Shown piece after piece: positions 1 through 49,811 of a stretch of DNA of 49,811 nucleotides. The notes beneath the pieces were generated by a model. It made no database searches, was not told the DNA's origin, and saw only the letters and a list, made by a program, of their open reading frames with translations. Source of the stretch: Candidatus Poribacteria bacterium. Its GTDB lineage: Bacteria; Poribacteria; WGA-4E; B28-G17. Position 1 is the first letter of the stretch; every line of letters begins with the position of its first letter. The translations under genes were made by a program, and so were the position numbers. The stretch is from NCBI GenBank assembly GCA_021162805.1, contig JAGGXZ010000045.1:1-49811 (forward strand), written 5' to 3'.

Positions 1-29
1 AAAGCAAGGTATTATATATCTGATTGATC

Positions 30-86
30 GTCACAGCACACCTCCTGAAGGGATTTTCCTGTATTATCCCTTTTATGTGCTGTGAC
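30..86. repeat. nested inverted repeat at the left edge
   Basis: An 11-bp perfect inverted repeat (30-40 and 76-86, GTCACAGCACA and its complement) encloses a second 6-bp stem (48-53 with 67-72). It could be the terminator of a gene to the left, or the end of a small element. A frame open from base 2 to a TGA at 83-85 gives 27 codons that could be the tail of that upstream gene, but this is too short to call. Nothing else is seen between 1 and 129. Confidence 0.45.
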
Positions 87-129
87 TTTCAACCTCTACC
101 TCATCTCCAAAACTGTCAGGTAGCTAGGT

Positions 130-2643
130 ATGGATTTAAAGGAGGAAAATGGTGGAGGAATATATATTGATTACAATAACAAGGTCGACATCGAAGGTTG
201 CTTGATAGTAGAAAACACAGCTCGGAATGCTCCTGCGATTTATTTTCAAGCCAACGAAGACGATAGCGAAAGGCGAATTAAGGGTAATCTCATCACAGGG
301 AATATAGCAACGGGGCATCAGGGATCAACCTGCGCCGTTTACATCAGTGGCTATCCATCTGTCAACAACAACGATATTTACGGTAACACAGCAGATTACG
401 AAGTCTATATCGGAAACAACTACACCCCGGGTAGAGTCGTTAACCTTAAGAACAATTATTGGGGCACGGCTGATGAATTTGAGGTGATAAGCAAGATCTA
501 CTGCTGGTTTAACGATTCCAACAGAGGTATGGTAGAATACCAACCTTTCCTAACTACACCTGTTTGGGAGGAAAAACAAGACACAACTCCGCCAGCGAAG
601 ATTCAAGATTTAACGGTTATCGGTAAAACTAAGACTTCTATCACCCTTCAATGGACCGCCCCAGGAGATGATGGAAACACCGGAAGGGCTTCCGCATACG
701 AAATACGCTACTCCACGACGTCTCCGTTCAACTGGGATGACGCTACTTCTCTTTCTAATCCGCCAACGCCCCGACAGGCAGGCGCAACCGAACAGTTCAC
801 AGTGGGCGGACTCTCCCCAGGTACAACATACTATTTCGCTCTGAAAGCAGCCGATGAAGCTCATAACTGGTCAGAGATCTCCAATATAGCTGAAGGGAAA
901 ACAGAAACTCCGCAGGCCGCCACAAGTATGAAGAAGATCTCAGGGGATGGACAAACAGGGGTAGTCGGCACGATACTTCAACCGCTCGTCATTATGGTAA
1001 CAGATCAAAACGGTAATCCAATAGCGGGGGTATCTGTAAAGTTTGAAGTGATAGAAGGTAGCGGAACACTGTCAACGGATGAAACCGTAACGGGTGACGA
1101 TGGCAAAGCGAATGTTGAATTAACGCTGGGTAGTGTGCCTGGGACCGTGAAAGTGAAGGCGTATCTGAGGAACAAACCTGATGTATTCGTGGAATTCATA
1201 TTGACAGCTACCCAGCAGACAGAAGGTTATCCTCCGATTGCTCCCAGACTTGATCTAGATACCGTCAGACCTGGACAGGAATTCTGGCTGGAAATTATTG
1301 TGGGAAGTAAAAACTATCCCGTTTCCAATCTCTTCGGGGTAAGTTTCGTTCTGAATTACGGTACCGATTATCTTGACGCTAAGGAGGCCTCTCAGGGCGA
1401 TCTTCTGGAAAATGACGTGTTATTCCTCCCACCGACGGTTGATGATGTGAACGGTAAGGTTCCGATCGGCATAACCCGTAAAAGGCCAAATCCTGGAATT
1501 AATGGATTTGGTGTAGTGGCTAGGGTCAAATTCAAGATTGATGAAAACGCACCAAGGGATACTATCCTTAACTTCTCACTGAGCGAGGTAGTAGCTAAAG
1601 ACCCAAATGGAAATGAAATACCGCTTACGCCTCAAACCTTACAAATTAAAGTTGGAATTACAATCATGGTCTGGCCTGGCGATACGGATAATGACGGGAA
1701 GGTTGACCAAACGGATGTTTTGCCTATCGGACTTCACTGGAATAGAGAGGGACCTGCAAGAACAAACGCGAGTATGAGTTGGCAAGGGCAAGCTGTAGAG
1801 CCTTGGGATCCAGAGGATGCCACTTATGCAGATGCGGATGGTAGCGGTAAGGTCGATCAGGCTGATGTGCTTCCTATTGGGTTGAACTGGAATCTAACAC
1901 ACGATAGCGGTGGTTCACCAGCTCCCACTGGATTCTCAGAGGATCGAACAGAGGCTACTTTAATACTACTACCACCTTATGCAAAGGCCGGAGAGGAGTT
2001 CTATGCTGAAATAGCGGTGATTCAACCCGATGAGATACTCGGTCTTAGCTTTGTTCTCAAATATGATCTCGACTTAGTGGACGTGCTTTCAGTTGAGAAG
2101 GGGGAATTGCTGGGCAGCGATGTCCTTTCCCTGTATAGAGTTGAAAGTGGTAAAATTTCGATCGGAATCACCCGTAAGGTAACCGCCGGAGGAGTAAGTG
2201 AAGCTGGCGTTGCTGTTAGAGTTAGAATGAGATGCCGAATGGAGAAGCGCACTGAAGCACGATTCGAGATGAACGAAATCATGATAAGCTATGCAAATGG
2301 GAAAATGAGAAAACAGAACGGAATACAAAAGATGCTTAAGCTTGTACCGACGAAAACAGCTCTGTTTCCAAACTACCCTAATCCGTTCAATCCTGAAACT
2401 TGGATACCATTTGCTCTGGCAGAGAATAGTGAAGTAATTGTGCGGATTTACAATCTACAGGGGAAGTTGGTTCGTGAGATGAACTTGGGCGAATTATCAG
2501 CGGGCTATTACCTGAGCAAAAACAAGGCGATCCGGTGGGATGGGCGGAATAAGGTGGGCGAGCGAGCAGCAAGCGGAATATACCTCGTGGAGATGAAAGC
2601 CGGAAAAAAGCGGTCTGTAAGGAGGATCGTTATGATAAAGTGA
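130..2643 (+). CDS. modular secreted surface protein with cohesin, dockerin and FlgD-like C-terminus, 5'-truncated
   Basis: 837 residues. Order of modules: right-handed beta-helix coils (about 1-145), fibronectin type III (about 151-257), bacterial Ig-like group 1 (about 268-360), cohesin-like (about 367-510), a dockerin-like pair of calcium loops (DTDNDGKVDQTD and DADGSGKVDQAD, each followed by VLPIGL-x-WN, about 515-590), a second cohesin-like module (about 605-730) and a FlgD/T9SS-type C-terminal module with NPFNPETWIPF (about 740-837). The C-terminal module is a near paralogue of the end of the 1547-aa protein at 11813. There is no signal peptide: the reading frame opens in the middle of a beta-helix coil just after an in-frame TAG at 121-123, and the ATG at 130 has only a weak ribosome site. 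The real 5' end is therefore lost or frameshifted away. Probably a cell-surface adhesin or scaffold; ligand unknown. Confidence 0.85.
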   Translation: MDLKEENGGGIYIDYNNKVDIEGCLIVENTARNAPAIYFQANEDDSERRIKGNLITGNIATGHQGSTCAVYISGYPSVNNNDIYGNTADYEVYIGNNYTPGRVVNLKNNYWGTADEFEVISKIYCWFNDSNRGMVEYQPFLTTPVWEEKQDTTPPAKIQDLTVIGKTKTSITLQWTAPGDDGNTGRASAYEIRYSTTSPFNWDDATSLSNPPTPRQAGATEQFTVGGLSPGTTYYFALKAADEAHNWSEISNIAEGKTETPQAATSMKKISGDGQTGVVGTILQPLVIMVTDQNGNPIAGVSVKFEVIEGSGTLSTDETVTGDDGKANVELTLGSVPGTVKVKAYLRNKPDVFVEFILTATQQTEGYPPIAPRLDLDTVRPGQEFWLEIIVGSKNYPVSNLFGVSFVLNYGTDYLDAKEASQGDLLENDVLFLPPTVDDVNGKVPIGITRKRPNPGINGFGVVARVKFKIDENAPRDTILNFSLSEVVAKDPNGNEIPLTPQTLQIKVGITIMVWPGDTDNDGKVDQTDVLPIGLHWNREGPARTNASMSWQGQAVEPWDPEDATYADADGSGKVDQADVLPIGLNWNLTHDSGGSPAPTGFSEDRTEATLILLPPYAKAGEEFYAEIAVIQPDEILGLSFVLKYDLDLVDVLSVEKGELLGSDVLSLYRVESGKISIGITRKVTAGGVSEAGVAVRVRMRCRMEKRTEARFEMNEIMISYANGKMRKQNGIQKMLKLVPTKTALFPNYPNPFNPETWIPFALAENSEVIVRIYNLQGKLVREMNLGELSAGYYLSKNKAIRWDGRNKVGERAASGIYLVEMKAGKKRSVRRIVMIK

Positions 2644-2657
2644 CAAAGAGGTGGAAC

Positions 2658-2813
2658 ATGACCAGATCAGCGGTTACCATTATGGTTTCCCTCCCTTCCG
2701 AAGAAAAGAGGGAAGAGGGAAGGGCCAGAAGCGAGCTTGTGAGGGAAGCGCTGAGGAGATACTTCGAGGAGCAGGAGTGGTCACCCGCTGTTGAAAAGAT
2801 CCGGCAGATGTGA
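2658..2813 (+). CDS. small CopG-type ribbon-helix-helix protein, shortened
   Basis: 51 residues, starting 14 nt after the preceding stop with an AGAGGTGG ribosome site. The N-terminal strand TRSAVTIMVSLPSE and the helix ARSELVREALRRYFEE match the ribbon-helix-helix DNA-binding fold of CopG-like antitoxins and repressors. Compared with typical members, about eight or nine residues are missing between SLPSE and the REEGRARSEL segment, where helix 1 should be, so the fold may be broken. The missing stretch lies at a purine-rich run (gaagaaaagagggaagaggg), a plausible slip or deletion site. No toxin gene follows. Either a decaying orphan antitoxin or an atypical small regulator. Confidence 0.6.
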   Translation: MTRSAVTIMVSLPSEEKREEGRARSELVREALRRYFEEQEWSPAVEKIRQM

Positions 2814-2900
2814 GATAATATCGTCGGTTCAAATCGGTCGGAGAATCGGGGTCTCCTCGAGGTTAGCTAAGAAGAAAAACTAAAAAGGAGGGATGATGGA

Positions 2901-3629
2901 ATGCGCCTGATGGCGTGCGTATCGATCGGTTTGATCTCCATCATGTTTCTTCCCCTATCGGAGGGCAAGACGCTGTTCGAGACCGACTTCAGCGAGGGTT
3001 TCGATGAGTCCAAATGGGTCGTGCTGGGCAACCCTGAAATCGAGGTGGTTGAGGACAAATCCGCACCGGAATACGGTCCGAAGGTCCTGAGCATCGATAA
3101 CGGCGCCTCGATAATGGGCATCTACGTCAAGGACCTGGTCTTCGAGGATGGGATCATCGAGATATTGTGGAAGGATATGGAGGTGAACCAGAATCCCGAT
3201 AGGGACGCTGACGGACCGCTGTTCGCCAGGGCCGACATAGAGCAATCGGTTCAGAAGAAGATGTGGGTGGGATACGTGATGGAGCTGGATGCCGATTCGG
3301 GTTTCCACGTGAACGTGGGGGACGGAGCGCAGGCCCCCGTGCTCGCCATCTTGCCCGATCTCAGAAGCAAAGGGGAATGGAACTGGGTGAAATGGAGGTT
3401 GAAGGGCAACTCATTACAGCTCAAGACCTGGAACGCCGGCGAGCCTGAACCTGAGAAGTGGATGCTGGAGGCGGAGGATAAAACCTACTCCTCCGGCGAG
3501 GTCGGGATACAGGTGTGGTCCGGGAAGATCCACGTCGCCCTCTTCAGGGTGACAGATCTGGAGGGACCCTCCCCGGTCGAACCGGAAGATAAGCTGTCGA
3601 CGATATGGGCGAGCGTGAAACTCCGCTGA
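2901..3629 (+). CDS. secreted LamG/concanavalin-like protein with tryptophan C-terminal tail
   Basis: 242 residues with a clear signal peptide (about 1-22: hydrophobic core after MRLMACVSIG). The mature part resembles the beta-sandwich of 3-keto-disaccharide hydrolase (DUF1080)/LamG proteins: FETDFSEGFDESKWVV near the N-terminus, then paired W-x-W and GEVGIQVWSG strands. The protein ends EDKLSTIWASVKLR, which matches the C-terminal tail shared by four other proteins in this window. Start at 2901 is set by AAGGAGG nine bases upstream. The last 25 nt overlap the start of the next gene, so the two are probably co-translated. Substrate or ligand not known. Confidence 0.8.
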   Translation: MRLMACVSIGLISIMFLPLSEGKTLFETDFSEGFDESKWVVLGNPEIEVVEDKSAPEYGPKVLSIDNGASIMGIYVKDLVFEDGIIEILWKDMEVNQNPDRDADGPLFARADIEQSVQKKMWVGYVMELDADSGFHVNVGDGAQAPVLAILPDLRSKGEWNWVKWRLKGNSLQLKTWNAGEPEPEKWMLEAEDKTYSSGEVGIQVWSGKIHVALFRVTDLEGPSPVEPEDKLSTIWASVKLR

Positions 3630-5452
3630 AAATCTCCCTGACTTTGACGGCGCTGTTCGCCTTGGCCCTCTTCGTGACGGTCTGGCGAGGGTATTCGTTC
3701 GGCATCTCCGATCATGCCGTGCACATACCGTTCATGAAGCATATCATCGACCCGACCCTGTATCCCAATGACCCGATGATAGCGACCTCCAAGAGGTATG
3801 TCAGCTATTTCCCCCTGTTCCTCTCCGTTCTGATACGGATCTTCGGAAACCTGGAGATCATCTTCTTCACGATCCATCTGATCTCCGTGACCCTGTTTCT
3901 CCTCATTCTGTATCGGCTGAGCCTTCAACTGTTCGATGACCGGTTCAGCGCCGTCCTGCTGCTCACACTGATGTTGCCTAAGAGGCTGGTGCTCGGCAAA
4001 GGCGCCATCTACCTGGGAGGGATGTATCCATCGTTCGTCCTCCTGCCCTTTGGTCTTCTCGCCATACACCTCTTCCTGAAGGGGAAACGCGTGATGGCGT
4101 TTTCGATCCTGGGTGCGACGGCAAACTTCCACATGCTCGTCTCCTTCTACGCCTTCTGCATGTTGAGCCTTTGCACGCTTTTCGAGGTCGGCCGTGATCT
4201 GCTCCGCGGCCGTCGGGAGGCCGGCTTAAGGAGGTTTCTGATCGAACGGATCGTTTTCCCGTTCTCCGCTTATCTGATCCTAGCGTCGCCCGTCCTGATA
4301 TGGAGTTTGAGGTCGTATACACCCGCGACGGACGAGTGGGTGAGACTGCTGAGGATTCGATCCTCCCATCACAGTTTCCCCTTCTCCTGGAGGAGGGAGC
4401 GCTTCGTGGATTACCTCATGCTGCTCGCCTTTTTCGTTCTAGCCATGCGCTATAAACCTCCATCCGCCTTTCACAGGAGGGTGATCCTCTTCTGCTGTGC
4501 GATCACCCTCCTATGCATTTTAGGTGTGATCTTCGCGGAATATCGTCCGGTACAGCTTATCCTGCGCGCTCAACTGTTCCGGAGCACGGTATACCTAACC
4601 ATCTTCTCTATGCTCTACATCTCCAACTACCTGAGGAGGGTATGGGAGGGATCAACCTTTCATAAGTTAGTCGCTCTCCTGAGTTTCGCCGTCCTCTTCT
4701 TCCCGCAGTATTATCCCTTTGTCCCGCTCGCCCTCGCCCTGTTGTTAGCCCTCGAATGGAGGGAAGGGGACAGACATCCCGGCGTCCTGATGATCGTTTT
4801 AGGATCGATGCTGTTACGAATGTATGTGAAACATACTCAATTCCCTGGCTCGGTCGCGTTCGATCCCATAGTTGGCCTTTTGAGGACGATCTTCGAGAAC
4901 CGCCTGCTTCTTTTGGCCCTCATGATGGTGCTTCTATCGCTGTGGGTCAAAACGATCCCCTATCAAAGGCTAAAGCTCGGTTTGACCGTGCTGATCGCCG
5001 GTTTCTCCCTCATATACTTAGCTCCGGCCGCTTTCTCCCTGTTTCATCCACCCGACAGGTTCAAGGAGAGTTGGCGGGATGTGCAGCTTTGGGCCAAGCG
5101 AAACACACCGAGGGACGCCCTGTTCATCACGCCACCTTACAGGGAGGGGTTCAGGATATTCTCCGAGAGGGGGATAGTCGGGGATTGGAAGGATGGGACG
5201 CAACAGTATTTCGATATCGAATACTCATACGAGTGGTGGAGGCGGATGAGGGATCTCGGCGGGGGAGGAAGGGGGTATGACTCGCTATCTGAGGAACGAT
5301 ATATCGATCTGGCCAGGAAATACGGCGCCTCATACCTGGTAGTGCCTAAAGGTAGAAGGCTTGATCTGGAGAAAGTTTACGAGAACGGAGGGTATGCCGT
5401 CTATCGGTTGCCCATCTCCATAACAAAACGCCATCGCTCTTATTTCCCTTGA
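3605..5452 (+). CDS. polytopic membrane protein, GT-C glycosyltransferase-like (DUF6798-like)
   Basis: 615 residues with roughly eleven or twelve hydrophobic segments through about residue 480, followed by a soluble C-terminal domain. The N-terminal part has a GT-C look: a first TM, then an extracytoplasmic loop with the acidic pair in YPNDPM. The segment NTPRDALFITPPYREGFRIF followed by a conserved GDWKDGTQ motif resembles DUF6798-type membrane proteins (recognised from memory, not searched). Likely transfers or handles a lipid-linked sugar at the outer face of the membrane (inference). It overlaps the preceding secreted protein by 25 nt. The last five codons and the stop lie inside the end of a miniature inverted-repeat element (5433-5578), so its natural C-terminus may have been different. 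Confidence 0.75.
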   Translation: MGERETPLKISLTLTALFALALFVTVWRGYSFGISDHAVHIPFMKHIIDPTLYPNDPMIATSKRYVSYFPLFLSVLIRIFGNLEIIFFTIHLISVTLFLLILYRLSLQLFDDRFSAVLLLTLMLPKRLVLGKGAIYLGGMYPSFVLLPFGLLAIHLFLKGKRVMAFSILGATANFHMLVSFYAFCMLSLCTLFEVGRDLLRGRREAGLRRFLIERIVFPFSAYLILASPVLIWSLRSYTPATDEWVRLLRIRSSHHSFPFSWRRERFVDYLMLLAFFVLAMRYKPPSAFHRRVILFCCAITLLCILGVIFAEYRPVQLILRAQLFRSTVYLTIFSMLYISNYLRRVWEGSTFHKLVALLSFAVLFFPQYYPFVPLALALLLALEWREGDRHPGVLMIVLGSMLLRMYVKHTQFPGSVAFDPIVGLLRTIFENRLLLLALMMVLLSLWVKTIPYQRLKLGLTVLIAGFSLIYLAPAAFSLFHPPDRFKESWRDVQLWAKRNTPRDALFITPPYREGFRIFSERGIVGDWKDGTQQYFDIEYSYEWWRRMRDLGGGGRGYDSLSEERYIDLARKYGASYLVVPKGRRLDLEKVYENGGYAVYRLPISITKRHRSYFP

Positions 5453-5578
5453 GTGTAGTATCTATGGCCAATTGTCCGCCGTCCACAATAAATGACGACA
5501 AATGACAATATAATGACCTATAAGCGGCGGAGGGTAGCTTTAAAAATCTCCGCTACACTCAGCGATAATATGAGCGAA
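5433..5578. mobile_element. miniature inverted-repeat element, family A, copy 1
   Basis: 146 bp bounded by 29-bp imperfect inverted ends: left end (type B) 5433-5461, right end (type A) 5550-5578, the latter starting CCGCTACACT and finishing TGAGCGAA. The same two ends bound 22561-22749 and, inverted, 23905-24112. The interior is unrelated to those of the other copies but contains its own CCGCCG/CGGCGG stem. The left end carries the stop codon of the upstream membrane protein. No transposase is present. Confidence 0.7.
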
Positions 5579-5604
5579 CGTCCTTGAAGGCAAAGGAGGG
5601 AAAA

Positions 5605-6555
5605 ATGCCTGGCTCTGAGGAAGAACGAATTCGCAGATTGCTGGAGGGAGTAAACGCGGAGCGGATGCGGGCGGAGCTGTTTTATCTCGCTAAAGACCCG
5701 CTTCCCTTCCGCAAGCTGAACTTCACCCTGCCTGGGCACGGGAAGAACACGCTTTATGAGGCGGATGACCACATCCAATCTCAGCTGGAAGCCTGTTCTT
5801 ACACCGTCTGGAGGGAGGAATGTAAGGTTCAGGCCTTTCGACCAGGTGCGGTGAAACCTCAGTTTGAGCGACCCCATCCGGATGATCCCTGGTATGTCGC
5901 CTACAACCTATATGCCGAGCGGAGAGGGACGGTATATCCCGACGAGATCATACTGTTGCTCTCGCATAAGGATTCGCAGAGCTGGATCGACTCGCCCGGC
6001 GCTTACGATAACGCCGTCGGCACGGTCGCCAACATGGAGATCGCCCGACTCCTCTCCGATTACGAGCCCAAACGCACGATCCGGTTCCTCTTCTGTAACG
6101 AGGAACATACGCCTTGGACCAGCCTCACAGCAGCGAAAAATGCCAGGGAACGAGGCGATAACCTCATCGCCATCATCAACATCGACAGCCTCGGGGGCAA
6201 ATCGCAGGAGGCGATAGAGGCCGGGTTGAAGACCAATGTGACCCTTTACACCACCCCAGAGGGTGAGCGGCTGGCGGATCTGATGATCGAGTTGAACGAA
6301 CGGTATCACATCGGACTCGTTCAAAGCAAGGCGCGCCGAGAGCGACCGGGCGATGACGATGGTTCGTTCATCATGAAGGGATTCTCGGCGGCGGTGGTGA
6401 ACGTCGGCTCTTTTCCCTACGCCGATCCGTGTTACCATCGGGAGTGCGACGAACCGGGGAGGGTGGACATAGTCAACGTGCGCCTCGCGACCCAATTGAC
6501 GCTCGCCGCCTGTCTGTATCTGGATGCTCACGGTTTCCCCGAGGGGGAATCATGA
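5605..6555 (+). CDS. M28-family zinc aminopeptidase-like protein
   Basis: 316 residues, no signal peptide, so cytoplasmic. All ligands expected of the M28 di-zinc centre can be seen: H-x-D in LLSHKDS, the bridging Asp in GAYDNAVG, the Glu pair in CNEEHTPWTS, the Asp in INIDSLGG and the final His in CYHRECDE. The family hydrolyses N-terminal residues of peptides; substrate here unknown. The ATG at 5605 has an excellent AAAGGAGGG site five bases upstream; a TTG at 5584 is in frame but has no ribosome site. The stop overlaps the start of the FG-GAP fragment (ATGA), indicating translational coupling. Confidence 0.88.
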   Translation: MPGSEEERIRRLLEGVNAERMRAELFYLAKDPLPFRKLNFTLPGHGKNTLYEADDHIQSQLEACSYTVWREECKVQAFRPGAVKPQFERPHPDDPWYVAYNLYAERRGTVYPDEIILLLSHKDSQSWIDSPGAYDNAVGTVANMEIARLLSDYEPKRTIRFLFCNEEHTPWTSLTAAKNARERGDNLIAIINIDSLGGKSQEAIEAGLKTNVTLYTTPEGERLADLMIELNERYHIGLVQSKARRERPGDDDGSFIMKGFSAAVVNVGSFPYADPCYHRECDEPGRVDIVNVRLATQLTLAACLYLDAHGFPEGES

Positions 6556-6893
6556 GTTCATATGGGGAGGCGGTCGATGGGAGACTCCTCTGGGAATATG
6601 CCGACCGGGTGCACATCTGTTGGGGTAAATCCGCCATCGGGGACATCGACGGTGACGGAAAGTTGGAGATCATCTTCGGAACGGAGTACGCTAATTCCAA
6701 TGGCACCTCATCCGTTGTGGCGCTCAATTATGATGGAAACGTGCTATGGCGATATGACGGCATCCCCGGCGATTGCGGATCCAGCAAGGACATCTCCCTT
6801 TGTCAGCTCGTCTTCGACGTAGACGGCGACGGAAAGAAGGAACTCCTCGTCTTCTGCGGTAATGGAACTATAACGGCATTTACCGATTTCTGA
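6552..6893 (+). CDS. FG-GAP/VCBS repeat fragment
   Basis: 113 residues, coupled to the peptidase by an ATGA overlap. Two calcium-loop repeats are visible, DIDGDGKLEIIFG and DVDGDGKKELLVF, each preceded by a hydrophobic strand and followed by a residual LLWEY/VLWRY strand, the pattern of FG-GAP beta-propeller blades. A full propeller needs about seven blades and normally a signal peptide; here there are two and no signal peptide, so this is probably the remnant of a larger protein, cut off at FTDF* 58 bp before a miniature element. Possibly still translated. Confidence 0.65.
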   Translation: MSSYGEAVDGRLLWEYADRVHICWGKSAIGDIDGDGKLEIIFGTEYANSNGTSSVVALNYDGNVLWRYDGIPGDCGSSKDISLCQLVFDVDGDGKKELLVFCGNGTITAFTDF

Positions 6894-6951
6894 CTGAAAC
6901 GTCCCGTCTACATGATTATGAAGGAGAAAGTTCCCCAACAGGCTAACAGGC

Positions 6952-7073
6952 AGGGCTTTTCAATGATTTGGCATAATCAGGCGTGGTAAGGGCGTTTCCC
7001 TGTGCGTGCCTCCGAATCCGGCAGGCACGGGGCCTGCCGCTACAGCGCCAGCGGAAAGCGTTGAAAACCCCTG
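6952..7073. mobile_element. miniature inverted-repeat element, family B, copy 1, with 9-bp target duplication
   Basis: 122 bp with inverted ends CAGGGCTTTCAA and TTGAAAACCCCTG, flanked on both sides by the direct repeat GCTAACAGG (6943-6951 and 7074-7082), a classic target-site duplication. The interior holds a GTGCCT...AGGCAC stem. A copy differing by about one substitution and one base of a T-run is at 43516-43638. It sits between the FG-GAP fragment and the yqeY promoter; apart from the element and promoter I see nothing else in 6894-7137. Confidence 0.85.
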
Positions 7074-7083
7074 GCTAACAGGC

Positions 7084-7113
7084 TTGAAAACCCACCCCTT
7101 GGTATGTTATAAC
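7084..7113 (+). promoter_or_regulatory. sigma-70-type promoter for the yqeY operon
   Basis: TTGAAA (7084-7089), 18-bp spacer, TATAAC (7108-7113), about 25 bp before the yqeY start. The -35 box begins one base after the target duplication of the family B element. Confidence 0.55.
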
Positions 7114-7137
7114 ATAAACCAGATGAGGAGGTGAGGC

Positions 7138-7584
7138 ATGACCCTTAAGGAGAAATTGCTCGGGGATCTGAAACGGGCTATGAAGGAGAAGGACAGATCC
7201 GCCCTGAACGCCATCCGGATGATCACAAATGATATAAAGAACCGGGAGATAGAGCTGCGAAGGGAACTAGATGACGGAGAGATCGCCCAGCTTATATCAG
7301 CCCAGGTGAGAAAACGCGAAGAGGCCATAGAACAATTCCGAAAGGGCAGCAGGATGGACTTGGTTGAGGAGGAAAGCAGACAGGTGGAACTCCTGAAAAG
7401 CTATCTGCCAAAGCCCCTCTCACAGGAGAAACTCTCTCAAATGATAGATGAGGCGATCGAGGAAGCGGGTGCGAAATCCCCGAAGGATTTAGGTAAAGTC
7501 ATGCGTCTGATAATGCCTAAGGTAAGGGGCAGGGCGGACGGAAAACTCGTAAATCAGATGGTTCGGAATAAGCTCGGGGGATGA
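7138..7584 (+). CDS. yqeY: GatB/YqeY domain-containing protein
   Basis: 148 residues, the full length of the stand-alone YqeY family. Typical features are the N-terminal helix MTLKEKLLGDLKRAMKEKD, the LISAQVRKREEAIEQFRKG helix and the C-terminal DLGKVMRLIMPKVRGRADGK tail-domain motif that resembles the tRNA-binding end of GatB. The family is linked to tRNA amidotransferase-like activity, but the role of stand-alone members is poorly defined. Good ribosome site (GAGGAGGTGAGG). The stop overlaps the start of the sigma-54 regulator (ATGA), so the two are co-translated. Confidence 0.9.
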   Translation: MTLKEKLLGDLKRAMKEKDRSALNAIRMITNDIKNREIELRRELDDGEIAQLISAQVRKREEAIEQFRKGSRMDLVEEESRQVELLKSYLPKPLSQEKLSQMIDEAIEEAGAKSPKDLGKVMRLIMPKVRGRADGKLVNQMVRNKLGG

Positions 7585-9011
7585 AGGGCGAAAGGGTTAT
7601 CCTGGTTGCCGATAACGATAAGAGGCTTAGAGAAGCGATATCCTACGCTGTGGATGCTGAAGGATGTCGTGTGATACCGGTTTGTAATCAGATCGAGGCG
7701 CTCAATTGCTTGGAGAGAGAGAACGTCGATGTAGTGATAGCTGCCCTTAAGGAGCCAGATATAGACGGCATAAAGCTGCTAGAGGTGGCTAAGTTGAGAA
7801 ATCCCGATGTCGGAGTGGTCCTTGTGACCGAGCGAAACACGATAGATGTGGATTTGGCGGTTAAGGCGATGCGGGCGGGCGCGACCGATTTCCTCACCAA
7901 ACCGGTCAACCTGGATAAGCTCGCCATCATCATCAATCGGGTCTTCCAACAGCAACGCCTTATATCCGAGAACAAAGAGCTACACAAGCAGATCGAGGAA
8001 AACTACGACCATCTGTTAACGGGACGATCCGAGAAGATAAGGGAGCTGAGACGTAAAATCTCTCAGATAGCCCCTACCAACGCCACAGTTTTAATACAAG
8101 GTGAAAGCGGCACCGGTAAAGAGTTGGTCGCACGGGCCATTCATCTGCATAGCTTCCGAAAGGATAAACCCTTCATCGCTTTCAACTGTGCCGCCCTCAA
8201 CGAGAACCTGGTCGAAAGCGAACTTTTCGGTCACGAGAGGGGAGCCTTCACAGGCGCATACAGAACTCGTATGGGCAGATTCGAGCTCGCCGACGGCGGG
8301 ACGCTCTTCCTAGATGAGATCGGCGAGATGGATCTCAGGGTGCAGGCGAAGCTGCTTAGGGCTCTAGAGACAGGTGAATTCGAGAGATTAGGCGGCACGA
8401 AGCCGATAAAAGTCGATGTCAGAATCATTGCCGCCACGAATAAGGATCTGGAGAACGAGGTGAAAAGAGGTAGGTTCAGAACCGATCTCTATCACAGGCT
8501 TAAGGTCGTCACCGTTCAGATGCCACCTCTTAGAGAGAGACGAGAAGATATTCCTCTCCTGGTTGAGAGATTCATCGAGGAGTTAGGCCGGAAGAACGGC
8601 AAGAGGGTTAAAGGCATAACCGGAGCTGCCCTTAAAGCGCTGATGAGATACGATTGGCCGGGAAACGTAAGGGAGCTCAAAAATTGCATCGAGAGCGCCC
8701 TGGTGGTGACCGATGGGGATAAGATCACGCTTGACGATCTGCCCGATCACGTGTTACACTCCATCGGACGGAAACCCATGGATATCCCTCCCGCTCCCGC
8801 CACTCAATCCGATCGCCTCGGCCCCGCTTATCCCAGGATCCAGGTCGGAATGAGCATGGAGGAGGTCGAGAGAGAGATCATAAGGGCAACCCTTGCATAT
8901 ACCGGCAACAATAAAACCCTTGCGGCCAAGATCCTCAATATCGGCAAAAAGACGATCTTCAGGAAGATCAAGAAGTATGGGATTAAGATGGATGAGATAG
9001 AAGGGTTGTGA
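7581..9011 (+). CDS. sigma-54-dependent NtrC-type regulator with degenerate receiver
   Basis: 476 residues. Receiver domain about 1-125, AAA+ sigma-54 activation domain about 145-385 with Walker A GESGTGKE, the GAFTGA loop and Walker B GGTLFLDEIGEM, and a C-terminal Fis-type helix-turn-helix about 440-470 (NNKTLAAKILNIGKKTIFR). It should remodel sigma-54 RNA polymerase at enhancer-dependent promoters. In the receiver, Asp11, Asp13, the Thr of LVTERN and the Lys of FLTKPV are present, but the phospho-acceptor position in DVVIAALKEPDIDG is Ala55. No histidine kinase gene is adjacent. It is therefore likely controlled by something other than phosphorylation, or is constitutive (inference). Its operon continues into a BatD-like and a MoxR gene. 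Confidence 0.93.
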   Translation: MKGERVILVADNDKRLREAISYAVDAEGCRVIPVCNQIEALNCLERENVDVVIAALKEPDIDGIKLLEVAKLRNPDVGVVLVTERNTIDVDLAVKAMRAGATDFLTKPVNLDKLAIIINRVFQQQRLISENKELHKQIEENYDHLLTGRSEKIRELRRKISQIAPTNATVLIQGESGTGKELVARAIHLHSFRKDKPFIAFNCAALNENLVESELFGHERGAFTGAYRTRMGRFELADGGTLFLDEIGEMDLRVQAKLLRALETGEFERLGGTKPIKVDVRIIAATNKDLENEVKRGRFRTDLYHRLKVVTVQMPPLRERREDIPLLVERFIEELGRKNGKRVKGITGAALKALMRYDWPGNVRELKNCIESALVVTDGDKITLDDLPDHVLHSIGRKPMDIPPAPATQSDRLGPAYPRIQVGMSMEEVEREIIRATLAYTGNNKTLAAKILNIGKKTIFRKIKKYGIKMDEIEGL

Positions 9012-9015
9012 TAGA

Positions 9016-9471
9016 ATGCAATGGCTCTCAACTTTTATGTTCGTCATTCTACCCTCTTTTGTTCTTTTAGGTTTGGGAACTGTTCTGCTCAGGTTCTTTC
9101 GAAAGGGTAAAGAGGAAGCTCATTCCCAGGAATCCCACGAGAAGGATCAGGAGGATGAGCTGGCTACCGCTGTTTCAATTCTCAATGCCAAAGGTCCCGT
9201 CGAATACTGCGCATATCTGGCCTCGCTTGTCAGAAAGCATCTCAGCCAGAAATATGAAATAGAGGCCGGAAGCATGACCACCGGTGAGATAATCTCGAAG
9301 CTGCTGCATAATCTGTCAAACGTCGATGCCGATTATGCCGGTGAGATACTAAGAATGTGTGAGATGGTGCAGTTCTACGGATATAAACCTTCCAGATCCG
9401 AGATCAAGCATCTCTATCAATTGGCCCGCAAACTGGTCTCTGAACGTGAAGAAGATGCGCCCTCAGGATGA
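9016..9471 (+). CDS. membrane-anchored BatD/DUF4381-like protein
   Basis: 151 residues: one N-terminal transmembrane helix (about 5-27), a charged linker, then a helical cytoplasmic domain from about 48 on. The pattern VRKHLSQKYEIEAGSMTTGE followed by MCEMVQFYGYKPSRSEIKHL matches the helical domain found at the end of BatD and in DUF4381 proteins of MoxR-associated operons (family recalled, not searched). The MoxR gene follows with a 17-bp overlap, which supports the assignment. Probably part of a MoxR-assisted maturation module at the inner membrane. Starts four bases after the regulator stop. Confidence 0.7.
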   Translation: MQWLSTFMFVILPSFVLLGLGTVLLRFFRKGKEEAHSQESHEKDQEDELATAVSILNAKGPVEYCAYLASLVRKHLSQKYEIEAGSMTTGEIISKLLHNLSNVDADYAGEILRMCEMVQFYGYKPSRSEIKHLYQLARKLVSEREEDAPSG

Positions 9472-10414
9472 AGCTTCGATCGAAAGGCTTTTGGAGGAGA
9501 TCTCCAAGGTCATAGTCGGTCAGGAACATCTCATCGAGGGGTTGATAATCGGCCTGTTCTGCGCAGGTCACATCCTGATAGAAGGTGTTCCTGGGTTGGC
9601 CAAAACGACAGCCGTTAAAACCTTAGCTTCAGCCATCGATGTCGAATTCAACCGGATCCAATTCACACCCGATCTCCTACCGGCAGATCTGATAGGCACG
9701 ATGATCTACAATCCGGCCGATAGAAGCTTTCATCCCCGAAAAGGACCTATATTCACCAACCTGCTTCTGGCGGACGAGATAAACAGGGCACCGGCTAAGG
9801 TTCAGAGCGCTCTGCTTGAAGCTATGCAGGAGAGACAGGTCACAATAGGCGATATCACCTTTCCACTTCAAGAACCCTTTATGGTGCTGGCCACGCAGAA
9901 TCCCATAGAACAGGAGGGAACTTATCCGCTCCCGGAGGCGCAGATCGACAGGTTCATGTTAAAGCTGAAGCTCGACTACCCCTCCAGAGAGGAGGAGCTT
10001 AAGATCATGAGGCGGATGAGCAAAGGGGAGGAGTTCAAAGTGGAACCTGTTATCGGAGCCCCAGATATACTGCGCATGAGGGATGAGGTGCGCAAGATCT
10101 ACATCGACTCGAGGCTGGAGGAGTACATTGTGGATATCGTTCGGGCAACCAGATCTCCCTCCCAATTCGGCTTGGCCGATCTCGAACCGCTTATCGAATA
10201 CGGGGCATCACCGAGGGCAAGCATCTATCTCTCGATGACCTCTAAAGCACATGCATTCTTACAGGGACGGGATTTCGTCCTGCCCGAGGACGTACAAGCC
10301 ATGGCGATGGACGTGTTGAGACACAGGATCATCCTATCCTATGAGGCCGAAGCGGAGGAGATAACGCCGGAGTGGATCATCACCCGGATCCTTGAAACGA
10401 TTGAGCTTCCATGA
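9455..10414 (+). CDS. MoxR-family AAA+ ATPase
   Basis: 319 residues, the normal size of MoxR. Walker A GVPGLAKTT (about 40-50), Walker B LLADEINRAPAKVQSALLEA (about 103-122), the VTIGD insert strand and sensor-1/arginine-finger segment LATQNPIEQEGTYPLPEAQI. MoxR proteins are chaperone-like ATPases that usually work with VWA-domain partners on assembly or metal insertion. ATG at 9455 is chosen because the upstream frame is swallowed by the BatD-like gene; GTG at 9446 is an alternative. The DUF58/VWA genes that normally follow are absent: the next gene is rpe on the other strand, overlapping the last 35 nt. Confidence 0.92.
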   Translation: MRPQDEASIERLLEEISKVIVGQEHLIEGLIIGLFCAGHILIEGVPGLAKTTAVKTLASAIDVEFNRIQFTPDLLPADLIGTMIYNPADRSFHPRKGPIFTNLLLADEINRAPAKVQSALLEAMQERQVTIGDITFPLQEPFMVLATQNPIEQEGTYPLPEAQIDRFMLKLKLDYPSREEELKIMRRMSKGEEFKVEPVIGAPDILRMRDEVRKIYIDSRLEEYIVDIVRATRSPSQFGLADLEPLIEYGASPRASIYLSMTSKAHAFLQGRDFVLPEDVQAMAMDVLRHRIILSYEAEAEEITPEWIITRILETIELP

Positions 10415-11093
10415 TCTGCAATCCCAGGGATATCGCCTCTTTAAGTCGAAGAGCGTTTTCGAAGAGCGTTCCTCCTTTATGAAAGAGACTGCTCGTTCCG
10501 GCCACCAGGATATCCGCCCCGGCGGCGATCATCCCGGGTATATTCTCAAAGCTGACGTTACCGTCCACCTCTATGGGTATGTTCAGCTCGCTTTCATCGA
10601 GGAATTTCCTGCAATCTTTTATCTTGCGAAGGGCATAGGGAACTGCCTTCTGACCGGAGAAACCGGGGTTTACGGTCATGATGAGGACAAAATCGATCCG
10701 CTCCAATACATATGTGAGGGACGAGATCGGTGTCGAGGGATTAAGCGCTGCCCCAGCTTTGATCCCATGTTCCCTAATGAGCGACAGAAGGCGATCAAGA
10801 TGGATGGCCGATTCGACGTGAACAGCGATCTGATCAACTCCGATGGGGATCAACCTCTCGATGAAAAGCTCGTTATTCTCCACCATCAGATGCACGTCAA
10901 ACGGTAGATCGGTTATAGATCGGAGCTGTTCCAAGATCGCCAACCCCAACGGTATATTCGGGACGAAGTGCCCGTCCATCAGGTCGAAGTGAAGAAGATC
11001 CACACCGATCCTCTCCAGACGACGAACCTCATCCTCCAAATGACATAGATCGGCGCACATCAGTGAAGGCGAAATCTTAACGGAGTTCGCCAT
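10380..11093 (-). CDS. rpe: ribulose-phosphate 3-epimerase
   Basis: 237 residues. Interconverts ribulose 5-phosphate and xylulose 5-phosphate in the pentose phosphate pathway. The family signatures are complete: ISPSLMCAD, HFDLMDGHFVPN (metal-binding His and catalytic Asp), DVHLMV, MTVNPGFSGQ, EVDGN (second catalytic Asp) and AGTSSLF at the phosphate site. Start ATG at 11093 with GGAGGG upstream. Its 3' end overlaps moxR by 35 nt in convergent orientation, with no terminator visible between them. Own promoter at 11147-11176. Confidence 0.94.
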   Translation of the reverse strand: MANSVKISPSLMCADLCHLEDEVRRLERIGVDLLHFDLMDGHFVPNIPLGLAILEQLRSITDLPFDVHLMVENNELFIERLIPIGVDQIAVHVESAIHLDRLLSLIREHGIKAGAALNPSTPISSLTYVLERIDFVLIMTVNPGFSGQKAVPYALRKIKDCRKFLDESELNIPIEVDGNVSFENIPGMIAAGADILVAGTSSLFHKGGTLFENALRLKEAISLGLQIMEAQSFQGSG

Positions 11094-11146
11094 CTATGAT
11101 ATCCCTCCGGGGTCAAGCCCACGCTCGGGAAATCCCCATATTCCGA

Positions 11147-11176
11147 ATTATACTGAATCGTTAAAAACCCTGTCAA
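11147..11176 (-). promoter_or_regulatory. promoter of rpe
   Basis: Reading the minus strand: TTGACA (11171-11176), 18-bp spacer, TATAAT (11147-11152), a perfect consensus pair about 55 bp upstream of the rpe start. It lies back to back with the promoter of the cohesin gene. Confidence 0.75.
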
Positions 11177-11180
11177 TGAT

Positions 11181-11209
11181 TTGAAAATTCCTTCCGGAAG
11201 TAGTATAAT
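11181..11209 (+). promoter_or_regulatory. promoter of the cohesin/dockerin gene pair
   Basis: TTGAAA (11181-11186), 17-bp spacer, TATAAT (11204-11209), followed by about 80 nt of leader before the GTG start at 11292. Only four bases separate its -35 box from that of rpe. Confidence 0.75.
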
Positions 11210-11291
11210 TAAAGAGCCCCCCTGAATGGGACGTCCTTCCGCGTTATTCCCGGTCGGGGAAAACAACAAACGACAGAGGTGAGGTGAAAAG

Positions 11292-11792
11292 GTGATCTTT
11301 TTAGCAACGTCGGTGTTAATCCTGGCCCTGACGGCAAGTGAGGGCGAGGTTTACATCCCTGATATGAACCTTCAACCCGATGTCAGGCAGATCTCCGTTC
11401 CCGTGAAAGTCGAAAACGTAAAAGGGGTGATGGCGATCTGGCTGGAGATAGATTTCGATCCGATGATGCTTGAAGCCACTAAGATCCTCCTCTCAGATGC
11501 GACGAAAGGGATGATAAGCTCGACCAATATAACGAACGGGACGGTTATGGTCGCGATGGCTGGGATCAACCCGATTGACCTGGACGGCGAACTCTTCAAG
11601 ATCGAGTTTAAATTGACCGACAAAATGAAGGAGGGTGTGGTGACGAAGCTGAAGATAGTAAAAGCCGATTTCAATGAGGGTGCTATCCAAGTGGAGACAA
11701 AGGACGGCCGGATATCTCTAGGTAAACCGTCGGCCGTTGTGCCTAAACATAAGAGGATAAGCATATGGGCTGAGATGAAAAAAGCAGGTTAA
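11292..11792 (+). CDS. secreted single-cohesin protein with tryptophan-type tail
   Basis: 166 residues from a GTG start preceded by GAGGTGAGGTGAAAAG. A short hydrophobic leader (about 1-17, IFLATSVLILALTAS) is followed by one cohesin-like beta-sandwich (about 20-145: V-x-VENVKGVMAIWLEIDFDP, then LFKIEFKLTD), and the chain ends KHKRISIWAEMKKAG, a divergent version of the C-terminal tail seen in four other proteins here. The next gene, 20 nt downstream, carries a dockerin, so the two products may bind each other (inference). Exported; function probably cell-surface attachment. Confidence 0.8.
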   Translation: MIFLATSVLILALTASEGEVYIPDMNLQPDVRQISVPVKVENVKGVMAIWLEIDFDPMMLEATKILLSDATKGMISSTNITNGTVMVAMAGINPIDLDGELFKIEFKLTDKMKEGVVTKLKIVKADFNEGAIQVETKDGRISLGKPSAVVPKHKRISIWAEMKKAG

Positions 11793-11812
11793 ATCCGCAA
11801 GGGAGGTGAGGT

Positions 11813-14800
11813 ATGAAGAGGGCAGTTTCATCCGTTTTGCTTGTAATATTGGTGGGGATCGCTTTTAACACGGCGATCCATCTCGACGCCCAACCGGTCA
11901 CACCTGCAGATATAAACGCCGCTATAGCCCACGGTCTGAGATGGCTCAGGGCACATCAAAACCCAAACGGGTCTTGGGGCTACGCCTCCTTAGACCCGAG
12001 GCCGGGGAATCCCCCACACGATAATGTCACGCCAGGTGATGTCGCCCTTACTGGGTTGTGCGCCCTTGCGTTTTTAAACCATGGTATCACCGAAAGCGAT
12101 CCCGCCGTAGCCAACGCCATTAAGTATCTGCTGGCGAACGTCCGCGCCGATGGGGCGATAACCAACGGCGATTATCCTACATATCAAACCTCCATAGCCA
12201 TCCTGCCCCTCATCGCCACGGGTAACCCCGCGTACACGACGGTGATCCAGAACGCCAGGAATTTCCTGCGCGGCATCCAGAACACATCTATTCCCACAAG
12301 CGATCCCGCCTACGGCGGATGGGGATATGGCTGGGAAGGTTGGGAGCCGCCGGGTGAAGAGAACGGCGATCTGATCGTGAGAGATAACCCTAACGACTGG
12401 GGCGTAACCCCGTCATCGCCCCCTTTCTGGCTTAGCCCGGATATATGGGTGGACAACGACGGTGATGGCGTTCCGGATAAGATAATCCCCGGAAAGACAA
12501 ACAGGCTGTTTGCTGCCGTGCACAACATAGGTTCGGCACAGCTAACCAACGTGACGGTCGAGTTCTACTCGGATTTCGTGACTGCCGGATTTGACTTCAA
12601 TTCCGCCGTTCTGATCGGCACGGCCACCATTCCATCTATCATGCCGACCAGCACCGAGATCGTGGAGGTTCCCTGGAACGTCCCCCTGCCGAATCCACAG
12701 CCGGGTGAAGGGGGACCGCTTTGTGTGGGGGTGAGGGCTTTCAGCTCCGGCGATCCGCTTACCTCTCCTAACAGCGTTCCATATGATAACAACATCGCCC
12801 TGCGTAACTTCTTCCCAATAAAGGCACGACCGGGACAGACGGTGAATTTCGATTTCAAGGTACATAACAACCAGACCACGGCCGGAAGCGTGTCGCTCGA
12901 TCTCAACCTGAATGTGCCTTCGGGATGGAAGGTCTCCTTCGACAAGCCCGGACCTTTCAGCCTTTCACCGGGAGACAGCCTCTTCGACATCCTGAAGATC
13001 GAGATTCCCCCCGCCGCTTCGCCAGGCGATAGGGGTGAGATAGATGTGATCGAGAAGATCGGATCGAATGTCATCGGCGGATTCAGAGTGGCGGTGTTGG
13101 TCGTTCCCAAGAAGGTGGGCATAACAAACTTGAACGTGCAAAGTGGAAAGCAATATCAGATCTCCGATGCCGTTCCCGGCTCGTTATACTATATCGACCG
13201 GGATTACAGGTTTGTCTCGCTGCCTACGCCGTTGATGGATGGTGTGCTGATAATGACGGCGGATGAGGATGGAGACTCATGTGCCACCGATTTTCTGACT
13301 TTTGACGTCGACGTTCCCGTCACGCTTTACCTCCTGCGCGACAGCCGCGGCGATGAGGATAAAGGCGGCAAACCCCCTCAGTGGCTTTCAAGCGGTTTCG
13401 AGCGGATCACCGGCTGGCAGGTCGAGACGACGGACCCCGGTATGGGATATTTCACCGTCTGGAAGGCCGATTTCGATGCAGGGACGATTCAGCTCGGCGG
13501 AAACGCATGCTCACCCGCGGAGGGGCAGGAGTCGAACTACGTGGTGATCGTCATGCCTCGATCCGTCGGCCTTGCGGGGCCGCAGATGCCCGAACTGCCG
13601 CCTGTAGAGACGGTGATCGGATGGGATGTGTGGAACCCGGGTCCGATCTATAAGCTCCCAGGATCACCGTATCCGACGGGGAAACACTGGGCCGATCTCT
13701 CAAACACCCAGTGGGCGATAATGGCCTTGGAGCATTTCCCACCGCCCGGAACGCCGTGGCGGGATAAGGCGCTCGTGTTTGTCGAGAATTGTCAGAAGGA
13801 TGATCCCACCGACAGGCCCGGAGGCTTCATCTACAGCCCTGTCCCTGGAGCACCTAGATCGACTCACCCCTTCGGCAGCATGACCTATGCCGGGATATGG
13901 TCGTATAGGCTACTTGGGATTCCCGTCTCCGATCCGAGGGTTCAGGGCGCCTTGAGATGGGTGGAACATCACTACTTTGTGACCGAGAATCCGCCTTACG
14001 CCGACTGGGTGCTTTACTATAACTACCTCACAATGGCCAAGGCACTAAGGCTTTGCGGGATAAAGTATATAACCTCGGGTGGGGTGCCCCACGATTGGTA
14101 TCTGGAGCTCGCCACCGTGCTCGTCCATAATCAACTTTTTGACGGCAGCTGGGTCAACTCCGCCGATCCCTCGTTGGGCGAGTGGAGTCGAGCGCTGTGC
14201 ACAGCGTATGCGCTCCTGACGCTTGAGACGGGGATTCTGCCTCCCAGCCATCCCATCGTGGTCACGGTAAGCCTCACCACATCCCCACTTGAACTGCACA
14301 TCTACGATGCCCTCGGCAGACACACCGGCCTTAAAGACGGCCAGGTTGAGGAGGGGATACCGGGAACGACCTATACCTCCACAGACGGAACTGTCGAGAT
14401 CGCCCTTTCAGACCCCGACGTCGGCGGGTATATGATCGTCGTACGTTCCACGGCTGACTCCGATCATGATTTCACGCTCACGATCAGAGGGAAGATGGAT
14501 GAGGAGGAGGTATACAGTAAGGAGTTTACGGGGACTTTGCCCCCCGGAGGAAGCAAGAGGTTCAACATGTTCCTGTCGTCGATCATGGGTGGGTTGACGC
14601 TTTTCGCCGAGGAGACCGGCATGCCCAAAGCCAGCATCTCCGTCGATCCCTCCGCCTTACATATCGATGCGGCACAGGGTGAAACCGGATCAGCGACGCT
14701 CGACATCACCGAGACGAGCGGGAACGACGTAGATCTGCTGCTCGTTGCGACGGAGATGAAAGGCGAAGGGGATATCACGCTTCCGATCGAGTTCATAAGC

Positions 14801-16456
14801 TTCAGCGAACCGGAATTCAGCCTTAAGGCCAACGGCACACATCAGGTGGAGGTGAGGGTCAAGGTGCCCGCTGATCTGCCCGTGGGCCAATATACGGGCT
14901 CCCTCATAATCCTCGACTCATCCAGATTCGTTATGGCGAGGATCCCCGTTGATCTGGCGGTATCTCAGGGAACCCCAGCTCAGATATCAGGTGTGGTGGA
15001 GGATAAAAATGGAGAGCCAATCCAGGGCGCATCGATATCGATGATCGACGAGAGGGGGATATATACCGAGCTCGGCGTGACGGACGAAAACGGAGGCTTC
15101 AGCTTCGACGTCATTAAGGGTTCCTCCTTCATACTGAGGGTGTATAAGGAGGGATATATACCGTATGTCATCGGGATAACCGCTCCGAGTGAGAACCTGA
15201 AAATCGTCCTTGAGGATCTACCCAAGGTACCCGAGATCGCCAAATTACCTCACACCTCGTGGGTTTCCGGGAAAGCTGAGATAAAGGTTCCAGGGAAGGG
15301 TTTCATACCTGTAAGGCCCGGCGATGTGGTGATAGCTGGCGATAGTAAAAACGGGGCGCTGGCGATCTGGATCGTCACCCAGGCAGGGAGATACGGCCCG
15401 ATGCCTATCCCCGGGGATGATCCGAACACACCCGCAGATGAAGGCATGACGGAGAATGAGGAGATCCTCTTCTGGATAAACGGCAATCCGGCCACCCCGC
15501 TTGGCCCCGATCAGGCGTCCTGGGCCCAGGGCAGATCGCTGACGATCAATCTGGGAGGGAAGGAGTATAAAATCCGACTGGGGGATGTCTCCGGCGACGG
15601 AAGGGTCACCTCCTTCGACGCCTCGCGAATCCTACAGTATCTCGTTGAGCTATACCAGATTCCATCTGAAAGGCAAGAGCTCGCCGACGTAGATGGGAAT
15701 AGGGAGATAGGACCGATGGATGCCGTGTGGATATTGAGGTTCGTCGTGGGTATGATTAGCAGCTTCGATGAGGTGTCATCCAGGTCCGGGATCAATCCAG
15801 CGCCGCCGGGTAACCTCTCCATATCGATGCCTGATTCGACGGCTGACGCGGATGGCCTCGTCAAAGTGCCGATCTCGATCAAGGCGACAGGGTTGTGTGG
15901 CGGAATGATGAAGCTGAGCTACGACCCTGCCATTCTCACGCCGATCGACATCTCATGTGATCTGCCTGAGTTCGCTTGGGCCAAGAACGGCGGCGAACTC
16001 ACGATCGCCTTCGCTTCCGCCGCGGAGATCGAGGAGATCAAGGCGGTGATAACCTTCAAGGTTGAGGATAAACTCGACACATATCTCCGGATTTCAGATC
16101 TCATCCTGAATGAGGCACACTTAAATCCGTCAAGTCTAAGGGCGAGGATCGATGTGATACCTGAGGAGACGGTCCTTCTCCCCAACTTCCCCAATCCGTT
16201 TAACCCTGAAACGTGGATCCCGTTCAAACTGGCTCATGAGTCCGATGTGAGGATCGAGATCTACGATCTGTCAGGCAGGCTGGTGAAGAGGCTAAACCTA
16301 GGACGGCTGAAGGCGGGGTACTATACGGCGAGGGGAACAGCGGCACGCTGGGATGGACGGAACGAAAGAGGCGAGAGAGTCGCGAGCGGCGTTTACATCT
16401 ACCAACTCCGAGCCGATGGAAGGAGCTTCTCCAGGAAGATGGTCATATTGAAATGA
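11813..16456 (+). CDS. giant secreted protein: split alpha/alpha-toroid, dockerin, cohesin and FlgD-like C-terminus
   Basis: 1547 residues with a signal peptide (about 1-26). Order: first half of a squalene-cyclase/prenyltransferase-like alpha/alpha toroid (about 30-170, repeats with NPNGSWGYA), a CARDB-like domain (about 215-310), an NPCBM/NEW3-like sandwich (about 340-425), an unassigned sandwich (about 440-590), second half of the toroid (about 620-825, repeats with FDGSWVNSADPSLGEW), further beta-sandwiches (about 830-1045), a carboxypeptidase-regulatory-like domain (about 1050-1120), a dockerin (about 1255-1320: DVSGDGRVTSFDA and DVDGNREIGPMDA), a cohesin-like module (about 1340-1445) and the NPFNPETWIPF C-terminal module (about 1452-1547). 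It carries both halves of a cohesin-dockerin pair and follows a cohesin gene. Probably a cell-surface scaffold or binding protein; I see no enzyme active site. Confidence 0.88.
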   Translation: MKRAVSSVLLVILVGIAFNTAIHLDAQPVTPADINAAIAHGLRWLRAHQNPNGSWGYASLDPRPGNPPHDNVTPGDVALTGLCALAFLNHGITESDPAVANAIKYLLANVRADGAITNGDYPTYQTSIAILPLIATGNPAYTTVIQNARNFLRGIQNTSIPTSDPAYGGWGYGWEGWEPPGEENGDLIVRDNPNDWGVTPSSPPFWLSPDIWVDNDGDGVPDKIIPGKTNRLFAAVHNIGSAQLTNVTVEFYSDFVTAGFDFNSAVLIGTATIPSIMPTSTEIVEVPWNVPLPNPQPGEGGPLCVGVRAFSSGDPLTSPNSVPYDNNIALRNFFPIKARPGQTVNFDFKVHNNQTTAGSVSLDLNLNVPSGWKVSFDKPGPFSLSPGDSLFDILKIEIPPAASPGDRGEIDVIEKIGSNVIGGFRVAVLVVPKKVGITNLNVQSGKQYQISDAVPGSLYYIDRDYRFVSLPTPLMDGVLIMTADEDGDSCATDFLTFDVDVPVTLYLLRDSRGDEDKGGKPPQWLSSGFERITGWQVETTDPGMGYFTVWKADFDAGTIQLGGNACSPAEGQESNYVVIVMPRSVGLAGPQMPELPPVETVIGWDVWNPGPIYKLPGSPYPTGKHWADLSNTQWAIMALEHFPPPGTPWRDKALVFVENCQKDDPTDRPGGFIYSPVPGAPRSTHPFGSMTYAGIWSYRLLGIPVSDPRVQGALRWVEHHYFVTENPPYADWVLYYNYLTMAKALRLCGIKYITSGGVPHDWYLELATVLVHNQLFDGSWVNSADPSLGEWSRALCTAYALLTLETGILPPSHPIVVTVSLTTSPLELHIYDALGRHTGLKDGQVEEGIPGTTYTSTDGTVEIALSDPDVGGYMIVVRSTADSDHDFTLTIRGKMDEEEVYSKEFTGTLPPGGSKRFNMFLSSIMGGLTLFAEETGMPKASISVDPSALHIDAAQGETGSATLDITETSGNDVDLLLVATEMKGEGDITLPIEFISFSEPEFSLKANGTHQVEVRVKVPADLPVGQYTGSLIILDSSRFVMARIPVDLAVSQGTPAQISGVVEDKNGEPIQGASISMIDERGIYTELGVTDENGGFSFDVIKGSSFILRVYKEGYIPYVIGITAPSENLKIVLEDLPKVPEIAKLPHTSWVSGKAEIKVPGKGFIPVRPGDVVIAGDSKNGALAIWIVTQAGRYGPMPIPGDDPNTPADEGMTENEEILFWINGNPATPLGPDQASWAQGRSLTINLGGKEYKIRLGDVSGDGRVTSFDASRILQYLVELYQIPSERQELADVDGNREIGPMDAVWILRFVVGMISSFDEVSSRSGINPAPPGNLSISMPDSTADADGLVKVPISIKATGLCGGMMKLSYDPAILTPIDISCDLPEFAWAKNGGELTIAFASAAEIEEIKAVITFKVEDKLDTYLRISDLILNEAHLNPSSLRARIDVIPEETVLLPNFPNPFNPETWIPFKLAHESDVRIEIYDLSGRLVKRLNLGRLKAGYYTARGTAARWDGRNERGERVASGVYIYQLRADGRSFSRKMVILK

Positions 16457-16472
16457 TGGATGGTATTTGCGG

Positions 16473-16505
16473 GGAGCCAGGGAGGTCTTGATCCTCCATG
16501 GCTCC
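16473..16505. terminator. terminator hairpin between convergent genes
   Basis: Thirteen-base stem with one mismatch (16473-16485 GGAGCCAGGGAGG with 16493-16505) and a 7-nt loop, placed between the stop of the 1547-aa gene and the repaired stop of the LamG pseudogene. The T-rich stretch after it is weak on either strand; it may serve both directions. Confidence 0.65.
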
Positions 16506-16514
16506 TCCTTTACT

Positions 16515-17283
16515 TTAACGTGATTTAAGGGTGGCCCATGTGACGGCGAGCTTACCGGATGGTTCAACGGGGTCACGCCGAGCGCCCTTCCAACTCCATC
16601 GTTCATGATGGTCTGGATGTCGCTCTCTTCCAATGCCACGTTGAAGATCGCGACATCATCGATAACGCCGGTGAAGAAGTTTCCCGTTCCATCGAAAACA
16701 CCGCAGCCGCCGATATTGACCTTAAAGGCCGAGCTTCCGTGATTTGGGACATTCACGCCCTTCTCTGCCACCTGTTTGCCGTCGAAGTAGATCTTCAGGG
16801 ACTTGGTCGTTCCGGTAGCCGCTACATGATGCCATTCCCCCTCGGGGAAGGTCCAGGTAGCGTTTAGCCCTGTTCCTGCACCTTCCGACCAGATCTGGAC
16901 GGTTTAGGCTGTATGAAGCCGAATTCAACGGTATCGTTTTGACTGACCAGTCCTATCCTGTTGGCCGTTATCTTCCCTTTGCTAACCCAGAGCACTATCG
17001 TGAACTCCGGTACCTTCTCAAGCAGAGCTTTATCGGTGCTGACACAACTGTCCACACCGTTGAATTCCAGAGCCTTTCCGAATTTGCCGTCAACCCATTT
17101 GGCGCCGCCCTTTATGGTGCCGTCGTTCCCGTTGCCCGAGGAGTCCTTGGCTACAGTGCCTGACCCCTCATCGAATAACCACGCTCCCACGCAGGTCGCA
17201 GGATCAAGCTTAGCGGAGCTCGATCCAACCGATAGGAGAAACAGGATAGCCGTTAGGCTTAAACACACCGATATGATCTTCAT
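16515..17283 (-). pseudogene. frameshifted secreted LamG protein with tryptophan C-terminal tail
   Basis: Starts at ATG 17283 with GGAGGTGG upstream and a consensus-like promoter. A signal peptide is followed by a LamG domain: VGAWLFDEGSGTVAKDSSGN, then WVDGKFGKALEF as in the intact paralogue at 40534. The frame breaks about 16906, where an AAA run (minus strand) would have to be AAAA to continue as PKTVQIWSEGAGTGLN, and again about 16564, where CCCCGTTG would have to be CCCCGGTTG. With both bases restored the protein is about 256 residues and ends VEPSGKLAVTWATLKSR at a TAA (16515-16517). Both breaks are single missing bases in short homopolymers, so sequencing error is as likely as true decay. 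Intact promoter, ribosome site and terminator speak for recent or false inactivation. Confidence 0.82.
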
Positions 17284-17317
17284 TGTTGACCACCTCCTGC
17301 GATTTTAGCTATCACAC

Positions 17318-17347
17318 ATTATACTCGAAAACTGAACGGCGGATCAA
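17318..17347 (-). promoter_or_regulatory. promoter of the LamG pseudogene
   Basis: Minus strand: TTGATC (17342-17347), 18-bp spacer, TATAAT (17318-17323), about 35 bp before the ATG. Confidence 0.5.
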
Positions 17348-17435
17348 GCGAATCGTTTAACCTGTCAACCTAAGGCCTCCATCTCCAGTTAAATCTAAGT
17401 TGTAGTTAGAGATCATCGGAGGTGGAGGGTCGCTC

Positions 17436-18422
17436 ATGATAGATGTTCGTAACCTCACCAAGTATTACGGCAACTTCGTCGGTATACAGAATGTCTCCTT
17501 TCATATAGACAAGGGGGAAGTTGTCGGGTTCCTCGGTCCCAATGGGGCGGGGAAGACCACCACGATGAGGATCCTCACCTGCTTTCTGCCCCCTACCAGT
17601 GGAAGTGCCTCCATCGCGGGATATGACGTGTTCAAACAATCGCTGGAGGCCAGACGCCATATCGGATATCTGCCGGAGAACGTCCCCTTGTATCTGGAGA
17701 TGAGGGTGGAGTCATATCTCAGATATATGGCAAGGCTGAGGGGTGTTCCGCGAAGGAAAGCGAAGGAACGGGTTGAAATCGTGATGGAACAGTGCGGTTT
17801 GACGCACATGCGCCGCAGGATCATCGGCCATCTCTCCAAGGGATACCGTCAGAGGGTGGGATTAGCCCAGGCGCTGGTGCATGATCCCGAGGTGCTGATC
17901 CTGGATGAACCGACCATCGGGCTCGATCCGAAGCAGATTGTCGAGATAAGAGAGCTGATCAGGGATTTAGGGAAAGAGCATACCGTCATCCTCAGCACGC
18001 ATATTCTGCCCGAGGCAAGCATGATCTGCAGAAGAGTGATCATAATCAACGAGGGCAGGATAGCCGGGAACGTGTGGCTTGGAGATGGAAGGGTGGTCTC
18101 AGTGCAGACCGGCGAAGGAGCTGCGAGACAGGTGGGCGATAGAAGATCGATCTTCATCGAAGCACGGGCGCCGTCCGATCTTCTCAGGGAGAAGATCGAA
18201 TCGATCCCCGACGTGATAGAGGTGCAGCTCCAGGAGACACCAGACGGGACCGTAAAGCTAACTGTAGATCATACGCCACAGGCCGATATCCGCGAGGAAA
18301 TCTCCTCCCTGATAACTTCCAGCGGATGGGGACTGCTTGAGATGAGACCGGTCGAGATAACCCTGGAGGAGATCTTCCTGAGATTGGTCTCCAGAGAAAC
18401 GGAGCTGGAGGTGGCAGCATGA
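17436..18422 (+). CDS. ABC transporter ATPase, GldA-like
   Basis: 328 residues: nucleotide-binding domain about 1-220 with Walker A GPNGAGKTTT, signature LSKGYRQRVGLAQAL, Walker B LILDEPTIGLDP and switch His in LSTHIL, then a C-terminal accessory domain of about 100 residues. This is the ATPase of an ABC-2-type system; members next to a GldG-like gene are close to the gliding/export ATPase GldA. It forms an operon with the next three genes (ATGA overlap with the permease). Substrate unknown; in other bacteria such sets are linked to export or surface functions, and gliding should not be assumed. Confidence 0.92.
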   Translation: MIDVRNLTKYYGNFVGIQNVSFHIDKGEVVGFLGPNGAGKTTTMRILTCFLPPTSGSASIAGYDVFKQSLEARRHIGYLPENVPLYLEMRVESYLRYMARLRGVPRRKAKERVEIVMEQCGLTHMRRRIIGHLSKGYRQRVGLAQALVHDPEVLILDEPTIGLDPKQIVEIRELIRDLGKEHTVILSTHILPEASMICRRVIIINEGRIAGNVWLGDGRVVSVQTGEGAARQVGDRRSIFIEARAPSDLLREKIESIPDVIEVQLQETPDGTVKLTVDHTPQADIREEISSLITSSGWGLLEMRPVEITLEEIFLRLVSRETELEVAA

Positions 18423-19144
18423 GGAACATCTGGACGATCTTCCTGAAGGAGATCCATACCTATTTCGTATCCCCGGTGGCCTACTTCGTCCTCTTCGTCT
18501 TCGTAGGCATAACCGGATTTCTCTTCTCCTCATCGCTTATCATCGGTGGGATCAACCGGATGATGACAACCGAGGTACTCAATGTTACCTTTCTCAACAT
18601 GAGCGTAACGCTGCTTTTCTTCGCCCCCGTGATGACGATGAAGCTTTTCGCCGAGGAGAAAAGGCTCGGCACGATAGAGCTGCTGATGACCTCTCCGGTG
18701 AGGGATGTGGAGGTGGTTTTGGGGAAATATCTGGCGGGATTCGCCCTTCTGCTCCTGATGCTCGCCCTGACACTGGCCTTCCCGATGATAACCTCCTTCT
18801 ATGGCAGGGTGGATGTGGGGCCGGTCATAAGCGGATATGTCGGTCTGATACTCTTGGGGGCCTCCTTCCTCTCCATAGGCATACTGGTTTCCTCAATGAC
18901 GAAAAACCAGATCGTCTCTGCGTTGACCAGCTTCGGCGTCCTGTTGTTGCTGTGGGTGATCGGGTTCATCGCACGGGGACATGGCAGATTCGGGGATGTG
19001 TTGAGATACCTATCGCTGGTGGAGCATTTCGATGATTTCGCCCGAGGGGTGATCGGCCTTAAACACGTGATCTATTACCTCAGCGTGACGATCCTGTCTC
19101 TCTTCGCGACCGTCAGATCGGTCGAATCCTCCAAGTGGAGGTGA
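18419..19144 (+). CDS. ABC-2 type permease, GldF-like
   Basis: 241 residues with six hydrophobic segments. The N-terminal amphipathic start (RNIWTIFLKEIHTYFVSPVAY), the MKLFAEEKRLGTIELLMTSP coupling segment after TM2 and the ending in a single TM helix are typical of ABC-2 permeases paired with GldA-like ATPases. Overlaps the ATPase gene by 4 nt; its 3' end provides the ribosome site of the next gene. Confidence 0.9.
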   Translation: MRNIWTIFLKEIHTYFVSPVAYFVLFVFVGITGFLFSSSLIIGGINRMMTTEVLNVTFLNMSVTLLFFAPVMTMKLFAEEKRLGTIELLMTSPVRDVEVVLGKYLAGFALLLLMLALTLAFPMITSFYGRVDVGPVISGYVGLILLGASFLSIGILVSSMTKNQIVSALTSFGVLLLLWVIGFIARGHGRFGDVLRYLSLVEHFDDFARGVIGLKHVIYYLSVTILSLFATVRSVESSKWR

Positions 19145-19149
19145 TACAG

Positions 19150-20754
19150 ATGAACGGCGATAAAAAACCTCTATACAAGATCGGAACCCTATGTGGTCTG
19201 TTGGGGATTCTGGGGTTGATGTTCGCCTTAGCGGTAAGGCTGGTTATGGGGAGGTTTGGGGTTCTGTTCTTCATCTCGACGGGAGTTACGCTTGCCTGCT
19301 GGACGGTTTACGTCGTAACACATCTGAAGGGGGTGCTCTCCGCCCTCAAAAGCAGACAGGCGGTATACGGATCGAACGTCTTCATCACCGTGGTATTGGC
19401 TCTGGCGGCGGCGGTAATAGTGAACGTGATCATCGCACAGGGGTTCGATAAAGACCTGGATCTGACCTCAGAGAAGCTCTTCACCCTTACCGATCAGACC
19501 AAGGAGGTATTGAAGCAGGTTAAGGAACCGATCAAAGTACTGGCTTTCTTCAGCGAGGACGAGACGAACCCGCGTTTTGTGAAGATGCGCAAGGACGCCA
19601 AGGATCTCCTGGACAGATACGAGAAAGGATGTAAATTGCTGGAGGTCCAATGGATCGATCCCTTTGTCGACAGGGAGATGGCGGATAAATACAAGGTCGA
19701 TTATAACGGGACGGTCGTTTTCGAGATGGGCAAAAGACGCGAGACGGTGACGGAGACGGATGAGCAGAAGTTCACAAACGCCATATACAAGTTGATCAAG
19801 GGCGAGGTCAAGAAGATCTACTTTCTCAGAGGACACGACGAGAAGGCGCCGGACGATTATGACGAGCGAAAGGGTTATAGCGACGCGAGAGAAGCCTTGG
19901 AGAACCAGAACTTCGAGGTGAAGGATCTGTATTTGGCCGCTGTTGGAGAGGTGCCCTCCGACTGCGCGGCACTCGTCATCGCCGGTCCCCAAAAGCCACT
20001 TTCGGATGTCGAGGTGAGGGCGATCGAAAGATATCTGAATAGAGGCGGCAAGCTCCTGGTCATGATCGATCCCCCCAGCGATAGGTTCCCGAAGCTGGTT
20101 AAGCTGCTCGATAAATGGGGGGTAAAGGTGGGGAACGATCTTGTGGTGGACAGGAATATCTTGGCCTCCTATCTCGATCCGCGGGTGCCCCTCGTCAGGG
20201 ACTTCGAGTATCACGTGATAACCAAACATCTCTCCCCCGTCCCCTTCTCCTTCTCCTGCTCCGTCACCCCTGAGGATAAATTACCCGAGAGGGTTACCGT
20301 CACGTCATTGGCCAAGACAACTCCCGCAGAGGGGGTGAGCTGGGGTGAGACGAGCAGAAAGAAGTTCAAGTATGATCCCGATAAAGACACCAAACCCCCT
20401 GTTTCGCTCGCCGTAGCGGTCGAAAAAACCGCTCCCCCCAGAAAGGCCGGTGAGGGGGAAACCTCCTCACAAAAGCAAAAGAAACCCCTGACCAGGATGG
20501 TGGTCGTCGGAGATTCGGATTTCGCGTCAAATCAGTTCTTCAAAAACACCGGCGGCGGGGATCTGTTCCTCAACTCCATAAGCTGGCTGACGATGGAGGA
20601 GGATCTGATAAAGATCAGGGCGCAAAAGCCGGAGAACAGAGACCTGAGACCGATCTCGCCCGGCGAAGCACGGCTGGTGCAGCTTATGTCTATCTTCGTC
20701 ATCCCCTTCCTTGTCTTCGCCGCCGGAGTGATAGTCTGGTGGACGAGGAGGTGA
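19150..20754 (+). CDS. GldG-like ABC auxiliary protein
   Basis: 534 residues: three TM helices in the first 95 residues, a large extracytoplasmic domain (about 100-500) of the ABC-type uncharacterised/GldG family (LTSEKLFTLTDQTKEVLKQV, then VKKIYFLRGHDEKAP and RGGKLLVMIDPP), and a final TM helix (about 510-530). The ATG at 19150 is preferred over GTG 19135 because GGAGGTGA lies six bases before it. Works with the ATPase and permease just upstream as the periplasmic partner. Confidence 0.88.
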   Translation: MNGDKKPLYKIGTLCGLLGILGLMFALAVRLVMGRFGVLFFISTGVTLACWTVYVVTHLKGVLSALKSRQAVYGSNVFITVVLALAAAVIVNVIIAQGFDKDLDLTSEKLFTLTDQTKEVLKQVKEPIKVLAFFSEDETNPRFVKMRKDAKDLLDRYEKGCKLLEVQWIDPFVDREMADKYKVDYNGTVVFEMGKRRETVTETDEQKFTNAIYKLIKGEVKKIYFLRGHDEKAPDDYDERKGYSDAREALENQNFEVKDLYLAAVGEVPSDCAALVIAGPQKPLSDVEVRAIERYLNRGGKLLVMIDPPSDRFPKLVKLLDKWGVKVGNDLVVDRNILASYLDPRVPLVRDFEYHVITKHLSPVPFSFSCSVTPEDKLPERVTVTSLAKTTPAEGVSWGETSRKKFKYDPDKDTKPPVSLAVAVEKTAPPRKAGEGETSSQKQKKPLTRMVVVGDSDFASNQFFKNTGGGDLFLNSISWLTMEEDLIKIRAQKPENRDLRPISPGEARLVQLMSIFVIPFLVFAAGVIVWWTRR

Positions 20755-20757
20755 AGG

Positions 20758-22518
20758 ATGAGCTTCAGGACAACCCTCATCGTCGGGCTGATTTTCATCG
20801 TAGCTCTCGTCGGATACTTCGTCTTCAAGCAGATTCAACCGTCACTCTCTAAAAACGAGCTCGTGGATATAAAGACCGCTTATAACATACAGCGAGATAA
20901 GATCACAAAGATTAGACTCTCTTACGGCGATAAATCGCTACTGCCCATAACGCTTGAAAAACGCGGGAACGAGTGGTATCTCTCCGAGCCGGTAGAGGCT
21001 CCGGCCGATCCGGATAAGATAAAATACCTCCTGGATGACCTGTTGAATAAAAGGGTCAAAATGAGATTCAAGACCAAAGACCTCGCCAAATACGGGCTGG
21101 ATAAACCTCAGATAACCGTCTCCATCTGGATAGAAGGCTCAGGGGAGAACCCCTACAAGAGCTTCCTCATAGGTCGCAAGGGCATCGAGTATACCGTCTA
21201 TGCGAAGGAGAAAAGCGAACCGGACGTCGTGATAGGGATCGAGTCCTCCGCGCTGGACGACTTCACCAAATCCCCCTCCGATATGCGTCAGAGGAAGATC
21301 ATGCGCTTCGCCTCGAAGGAGCTCAAATCGATCAAAATCTTCCGAGCCGGTAGGGTCGATATAGCCCTTCAGAAGGATGAGGAGGGCAACTGGAAGATGA
21401 TCGAACCGGTCAAGGCGCGCGCCGATAAGGATGAGGTCGATAAACTAGCCGAGGCGATCAGGGGGATAAGGGTGAGGGTGTTCGAGGACGATAACCCCAA
21501 AGACCTGAACCGATACGGTTTGAAAACCCCTTCTCTCCAGGTCGAGGTGAGATACGGGGAGAGCTCCAAAAGGCTGCTCATCGGTTCGAAAGACCCGAAG
21601 ACGGGACGTCTCTACGTCAAGCTCGCCTCCCAACCCTATGTCTATTCGATCGATTCCGACCTGCTCGACAAAATCCCAAAGGAGCCTTTCGACCTGAGGG
21701 ATAAGACGGTGATCTCCTTCCAGAGGTTCGACGCCGATAGGCTCAAGCTCATCAGGCCGAAGGAGAAACTCGCCCTCAGGAAGAAGGGCGAGGCGAAATG
21801 GGAGATCCAGGAGCCGATCAAGGTGGAGGCCGATGAGGTGGCGGTGGATGACCTGTTGTTCGCCCTGGACTCGTTAAAGGCGAAGAGATTCGTGTCGGAA
21901 AAGGCGGATAACCTGGTCAAATACGGGCTCAAAAATCCGCGTCTCGAGATACAGGTACAGGAGGCCGGAAAACCCGATATCTATTTCGTTAAGATCGGTG
22001 GAAAGACCAAAGATGGATATTATGCCTTGGGAAGCTACTCGAACGCTGTGGTGCTGATAGGCCAGGATGATTTCAAAAAGCTGGATAAGGACTTCCTGGA
22101 TCTCAGAACCAAGACCGTCTGGGATATCACCACCAGTGATGTGGCTGAGGTGGAGCTGAAGCATGATGAAACGGATGTGAGATGCATAAGAAAGGGATAT
22201 GACTGGCATATCGTCTCACCCGTTAAGGAGAAGGCGAACAACTCCGAGGTGAACGATATACTCTATAAGGTCCACCAGTTGAAGGCCCTCAGGTTCCTTC
22301 CAAAACCTCAAAAGCTTTCCCAGTATGGCCTGGATAAACCTCAGGTATATCTGAAGATGACGATGCGCGACGGCAAGACGAACTATGAGCTTATCTTGGG
22401 CAAGGAGAAAGATGGAGAGATATACGCCAAAGCGAGCACCTCGGAGTATCCCTTCACGGTCGATAAGGACGTGCTTGAGAAGCTTCAAAAGACGGTCGAG
22501 GATCTGAGGGAAAAGTAG
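20758..22518 (+). CDS. DUF4340 protein with four repeats
   Basis: 586 residues: one N-terminal TM anchor (about 7-24), then four successive DUF4340-type units recognisable by W-x-[IL]-x-[ES]-P-[VI] followed by a helix and the closing KYGL-x-x-P motif (DKYGLDKPQ, NRYGLKTPS, VKYGLKNPR, SQYGLDKPQ as seen near residues 115, 245, 385 and 525). DUF4340 is a frequent fourth member of GldA-F-G-like operons; biochemical function unknown. Three bases separate it from the GldG-like gene. Confidence 0.88.
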   Translation: MSFRTTLIVGLIFIVALVGYFVFKQIQPSLSKNELVDIKTAYNIQRDKITKIRLSYGDKSLLPITLEKRGNEWYLSEPVEAPADPDKIKYLLDDLLNKRVKMRFKTKDLAKYGLDKPQITVSIWIEGSGENPYKSFLIGRKGIEYTVYAKEKSEPDVVIGIESSALDDFTKSPSDMRQRKIMRFASKELKSIKIFRAGRVDIALQKDEEGNWKMIEPVKARADKDEVDKLAEAIRGIRVRVFEDDNPKDLNRYGLKTPSLQVEVRYGESSKRLLIGSKDPKTGRLYVKLASQPYVYSIDSDLLDKIPKEPFDLRDKTVISFQRFDADRLKLIRPKEKLALRKKGEAKWEIQEPIKVEADEVAVDDLLFALDSLKAKRFVSEKADNLVKYGLKNPRLEIQVQEAGKPDIYFVKIGGKTKDGYYALGSYSNAVVLIGQDDFKKLDKDFLDLRTKTVWDITTSDVAEVELKHDETDVRCIRKGYDWHIVSPVKEKANNSEVNDILYKVHQLKALRFLPKPQKLSQYGLDKPQVYLKMTMRDGKTNYELILGKEKDGEIYAKASTSEYPFTVDKDVLEKLQKTVEDLREK

Positions 22519-22560
22519 TTGCCGATCCTTGAACTTGGGGTTTCGGACATGTAAAATAAA

Positions 22561-22749
22561 TTCGCTCAAATTTCCTTTGAGTGTAGCGGTTATCCATGAG
22601 GAGGAACGAGGAGAAAGGAAATCCGTTACACGTTCAACGTTTAACGTTGTAACGTTTTCCGCTCCTGGTTCCTAGTTCCTTTTCTCCCAGAGAAATAAGC
22701 ATTTCTGACCTCTCAGATCTCCGCTACACTTAACGATAATATGAGCGAA
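22561..22749. mobile_element. miniature inverted-repeat element, family A, copy 2
   Basis: 189 bp. Left end (type B) 22561-22589 begins TTCGCTCA and ends AGTGTAGCGG; right end (type A) 22721-22749 begins CCGCTACACT and ends TGAGCGAA. TAAA flanks both sides and may be a target duplication. The interior contains an imperfect AGGAGAAAGGAA stem and a palindromic CGTTCAACG...CGTTGTAACG tract unrelated to copy 1. It forms the leader of the oxidoreductase gene. Confidence 0.75.
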
Positions 22750-22779
22750 TAAATTAAACAGATCCTGAGGAGGAAGGAT

Positions 22780-23814
22780 ATGGCCAGGAGAAAGAGGAAG
22801 ATGAACTTCGCCGTGATAGGTGCTGGGTTTATCGGTAAGTCACACGCCCAGGCATATAAGTCCTATGATAGGGCAGAACTCTTCGCCATCTGCGATGTGG
22901 ATGAGGAGAGAGCCAGGGCGTTGGCCGATGAGTTGGGAGCGAAATACGTCTTCACCGATTATGAGGAGATGCTGAAAGAGGAAGATATCGATGCTGTCAG
23001 CGTCTGTCTGCCGAACAAGTTCCACGCCCCCGTCTCCATAGCCGCCCTCGAAGCCGGCAAACACGTCCTATGCGAAAAGCCCATGGCGACCAACGCCAAG
23101 GAGGCTCAGGCGATGGTCGATGCCGCGGAGAAGGCCGGGAAGGTGCTGGCGTTATCGCTGAACTTCCGATATATGGGGCCATCCAGAACCCTGAAGAAGC
23201 TCGTGGAGGATGGCGTTCTGGGTGAGGTATACTACGGTAAGGGAGCGATGTTGCGGAAGATGTCCATCCCCAGAGGGTGGTTCCACGTTAGGAAGTGGTC
23301 CGGCGGCGGACCGCTCCTGGATCTGGCCTCACATATACTGGATGTGACGTGGTGGGTGATGGGATGTCCCAAGCCGAAGTCGGCCATGGGAGCCACCTTT
23401 AGCAAATTCGGCCCAAGGGGCGAGGGGATGGGATCATGGGGCGTCGGATTCGCCGATGGGCCGGTGGATGTCGAAGATCTTGCCGTGGGGATGATCAAAT
23501 TCGAGAACGGCGCGACGCTGTTCGTGGAGGTGAGCTGGGCGCTTCACCTGGATGAAGGTAGAAACTACTCCTATGTCTACGGAACCGAGGCGGGAGCTAC
23601 GCTGGTGCCGGAGCTCAAGCTCTACAGACAGGATAAGGAGATCGAAACGCCCAAACCCGAGCCAACGATAAGCCCCGTTCTGGCCTTTGCAAAGCACCTG
23701 TGCGAAGGCACCGAGCTGCTCTCACCCGGAAAGGACGGGGTGGTGGTGATGAAGATGCTCGATGCCATCTACCGCTCCGCACGAACCGGAAGAGGAGCGA
23801 TGATATCAGTTTAA
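22780..23814 (+). CDS. Gfo/Idh/MocA-family oxidoreductase
   Basis: 344 residues. N-terminal Rossmann fold with GAGFIGKSHA for NAD(P) and the hallmark CEKPMATN (lysine of the EKP motif), then the C-terminal alpha/beta domain with the GGGPLLDLASHILD stretch carrying the catalytic-site His. The family oxidises or reduces sugars and inositol derivatives; substrate cannot be told. Start ATG 22780 with AGGAGGAAGGAT upstream. Monocistronic as far as I can see, between two copies of family A elements. Confidence 0.92.
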   Translation: MARRKRKMNFAVIGAGFIGKSHAQAYKSYDRAELFAICDVDEERARALADELGAKYVFTDYEEMLKEEDIDAVSVCLPNKFHAPVSIAALEAGKHVLCEKPMATNAKEAQAMVDAAEKAGKVLALSLNFRYMGPSRTLKKLVEDGVLGEVYYGKGAMLRKMSIPRGWFHVRKWSGGGPLLDLASHILDVTWWVMGCPKPKSAMGATFSKFGPRGEGMGSWGVGFADGPVDVEDLAVGMIKFENGATLFVEVSWALHLDEGRNYSYVYGTEAGATLVPELKLYRQDKEIETPKPEPTISPVLAFAKHLCEGTELLSPGKDGVVVMKMLDAIYRSARTGRGAMISV

Positions 23815-23831
23815 TCGGAAGATAGGGGATC

Positions 23832-23883
23832 GGAGACAGGAGGCCCGGAAATAAATTTCCCTTGCCACCCGCTTCCTGTCTCC
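23832..23883 (+). terminator. hairpin after the oxidoreductase gene
   Basis: Ten-base perfect stem GGAGACAGGA (23832-23841) with TCCTGTCTCC (23874-23883) and a 32-nt loop, 17 nt after the stop. No T-run follows, so it may be a processing or attenuating hairpin rather than a true intrinsic terminator. Confidence 0.4.
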
Positions 23884-23904
23884 TTCCAACCCTGAGAAAT
23901 AAGC

Positions 23905-24112
23905 ATCGCTCATATTATCGCTGAGTGGAGTGGGATGCGAAAACAGGTTAAGGTGGTCGAGAGTCGAGAGACAAAAAGGACTCTAGACTCTTGTCTCTCG
24001 ACCTTAACCTCAGCCTTAACCTCTGATCGTGAAAGGGATAGGACGTTGATTGCCACCGTACGGGCGAAAAATCCTTCGCCCCTACCTACACACAAGGGAA
24101 ATATAAGCGAAG
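23905..24112. mobile_element. miniature inverted-repeat element, family A, copy 3 (inverted)
   Basis: 208 bp; type A end at 23905-23933 (ATCGCTCATATTATCG...), type B end at 24086-24112 (...AAGGGAAATATAAGCGAA). The interior carries a long stem made of GTCGAGAGACAA and its complement, unrelated to the other copies. The GAGAAATAAGCAT just before it (23894-23906) also occurs inside copy 2. The element occupies nearly all of the gap between the oxidoreductase and rsgA (23815-24120) and supplies the rsgA leader. Confidence 0.7.
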
Positions 24113-24120
24113 GAAAAGGG

Positions 24121-25029
24121 GTGGTCATAAGATCCAGCGCGGGATATTATCACGTTCGGGTCGGGGATAAGGTCTATATATGTTCCCTGCGCGGCAGGAT
24201 TAAGAGGGAAAACCTGGACGAGAGAGGACGTCCGATATACGCCAATCCGGTGGCCGTAGGCGATGAGGTCGTGGTCTCGCTACTGGATGATCGAAGTGGG
24301 GTCATAGAGGAGATAATGCCGCGCAGGACGAAGTTCTCCAGACGGCTTCCCGGACGGCAGCCGCTGGAACAGATCATCGTGGCCAACGCCGATCAGGTGG
24401 TGGTGATCCTCTCAGCCAAGATGCCGGAGCTGAACCTGCACTTCCTGGACAGATTCCTGATCCTAGCGGAGGCCGGCGGGCTGAATGCTGTGGTATGCGT
24501 CAACAAGATGGACCTTGTCGCAGATGAGGAGCGGAGAACGATTGAATCGGAGATGAAGGTCTATGAGGATCTGAACTATCGCCTCTGCTACACCAGCGCC
24601 CTCACAGGTGAGGGGATGGAAGAGCTCAAAGGGATTTTAAAGGACAGGTTCTCGGTCTTCGTAGGAGCGTCGGGCGTCGGTAAATCCAGCCTTTTAAACG
24701 TTATCCAGCCCGGCCTGTCCCTGAAGATAAGGGAGGTCAATCCCAAAACGGGCAGAGGAAGACATACCACCAGTTCCGTTCAAATGGTGGAACTCCATTT
24801 TGGCGGTTACGTGGCCGATACACCTGGGGTAAGGGAGGTAAAGCTCTGGGGCGTGGATAGGGACAACCTTGACCTCTACTTTCCGGAGATGAGGAGTTTC
24901 ATCGGCAGGTGTCGATACAGAAACTGCACTCATATCCATGAACCCAGGTGTGCCGTCAAAGAAGCGGTCATAAGAGGTGAGATAAGTCCGAAACGGTATG
25001 AGAGCTATCTCAGGCTGAAAGGATCATGA
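24121..25029 (+). CDS. rsgA: small ribosomal subunit biogenesis GTPase RsgA
   Basis: 302 residues from GTG 24121. OB fold about 1-75, then a circularly permuted GTPase: G4 NKMDL (about 126-130) comes before G1 GASGVGKSS (about 182-190) and G3 DTPGV (about 232-236); a C-terminal zinc site uses the CRYRNCTHIHEPRC cluster. RsgA acts late in 30S assembly. The frame is open upstream to 23935, but those 62 codons lie inside a miniature element and read like non-protein sequence, whereas GTG 24121 sits six bases after AAGGA and begins the OB fold at the expected place. Terminator follows the stop. Confidence 0.93.
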   Translation: MVIRSSAGYYHVRVGDKVYICSLRGRIKRENLDERGRPIYANPVAVGDEVVVSLLDDRSGVIEEIMPRRTKFSRRLPGRQPLEQIIVANADQVVVILSAKMPELNLHFLDRFLILAEAGGLNAVVCVNKMDLVADEERRTIESEMKVYEDLNYRLCYTSALTGEGMEELKGILKDRFSVFVGASGVGKSSLLNVIQPGLSLKIREVNPKTGRGRHTTSSVQMVELHFGGYVADTPGVREVKLWGVDRDNLDLYFPEMRSFIGRCRYRNCTHIHEPRCAVKEAVIRGEISPKRYESYLRLKGS

Positions 25030-25032
25030 GAA

Positions 25033-25058
25033 AGGGGCGATTCCACCCGATCGCCCCT
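25033..25058. terminator. terminator between rsgA and the flavin reductase gene
   Basis: Perfect 9-base stem AGGGGCGAT (25033-25041) with ATCGCCCCT (25050-25058), 8-nt loop, outer ATCATG/CATGAT arms extend it. Convergent genes stop on either side, so it probably works in both directions. Confidence 0.65.
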
Positions 25059-25069
25059 CATGATGTGGA

Positions 25070-25603
25070 TCAAATCAATTTTGACTCGGCCCCTTCATCA
25101 GCATACACATCCAATATCTCGCCGAAATAGAGCCTATGAAAATCGCCCGCCGGATACGCAGTTGATATGATGCTCTGAGCGAGGTTATCGGGGATAACAT
25201 CGTTGCGGTGGACCACCTTGCATTCGTAATGTATGACACATTCGGCGATTATAGGGGATTTGACCGTCTTGCCCTGAACGGCGGTCAACCCTTTCTCGGC
25301 GAACTTATCATAATCCCTGCCTGAAACTGTCCCGCAATAGGTGACGATATCCTCCATGCCCTTAGCGGGGACGTTGACCGTGAAGTCACCCGTGTGCTCG
25401 ATACATCCGAAGGTGTATCGTGAGGGGCGGACAAGCACGACGAATATCGGCTTCCCCCAGATTATCCCAACGGTTCCCCACCCGATGGTCATCACGTTAG
25501 GCCTGCCGCTCTTATCGAGCGATGCCAGCAGAAGCCCTTTCTCCCTCATCACTTTGAGCGACAGGGGCAGATAATCGGTATAATCTATCCTTCTCTTGGC
25601 CAT
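25070..25603 (-). CDS. flavin reductase-like FMN-binding protein
   Basis: 177 residues of the split-barrel flavin reductase/FMN-binding fold: LLASLDKSGRPNVMTIGWG at the N-terminus, VLVRPSRYTFGCIEHTGDFTVNVP in the middle (flavin phosphate region) and AGDFHRLYFGEILDVYADEG at the end. Family members bind FMN; many act as NAD(P)H:flavin oxidoreductases or as redox partners. Start ATG 25603 with AGGAGGGG upstream. Partner genes not visible. Confidence 0.88.
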   Translation of the reverse strand: MAKRRIDYTDYLPLSLKVMREKGLLLASLDKSGRPNVMTIGWGTVGIIWGKPIFVVLVRPSRYTFGCIEHTGDFTVNVPAKGMEDIVTYCGTVSGRDYDKFAEKGLTAVQGKTVKSPIIAECVIHYECKVVHRNDVIPDNLAQSIISTAYPAGDFHRLYFGEILDVYADEGAESKLI

Positions 25604-25625
25604 CCTATCATTTCCCCTCCTGTTT

Positions 25626-26378
25626 TTATTCGAATTTCAGTTCCCCTCCTGAAGCGATAAGCCTTTGCTTTGGTTTCTCCAGAAGTTCAGGGACCGGTTT
25701 ATCGGGGAATATATTAGGATAAAGAGCGTGTAGAATTCTCTGTGCGAGATGCTTCCTCAGATCGGATATGATCTGCTTATCCGGCACAGGTGGTTTTTCG
25801 GGCGCTTGAGATTGGAAAGCCCTGACATACTTAACAGCGCCCTTCATCTTGACCGACCAAATCGGCTCAGCGGTCTTAGCATCTATGATGTTGACCGTCG
25901 CATCGATCGATCCTCTCTGATATAACAGGGTATATCTGTTGGCACCTGCAACGCCGACTTTGGTCATGTCGTAAACCGGCCTGTCATCCTCCCTTTTCGA
26001 CAGCCGCGGCGAGCTCAGGTGAGCGGTGATTATCAGATCGGCATTGAGACCCTTTGCCACCTCAGCCGCCAATTTCGGCGAGGTGAATATATCCTGTGGT
26101 GTTATGTTCTTCTTCTTGAGATAGGAACCGACCGGGCTGACAGCATCCGATTCGTCGAAAACCCAATTAACCTTGTCCATCTTCAGCTTCAATTGCGTGC
26201 CTATCGTGTAGGGAAGGAACATCCTCATCTCCTTGGACTTATCCTCGGAGTCGAAGGGAGCGATTATGACCGTGCTGCCCTCTTTTATGGTCGGCGGCTG
26301 AACCTGTTTGCCCCCACAACCTAAAGCTCCGAAGATCAGGGCAATCGCCATCCCGATAAGTATAAATCTTCCCTTCAT
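25626..26378 (-). CDS. lipoprotein of unknown function
   Basis: 250 residues. Type II signal peptide with lipobox FGALGC (Cys21), so the protein is lipid-anchored. The mature part begins with STVIIAPFDSEDKSKE and contains LNADLIITAHLSS, VNIIDAKTAEPIWSVKMKG; this alternation resembles the CsgG/LpoB/TolB-N-like fold of envelope lipoproteins, but I cannot assign a family. Own promoter at 26431-26459. Neighbouring flavin reductase gene lies 22 nt downstream and may be co-transcribed. Confidence 0.8.
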   Translation of the reverse strand: MKGRFILIGMAIALIFGALGCGGKQVQPPTIKEGSTVIIAPFDSEDKSKEMRMFLPYTIGTQLKLKMDKVNWVFDESDAVSPVGSYLKKKNITPQDIFTSPKLAAEVAKGLNADLIITAHLSSPRLSKREDDRPVYDMTKVGVAGANRYTLLYQRGSIDATVNIIDAKTAEPIWSVKMKGAVKYVRAFQSQAPEKPPVPDKQIISDLRKHLAQRILHALYPNIFPDKPVPELLEKPKQRLIASGGELKFE

Positions 26379-26430
26379 GAGCGACTCTCCTTATACGGTT
26401 TTGGATTTTTTCCGGTGGAAAGCATAAACA

Positions 26431-26459
26431 AATATATCACACACCTCCGGAAAATTCAA
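26431..26459 (-). promoter_or_regulatory. promoter of the lipoprotein gene
   Basis: Minus strand: TTGAAT (26454-26459), 17-bp spacer, TATATT (26431-26436), about 50 bp before the start. Confidence 0.5.
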
Positions 26460-26476
26460 CAGTAATCTAAAGCCAC

Positions 26477-27505
26477 CTATTGTCCCCTTAGCCTCCCCCA
26501 CACCGTAAGCAGTTTATCTCTCGGTGAGATCGGATCGATCTGTATTTCGCCCTCAGGGAGCTCCGGTATAACCGAGGATTGGATCAGAACCATCTCCGAT
26601 ATCCCGCCGCAATCAGCCAAGGCAACCCCCGGGATAAGGGAGTATTTGATCCACCTCCGACCGTCGTAGACAACCCTGTAGTTCCAGCCGGCATTTCCCC
26701 TGACGGCGAAGCGACATATGTCCTCGATATCTTTATCTGTCAGCTTTCTCACGATTCCGTTCTCCCTCAGCCACTCCAGCTCCACCCTCATCGCCTCGGG
26801 AAAATCGAACTTGGTTTCATCGATATCCACGGCCTTGACGACGTCAAAGCTCGTGAACTCATCCTCATGGACCTCCAACCTCTTCAGAACGAGGGGATCA
26901 AGCCCAAGGTCATGGATCATCGCCTCGAACGCCTCCTTGATCTCCTCATATCGCCTGTCCGGGAAATATCCCCGTATGTTAAGCCTCTTCCCGTTCCTGG
27001 TCTTATAGCCGGCGATGTGAAATTTCAGATCATCCTTCATGATATCAAGGCTGATCTCATCCTCAGAGTATGATCGCACGTTGAGCTTATATCCCAGCAT
27101 CCGAAGTTTCTCCTCATCGAGCTTGAACTCGGACCATTTGAGCGGCAGATCGATATCCGTACGAACTCTCTTCCATTTCAACACCTTCATCGGTATCTGT
27201 ATCCTCACGCTGATCCCCCAGAGACCGTTTGGGGCCTTTATATCCTCCAGTATCGCAGCCATCCTCGAATCGTAGTGCGAGCGATACACGAACGCCCCTT
27301 CATATTCCTCGAAGAGGAGATATCTGTTTTTCTTAAGCCGGTTGACGTTCCTCCCTCGCTTTATCGGTTCGAGATTGAAGTAGATCCCGGGCCTGCTGAG
27401 CACCACCTCCGTGGCGAAATCGTCCTCGAACCACGAACACGGGAAACCGCTGAGGAGAGGCGCGAGCATGATGAGAATCGACAAAATAGCCTCTCTCAGC
27501 CTCAT
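26477..27505 (-). CDS. secreted protein of unknown function with tryptophan C-terminal tail
   Basis: 342 residues. Signal peptide about 1-22 (REAILSILIMLAPLLSGFPC). I do not recognise the rest: a beta-rich N-terminal half with repeated charged strands and a helical C-terminal half with DKDIEDICRFAVRGNAGWNY. A Cys at the end of the hydrophobic segment (SGFPCSW) could be a weak lipobox. The chain ends SPRDKLLTVWGRLRGQ, one of the clearest examples of the tail shared with the LamG proteins. It follows the NagB-like gene by 43 nt and may be co-transcribed with it. Confidence 0.8.
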   Translation of the reverse strand: MRLREAILSILIMLAPLLSGFPCSWFEDDFATEVVLSRPGIYFNLEPIKRGRNVNRLKKNRYLLFEEYEGAFVYRSHYDSRMAAILEDIKAPNGLWGISVRIQIPMKVLKWKRVRTDIDLPLKWSEFKLDEEKLRMLGYKLNVRSYSEDEISLDIMKDDLKFHIAGYKTRNGKRLNIRGYFPDRRYEEIKEAFEAMIHDLGLDPLVLKRLEVHEDEFTSFDVVKAVDIDETKFDFPEAMRVELEWLRENGIVRKLTDKDIEDICRFAVRGNAGWNYRVVYDGRRWIKYSLIPGVALADCGGISEMVLIQSSVIPELPEGEIQIDPISPRDKLLTVWGRLRGQ

Positions 27506-27548
27506 ATCGGATCACCATCCCGATTTTATCCTTCCCCGCGCGGCTGGA

Positions 27549-28466
27549 TTATGCCATGTGTATCTCCACGTTCTCCGCCACGCCTCCCAAAAGCGTATAA
27601 GTTGTGGGAGCCGTTTGGAGTATCGAACCCGGCACGTAGGTGTTAACGGGACCATGTGCGACGAGCCTAGCTATGAACCTCTGCCAGCTCACCCCTCCGC
27701 CGATGTAACCGTCGAGCCAGAAGCTGCGGTATTTCGCCCCCAGAATCTCCTTAGGCCCGATCGTGTAGGCCTTGGGCGGCACCAAAGACCAATCGCCGCT
27801 GAAGGAGTGAAGGGCGTTTTGCATTATGGTCATGGGATGAAGCTCGACAAGGCGCGCTGTGGCCTGCTTGTAAGCTTCCAGATCATCGCCGAACTCATCG
27901 CCCAGATGGGCCTCCCAGAAGGCTATATGTCCGCACCAGCCTATGCCGCCGTAACAGATGTCCGCTCCGCCCAGATCCTCGATCATCTTGCCGTAATCGG
28001 CGATGTTATCCCTGCTGGGGAAGTGGATGTTCTCCTCAGGCGGACGAAGGTCCTCATCTATCAGTAGGAAGAAGTTCTCCATCATCGCCTTCTGGAACGA
28101 TCCGGGCCAGTCCGGAGGGGCGGAATTGCCGTCCTGATCGGCATATTCATCCATGTTGAAGGAGATCAGATGCTTGCACGGTATCCTCATCTCGTTTATC
28201 ATCCTAGCCGCTATCGGATATTGCGGCATCGGGCCGACGGGGAAGATCGCCACCAGATTCCTTCCCTCATCCAACGCCCTTTTGAGCCGTGTGACGATAT
28301 CCAGGGCGAACTCGAAATAGAACCTATCCTTCTCCTCGATGATTCTTATCTTGAAATCGGGATTTGGATGATTGCAGATCTCCTCCTTTTTAATCGCCCT
28401 GACCCTCTCACATACCTCCCTGTCCCTGAACGGAATGAACTTCGCCAGATCATATTTCCATTCCAT
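27549..28466 (-). CDS. NagB-like glucosamine-6-phosphate isomerase/deaminase family protein
   Basis: 305 residues, somewhat longer than classical NagB (about 265). Family landmarks: FPVGPMPQYPIAARMI in the phosphate-binding region, FNMDEYADQDG with the catalytic Asp of the enolisation step (about 104), and GIGWCGHIAFWEA (about 174-186), equivalent to the G-x-G-x-DGHIAFNEP motif. In the last motif the catalytic Asp is replaced by Cys while His and Glu remain, so the activity may differ from deamination of glucosamine 6-phosphate. Start ATG 28466 with AGGAGGTAGGGAG upstream. The neighbours do not form a recognisable amino-sugar pathway. Confidence 0.85.
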   Translation of the reverse strand: MEWKYDLAKFIPFRDREVCERVRAIKKEEICNHPNPDFKIRIIEEKDRFYFEFALDIVTRLKRALDEGRNLVAIFPVGPMPQYPIAARMINEMRIPCKHLISFNMDEYADQDGNSAPPDWPGSFQKAMMENFFLLIDEDLRPPEENIHFPSRDNIADYGKMIEDLGGADICYGGIGWCGHIAFWEAHLGDEFGDDLEAYKQATARLVELHPMTIMQNALHSFSGDWSLVPPKAYTIGPKEILGAKYRSFWLDGYIGGGVSWQRFIARLVAHGPVNTYVPGSILQTAPTTYTLLGGVAENVEIHMA

Positions 28467-28563
28467 CTCCCTACCTCCTATCCAAGAGATAAACGCACGG
28501 ATAAAGGATAACCTATTTTCAGCTGAAGGACAAGGGGGCGGAGCTCATCGTTGTCTTCGTAAC

Positions 28564-29211
28564 CTATGTTTTATCCGGGGTTTTCCCTGAGAGCAAGCGT
28601 AGTTTTCGCCATAGCTTCCCAACTTCCTCTCGAAGTTTTTCGATCGATCCGTCGTTCTCAATAACGAAATCCGCCATCTCGATCTTACGATCGAGCGGCA
28701 TTTGAGCTCTTATCCTGGCCAAAGCCTCCCTCTCGTCCGGCTCCCTGCCCATCCTCCTCCATCTCTCAAGCTGCCTCTCCACCTGCTTCCTCTCGTCCGC
28801 CGTCACCACGACCGTGACGTCCACCTCTCCCTCCATCCCCACCTCAAAAAGCAGAGGGGCGTCCAGAACTACGATTCCGCATGGATTTTCCCTGGCGAAC
28901 CTCCTCGCGCGCTCAAGCGACGCTTGAATTATCCGCGGATGGACGATCTCGTTTAACCTCTCCCTCATCTCTGGGTTTTGGAAGACAAGCCTGCCGAGCT
29001 TCTCACGGCTGATATCCCCGTTTTCATCCAGCACTTCCATGCCGAAGGTCTCGATCAGATCATCATAGGCGGGGCTTCCCCTTTTGAGCATCTCATGTCC
29101 GATGCCGTCCACATCTATGACATATGCCCCCTGCTCCTCCAGCATCCCCGCCACGGTGGTCTTGCCGCAGGCTATTCCCCCTGTGAGTCCCACTATAAGC
29201 CCTCGTTTCAT
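28564..29211 (-). CDS. coaE: dephospho-CoA kinase
   Basis: 215 residues. Last step of coenzyme A synthesis: phosphorylates dephospho-CoA at the 3'-OH. P-loop GLTGGIACGKTT (about 8-19), DVDGIGHEML (substrate Asp), and VVLDAPLLFEVGME, all standard for CoaE. Start overlaps the polA stop by 4 nt (ATGA), a common polA-coaE arrangement. About 100 nt without features separate it from the NagB-like gene. Confidence 0.95.
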   Translation of the reverse strand: MKRGLIVGLTGGIACGKTTVAGMLEEQGAYVIDVDGIGHEMLKRGSPAYDDLIETFGMEVLDENGDISREKLGRLVFQNPEMRERLNEIVHPRIIQASLERARRFARENPCGIVVLDAPLLFEVGMEGEVDVTVVVTADERKQVERQLERWRRMGREPDEREALARIRAQMPLDRKIEMADFVIENDGSIEKLREEVGKLWRKLRLLSGKTPDKT

Positions 29212-31892
29212 TTCGCCTCAAGCCAGTTTTCCCCCACGTTTATGTCCACTTTGAGAGGAACCCTCATCGGCAGAACCCCCTCCATGATCTCCCTCACCTT
29301 ATCCCTCACCTCATCCACCTCATCCTCAGGCAGATCGAAGACCAATTCGTCGTGCACCTGTAGGATCATCTTCGCCCTCTTGCCGGTGGATTTCAGGTAA
29401 TCGTAGATTTTGATCATGGCGAGCTTGATGATATCGGCGGCGGTTCCCTGGATCGGCGTGTTGATCGCCAATCTCTTGCCGTATTCCGCCGTCACCTGCC
29501 TGGCGCTGCGGATCTCAGGTATATATCTTCTCCTTCCAAGCAGGGTCGTGACGTATCCGTTCTCCAGGGCATCCTTAACGGTTTGTTCCAGATAAGCTTG
29601 AATTCCGGGATATGTCTTGAAATAGCTTTCGATGAACCGTTTGGCCTCACCGTAGCTTATTCTGAGCTCCTGGGAGAGCCTGTTGGCGCCCATGCCGTAG
29701 ATGATCCCGAAGTTTATCGTTTTGGCCTTGCGCCGCATATCGGGCGTCACCTGATCTATGGGCACGCCGAAGATCAGGGATGCCGTAGCCGAGTGGATGT
29801 CGAGCCCCTTCTGAAAGGCCTCGACAAGCCTCTCATCCCCCGTAATATGTGCCAGTATTCGAAGCTCCACCTGGGAGTAATCGGCGACAAGGAGCAGCCA
29901 TCCCTCTCGAGAGGGGATAAAGGCACGCCGTATCTGGCGGCCCTCCTCGCTTCGGACGGGGATGTTTTGGAGGTTCGGGTTACTGCTTGACAATCTCCCC
30001 GTCGCCGTGGCCGCCTGATTGAAATCGGTGTGTATCCTGCCCGTTTTGGGATTTATCAGCTGAGGCAGGTTGTCCACGAAGGTCGATTTCAGCGTCGAAA
30101 AGTGCCTGTATTCCAGAACGAGCGCGGGGAGCTCATGCAGTTGGGAGAGAGACCTGAGAACCTGCTCGTTCGTCGAGTATCCGGTCTTAGTTCGCCTCTT
30201 TTTGGGCAGTTTGAGCTTCTCGAAGAGGATCCTGCCGAGCTGTTTGGGTGAGCCTATGTTGAACTCCTCGCCCGCCAGCTCATATATCTTTCCCGCCAGT
30301 TCCCTCAGCTTCGCACCCATCTCCTTGGAGAGCTTCCTGAGGTAGTCCACGTCCACCTTGACGCCCGTCATCTCCATCTCGGCCAACACGGGCACAAGCG
30401 GCATCTCTATCTCGTAAAACACCCTCTCCAGCCCCTGTTCTTTCAGCTTTTTCGCCAGGACGGCCTTCAGCTCGTATGTCACCTCGGCATCCTCACACGC
30501 ATACCTGCTAACATCCTCTACCGACACCTGACTCATCGATATCTGATCCTTCCCCTTGCCAATGAGCTCATCTATGGATATCATCGTCCTATCGAGGTGC
30601 ACCATGGCGAGATTATCGAGGTTATGCGAGGCGGTGGGATTCAACACGTATGAGGCCAGCATCGTGTCGAAGTTTAAGCCTTCCATCTTAACCCCGCTCT
30701 GCCACAGCACTTCCAGGTCGTATTTGATGTTCTGTCCGATCTTCCCGTAATCGGCCGACTCAATATACGGCCTCAGCTTCTCCAAGACCAACTCCTTGGG
30801 GAGGAGCTTTGGAGCGCCGATGTAGGAGTGATATATCGGGATGTAGAAGGCCTCACGGGGTTTGACGCTTATGGATATGCCCACTATCTCAGCCTTCATA
30901 GGATCTAGCGACGTCGTTTCAAGATCTATAGCGAACTCCCCCGCTTCCTCGATCCTTCCTATCACCTCATCCAGCTCCTCCTCACTCATGACGGTGTGAT
31001 ATTCCAGGGGAAGCTCATCCTGAGAGGGTTTCAGGGCTTTGATCTCATCCAGGAGGCTGTTGAATTCGAGCTGCATGAAGAGATCAAGGAGCTTATCGTG
31101 ATCCGGGTTTTTAACCCTCAAATCCTCGAGGTTGATATCAAGGGGGACGTTTACGTCAATGGTAGCCAGTTCCTTGCTCAGCCTCGCCATATCCGCTCCC
31201 GTACTCAGCTTTCCCCTGAGCGATTTGCTCTCGATCTCATTCAGATGATCCAGGGTATTTTCCAGGGTGCCGAACCGTCTGAGAAGTTGGAGGGCGGTCT
31301 TAACTCCGACCCCTTTCACCCCCGGGATGTTATCGACGGGATCGCCCATTAGCCCCAGAAGATCAGGGATTCTAGCGGGCTCCACGCCGAATCTCTCCTT
31401 AACCCTTTCCTCGTCGTATATGAAGTTCTCCCTATGTATGCTCCTGACTTTGACCTTTTCTGAGACAAGCTGGAGCATATCCTTATCGCTACTGATTATC
31501 TGGACGTCGATCCCCTTCCTCTCAGCCATTTTGGCCAGTGTCCCTATGATATCGTCCGCCTCCACCCCTTCGATCTCGATGAACTTCACGCCGAGGGCCT
31601 CCGTCACCTCTATGATGAAGGGGATCTGTTGGATGAAATCATCAGGGGTTTCAGGCCTATTGGCCTTATACTCCTGGAACAGCCCCTCGCGCTTCTCGCT
31701 CCCCCCCGCGTCAAAGACCACAGCCATATACTCCGGTTTCTCCTGGCGGAGGAGTTTAAGCATCATGGTGGTGAAACCGTAGACGGCGTTAGTAGGGATG
31801 CCGGTGGAGGTTCTAAGGCCGCTTATCGCATGATATGCCCTGTAAGCATACGCCGTTCCGTCTATTATGTAGAACCTTTCTGCCATATCCAT
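29208..31892 (-). CDS. polA: DNA polymerase I
   Basis: 894 residues. 5'-3' exonuclease domain about 1-290 (FYIIDGTAYAYRAYHA, VEADDIIGTLA, GDPVDNIPGVKGVG); 3'-5' proofreading domain about 315-490 with all three motifs intact (FAIDLETTSLD, NIKYDLEVL, YACEDAEVTYEL), so it should proofread, unlike Taq polymerase; polymerase domain to the end with motif A DYSQVELRIL (about 670), motif B RRKAKTINFGIIYG (about 722) and motif C QVHDELVF (about 846). An ATG six bases further in (31886) has the better distance to AGGTG and may be the true start. Promoter at 31923-31951. Confidence 0.96.
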   Translation of the reverse strand: MDMAERFYIIDGTAYAYRAYHAISGLRTSTGIPTNAVYGFTTMMLKLLRQEKPEYMAVVFDAGGSEKREGLFQEYKANRPETPDDFIQQIPFIIEVTEALGVKFIEIEGVEADDIIGTLAKMAERKGIDVQIISSDKDMLQLVSEKVKVRSIHRENFIYDEERVKERFGVEPARIPDLLGLMGDPVDNIPGVKGVGVKTALQLLRRFGTLENTLDHLNEIESKSLRGKLSTGADMARLSKELATIDVNVPLDINLEDLRVKNPDHDKLLDLFMQLEFNSLLDEIKALKPSQDELPLEYHTVMSEEELDEVIGRIEEAGEFAIDLETTSLDPMKAEIVGISISVKPREAFYIPIYHSYIGAPKLLPKELVLEKLRPYIESADYGKIGQNIKYDLEVLWQSGVKMEGLNFDTMLASYVLNPTASHNLDNLAMVHLDRTMISIDELIGKGKDQISMSQVSVEDVSRYACEDAEVTYELKAVLAKKLKEQGLERVFYEIEMPLVPVLAEMEMTGVKVDVDYLRKLSKEMGAKLRELAGKIYELAGEEFNIGSPKQLGRILFEKLKLPKKRRTKTGYSTNEQVLRSLSQLHELPALVLEYRHFSTLKSTFVDNLPQLINPKTGRIHTDFNQAATATGRLSSSNPNLQNIPVRSEEGRQIRRAFIPSREGWLLLVADYSQVELRILAHITGDERLVEAFQKGLDIHSATASLIFGVPIDQVTPDMRRKAKTINFGIIYGMGANRLSQELRISYGEAKRFIESYFKTYPGIQAYLEQTVKDALENGYVTTLLGRRRYIPEIRSARQVTAEYGKRLAINTPIQGTAADIIKLAMIKIYDYLKSTGKRAKMILQVHDELVFDLPEDEVDEVRDKVREIMEGVLPMRVPLKVDINVGENWLEAK

Positions 31893-31922
31893 AACACCTG
31901 CCCTGTGTTTCGTTTCACTCCT

Positions 31923-31951
31923 ATTATATCAGCAACCGAACGGTTGGGCAA
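31923..31951 (-). promoter_or_regulatory. promoter of polA-coaE
   Basis: Minus strand: TTGCCC (31946-31951), 17-bp spacer, TATAAT (31923-31928), about 30 bp before the polA start. Confidence 0.5.
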
Positions 31952-32008
31952 GAAGGAACCACGTTTCATCAATTCGCTCTGAAGTAGATGCCGGTGGCCC
32001 TGAAATCA

Positions 32009-32038
32009 TTGAATTTGATCCATCCTGCGTGGTAAGAT
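32009..32038 (+). promoter_or_regulatory. putative promoter of the creatininase-family gene
   Basis: TTGAAT (32009-32014), 18-bp spacer, TAAGAT (32033-32038). Transcription would start near 32045, which rules out the upstream ATG at 32042 and supports the start at 32090. Confidence 0.4.
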
Positions 32039-32089
32039 TTCATGTCATCTTATCCGACTTACGGATCCGATTGGACGAGGAGGTTTGAG

Positions 32090-32818
32090 ATGGAAAGATA
32101 TCTACCACAGGAGGTTCAGATGCAGTTTATGCGTCCAGCTCAGCTAGAGTCGGCGTTGCGTAAGTTCCCTGTTGTGTATGTTCCTTTTGGGCTGATCGAA
32201 TGGCATGGCAGGCATCTACCGCTAGGCAACGATGCCCTTAAAGCCCATGGGGTTCTGGTCAAATGCGCTGAGATGTTCGGCGGTGTCGTCTATCCCCCGG
32301 TCTATCTCCACTGTGGGTTCAACCTGGAACATCTCATACCAATTTTAACTGAACTATTCGAGAGGCTTAAAAGGACAGGGTTTCGAGTGATCATAGGAGT
32401 CTCCGGACATAACGTGCAGGGGCAGATAGATATGATCAACAAGGCGCTCGAGCCAGTTTTAGCAGATGGAACTGTCGCAGGGATAGGTCTTTGGGAGGTT
32501 AGCCTGAGCGAATGCGAGGAATCGGGAACGGATCACGCTGCCAAGTGGGAGACATCCAATATGATGTTCCTCTATCCGGAGCTTGTAGATATGTCCGAGC
32601 TAGGCGATGGGCCGATAGATTTGGACATGAGTCCGCCTTTTGGGATCGGCGGGCAGGACCCTCGTAAACATGCCTCGCCGCAAATCGGGATGCGGAACAT
32701 CGAACTGGCCGCGCGAGCGATCGGCGAAAAGGCGCGCCAACTGCTCGAATCCCTGCCTCCAGATCAAAGAGAGCCGGGGTTGAAGTCTATAGACCCCGAG
32801 AATTGGTGGTTGATATAA
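32090..32818 (+). CDS. creatininase-family amidohydrolase-like protein
   Basis: 242 residues. IEWHGRHLPLGND corresponds to the EQHGPHLPLGTD metal site, GVSGHN to NGHGGN and DHAAKWETS to the HAGE-x-ETS segment; all metal-binding His, Asp and Glu positions are kept. Members hydrolyse creatinine or related amides, or dehydrate formamides in cofactor synthesis; substrate here unknown. Start 32090 is set by GAGGAGG eight bases upstream and by the promoter position. Followed 73 nt later by the propeller gene. Confidence 0.9.
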   Translation: MERYLPQEVQMQFMRPAQLESALRKFPVVYVPFGLIEWHGRHLPLGNDALKAHGVLVKCAEMFGGVVYPPVYLHCGFNLEHLIPILTELFERLKRTGFRVIIGVSGHNVQGQIDMINKALEPVLADGTVAGIGLWEVSLSECEESGTDHAAKWETSNMMFLYPELVDMSELGDGPIDLDMSPPFGIGGQDPRKHASPQIGMRNIELAARAIGEKARQLLESLPPDQREPGLKSIDPENWWLI

Positions 32819-32891
32819 CTTTGATAACTTGATAACTTAGCCTTCATCTGGTAAGATGCTTCTTTGAAGCCGCTCTGAAGGGAGGTTCATC

Positions 32892-33884
32892 ATGGTTGCT
32901 TTACCGAGGTTAAGGGTGGATGCGGTGCGAAAAGTATTCGACGATGGAAACCATAACGCCTTCACCGACCTTTGTCGCTTCGGCGACCGTCTGTACCTCA
33001 CGTTTCGCAGTTGTCCGGACGGCCATGGCGTCTTCTCGACATCAAATATCGTCATACTCTCAAGCGAGGACGGCGTGATGTGGGAGGAGGTCTTCAGGTT
33101 CGGGGTTCCGGGGAGGGACACTCGAGACCCGCACTTCCTCGTTTTCCGCGACCGGCTCTTCGTTTACACCGGGACATGGCTTGTGCCTCCGCCTGGGGGC
33201 GAGCGTGATCTCAACGATCACTTAGGGTACTGCGTCTGGAGTGAGGACGGCCTCACCTGGGAGGGGCCGAGGATGTTAGAGGGCACATATGGTCACTACA
33301 TCTGGAGGGCCGCCTCCTATGGAGGAATGGCTTACATCTGTGGCAGGAGACGGAGGGAATTCGCCCCCTTGTTGGAGGGTGAGTCCACCCCCGAGCTCAT
33401 AGAGGCCGCCCTGCTTGAAAGCGAGGATGGACTGATATGGCGATTTAGGGGGCTGTTCGCCGAGAGATATGGAGACGAGACGGCGTTTCTCTTCGAGGAG
33501 GATGGCTCCATACTGGCTCTTGTCAGGGATGGGAAGGGTAAGAAGGCCCTCTTATGCCGATCTAAACCACCCTACACGGAATGGATAAGGAAGGAGCTGG
33601 ACCGCAACGTCGGCGGCCCTATGCTTGTGAAATGGGGGGAACGTTATTTAGCCGGAGGCCGAAGGACGATGGGCCCCGAAGATCCCAAGACCGTTCTTTA
33701 CTGGCTCGCAGGAGATGAGCTTCATGAAGCCGCTGTGCTTCCGAGCGGAGGTGATAACTCCTATCCCGGTTTTGTGGCCTTGGATGAACGCCGCGCCTTA
33801 GTCTCATACTACTCCAGCCATGAGGGGAGCGGCACATCCCTACCGCCTTCGGCGATATACCTCGCGGAGATAAGCCTCATATAG
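32892..33884 (+). CDS. sialidase-like beta-propeller protein
   Basis: 330 residues, no signal peptide. At least three Asp-box-like motifs (SSEDGVMWEE, SEDGLTWEG, SEDGLIWRF) spaced by about 55-90 residues mark a BNR/sialidase-type propeller; other blades contain GDRLYLTFRS, FRDRLFVYTG and GGMAYICGRRR. Such proteins bind or cut glycans, but the arginine triad of true sialidases cannot be placed with confidence, so activity is open. Good start at 32892 with GGGAGG upstream. Confidence 0.82.
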   Translation: MVALPRLRVDAVRKVFDDGNHNAFTDLCRFGDRLYLTFRSCPDGHGVFSTSNIVILSSEDGVMWEEVFRFGVPGRDTRDPHFLVFRDRLFVYTGTWLVPPPGGERDLNDHLGYCVWSEDGLTWEGPRMLEGTYGHYIWRAASYGGMAYICGRRRREFAPLLEGESTPELIEAALLESEDGLIWRFRGLFAERYGDETAFLFEEDGSILALVRDGKGKKALLCRSKPPYTEWIRKELDRNVGGPMLVKWGERYLAGGRRTMGPEDPKTVLYWLAGDELHEAAVLPSGGDNSYPGFVALDERRALVSYYSSHEGSGTSLPPSAIYLAEISLI

Positions 33885-33892
33885 AACCACCC

Positions 33893-34879
33893 CTATCTGA
33901 GCTTCAGTCTTATCCTGCGCACGCAGAAGGCATCGTATCTGCCTCTGCCCGAGAAGAGAAGATACATCTCCCTACCCTCCCTGCCGATCCACTTGGTCGG
34001 GAGGCGATAGGAATGTGTATCTCCGCAATCCCAACGATCCGTGTAAAAGGCGGTCGTCCATGGCCCCCATGGTTCAGGGGCGTCGAACAATCCCCATCCG
34101 CCCCTGTGGTTGAACCCCAGCGTCATCAGGTATCGCCCGATGCCGGGGTTATAGACGACATCTAACCTTTGGCAGTTGCCGTGAAAGGCGAAGACATGAG
34201 CCCGGGCCTCTATATCATCCGTCCAAAGGGGCTTCCCCTCATCATCCATCCCCCTGAAGAACTCATATGCCTCTCTGTCCCTTATCCTGGATTTCGGAAC
34301 TCTGGCCAGCACGATCCTATCATATGATTCGTATGCGCCCGGACCGTCCTGAGAATAAACGTAAACGTAGTCATCGCGGGCGCCCCCATAGTTTCTGCCG
34401 AAATTGAGGAAGGTGGGACAGCCAAAGCTCGTCCTGAATCGGAATCCGTAGCTCCAGGTTTTACCGTGATCCTCCGACCAGGCGAGCCTCGAATTGCCGA
34501 CGTTGCGTATCCACATGTATAGCACGCCGTCCACCATAAGCATCCCGCTGGCCTTCGCGCCTTTGGGGCCATCCCCGATATGCTCGCCGGTGGAAGTCCG
34601 GATGTTGACGCCGCGGAAATCAGGGGGAAATCCTATGATCTGGGCGATCCCCAGACTGAGCTTTCTCTCGGTTTTGGGCTCGAATCCCCATCCATCGCCA
34701 TAGGCGGTATAGAGGCGGTCGTCGTCCCCCCATGTGATCGGCCAGTTGTCGCTGCCTTCAGCCTTTATGATGATCCGTGAGGATGGATCGAAGGAGACCG
34801 ATTCGATAATGGGACTCGGAGGATAAGGCGGTAAAGCTGAAAGGCATAAGGGCGCGAACATAATGAAGGCGGTTATCAT
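33893..34879 (-). CDS. secreted DUF4185-like beta-propeller protein
   Basis: 328 residues with a short signal peptide (about 1-15, MITAFIMFAPLCLSA). SDNWPITWGDDDRLYTAYGDGWG followed later by GNSRLAWSEDHGKTWSYGF and GFNHRGGWGLFDAPEPWGPW is the DUF4185 pattern, a five-bladed propeller with GH43-like blades. Possibly a glycan-binding or glycosidase protein outside the cell. Stop lies 8 nt from that of the opposing propeller gene, with no terminator in between. Confidence 0.82.
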   Translation of the reverse strand: MITAFIMFAPLCLSALPPYPPSPIIESVSFDPSSRIIIKAEGSDNWPITWGDDDRLYTAYGDGWGFEPKTERKLSLGIAQIIGFPPDFRGVNIRTSTGEHIGDGPKGAKASGMLMVDGVLYMWIRNVGNSRLAWSEDHGKTWSYGFRFRTSFGCPTFLNFGRNYGGARDDYVYVYSQDGPGAYESYDRIVLARVPKSRIRDREAYEFFRGMDDEGKPLWTDDIEARAHVFAFHGNCQRLDVVYNPGIGRYLMTLGFNHRGGWGLFDAPEPWGPWTTAFYTDRWDCGDTHSYRLPTKWIGREGREMYLLFSGRGRYDAFCVRRIRLKLR

Positions 34880-34950
34880 CTTCGACCCTCCGTCATCGTG
34901 TAGCGATCATTCGTAGTCGTTGAGCCATTCGGCCTAGCCGTCATTGAAAC

Positions 34951-34981
34951 ATCCGCCGCCCAGAAGCTTTGGACGGCGGAT
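34951..34981 (-). terminator. hairpin after the mfd-foldase operon
   Basis: Eight-base stem ATCCGCCG (34951-34958) with CGGCGGAT (34974-34981), 25 bp beyond the stop of the parvulin gene on the minus strand; only a short T-run follows. Otherwise nothing is seen in 34880-35006. Confidence 0.45.
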
Positions 34982-35006
34982 TCTGAACAGATCCCTCGAT
35001 CTTCCG

Positions 35007-36839
35007 CTATGAGCTCGTTGCGGCCTTCTTCGGAGGCGGCAGGCGGTCGAGATAGATCTTGAAGTTGGCCCTCTTCTTCAGGCCGTTGAGCCAGCTTTCC
35101 AGGAGCTGTCGTCTCTTCTCCCTCTCCAGCTCCCTCCTGATCTCCCTCTTTACGTCCTCCTCGGAGAACTTCTTCTGTCTTTTGGGTTTTCTCTCCTCGC
35201 ACCTGAAGACCATGTAATACTTCGTCCCTCTGATATCCTGTTCCAGGACGCCCTCATACATCTGACCGGGTTTGAGCGAGAAAGCGGCTTTGGTGAACTC
35301 CTTAGCCATCGGATATGTATCCCTGTCGAAGAACCCCGTATCACCGTTGTTTCTTCCGCCGGGACCCATGTTTTCGCCCTTGTCCGATATCTCCTTGGCG
35401 ATCTTCTTGATATCCTCCCCTTTCTCCTTGATCCTCTTGTATATTTCCTCGGCCTTCTTCTTGGCCTCTTCCTCTTTGCCCTTCTCAGCCTGGATCGTTA
35501 TGCAGGTCAGCCTGATCTTCTCCGGCTCGACAAATTCGTCCTTATGTTCCTCGTAGTACTGCTTCATCTCATCCTCGGTCACGTTCACCTTGGCATCGAC
35601 CTCATCCTCCACGATCTTCTCGACCATGAGTTGGTTGAGGTACTCCGTCGTCTTACGGGCTATATCGAGATCGACGTTATACCCTTTGTCCTCGGCGGCC
35701 TTAACTTTAAGCATATCCTCGAGTATCTCGTTGAGCCGTTTCTCAATCCCCTCCTTGCCCTTGTATCTGCTCCGCTTGTATTTCGACATCTTGTTGAAGG
35801 AATCCTGAACGTCCTGGAGCGTGATCTTATATTTCCTCCCACCCCACTTGAACTCGGCCAGGACGATCTCAACGGGAGATTTCTTAGGGGATTTCACATC
35901 CTCAGGGATTCTATCCGGATAGAGTTTCACCTTTGCTTTCTTCTTTAGCGAGGATATCCACTTATTCGTGAGCTCCTCCCTTTTCTGTCTTTCGAGCGTT
36001 CTCTTTATGCTTCTTTGCACGTCCTCCTCGCTGAACTCCTTCTGCCTTGCGGGCTTTCTCTCCTCACATCTGAAGATCATGTAGTACTTTGTCTCCCCGA
36101 TATCCTGTTCCAAGATACCATCGTACATCTGACCGGGTTTGAGCGAGAAAGCGGCCTCCGTGAACTTCTTGGCCGAGGGGAAGCTATTGCGAGAGAAGAA
36201 CCCCGTATCACCGTTGTTTCTGCCGCCGGGGCCCATGTTTTCGCCCTTGTCCGATATCTCCTTGGCAACCTTCTTGATGTCCTCCCCCTTCTCCTTGATC
36301 CTCCTATAGATCTCCTCGGCCTTCTTCTTGGCCTCCTCCTCTTTGCCCTTTTCAGCCTGGATCGTTATGCAGGTCAGCCTGATCTTCTCCGGCTCGACGA
36401 ATTCGTCCTTATGTTCCTCGTAGTACCGCTTCATCTCCTCCTCAGTCACCTTGATCTTCGACTCGACCATCTCGTCCGTGATTTTCTCTATCATCAGGTC
36501 ACGCAGGTAATCATCGACCTTATCGAGCAGGTCATCCCTGGCGCCGTATCTCTTCTCCTCGGCGGCCTTAAGCACCAATCTGCTTTCGGCCATCAGCGTC
36601 AGATATTCCTTCCTCCCCTCTTCGGTGGCGTATTTCCTCTGCTTATACTTGGGCAGCTCACTGATCTCCTTCTCGAGCTCATCCAGGGTGACGGTTACCT
36701 TCTCGCCGTTCCAGGTGAACTCGGCGAGTATGACCTCATCGGGCTTGTCCTTCTCCCCGGCAGACGCCAGAAGGGTTGTAGTTAAAGCAACGGCAAGGAA
36801 CACAAGCAGGAAAAACGGATTTAATCTACCGACCTTCAT
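35007..36839 (-). CDS. exported foldase with two parvulin domains
   Basis: 610 residues: signal peptide (about 1-27), then two tandem units, each a SurA-like helical segment (E-[LV]-E-x-EISELPKYKQRKY or SFNKMSKYKRSRY) followed by a PpiC-type peptidyl-prolyl isomerase domain (EEHKDEFVEPEKIRLTCITI ... GDTGFF ... FSLKPGQM). The units are almost identical in the isomerase part. Role: chaperoning and prolyl isomerisation of exported proteins in the periplasm, as for SurA or PrsA. Rich in Lys and Glu. The ATG overlaps the mfd stop (ATGA), so expression is coupled to mfd, an unusual pairing. Confidence 0.9.
   Translation of the reverse strand: MKVGRLNPFFLLVFLAVALTTTLLASAGEKDKPDEVILAEFTWNGEKVTVTLDELEKEISELPKYKQRKYATEEGRKEYLTLMAESRLVLKAAEEKRYGARDDLLDKVDDYLRDLMIEKITDEMVESKIKVTEEEMKRYYEEHKDEFVEPEKIRLTCITIQAEKGKEEEAKKKAEEIYRRIKEKGEDIKKVAKEISDKGENMGPGGRNNGDTGFFSRNSFPSAKKFTEAAFSLKPGQMYDGILEQDIGETKYYMIFRCEERKPARQKEFSEEDVQRSIKRTLERQKREELTNKWISSLKKKAKVKLYPDRIPEDVKSPKKSPVEIVLAEFKWGGRKYKITLQDVQDSFNKMSKYKRSRYKGKEGIEKRLNEILEDMLKVKAAEDKGYNVDLDIARKTTEYLNQLMVEKIVEDEVDAKVNVTEDEMKQYYEEHKDEFVEPEKIRLTCITIQAEKGKEEEAKKKAEEIYKRIKEKGEDIKKIAKEISDKGENMGPGGRNNGDTGFFDRDTYPMAKEFTKAAFSLKPGQMYEGVLEQDIRGTKYYMVFRCEERKPKRQKKFSEEDVKREIRRELEREKRRQLLESWLNGLKKRANFKIYLDRLPPPKKAATSS
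35163..36450 (-). repeat. tandem duplication inside the parvulin gene
   Basis: About 420 bp at 35163-35583 match 36030-36450 at a constant offset of 867 bp (289 codons), with long identical blocks such as those around CTGACCGGGTTTGAGCGAG and GCCCTTGTCCGATATCTCC. The helical segments between them are much more diverged. Confidence 0.85.
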
Positions 36840-39800
36840 GTAACTACCTCCTCATTAGGATTTTGTGGAAAAGGGCGAGGTATCGCCCCTAAATTCTCTA
36901 ACACCTCTCTTACGGCCTTGCATATTTCCCCCTTCTTCATTCTCCTTTCCAGCTTCACGGTGAGTTTTCCCGGCGGCGTCAGCGAAAACCGCCTGTCGGA
37001 CTGCACGAGCGATATGATCCTTTCAGGATCGACCTTCGCCCTCCTCTCATCGAAGACGATCCTGATGTATTCGCCGTCTGAGGAGATCGCCTCCACGCCG
37101 AGCCGACCCGCCATGCGCTTGATATCGGCCACCTCAAGCAACGTTCGGGCCGGCTCGGGTATCGGTCCGAACCTGTCTTCCATCTCCTCCCTGAGATCCT
37201 CCACGTCCTCCCTGTCCCTCACGGACGCGATGCGCTTGTAAAGGGAGACCTTCTGGAAGGAGTCAGGCACATATCCATCCGGTATGTAAGCTTTCAGAGG
37301 TAGGTTTATCCTGGTTTCGACCTCTTCCTCCACCTCCTCGCCCTTAAGCTCCCTGACGGTTTCTTGGAGCAGCTTGCAGTAAAGCTCATATCCCACGGCG
37401 TTGACGTGACCGTGCTGCTCAGGGCCGAGGATGTTCCCCACGCCCCGTATCTCCATATCCCTCAGCGCTATCTTGAATCCCGATCCAAGATCGGTGAACT
37501 CCTCGATCACCTTCAGCCTCTTCTGCGCCCCTTCGGTTATCGATCGCGCCTTAGGGTAGAAGAGATATCCGTATGCCTTCTCATCTGATCTGCCGACCCT
37601 TCCCCTCAGCTGATATAGCTGTGCCAGACCCAGCATATCGGCCCTGTCGATTATTATCGTGTTGACGTTGGGCATGTCCACGCCCGACTCGATGATCGTG
37701 GTGCAAACCAGAACGTCATATTTTCGCGCTATGAAGTCCAGGACCACCTTTTCCAACATCCTCTCGGACATCTGACCGTGGGCGACCGCTATGCGTGCCT
37801 CGGGCACCAGCTCCTGAAGCTTGAGAGCCGTGGAGGCGATCGTCCCAACCCTATTATGGACGTAGAAAACCTGCCCTCCCCGCGCCATCTCGTTGAGGAT
37901 GGCCTCCCTTACGACCTGGGGATCATACTCCATGACGTAGGTCTCTATCGGCTTTCGGTTTTCGGGAGGGGTCTCTATCACGCTCATATCCCTTATGCCG
38001 GATACGGCCATGTAAAGGGTCCTCGGAATAGGCGTGGCGGTCATGGTCAGAACGTCCACCTCCTTGCGCAGTTGCTTCATCTTCTCCTTTTGCCTGACGC
38101 CGAACTTATGCTCCTCGTCGATGATCAGCAACCCCAGATCTTTAAATTTCACGTCGTCTTGAAGGAGCATGTGCGTTCCGATCACTATGTCAACGGTTCC
38201 ACGCCGGAGCCCCTCCAGGATCTCCCTTTTCTGCTTGAGCGTTTGAAACCTGCTGAGCATCTCGATCCGTATGGGGAAATCGACGAACCTTTCGGTGAAG
38301 GTCATGTAATGTTGCTGTGCCAGCACGGTTGTCGGAACCAGCACGGCCACCTGTTTGTTATCCATGACGGCCTTAAAGGCGGCCCTCATGGCGACCTCCG
38401 TCTTGCCGTATCCCACATCGCCGCAGATCAATCTATCCATCGGTCTGGGCTGCTCCATATCCCGCTTGACCTCCTCTATCGCCCTGAGCTGATCCGGCGT
38501 TTCCTCATAGGGGAAGAGGGCCTCGAACTCCCTCTGCCATGGGGTGTCCCGGGAGAAGGCATGGCCGGGAAGCGTCTGCCGTGCCGCATACAGATTTAAG
38601 AGCTCCTCGGCGAGCTTCCGGACCGACTCCTTAACCCTCTGTTTGACCCTCCTCCATGACGTGCCGCCGAGCTTGTCTATCCTGACCCTCGCCTCCTCCG
38701 ATCCGCCTATATATTTCTGGACGAGGTTGATCTGATACGTCGGCACGTAAAGCCGATCCCCGCCCGCATATCTTATCGCCAGGAAATCCTGAACCGATCC
38801 CTCGACCTTCATCCTCCTGAGCCCCTCATAGATCCCGATGCCGTGGGAGACGTGGACGACGTAATCCCCCTCCTTCAGATCGGTATAGCTCAGGATCGGC
38901 GCTCCCTCCCTGAATTTCCGCCGCCTGTGGACTCTATACCCTCTTCTATCAAAGATCTCGGCGTCGGAGAAGAGGATCATCCTCAACTCATCCGAGACGA
39001 AGCCTGCCGAAAGGCTTCCGATACTCAGCGATATGGAGGATCTATCGAGGTTATACGCCTCGATCACCTCCTCCATCCGCTTCATCTTTCCCTCGCTTTC
39101 GCAAAAGATATGTATCGAGTAACCCCTCTCCTGCCATCTCCTCAGCTCCTCGAGGAAAACCCTGACGTTGCCGTGGATTCCGGGCGATCGGGTGTCGAAG
39201 ATCACTCCGTCCCCGTCCGGACGTGCCGTCAGCGAAAGGGATATCGAGGTGAAACGGGATATCCGCTTGAGAACCTCATCATACCCCAGGAAAGCCCCAT
39301 CGGGCGGCACGGCAAGATGCCCTAGATCCCGTCTCTTACGATAGATCGTCCTCATGCTCTCCATCAACTTCTCCGCCTCCCTCTCGATCCACACCGGTTC
39401 GTCCATGAGCACGAGGCTGTCTTCGGGCAGGTAGTCGAGGATCGTCCCGGCATCGGGATATATGAAGATCAGATACGGGTCCAATCCCTCCAGATCCTCC
39501 ACCCCGCTGATCCTCATATCCAGCTCCTCAAGCTTCTCGCGGATGGCGGGATTTCGCTCCTGGCTGTAGAGCCTTTCGAACCTCTCCTCCCACTCCTCGA
39601 TCGCCTCATCCTCTAACACGAACTCCCTTGCGGGCGGGATTGTGATCTCATCCATGTGGGAGATGGAGCGCTGGGTGGACGGATCGAAAGATCGGATGGA
39701 ATCTATCTCATCGCCGAAGAACTCCAGCCTGACGGGCAGGTCGGCCGTCAACGGATAGACGTCCAGTATCCCGCCTCGAAGGGCGAACTGCCCCTTCACC

Positions 39801-40303
39801 TCAACCATCGGCACCCGATCATATCCGGATCGCTCAAGCCTTTCGGCCAGCTTCAGTGGAGAGATCTCAGTGCCGCGGCGAAGTCTGAAGAGGTTTCGGG
39901 ACAGGACCCTCTTGGGGATTATCCTGTGCATCAGGGCGGCGATAGGGCAGATCGTCACGGTGCTCTCACCCTCTATCAACGCCGCCAGGGCCGACATGTG
40001 ATCGGCTATAACCCCCTTAGGCGGGGAGGTATCGGCATATATATGCGAATGCCACTCCGGGAAGATCCTAAGCCTCTCCTCGCCGATCCAGCTCAGATCG
40101 GCGAACAGCTTCTCCGCCTCCTCCTGTGATGAGGTGATCGTCAGTATGGGGAGGTTCATTTCCTCATGCAGCGAGGCCACAAGCAGCGATCGGGCTGAGC
40201 CGTACAGCGAATGTACGGATATCAACCTCTCGCCCGATCTCAACCTATCCGTGAGCTCCGCATATGCCCTTAGCCTTTTAAATCTATCCAGAATATCCCT
40301 CAT
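36836..40303 (-). CDS. mfd: transcription-repair coupling factor Mfd
   Basis: 1155 residues, normal length. UvrB-homology region at the N-terminus ([17 protein letters not shown]), RNA polymerase-interacting Tudor-like domain ([18 protein letters not shown]), translocase motor with Walker [11 protein letters not shown] (about 625-634), [17 protein letters not shown] and [15 protein letters not shown], and a TRCF C-terminal domain. Removes stalled RNA polymerase at DNA lesions and recruits UvrA. ATG 40303 has GAAGG five bases upstream and is preferred over GTG 40324. First gene of an operon with the foldase. Confidence 0.96.
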
Positions 40304-40399
40304 ACCTACCTTCCCCAACCTCACGGCTGAAAAACGATGAAGGCCGAGTTCAGTTTACCTAAGGGTGTATAAGAAAGGAGAGGTTTTATCCTTATCTAA

Positions 40400-40416
40400 G
40401 CGTTGAAAAGCCCTGG
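40400..40416. repeat. solo end of the family B miniature element
   Basis: GCGTTGAAAAGCCCTGG matches the right terminus of the family B elements (GCGTTGAAAACCCCTG) apart from one base, with no partner end nearby. It lies in the 230-bp gap between mfd and the LamG gene, just upstream of a promoter. Confidence 0.5.
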
Positions 40417-40433
40417 CACTTTACGGCGTCCTC

Positions 40434-40463
40434 TTGACGATGAAGATCGAAGGGGATTATAAT
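40434..40463 (+). promoter_or_regulatory. promoter of the LamG gene
   Basis: TTGACG (40434-40439), 18-bp spacer, TATAAT (40458-40463), 70 bp before the ATG. Confidence 0.65.
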
Positions 40464-40533
40464 TTTGCAGGCGAATTTGCTCCTCTCTGTGCGAGTGGGA
40501 GCGTTACTTCAAAATTCACATAAAGGGGGGTAG

Positions 40534-41334
40534 TTGATGAGAACTGTTATTTTTGTCCTCACGATGTTCTGTTTGGCGGGCTCGCTGCTTTCAGCGGGTG
40601 TCGCGAAGCTCTCAGATGACAAGGCTTTGATCCTGTATCTGCCCTTTGATGAGGGAAATGGGGACAAAACCTATGACCTGTCGAAATCCGGTCTCGTCGG
40701 AAAGCTGGTCAAGAATCCGAAATGGGTGGATGGGAAGTTCGGCAAGGCGCTGGAGTTCGATGGCAAGAGCAATTATGTGCAGATCGATGAGGATTTCAGC
40801 CCACAGGCCGAGGAGGAAGAGGGGGAGCTCTCCATCTGCGCCTGGGTGAAGGTGCTCAATGTAGCTACCGACGCGCACTCACAGACCAGACAACCCATCG
40901 TCATGAAGGGGTTCTCAGGGGAATGGGAATATGCATTATATGTCTATGACGACCTAGGCGCTGGATTTTCCCTGTGGCAGTGCGGTGGATCGGGTCATAG
41001 CGAGCCACATGGTGGGGCACTGACCAAAGATGAATGGCATTTCGTCGCCGGAACCTATAAGCTGAAGGGGGATACCAAGGTCTACATCGATGGTAAGGTT
41101 GTTATCACCGATTCGAGCCGAAGGGGCAAAGCCTGTAACGGAACCAGGCCCATAATGATCGCTCACAGGGAGGACGGCCAGTTCCTCAATGCCGTGATAG
41201 ATGAGGTGAGCATGTGGTCAAGGGAACTGAGCGAGGATGAGATCAACCAATTGATGAAAGGTCCTCTGATGGTAGCCGTTAACCCGTCAGGACTTTTGAC
41301 AACCTGTTGGGGACGGCTGAAATCGGAGAGATAG
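40534..41334 (+). CDS. secreted LamG-domain protein with tryptophan C-terminal tail
   Basis: 266 residues: signal peptide (about 1-22, ending SAGVA), one LamG/concanavalin-like jelly roll from about 30 to 240 (LILYLPFDEGNGDKTYDLS, WVDGKFGKALEFDG, DEWHFVAGTYKLKGDTKVYI, NAVIDEVSMWSRELSEDEI) and the end VNPSGLLTTCWGRLKSER. It is the intact relative of the frameshifted gene at 16515-17283, including the tail. Exported; likely binds a carbohydrate or protein at the cell surface (inference). Good ribosome site (AAAGGGGGG). Promoter and terminator-like hairpin flank it as a single-gene unit. Confidence 0.9.
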   Translation: MMRTVIFVLTMFCLAGSLLSAGVAKLSDDKALILYLPFDEGNGDKTYDLSKSGLVGKLVKNPKWVDGKFGKALEFDGKSNYVQIDEDFSPQAEEEEGELSICAWVKVLNVATDAHSQTRQPIVMKGFSGEWEYALYVYDDLGAGFSLWQCGGSGHSEPHGGALTKDEWHFVAGTYKLKGDTKVYIDGKVVITDSSRRGKACNGTRPIMIAHREDGQFLNAVIDEVSMWSRELSEDEINQLMKGPLMVAVNPSGLLTTCWGRLKSER

Positions 41335-41349
41335 ATTTCCGACATGGCG

Positions 41350-41374
41350 GGGAGACAGGCGATTCCTGTCTCCC
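41350..41374 (+). terminator. hairpin after the LamG gene
   Basis: Perfect 10-base stem GGGAGACAGG (41350-41359) with CCTGTCTCCC (41365-41374), 5-nt loop, no strong T-run. It lies between the LamG stop and the glycosyltransferase start, arguing against the open frame upstream of 41416 being coding. Confidence 0.6.
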
Positions 41375-41415
41375 TTGAAGATCCTTTACATCAACGATAT
41401 ATATGGAGTCCGGGG

Positions 41416-42393
41416 ATGAAAAAGGTGGAGATATCGGTCGTCGTTCCAGTCTATAACGAGGTCGAAAATCTGGAGGAACTTCATCGAAGGCTTACCGAGG
41501 AGCTGAGGAAACTGAACAGATCATATGAGATCATTATAGTGGATGACGGCAGCGATGACGGCAGCTATGAGCTGCTGAGGAAATTGACCGAGAAGGATCG
41601 ACATCTTAAGGTAATTCGGTTCAGGCGGAATTTCGGACAGACTCCTGCTCTGAGCGCGGGATTTGATTTCGCGAAGGGAGAGATAATCATCACCATGGAC
41701 GGCGATCTGCAGAACGATCCGGCTGACATCGGTCTACTGATAGAGAAACTCCAGGAGGGATATGATCTCGTGGCCGGATGGAGGGCCGACAGGAAGGATA
41801 AACTGCTTCTCAGAAAGATCCCCTCATGGCTCGCCAATCGTCTGATCAAAAAGAGCACAGGGATCAAGTTGCATGACTTCGGCTGCACTCTGAGGGCGTA
41901 TAAAAGCGATCTGGTTAGGGATATCAAACTTTATGGTGAAATGCATCGATTTATACCTGCTCTGGCCGCACTGGCCGGGGCGAGGATAGCTGAGATCAAG
42001 GTCAGGCATCATCCCAGGCTACATGGCAGGTCGAAGTATGGCATCTCCCGAACGATCAGAGTACTCCTCGACCTCATAACCGTTAATTTTCTCCTCCGTT
42101 ATGCCACAAGACCCATTCAAGTCTTCGGGCTGGTCGGGCTGATATCAGGGACGATCGGGTTTCTCATTTGCACCTATCTCTCCATAGGCAAGCTGTTCCT
42201 CCCCGATCCGTATAAGATCTCTCTTCTCGAACACATGCCGCTTCTGATGCTTGGGATACTGCTGATCTTGGTCGGCGTCCAGTTCATTTCAATGGGGCTG
42301 TTGGGTGAGCTGATCGTCAGAACCTATTTCGAATCCCAGAATAAGCCGATATATTATGTGCGGGAGGTAATCGGCAGGGAGGAAAGAGGATGA
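41416..42393 (+). CDS. family 2 glycosyltransferase, ArnC/DPM1-like
   Basis: 325 residues: GT-A domain about 1-225 (SVVVPVYNE, IIVDDGSDDGS with the nucleotide-binding Asp pair, MDGDLQNDP as DXD, HGRSKYGISR near the acceptor), then two TM helices (about 235-260 and 275-305). This architecture transfers a sugar from a nucleotide to undecaprenyl or dolichyl phosphate at the inner face of the membrane, as in ArnC, GtrB or DPM1. The next gene, overlapping by 4 nt, is an EmrE/ArnE-like protein that may flip the product. Start 41416 chosen because the upstream frame crosses a hairpin. Confidence 0.93.
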   Translation: MKKVEISVVVPVYNEVENLEELHRRLTEELRKLNRSYEIIIVDDGSDDGSYELLRKLTEKDRHLKVIRFRRNFGQTPALSAGFDFAKGEIIITMDGDLQNDPADIGLLIEKLQEGYDLVAGWRADRKDKLLLRKIPSWLANRLIKKSTGIKLHDFGCTLRAYKSDLVRDIKLYGEMHRFIPALAALAGARIAEIKVRHHPRLHGRSKYGISRTIRVLLDLITVNFLLRYATRPIQVFGLVGLISGTIGFLICTYLSIGKLFLPDPYKISLLEHMPLLMLGILLILVGVQFISMGLLGELIVRTYFESQNKPIYYVREVIGREERG

Positions 42394-42755
42394 GGGATAT
42401 AGCGCTTATATTGGTCAACGTGCTTTTTACGGTGATGGGGCATACGATGTTAAAGCAGGGGATGAGCCAAGTAGGTAGGATAACGGGAAACCTGGATGTG
42501 ATCAAGAGCTCATTTATCAGAGCAGCATCAAACCCATTCGTCATATTTGGGCTTCTGATCTTCGTCTTCACCTCGATGTTATGGCTGGTGGTTCTGTCAA
42601 GGGTTCCGCTGAGCATGGCATACCCGATGTTAAGCCTGAGCTATGTGTTCGCCATATTCATCTCATGGTTTATATTTAAAGAACACATACCATGGACGAG
42701 GGTGGTAGGAGCGGTCATCATCTGCGGCGGGGTATACCTCGTATCACTGAAATGA
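42390..42755 (+). CDS. EamA/SMR-like small membrane protein (ArnE-type)
   Basis: 121 residues, four TM helices in the SMR/EamA pattern: a first helix interrupted by GHTMLKQG, then LGLL-type TM2, SRVPLSMAYPMLSLSYVFAIFISW in TM3 and a TM4 with VVGAVIICGGVYLV. Drug-exporter members and ArnE/ArnF-type lipid-sugar flippase subunits share this fold. The coupling with an ArnC-like glycosyltransferase favours the second role: bringing a polyprenyl-phosphate sugar across the membrane. Confidence 0.88.
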   Translation: MRDIALILVNVLFTVMGHTMLKQGMSQVGRITGNLDVIKSSFIRAASNPFVIFGLLIFVFTSMLWLVVLSRVPLSMAYPMLSLSYVFAIFISWFIFKEHIPWTRVVGAVIICGGVYLVSLK

Positions 42756-42765
42756 GGAGGAGGAA

Positions 42766-43080
42766 ATGGCGGAGATAGGAACTGGAAAGCCCTCGTGGAG
42801 GGCGATGCTGATGTCGCTCTTCCTGCCGGGCTCTGGGCAGATTTACCTTCGAAAATGGGGTAAGGGAATCTTGATCCTTATCGTGGTTTTATCTGGAATC
42901 CTCATCTCGTATATCAACGCTTATCCCTCCAAGGAGTATCTCATCTGTAACTGGAGCGGAGGCAGAAAAATAGTCTTCAGGCCCGTCAGATATCTTTTCT
43001 ACACTGGAATAGCTCAAGCCCTGGCCGCATGGATATGGGGTGTCGTCGACGGGTGGAAGGGAAGGCGGAAAATTAAATAG
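42766..43080 (+). CDS. small membrane protein with TM2-like start
   Basis: 104 residues, two hydrophobic segments (about 30-50 and 78-95). The sequence SLFLPGSGQIYLRKWGKG is the typical first-helix pattern of TM2-like/DUF5683 small membrane proteins. Ten bases after the flippase-like gene with AGGAGGAGG upstream, so the third gene of that operon. Function unknown. Its last eight bases overlap the end of the opposing pilin-like gene. Confidence 0.75.
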   Translation: MAEIGTGKPSWRAMLMSLFLPGSGQIYLRKWGKGILILIVVLSGILISYINAYPSKEYLICNWSGGRKIVFRPVRYLFYTGIAQALAAWIWGVVDGWKGRRKIK

Positions 43081-43399
43081 GCGGTACCCCTCCCCCACCG
43101 CTCGTTTCATCCCTGTAACCACCGGATTCGTTGTCGTTCGTGCCTCCTCCGATATTGCTGCTACCGCCGTCGAGATCCGTGCCGTTGACCTGGCTTTGGG
43201 GAAACACCACATCTAAATCGGATACCCCGTCATCTATCACATCCATATCCTGCATCAAATCATTCCAGATATCCATTATCTGGTCGCCTACATTGGCTAT
43301 CGTCGCCGTCAGAGCTAATCCGATCAGCCCCGTGATTATCGTATACTCCACTATCGCCTGACCCCTCTGGTTGAGGAGCCATACCTTGCGAGCGAGCAA
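43073..43399 (-). CDS. TadE/Flp-like pilin with acidic low-complexity tail
   Basis: About 108 residues. The N-terminal segment LNQRGQAIVEYTIITGLIGLAL is the pattern of Flp/TadE-type pilins: a basic stretch, G-x-[AS]-x-VEY (the Glu needed for assembly) and a hydrophobic helix. After the helix come about 75 residues rich in Asp, Gly, Ser and Asn, unlike the short Flp pilins. TTG 43399 gives normal spacing to GGAGG; GTG 43408 is too near it. Strong own promoter. No prepilin peptidase, ATPase or secretin genes of a Tad system are in the window. Confidence 0.72.
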   Translation of the reverse strand: MLARKVWLLNQRGQAIVEYTIITGLIGLALTATIANVGDQIMDIWNDLMQDMDVIDDGVSDLDVVFPQSQVNGTDLDGGSSNIGGGTNDNESGGYRDETSGGGGVPPI

Positions 43400-43469
43400 T
43401 TCCCACACCTCCCTTATATCTCTGATGAACCGAGCGGGGGGAAAATCGATGAGATGAAATTACATCGTA

Positions 43470-43498
43470 ATTATATCCCTTTCTTAGATTAAAGTCAA
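43470..43498 (-). promoter_or_regulatory. promoter of the pilin-like gene
   Basis: Minus strand: TTGACT (43493-43498), 17-bp spacer, TATAAT (43470-43475); near-consensus, about 70 bp before the start. Confidence 0.7.
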
Positions 43499-43515
43499 GG
43501 AAGCTGCGTGCCCAG

Positions 43516-43638
43516 CAGGGCTTTTCAATGATTTGGCATAATCAGGCGTGGTAAGGGCGTTTCCCTGTGCGTGCCTCCGAATCCGGCAGGCACGGGGCCT
43601 GCTGCTACAGCGCCAGCGGAAAGCGTTGAAAACCCCTG
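43516..43638. mobile_element. miniature inverted-repeat element, family B, copy 2
   Basis: 123 bp, CAGGGCTTTTCAA to TTGAAAACCCCTG, nearly identical to 6952-7073 (one substitution and one base in a T-run). No target duplication is seen here, so the flanks have changed or it arrived by another route. It lies between two divergent promoters in the gap 43409-43760, which holds nothing else I can support. Confidence 0.85.
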
Positions 43639-43655
43639 CGGCCTGTTGCTCCATC

Positions 43656-43685
43656 TTGATGAGACGAAGTCTTATTTGATATAAT
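43656..43685 (+). promoter_or_regulatory. promoter of the FmdB-type gene
   Basis: TTGATG (43656-43661), 18-bp spacer, TATAAT (43680-43685), about 75 bp before the start. Confidence 0.55.
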
Positions 43686-43760
43686 CTTATCGGTTTTTCA
43701 AGGATGAGCTTGATGGCTTTGGAGGTTTAAAGAGAGGTCCGGTCGAAAGGAGGGGTTGAG

Positions 43761-44024
43761 ATGCCGACTTACGAGTATGAATGTAAGAGATGTGGCGTCA
43801 GGTTTGAGAGATTTCAGAGCATGAGCGAGGAACCGATCAAGGTATGCCCTGAATGCGGCGGCGAGGTCAGAAGGCTCATAAGCGCAGGAGGTGGGGTGAT
43901 CTTTAAAGGGTCCGGCTTCTATGCCACCGATTACCGCAGCGAAAGCTATAAGAGGGCTGAAAAGAAGGAAAAGGAGAACGCTTCAAAGTCTGAAAGCTCA
44001 TCCGGGGAGAAGAAGAGCGAATAG
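43761..44024 (+). CDS. FmdB-family zinc ribbon protein
   Basis: 87 residues. MPTYEYECKRCGVRFERFQSM and the second C-P-E-C knuckle (VCPECGGEVRRLIS) form the four-cysteine zinc ribbon of the FmdB putative regulatory family; the rest is the usual GFYATDYR stretch and a charged Lys/Ser tail. Biochemical role of the family is not established. Ribosome site AAAGGAGGGG. Stops 2 nt from the opposing dehydrogenase gene. Confidence 0.92.
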   Translation: MPTYEYECKRCGVRFERFQSMSEEPIKVCPECGGEVRRLISAGGGVIFKGSGFYATDYRSESYKRAEKKEKENASKSESSSGEKKSE

Positions 44025-44026
44025 AT

Positions 44027-45046
44027 CTAAACCTTTAACCCCGCCTCCATCTCTGAAAGGAAGGAGATGGAGTTGACGAGAATGGCGGATGTCGCCTGAT
44101 CCCCTGGGGTTCCGCCCTCAATTCTGAGATGCAAGGGCGGTATACCCTCTATTTTCACCTCGTCGCGTGGATTTTCCGCATCCAGATACATCTCCAAACG
44201 TAACCTGATGGGCTCGTTCCCCTTTTTATACCTGCCCGTTGCCCTTTGCCGTACGCCTATCACGCGGCCGGGCGGGACGTTGAAGAACTCCGTCTTAACC
44301 TCCCTTCGGGCGATGACAGGGCTGATCTCCTCCTCGATCTCGTCCACCTCGAGACCCAACCTCCAGGCAAGGTAGGCAAGCGACTCGCTCAGGCCGGCAT
44401 GTCCCCCTTCACCCCGTGATATTCTTTCTATGAACTCCCCGGCCGTCAATCCCGATCCGATCTTTGCCTGAAGGGCCCTGCGCCTCGTTGAAGCGTTGAC
44501 AACTCTGATCACCTCGATCCGACTTACCTCCTGACACACCTGAGCGAGGAAGGCGGGAAGCCTGTCCATCACAAAGCCCGGGTTCACCCCCGTTGCATAT
44601 ACGATCGTCCCGTTTCGACGACACAGCTCATCCAGCTCATCCGCCATCTCAGGTGAGTTAAGCCACGGGAAGATCAGCTCCTCACAGGAGGTTACGACGT
44701 TTATCCCGGCGAGGATAAGCTCCTTTAAGGTGGGGAAAACAGAGGGAAGCGTGGAGGCGGTCGTGAGAATCGCCACATCAGGTGTGGGATGAACCCGTCC
44801 GATCTCCTTTACCACCTCAATTCCCGTCCTTCCATCCAATTCCGCCAGATCGGAGAGATCCCTGCCGATGAGGTCAGGCGATATATCCACCAGGCCGACG
44901 AGCTCATATCCATCCTTCTTGTAGATCAAGGCCGCCGTCTCGATCCCGATCCGTCCGAGCCCTATCACGGCGACCTTTATGATCCCAGCCGCTTTGGAGC
45001 TTCTGGGTTTAAACCTGGATCTCCTTACCACCTTTAAGCCACCCAT
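44027..45046 (-). CDS. DapB/diaminopentanoate dehydrogenase-like NAD(P)-binding protein
   Basis: 339 residues. A basic N-terminal stretch is followed by a Rossmann fold (VAVIGLGRIGIETAALI) and segments DVAILTTASTLPSVF, GINVVTSCEELIFPW and VYATGVNPGFVMDRLP, which recall dihydrodipicolinate reductase and 2,4-diaminopentanoate dehydrogenase. It lacks the canonical DapB lysine motif as far as I can see, so the substrate is open. ATG 45046 follows GGAAAGAAG and overlaps the previous gene by 13 nt; ATG 45088 lacks a ribosome site. Last gene of the flotillin-like operon. Confidence 0.82.
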   Translation of the reverse strand: MGGLKVVRRSRFKPRSSKAAGIIKVAVIGLGRIGIETAALIYKKDGYELVGLVDISPDLIGRDLSDLAELDGRTGIEVVKEIGRVHPTPDVAILTTASTLPSVFPTLKELILAGINVVTSCEELIFPWLNSPEMADELDELCRRNGTIVYATGVNPGFVMDRLPAFLAQVCQEVSRIEVIRVVNASTRRRALQAKIGSGLTAGEFIERISRGEGGHAGLSESLAYLAWRLGLEVDEIEEEISPVIARREVKTEFFNVPPGRVIGVRQRATGRYKKGNEPIRLRLEMYLDAENPRDEVKIEGIPPLHLRIEGGTPGDQATSAILVNSISFLSEMEAGLKV

Positions 45047-47340
45047 CTTCTTTCCTTCTTCAGCTCCTTCTGTTTCCTGTTTAGCCATTCCACGGCGTAA
45101 TGTATCAGGTTTTCCATTATGGGCGCGTTGAGCTTGATGTTATCCGGGGTTTCATTCTTCAAGGCGGTGACGATGAACATGCCGTCGCCATATTCCAGCT
45201 TCAGGATGGCAGCGGCCTCCTGGCCGTCGAGTTTAACGGTGGCCAGCACCTCATAGTTATCGCTCCATTTGATCCACGGATCGCTGACGACGAGATGTCC
45301 GGATTTCACCTTATTCGGTTTCTGGAAGAGGTTGTCGGCCTGAGATTCGGCATCGAACTCCTGGATCTGATCTGATTTCCTCCCTACAATTGGCTCAGGG
45401 AGCCATGTCGTCCTGCATGATCGCCTCGGCCTGCTCTTTTGACCCATCGCTATAACAACGCCGCCATTAGCGACATAACTCTTGATCCTCTTCTCGATAT
45501 CGTAGTTGAACCGATATCTCTCATCCGAGATCTCAGCATAGCTTATCCAGAGGATATGGGATTTATCGAGGCGAGGCAGTTTTTTATCCTTCGTCCTCTG
45601 CAGGATGACCTTCCTGTTTCCGACGGCTTTGACCCTTTGGAGGGCGGCGAATTCCAGATCCTTCACGTTTCCGGTCAGCATCAGGACTTTCACCGGCATG
45701 CCGATGCTCCTACCTTTATATTTACCCTTACCGGCAAAGGCCAGGGGGAAGTAAAGGATCTGCGGTTTCGGTCTTCTCAGGTTGCGATCGAGACTCAATA
45801 TCTTCAACAGCGCCATCTGGGCGACTGTCGCTCCGGTACGAGGGGATTTTATCCTGCCGTTTCCGTTGCCGAGGAGCTTTCCGAGCGGCCTGAGTCTGGA
45901 ATCGGCATCCTCATATAGCCTCTCCACCTCCCATCTACGTGCGTAGGCGTGTGCGATCTCCTTGACGTCCATCCTGTTCTCCTCGAGATTGGTCACATAT
46001 CCGTGACGGATGTTGATATATTTCAGGGGATGCCCGTCCTTATCCGTGAGCAGGAAATCCTTCGGCGTCTCGCTCAATATCATCTCGGTGAGCGTGCTGA
46101 GGCTCAGCAGCTTGGGTTCATACTTCTCAGAGCGGTGTCTGATGCTGGCGTATCCGCGAGGCATCGTGATATCGGCCATACGGTGGGTTTCGAAGGAGAG
46201 CTTTATCTCCTGATATTCATGGAAAGGAATCGGAATCGCCGTTTTAACATCCTCAAAGGGCGAAACAACCACACCTGCAACCGGCCTGAGCGTGATCTCG
46301 AACTTGCCGAAGGGCTCGATGAACTTGTATATCTTCCATTCAACATTGGGCCTTCTGCCACGAAACCCCAGCTTCTGAAGCTGAACTCGGAATGGACCGC
46401 GGTTATATATGATCAGCTTATCTCCTTGTCTTTCGAACTTTAAGCCGTGAGGATCTATGTAAGCGGTTCCTTTCTTACGATCTCTCTCCCAGACTTGAAA
46501 CTCCCAGTAATCCCTGTAATTGACCTCCATCAGCTCGATCCACTCGTTGGTGTAGTCCGCAAGCACTCCTTCATATTCCTGCTTACCGGCTGCTACGACG
46601 ACCTTTGTGCCGACAAGGCGGTCTATCAGCCGGTCATATACCGTTTCAACCGTATACTCCAACGCCTCACGGGAGGTCTCCTCGATGAATTTCTGAGCTT
46701 CAACCGCTTTAAAACGGCTTTTAACTTGTCCGATTATCTTCGTGAGAATCTGATTGAGTGCGTTTTTGAGGGTATTAAAGGCAACCTTAATTTTTCTGCG
46801 AAGCCTGACGGCGAGTCTGGGATGATAGACCTTCTCGAGCTCATTATCCCTCTCCTGCCTCTCATGCTCCAACATCACGTCATGATATCTGACGAAGGCG
46901 TGAACCTGATCCTTCCACTTACCTGAGAGGAGAAAACTTGCCTCTTTGCCCTCAACCCTGAGCTTCTCGGAGACGATCTCGATACCTGTGGTCTCAAGTC
47001 TGAATATGCCGTCATAGAATTGCTCATTCCTCAGTTGAAGCCTGACGAATTTGCCGCGGAGCTTCTTGAGGCACTTATCCTTGCGGATCAAGCTGAAAAT
47101 AGTGGTGACGATCGTGGTAAGTACCACGAAGATAGCTCCCGAAAGCAGTGTGTGATCGTTTATAAAATCGAGGAGTTTCCTCCAGATGGTTTTATCCTGT
47201 GCCGTTTCGGATACCGCCGCCGCTAAGGCCAGGGTCGGCAGAACCACACCTATCAGATAGGAAATGACCCTGAGGAATTTCACCTTGATCTTCAACTCCA
47301 ACTCACCTGCCTCTTTCAATCTTCGAACTGTCCGCCGCAT
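45034..47340 (-). CDS. two-TM protein with two Sm-like segments and GATase-like C-terminus
   Basis: Up to 768 residues, family not recognised. Two TM helices (about 24-44 and 66-86), then a small beta-barrel-like stretch GKFVRLQLRNEQFYDGIFRL (about 91-120), a basic helical linker, a second one GTKVVVAAGKQEYEGVLADY (about 242-275), beta-rich segments to about 400, and a C-terminal alpha/beta region (about 527-755: VKVLMLTGNVKD, HILWISYAEIS, YVANGGVVIAMGQ, YGDGMFIVTAL) like class-I GATase/ThuA folds without an obvious nucleophilic Cys. Two Sm/LSm-type barrels in one membrane protein are unusual. TTG 47301, behind GAGGCAGGTGAG, may be the true start and would remove the 25-nt overlap with the cysteine-rich gene. 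Confidence 0.8.
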   Translation of the reverse strand: MRRTVRRLKEAGELELKIKVKFLRVISYLIGVVLPTLALAAAVSETAQDKTIWRKLLDFINDHTLLSGAIFVVLTTIVTTIFSLIRKDKCLKKLRGKFVRLQLRNEQFYDGIFRLETTGIEIVSEKLRVEGKEASFLLSGKWKDQVHAFVRYHDVMLEHERQERDNELEKVYHPRLAVRLRRKIKVAFNTLKNALNQILTKIIGQVKSRFKAVEAQKFIEETSREALEYTVETVYDRLIDRLVGTKVVVAAGKQEYEGVLADYTNEWIELMEVNYRDYWEFQVWERDRKKGTAYIDPHGLKFERQGDKLIIYNRGPFRVQLQKLGFRGRRPNVEWKIYKFIEPFGKFEITLRPVAGVVVSPFEDVKTAIPIPFHEYQEIKLSFETHRMADITMPRGYASIRHRSEKYEPKLLSLSTLTEMILSETPKDFLLTDKDGHPLKYINIRHGYVTNLEENRMDVKEIAHAYARRWEVERLYEDADSRLRPLGKLLGNGNGRIKSPRTGATVAQMALLKILSLDRNLRRPKPQILYFPLAFAGKGKYKGRSIGMPVKVLMLTGNVKDLEFAALQRVKAVGNRKVILQRTKDKKLPRLDKSHILWISYAEISDERYRFNYDIEKRIKSYVANGGVVIAMGQKSRPRRSCRTTWLPEPIVGRKSDQIQEFDAESQADNLFQKPNKVKSGHLVVSDPWIKWSDNYEVLATVKLDGQEAAAILKLEYGDGMFIVTALKNETPDNIKLNAPIMENLIHYAVEWLNRKQKELKKERRWVA

Positions 47341-48059
47341 TTGCGACAGAGAATATAAAACTGGATGTCATCCTGCTGGGCGTATTGCTTCATCAGTTCC
47401 ACCACCTCATCCGGCAGATCTCCTCCGCATTTAGCGCATTTGTAAAGCGAACCTTTAGGCGGTGGAACCTTCGATAGATCGCCCAGCATCTTCCCCCATA
47501 TCCTAAACTCCTCCGGTATGGGCGTTCCAACCTGTTTGGCTATCTCAAGCCCCCATCTGATCAGCCTTTGGAACTCCTCGAAGCTTATCTCCTTGAACGG
47601 CACCTCACCTCTACGCTCGACCTGTTCCTTGAGCTCCTCCTCCGTCAGATCGGCGTCCACGAAGCAATCCCTTATCCCCCTCTTCCAGAGATCAAGCAGG
47701 ATAAACATGGCCTGCAGATTACCGTCCGGCTTTTTACGGGCTATCACAGCCGAGACCATTCCCTGAAGCATAGAATCGGTTGCCAGACAGGTATAGACCG
47801 GGAATTTCTCCTCCGGTAATGCTCTGCTGCGTCGGATCAGCGGTGCATAGTAATAACAGCTCTCATTGCATCCTTTGATGTTACCTCGAAGCCTGCGGCA
47901 GCAGGATGGACAGATAACGACCTTCAGCGCCTGACAGTAACGCTTTCCCTGATTTACGCGACAGACACGGCATTTGGTTCTGACACGGCGCCTTTTCTTC
48001 TTAAACATCGAGACGAACAGCTCATCTCGGGTTGTCGGTCGAATCTCCTCCGATCTCAA
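47316..48059 (-). CDS. cysteine-rich zinc-binding protein of unknown function
   Basis: Up to 247 residues. The N-terminal knuckle-rich part has the series CRVC, C-x-x-x-x-x-x-x-ICPSCC, GC, SC and then YYYAP (about 33-75), the C-terminus a four-cysteine zinc ribbon (CAKCGG ... CRKCGG, about 212-245). The middle is helical (LQAMFILLDLWKRGIRDCF). No catalytic motif seen. Start uncertain: TTG 48059 or ATG 48008; neither has an ideal ribosome site. Lies 5 nt after the flotillin-like gene and overlaps the Sm-like gene, so it is the middle gene of that operon. Confidence 0.78.
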   Translation of the reverse strand: MRSEEIRPTTRDELFVSMFKKKRRRVRTKCRVCRVNQGKRYCQALKVVICPSCCRRLRGNIKGCNESCYYYAPLIRRSRALPEEKFPVYTCLATDSMLQGMVSAVIARKKPDGNLQAMFILLDLWKRGIRDCFVDADLTEEELKEQVERRGEVPFKEISFEEFQRLIRWGLEIAKQVGTPIPEEFRIWGKMLGDLSKVPPPKGSLYKCAKCGGDLPDEVVELMKQYAQQDDIQFYILCRKCGGQFED

Positions 48060-48064
48060 TCGGA

Positions 48065-49811
48065 TCAGCCTCCCGCCGGCCCGCCGGTCTGAACCCTAAG
48101 CAGATCGGCCAGGTATTGTGCAATTTTATCCGCTATCTTTTCGGCGTCAACCTCAGCGAAGCTGAACAGCTCTTTAAGAATGGGCATAAGGGCGCTGGTA
48201 TCAAGCAGGCTTGCCGCGACGCGCCCCATCGTGCTCTTGTCTATCCCTTTACCTCCGCTTACGCCCATATCCAGTATCTTGATCTCACCGATCCTCTCAA
48301 CCGGCTTCATCAGCCGCTCAAACAGTTGAGGTGAGGTCTCGATCAATGAGAGCAATGCCTCCTGAACAAGCACCCTCTGTTCGGCGACGTTTCTGGCCTC
48401 CAAGTGGGCCATCTCACCTTGTGCCTTCGCCTTCGCCTCGGCCAGAATTGCCTCGGCGATACGTTCGATAGGTTTAGCCTGGGCCTCAGCGTTGATCAAT
48501 GCCACCTCACGCTGCCACTCAGCCTCTTTAACGCGTTGAGTAGCTGTGACGTTGACCTCGGCTCCCACCTTCTGCGCGACGGCCTCCAACTGATCCTTCT
48601 CGGCGAGCTCCGTGATCTTGTGCTTGTTGAACACCTGGATCTTCCTGTCCTCATCCAACAACGTCACAACCAATTCCTGATTGATCCTCGATTTCTCAAC
48701 GGCCAGTGTCTTCTCGATCTCGGCCAGTTGGACCTGCCTATCACGTGAGATCTGAGCCAGCTCGACGGCCAAATCCTTCTGGATCTCCCTCTCCCACACC
48801 GCCTGTTCCATGTTTACCTTGGAGAGCTCAACGTTCAACATCCTCTCGATCTCCCTCAATTGAACCGTCTGCTCCTGGGCGATACGCGCCGTCTCAACCT
48901 TCAAGGTCTTATCTATCTCAGCCAATTGAACCTGTCTGGTCTGATCGATCTGGGAGGTCTCCACAACTAGGTTCTTCTCAATGTCCCTCAATTGCACGGT
49001 CTGTTCCTGGTTGATCCTGGCAGTTTCCACGTTCAGAGTTCTCTCGATATCCCTCTCCATGACCTGTTGTTCCTGGGCGATGCGGGCCTTCTCAACGTGC
49101 AGCGTCTTTTCTATCTCTCTCTCCAATACCGCCTGCTCCTGCGCTATCCTTGCTAACTCCACCTTCAAGGTCTTATCTATCTCAGCCAATTGAACCTGTC
49201 TGGTCTGATCGATCTGGGAGGTTTCAACCACCAGGTTCTTCTCGATGTCTCTGAGCGTGACCGCTTGCTCCTGGTTGATCCTGGCAGTTTCCACGTTCAG
49301 AGTTCTCTCGATATCCCTCTCCATGACCTGTTGTTCCTGGGCGATGCGAGCCTTCTCTACGTGCAGCGTCTTCTCTATCTCCCTCTCCAGCACAGCCTGC
49401 TCCTGCGCTATCCTTGCTAATTCCACCTTCAAGGTCTTATCTATCTCAGCCAATTGAACCTGTCTGGTCTGATCGATCTGAGAGGTTTCAACCACCAGGT
49501 TCTTCTCAATGTCTCTGAGAGTAACGGCTTGCTCCTGATTGATCCTGGCCGTCTCCACGTTCAGTGTTCTCTCAATGTCCCTCTCCATGACCTGTTGCTC
49601 CTGCGCTATGCGGGCCTTCTCAACGTGCAGCGTCTTCTCTATCTCCCTCTCCAGCACAGCCTGCTCCTGCGCTATCCTTGCTAACTCCACCTTCAAGGTC
49701 TTATCTATCTCAGCCAATTGAACCTGTCTGGTCTGATCGATCTGGGAGGTTTCAACCACCAGGTTCTTCTCAATGTCTCTGAGCGTGACCGCTTGCTCCT
49801 GGTTGATCCTG
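48065..49811 (-). CDS. flotillin-like protein with 22-residue repeat coiled coil, N-terminus outside window
   Basis: At least 582 residues; the frame is open to the window edge. Visible part: 17 complete 22-residue units of the type VE-x-ARI-x-QEQ-x-V-x-x-x-xIEKTL (48635-49811) plus a partial one, then about 190 residues beginning VFNKHKITELAEKDQL, with VKEAEWQREVALINAEAQAKPI and EAILAEAKAKAQGEMAHLEA, an Ala/Glu-rich helix like the tail of flotillins/SPFH proteins, and a short C-terminal domain. The unit is two 11-residue hendecads, which favours a long straight helical rod. A membrane-bound SPFH head beyond the edge is expected but not seen. First visible gene of an operon with the cysteine-rich and Sm-like proteins. 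Confidence 0.82.
   Translation of the reverse strand, partial: RINQEQAVTLRDIEKNLVVETSQIDQTRQVQLAEIDKTLKVELARIAQEQAVLEREIEKTLHVEKARIAQEQQVMERDIERTLNVETARINQEQAVTLRDIEKNLVVETSQIDQTRQVQLAEIDKTLKVELARIAQEQAVLEREIEKTLHVEKARIAQEQQVMERDIERTLNVETARINQEQAVTLRDIEKNLVVETSQIDQTRQVQLAEIDKTLKVELARIAQEQAVLEREIEKTLHVEKARIAQEQQVMERDIERTLNVETARINQEQTVQLRDIEKNLVVETSQIDQTRQVQLAEIDKTLKVETARIAQEQTVQLREIERMLNVELSKVNMEQAVWEREIQKDLAVELAQISRDRQVQLAEIEKTLAVEKSRINQELVVTLLDEDRKIQVFNKHKITELAEKDQLEAVAQKVGAEVNVTATQRVKEAEWQREVALINAEAQAKPIERIAEAILAEAKAKAQGEMAHLEARNVAEQRVLVQEALLSLIETSPQLFERLMKPVERIGEIKILDMGVSGGKGIDKSTMGRVAASLLDTSALMPILKELFSFAEVDAEKIADKIAQYLADLLRVQTGGPAGG
48635..49811 (-). repeat. 66-bp tandem repeats arranged in a 264-bp higher-order period
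   Basis: Units of 66 bp (22 codons) form sets of four distinct types; the set of four (264 bp, 88 codons) recurs almost base for base, for example the GGTTTCAACCACCAGG block at about 49221, 49485 and 49749. Toward the C-terminal side the units diverge. The repeats run into the right edge. Confidence 0.9.

What the first reader, a model, noticed from the sequence alone, without database searches (positions are those of the whole stretch)
44027..49811. Unrecognised operon: repeat-rod flotillin-like protein, cysteine-rich protein, two-Sm-barrel membrane protein
Four adjacent minus-strand genes with overlaps or gaps of 5 nt or less. The first makes a flotillin-like protein with a huge hendecad rod, the second a protein with a multi-cysteine N-terminal cluster and a C-terminal zinc ribbon, the third a two-TM protein with two Sm-like stretches and a GATase-like end, the fourth a DapB-like dehydrogenase. 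Flotillin genes usually pair with NfeD; I know of no system with this set. It may be a membrane-microdomain assembly with an RNA- or ligand-binding cytoplasmic part (inference).
Basis: partly seen in the sequence, partly recalled or inferred. Interest (0 to 1): 0.72.

Follow-up and report, generated by a model that had tools for sequence, protein, structure and literature searches.

The report
Poribacterial flotillin operon with crystallin genes
The window ends inside a gene cluster, conserved across the bacterial phylum Poribacteria and found in no paper we searched, in which a flotillin (a membrane scaffold protein) with an unusually long, repeat-built rod is encoded next to two beta/gamma-crystallin proteins, a zinc-cysteine protein and, in some families, a membrane-anchored protein; its function is unknown but it probably builds a membrane-attached scaffold.

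Summary
The window is a whole contig (C45) of a Poribacteria MAG; it breaks inside a 264-bp repeat of the flotillin rod. The other side is contig C58 of the same genome, whose end encodes the flotillin start, preceded by two beta/gamma-crystallin genes. The order is crystallin-DUF1349, crystallin-GATase-like, flotillin, Cys protein, 768-aa membrane protein. All five lie on one contig in another family (G007).

In 85 Poribacteria, crystallin-flotillin are neighbours in 64 of 70 genomes that have both, and flotillin-Cys in 66 of 71. The 768-aa gene joins only in families f1, f3 and f4, but is absent from the two lineages that also lack the crystallin and Cys genes. The DapB-like dehydrogenase is not conserved here.

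The rod is a true hendecad array of 88-aa units, 3.5 or more to 7.6 copies. The SPFH head is confirmed in orthologues. Sm-like barrels are suggested but not proven; AlphaFold models were useless (pLDDT 40).

Best reading (inferred): a Poribacteria-specific, non-NfeD flotillin scaffold with calcium-binding crystallin and zinc partners. New variant of a known kind; no paper found describes it.

The parts
48065..49810 (-). Flotillin, 3' part: rod and C-terminal flotillin domain; head lost in the assembly gap at the contig end
   Evidence: window is the whole of contig C45; head of the family-mate G001 reads Band_7 4.4e-21
48893..49811 (-). 264-bp (88-aa, 8 hendecads) tandem repeat array of the rod, at least 3.5 copies
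   Evidence: hendecad phase; same unit length with 7.6, 7.3 and 6.4 copies in G003, G007, G011
48164..48490 (-). Flotillin C-terminal domain PF15975
47316..48059 (-). Cys protein (247 aa): N-terminal zinc-binding cluster, central domain, C-terminal zinc ribbon; no signal peptide seen
47856..47972 (-). Cys protein N-terminal cluster, C30-C68; probably two interleaved zinc sites
   Evidence: C42, C54, C64, C68 invariant; C30, C33, C50, C53 lost together in the f3 sequences (inference: cross-brace)
47337..47438 (-). Cys protein C-terminal zinc ribbon C208/C211/C238/C241
   Evidence: invariant in 18 homologues
45034..47340 (-). 768-aa membrane-anchored protein: TM, two possible Sm-like barrels, middle beta region, transposase-like helix motif, GATase-like end
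46876..47103 (-). possible Sm-like barrel 1 of the 768-aa protein
   Evidence: sub-threshold LSM 0.0015 (4 of 15 homologues), SM-ATX, RimP SH3; not proven
46324..46653 (-). region with possible Sm-like barrel 2
   Evidence: sub-threshold SM-ATX 0.019 and RimP SH3; with barrel 1 forms a stand-alone protein in two non-Poribacteria
45070..45699 (-). GATase/ThuA-like C-terminal domain, shared with the crystallin protein on contig C58
   Evidence: no invariant Cys; no Pfam or PDB family above threshold
44027..45088 (-). 2,4-diaminopentanoate-dehydrogenase-like protein: adjacent, but NOT part of the conserved cluster
   Evidence: NF040740 220 bits against a cut-off of 400; absent near the cluster in relatives

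Best explanation
This is the 3' half of a Poribacteria-specific flotillin operon. Shown: the cluster reads crystallin-DUF1349, crystallin-GATase-like, long-rod flotillin, Cys/zinc protein, then (in families f1, f3, f4) the 768-aa TM protein. Inferred mechanism: the flotillin is anchored by its N-terminal hydrophobic segments and SPFH domain and oligomerises, as flotillins do, into a membrane-attached ring or cage whose wall is the hendecad rod. Each 88-aa repeat adds about 13 nm of helix, so repeat number sets wall length. The soluble crystallin proteins (one with a conserved calcium motif) and the zinc protein are its dedicated partners or contents. The 768-aa protein is an integral-membrane partner that shares the GATase-like domain with one crystallin protein and may therefore meet the same binding partner. 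The whole would organise membrane or protein-quality processes, as bacterial flotillins do elsewhere; which process is not known.
For: Gene order intact on one contig in G007 (L044: 17242-18828, 15810-17198, 12143-15769, 11405-12130, 9013-11478, all minus). Own genome: contig C58 ends 19 codons into the flotillin (MRLIIAILMVPIVIISTIL), 17 of 19 identical to the head of G001, which carries Band_7 at 4.4e-21. Adjacency 64/70 and 66/71. Seven f6 and two f7 genomes lack the crystallin-GATase, Cys and full-length 768 genes together (co-absence, not corrected for kinship). Flotillin C-terminal domain; hendecads; 264-bp unit kept across families with differing copy number. Canonical [ND][ND]xxSS motif at residue 144 of 6/6 crystallin-GATase proteins examined. 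Shared GATase-like domain. Published flotillin cage: 44 subunits, 22 nm high, 186-aa wall helix (PMC11260169).
Against: No physical interaction or localisation data. The 768-aa gene is unlinked in most Poribacteria. Downstream genes change by family (nuo operon in f6/f8, a peptidase in most f2 loci examined, 768 in f1/f3/f4), so co-transcription alone may explain some links. No confident structure for any part. Cage formation is by analogy only. Co-absence rests on perhaps two loss events.
Confidence: 0.5

Rival explanations
1. An ordinary flotillin that stabilises membranes under stress, with neighbours that are only co-transcribed housekeeping or hypothetical genes; the long rod is a neutral repeat expansion.
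For: Repeat number varies widely and copies are near-identical at DNA level; downstream genes differ by family.
Against: The crystallin-flotillin-Cys order is kept across several families and, as contig halves, in another class; partners are absent together. Families f2/f6 also hold a second flotillin, which in G042 is the canonical kind with YqiJ/NfeD-like and PspA genes, so the housekeeping role may already be taken there.
Confidence: 0.2
2. A cytoplasmic-face sensing platform: crystallin calcium sites, DUF1349 and the swapped lectin-like inserts of the Cys protein bind calcium or glycans, and the flotillin clusters them at the membrane to signal envelope damage.
For: Same insertion site in the Cys protein holds LamG (6.4e-24), F5/8 type C (3.6e-08) or an unnamed conserved domain in different families; DUF1349/GH43_C2 on crystallin 1; calcium motif.
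Against: Inserts are absent in f1, f3, f4, f9 and f10; none of these proteins has a visible signal peptide, so glycan access is unclear.
Confidence: 0.15
3. A respiratory microdomain: the scaffold holds complex I or other membrane enzymes.
For: In five f6/f8 loci the nuo operon starts 61-464 bp after the Cys gene on the same strand.
Against: Not so in f1, f2, f3, f4, f9 or f10 loci examined.
Confidence: 0.08
4. An RNA-related assembly: Sm-like barrels of the 768-aa protein bind RNA at the membrane.
For: Sm/SH3-type small barrels are the recurring class among the weak matches.
Against: All below cut-off; many small barrels do not bind RNA; no RNA enzymes recognised in the cluster.
Confidence: 0.07

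Closest known systems
Flotillin (FloT/YuaG, eukaryotic Flot1/2; SPFH superfamily)
   Same: SPFH domain in orthologues, long helical rod, PF15975 C-terminal domain
   Different: Hendecad rod of 88-aa tandem units, about 230-830 residues in five complete orthologues against 186 in human flotillin; no NfeD neighbour; crystallin and Cys partners
floT-NfeD/YqiJ with PspA (second flotillin locus of Poribacteria, G042 L146)
   Same: Flotillin with SPFH and Flot domains in an operon
   Different: Partners are YqiJ_N/NfeD-like and PspA, not crystallins and Cys protein
pspA-ydjGHI of Bacillus subtilis
   Same: SPFH protein in an operon with dedicated partner proteins, two of them membrane proteins (PMC8581546)
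   Different: No PspA recognised next to this flotillin; no crystallins there
Microbial beta/gamma-crystallins (PF00030)
   Same: Two crystallin stretches detected in most members, one canonical calcium motif in the crystallin-GATase protein
   Different: Fused to DUF1349 or a GATase-like domain and encoded beside flotillin
Major vault protein cages
   Same: Analogy only: SPFH-related shoulder and coiled-coil caps in a large cage (own knowledge)
   Different: No sequence test made; membrane anchoring expected here

Membership tests
Flotillin | C-terminal flotillin domain PF15975 above cut-off | tested here: met
   58.4 bits, cut-off 27
Flotillin | SPFH/Band_7 head in the window's own gene | tested here: inconclusive
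   Lies in the gap between contigs C58 and C45; only the first 19 codons seen; no match to the L097 flotillin head in the genome
Flotillin | SPFH/Band_7 head in orthologues of the same cluster | tested here: met
   G001 4.4e-21, G083 1e-13, G007 2.4e-16, G006 7.9e-08
Flotillin | helical coiled-coil-type rod between head and tail | tested here: met
   hendecad phase in six rods
Flotillin | oligomeric, membrane microdomain location | not testable with these tools
   needs experiment
Flotillin-NfeD operon | NfeD-type gene next to the flotillin | tested here: not met
   neighbours are crystallins and Cys protein; an NfeD-like YqiJ_N gene accompanies the second paralogue instead
Beta/gamma-crystallin | PF00030 above cut-off | tested here: met
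   58.8 and 58.2 bits, cut-off 25
Beta/gamma-crystallin | calcium motif [ND][ND]xxSS | tested here: met
   residue 144 in 6/6 crystallin-GATase proteins; the canonical motif was found in only one of the crystallin-DUF1349 proteins examined
Sm/LSM (768-aa protein) | LSM domain above cut-off | tested here: not met
   best E 0.0015 on the isolated segment; on whole proteins best E 0.02 and, where bits are printed, below cut-off
Sm/LSM (768-aa protein) | five-strand small barrel fold | tested here: inconclusive
   AlphaFold model pLDDT 39.8 from two sequences
Class I glutamine amidotransferase (768-aa C-terminus) | conserved nucleophile Cys | tested here: not met
   no invariant Cys in 13 homologues
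2,4-diaminopentanoate dehydrogenase (44027-45088) | NF040740 equivalog cut-off 400 bits | tested here: not met
   220.3 bits; DAP_DH_C domain itself met, 92.9 bits
Known or candidate phage defence | PADLOC model match | tested here: not met
   none for seven proteins

The most novel reading that the evidence does not exclude
Poribacteria build giant, length-adjustable flotillin cages: 88-aa hendecad modules extend the wall to several times that of known flotillin cages, and crystallin and zinc proteins cap or fill them, making a membrane-based protein compartment, vault-like in principle, in a phylum long suspected of having cell compartments.
Probability: 0.15. Interest if true: 0.85.

Novelty: new variant of a known kind. 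Interest (0 to 1): 0.6.

Why it matters
It defines a phylum-level flotillin system with partners found beside flotillin in no paper we searched, and gives four concrete protein families to co-express. Because rod length varies by an exact 88-aa module between relatives, it makes a clean test of how flotillin wall length relates to cage size and function. Poribacteria have been suspected of compartments; the two papers read name microcompartments and gas-vesicle proteins but contain no mention of flotillin or crystallin (PMC3909097, PMC5087111).

Tried and rejected
Band_7 search of the own genome found only a stomatin-type protein (C187) and a weak FloA-type pair (C160), not this head. PDB profile searches with the 768-aa family, Cys family, GATase-like domain, both barrels and the insert gave nothing significant. 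AlphaFold with two sequences gave pLDDT 40 for both targets, so no fold search was run. A plain Fourier test of hydrophobicity did not exceed shuffles; the phase test modulo 11 did stand out. Defence-system models: none. Considered and rejected: dehydrogenase as a member; Cys protein as Poribacteria-only invention in every part (its N-terminal and central domains occur separately in other phyla).

Full report
What is in the window. The window equals contig C45 (49,811 bases) of genome G000. The nearest named relative is 'Candidatus Poribacteria bacterium B28_G17'. The flotillin ORF runs off the contig end inside a 264-bp tandem repeat, which is probably why assembly stopped there; the rod sequence matches nowhere else in the assembly.

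What lies beyond the window. A relative's crystallin gene, found upstream of its flotillin, hits contig C58 of G000. C58 carries, on its minus strand, crystallin-DUF1349 (1506-2969) and crystallin-GATase-like (74-1492); its first 57 bases encode MRLIIAILMVPIVIISTIL. In the family-mate G001 the same order continues into a 468-aa flotillin head (MRLIIAILMVPVVVISTIL...) with Band_7 at 4.4e-21, and that contig breaks in the rod as well. I therefore join C58 and C45 through the flotillin; the join itself is an inference, the gap is unsequenced.

Conservation. G007 holds all five genes on one contig. In 85 Poribacteria the crystallin-GATase gene lies directly upstream of flotillin in 64 of 70 genomes with both, and flotillin is within 1.5 kb upstream of the Cys gene in 66 of 71. 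The Cys-768 link is seen in six genomes of f1, f3 and f4. In f9 (another class), crystallin 1 - crystallin 2 - flotillin and flotillin - Cys are seen on separate contigs. Among 387 genomes the crystallin-GATase protein matches only Poribacteria. The full Cys protein is Poribacteria-only; partial matches elsewhere cover the N-terminal cluster or the central domain. The 768-aa protein is found nearly throughout Poribacteria; only its N-terminal TM + two-barrel unit occurs in two other genomes, without flotillin in the stretch read. Seven f6 and two f7 genomes lack crystallin-GATase, Cys and full 768 genes together; this co-absence is not independent of kinship and may be two events.

The proteins. 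Flotillin: PF15975 at 9.6e-16, hendecad phase, 88-aa units at 3.5 or more (window), 6.4 (G011), 7.3 (G007) and 7.6 (G003) copies. Crystallins: PF00030 above cut-off, plus DUF1349 in the first; one canonical calcium motif kept in the second. Cys protein: cysteines 42, 54, 64, 68 are invariant, while 30, 33, 50, 53 are lost together in f3, suggesting two interleaved zinc sites (inference). In f2, f6 and f8 a domain is inserted after residue about 152: LamG in G065, F5/8 type C in G071, an unnamed conserved 174-aa domain in most. 768-aa protein: recurrent sub-threshold Sm-type matches, a transposase-like helix motif in 17 of 21, and a GATase-like end without invariant Cys that is homologous to the crystallin-GATase protein. 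Dehydrogenase: DAP_DH_C domain, not near the cluster in relatives.

Mechanism. Flotillins form a membrane-attached cage of 44 subunits with a 186-aa wall helix, 22 nm high (PMC11260169). A rod of about 830 residues (G003) would, by simple scaling, make a much taller wall. That the poribacterial protein assembles in this way, and that crystallins and Cys protein sit in or on it, is inference. Operon partners of SPFH proteins elsewhere do form complexes with them (YdjG/H/I with PspA, PMC8581546; FloA with NfeD, as cited in PMC13086221), which makes partnership the default reading.

Novelty. No paper found links flotillin with crystallin in bacteria or mentions either in Poribacteria; the library is open-access only. 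I file it as a new variant of a known kind: membership in flotillin is met, the NfeD operon type is not met.

Noticed in passing
window 2901-3629 (+), 11292-11792 (+), 26477-27505 (-), 40534-41334 (+); also L045, L053, L055, L101, L102, L116, L123, L157: A shared C-terminal tail, roughly K-L-[ST]-T-x-W-[GAS]-x-[LIV]-K, ends 16 of 557 poribacterial ORFs (0 in internal control windows; the regular expression tested was the core W[GAS]x[LIVM][KR]); 13 of 16 have a hydrophobic N-terminus. It looks like an undescribed sorting tag.
   Followed up: partly
L109 9504-10166 (-), L108 9444-9935 (-), L097 9481-10014 (-): One insertion site in the Cys protein holds three different domains in different families: LamG, F5/8 type C, and an unnamed conserved domain.
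   Followed up: yes
L137, L138, L139, L140, L141, L143, L145: The motif C-x2-C...KRxCPAL...IC-x2-CC...C-x3-C-x-Y occurs at or near the N-terminus of unrelated small proteins in other phyla and got no Pfam name in the Cys family scan; probably a zinc domain without a model.
   Followed up: partly
L114 5346-6020 (+) (G000:C103): A paralogue of the Cys protein's central domain lies among what look by eye like type I CRISPR-Cas genes (cas6, cas8, cas7, cas5, cas3) in the same genome.
   Followed up: no
window 45907-46071 (-) (residues 424-478 of the 768-aa protein): Conserved GYVTN...Y-x2-RW-x2-E matches the end of DDE_Tnp_1 in 17 of 21 homologues (best 2.1e-06); domesticated transposase piece or convergence, unexplained.
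   Followed up: partly
L097, L098, L108, L109, L110 downstream of the Cys gene: In f6 and f8 the nuo (complex I) operon follows the cluster on the same strand; in most f2 loci examined an M6-type peptidase-like gene does.
   Followed up: partly
L146 7110-12525 (-) (G042): A second, canonical poribacterial flotillin sits between PspA and YqiJ/NfeD-like genes, with a second PspA-like ORF.
   Followed up: yes
L123 5429-6937 (-) and L157 874-2409 (+): Secreted-looking proteins with the C-terminal W tag stand near the crystallin genes in two distant families, as they do widely in these genomes.
   Followed up: no
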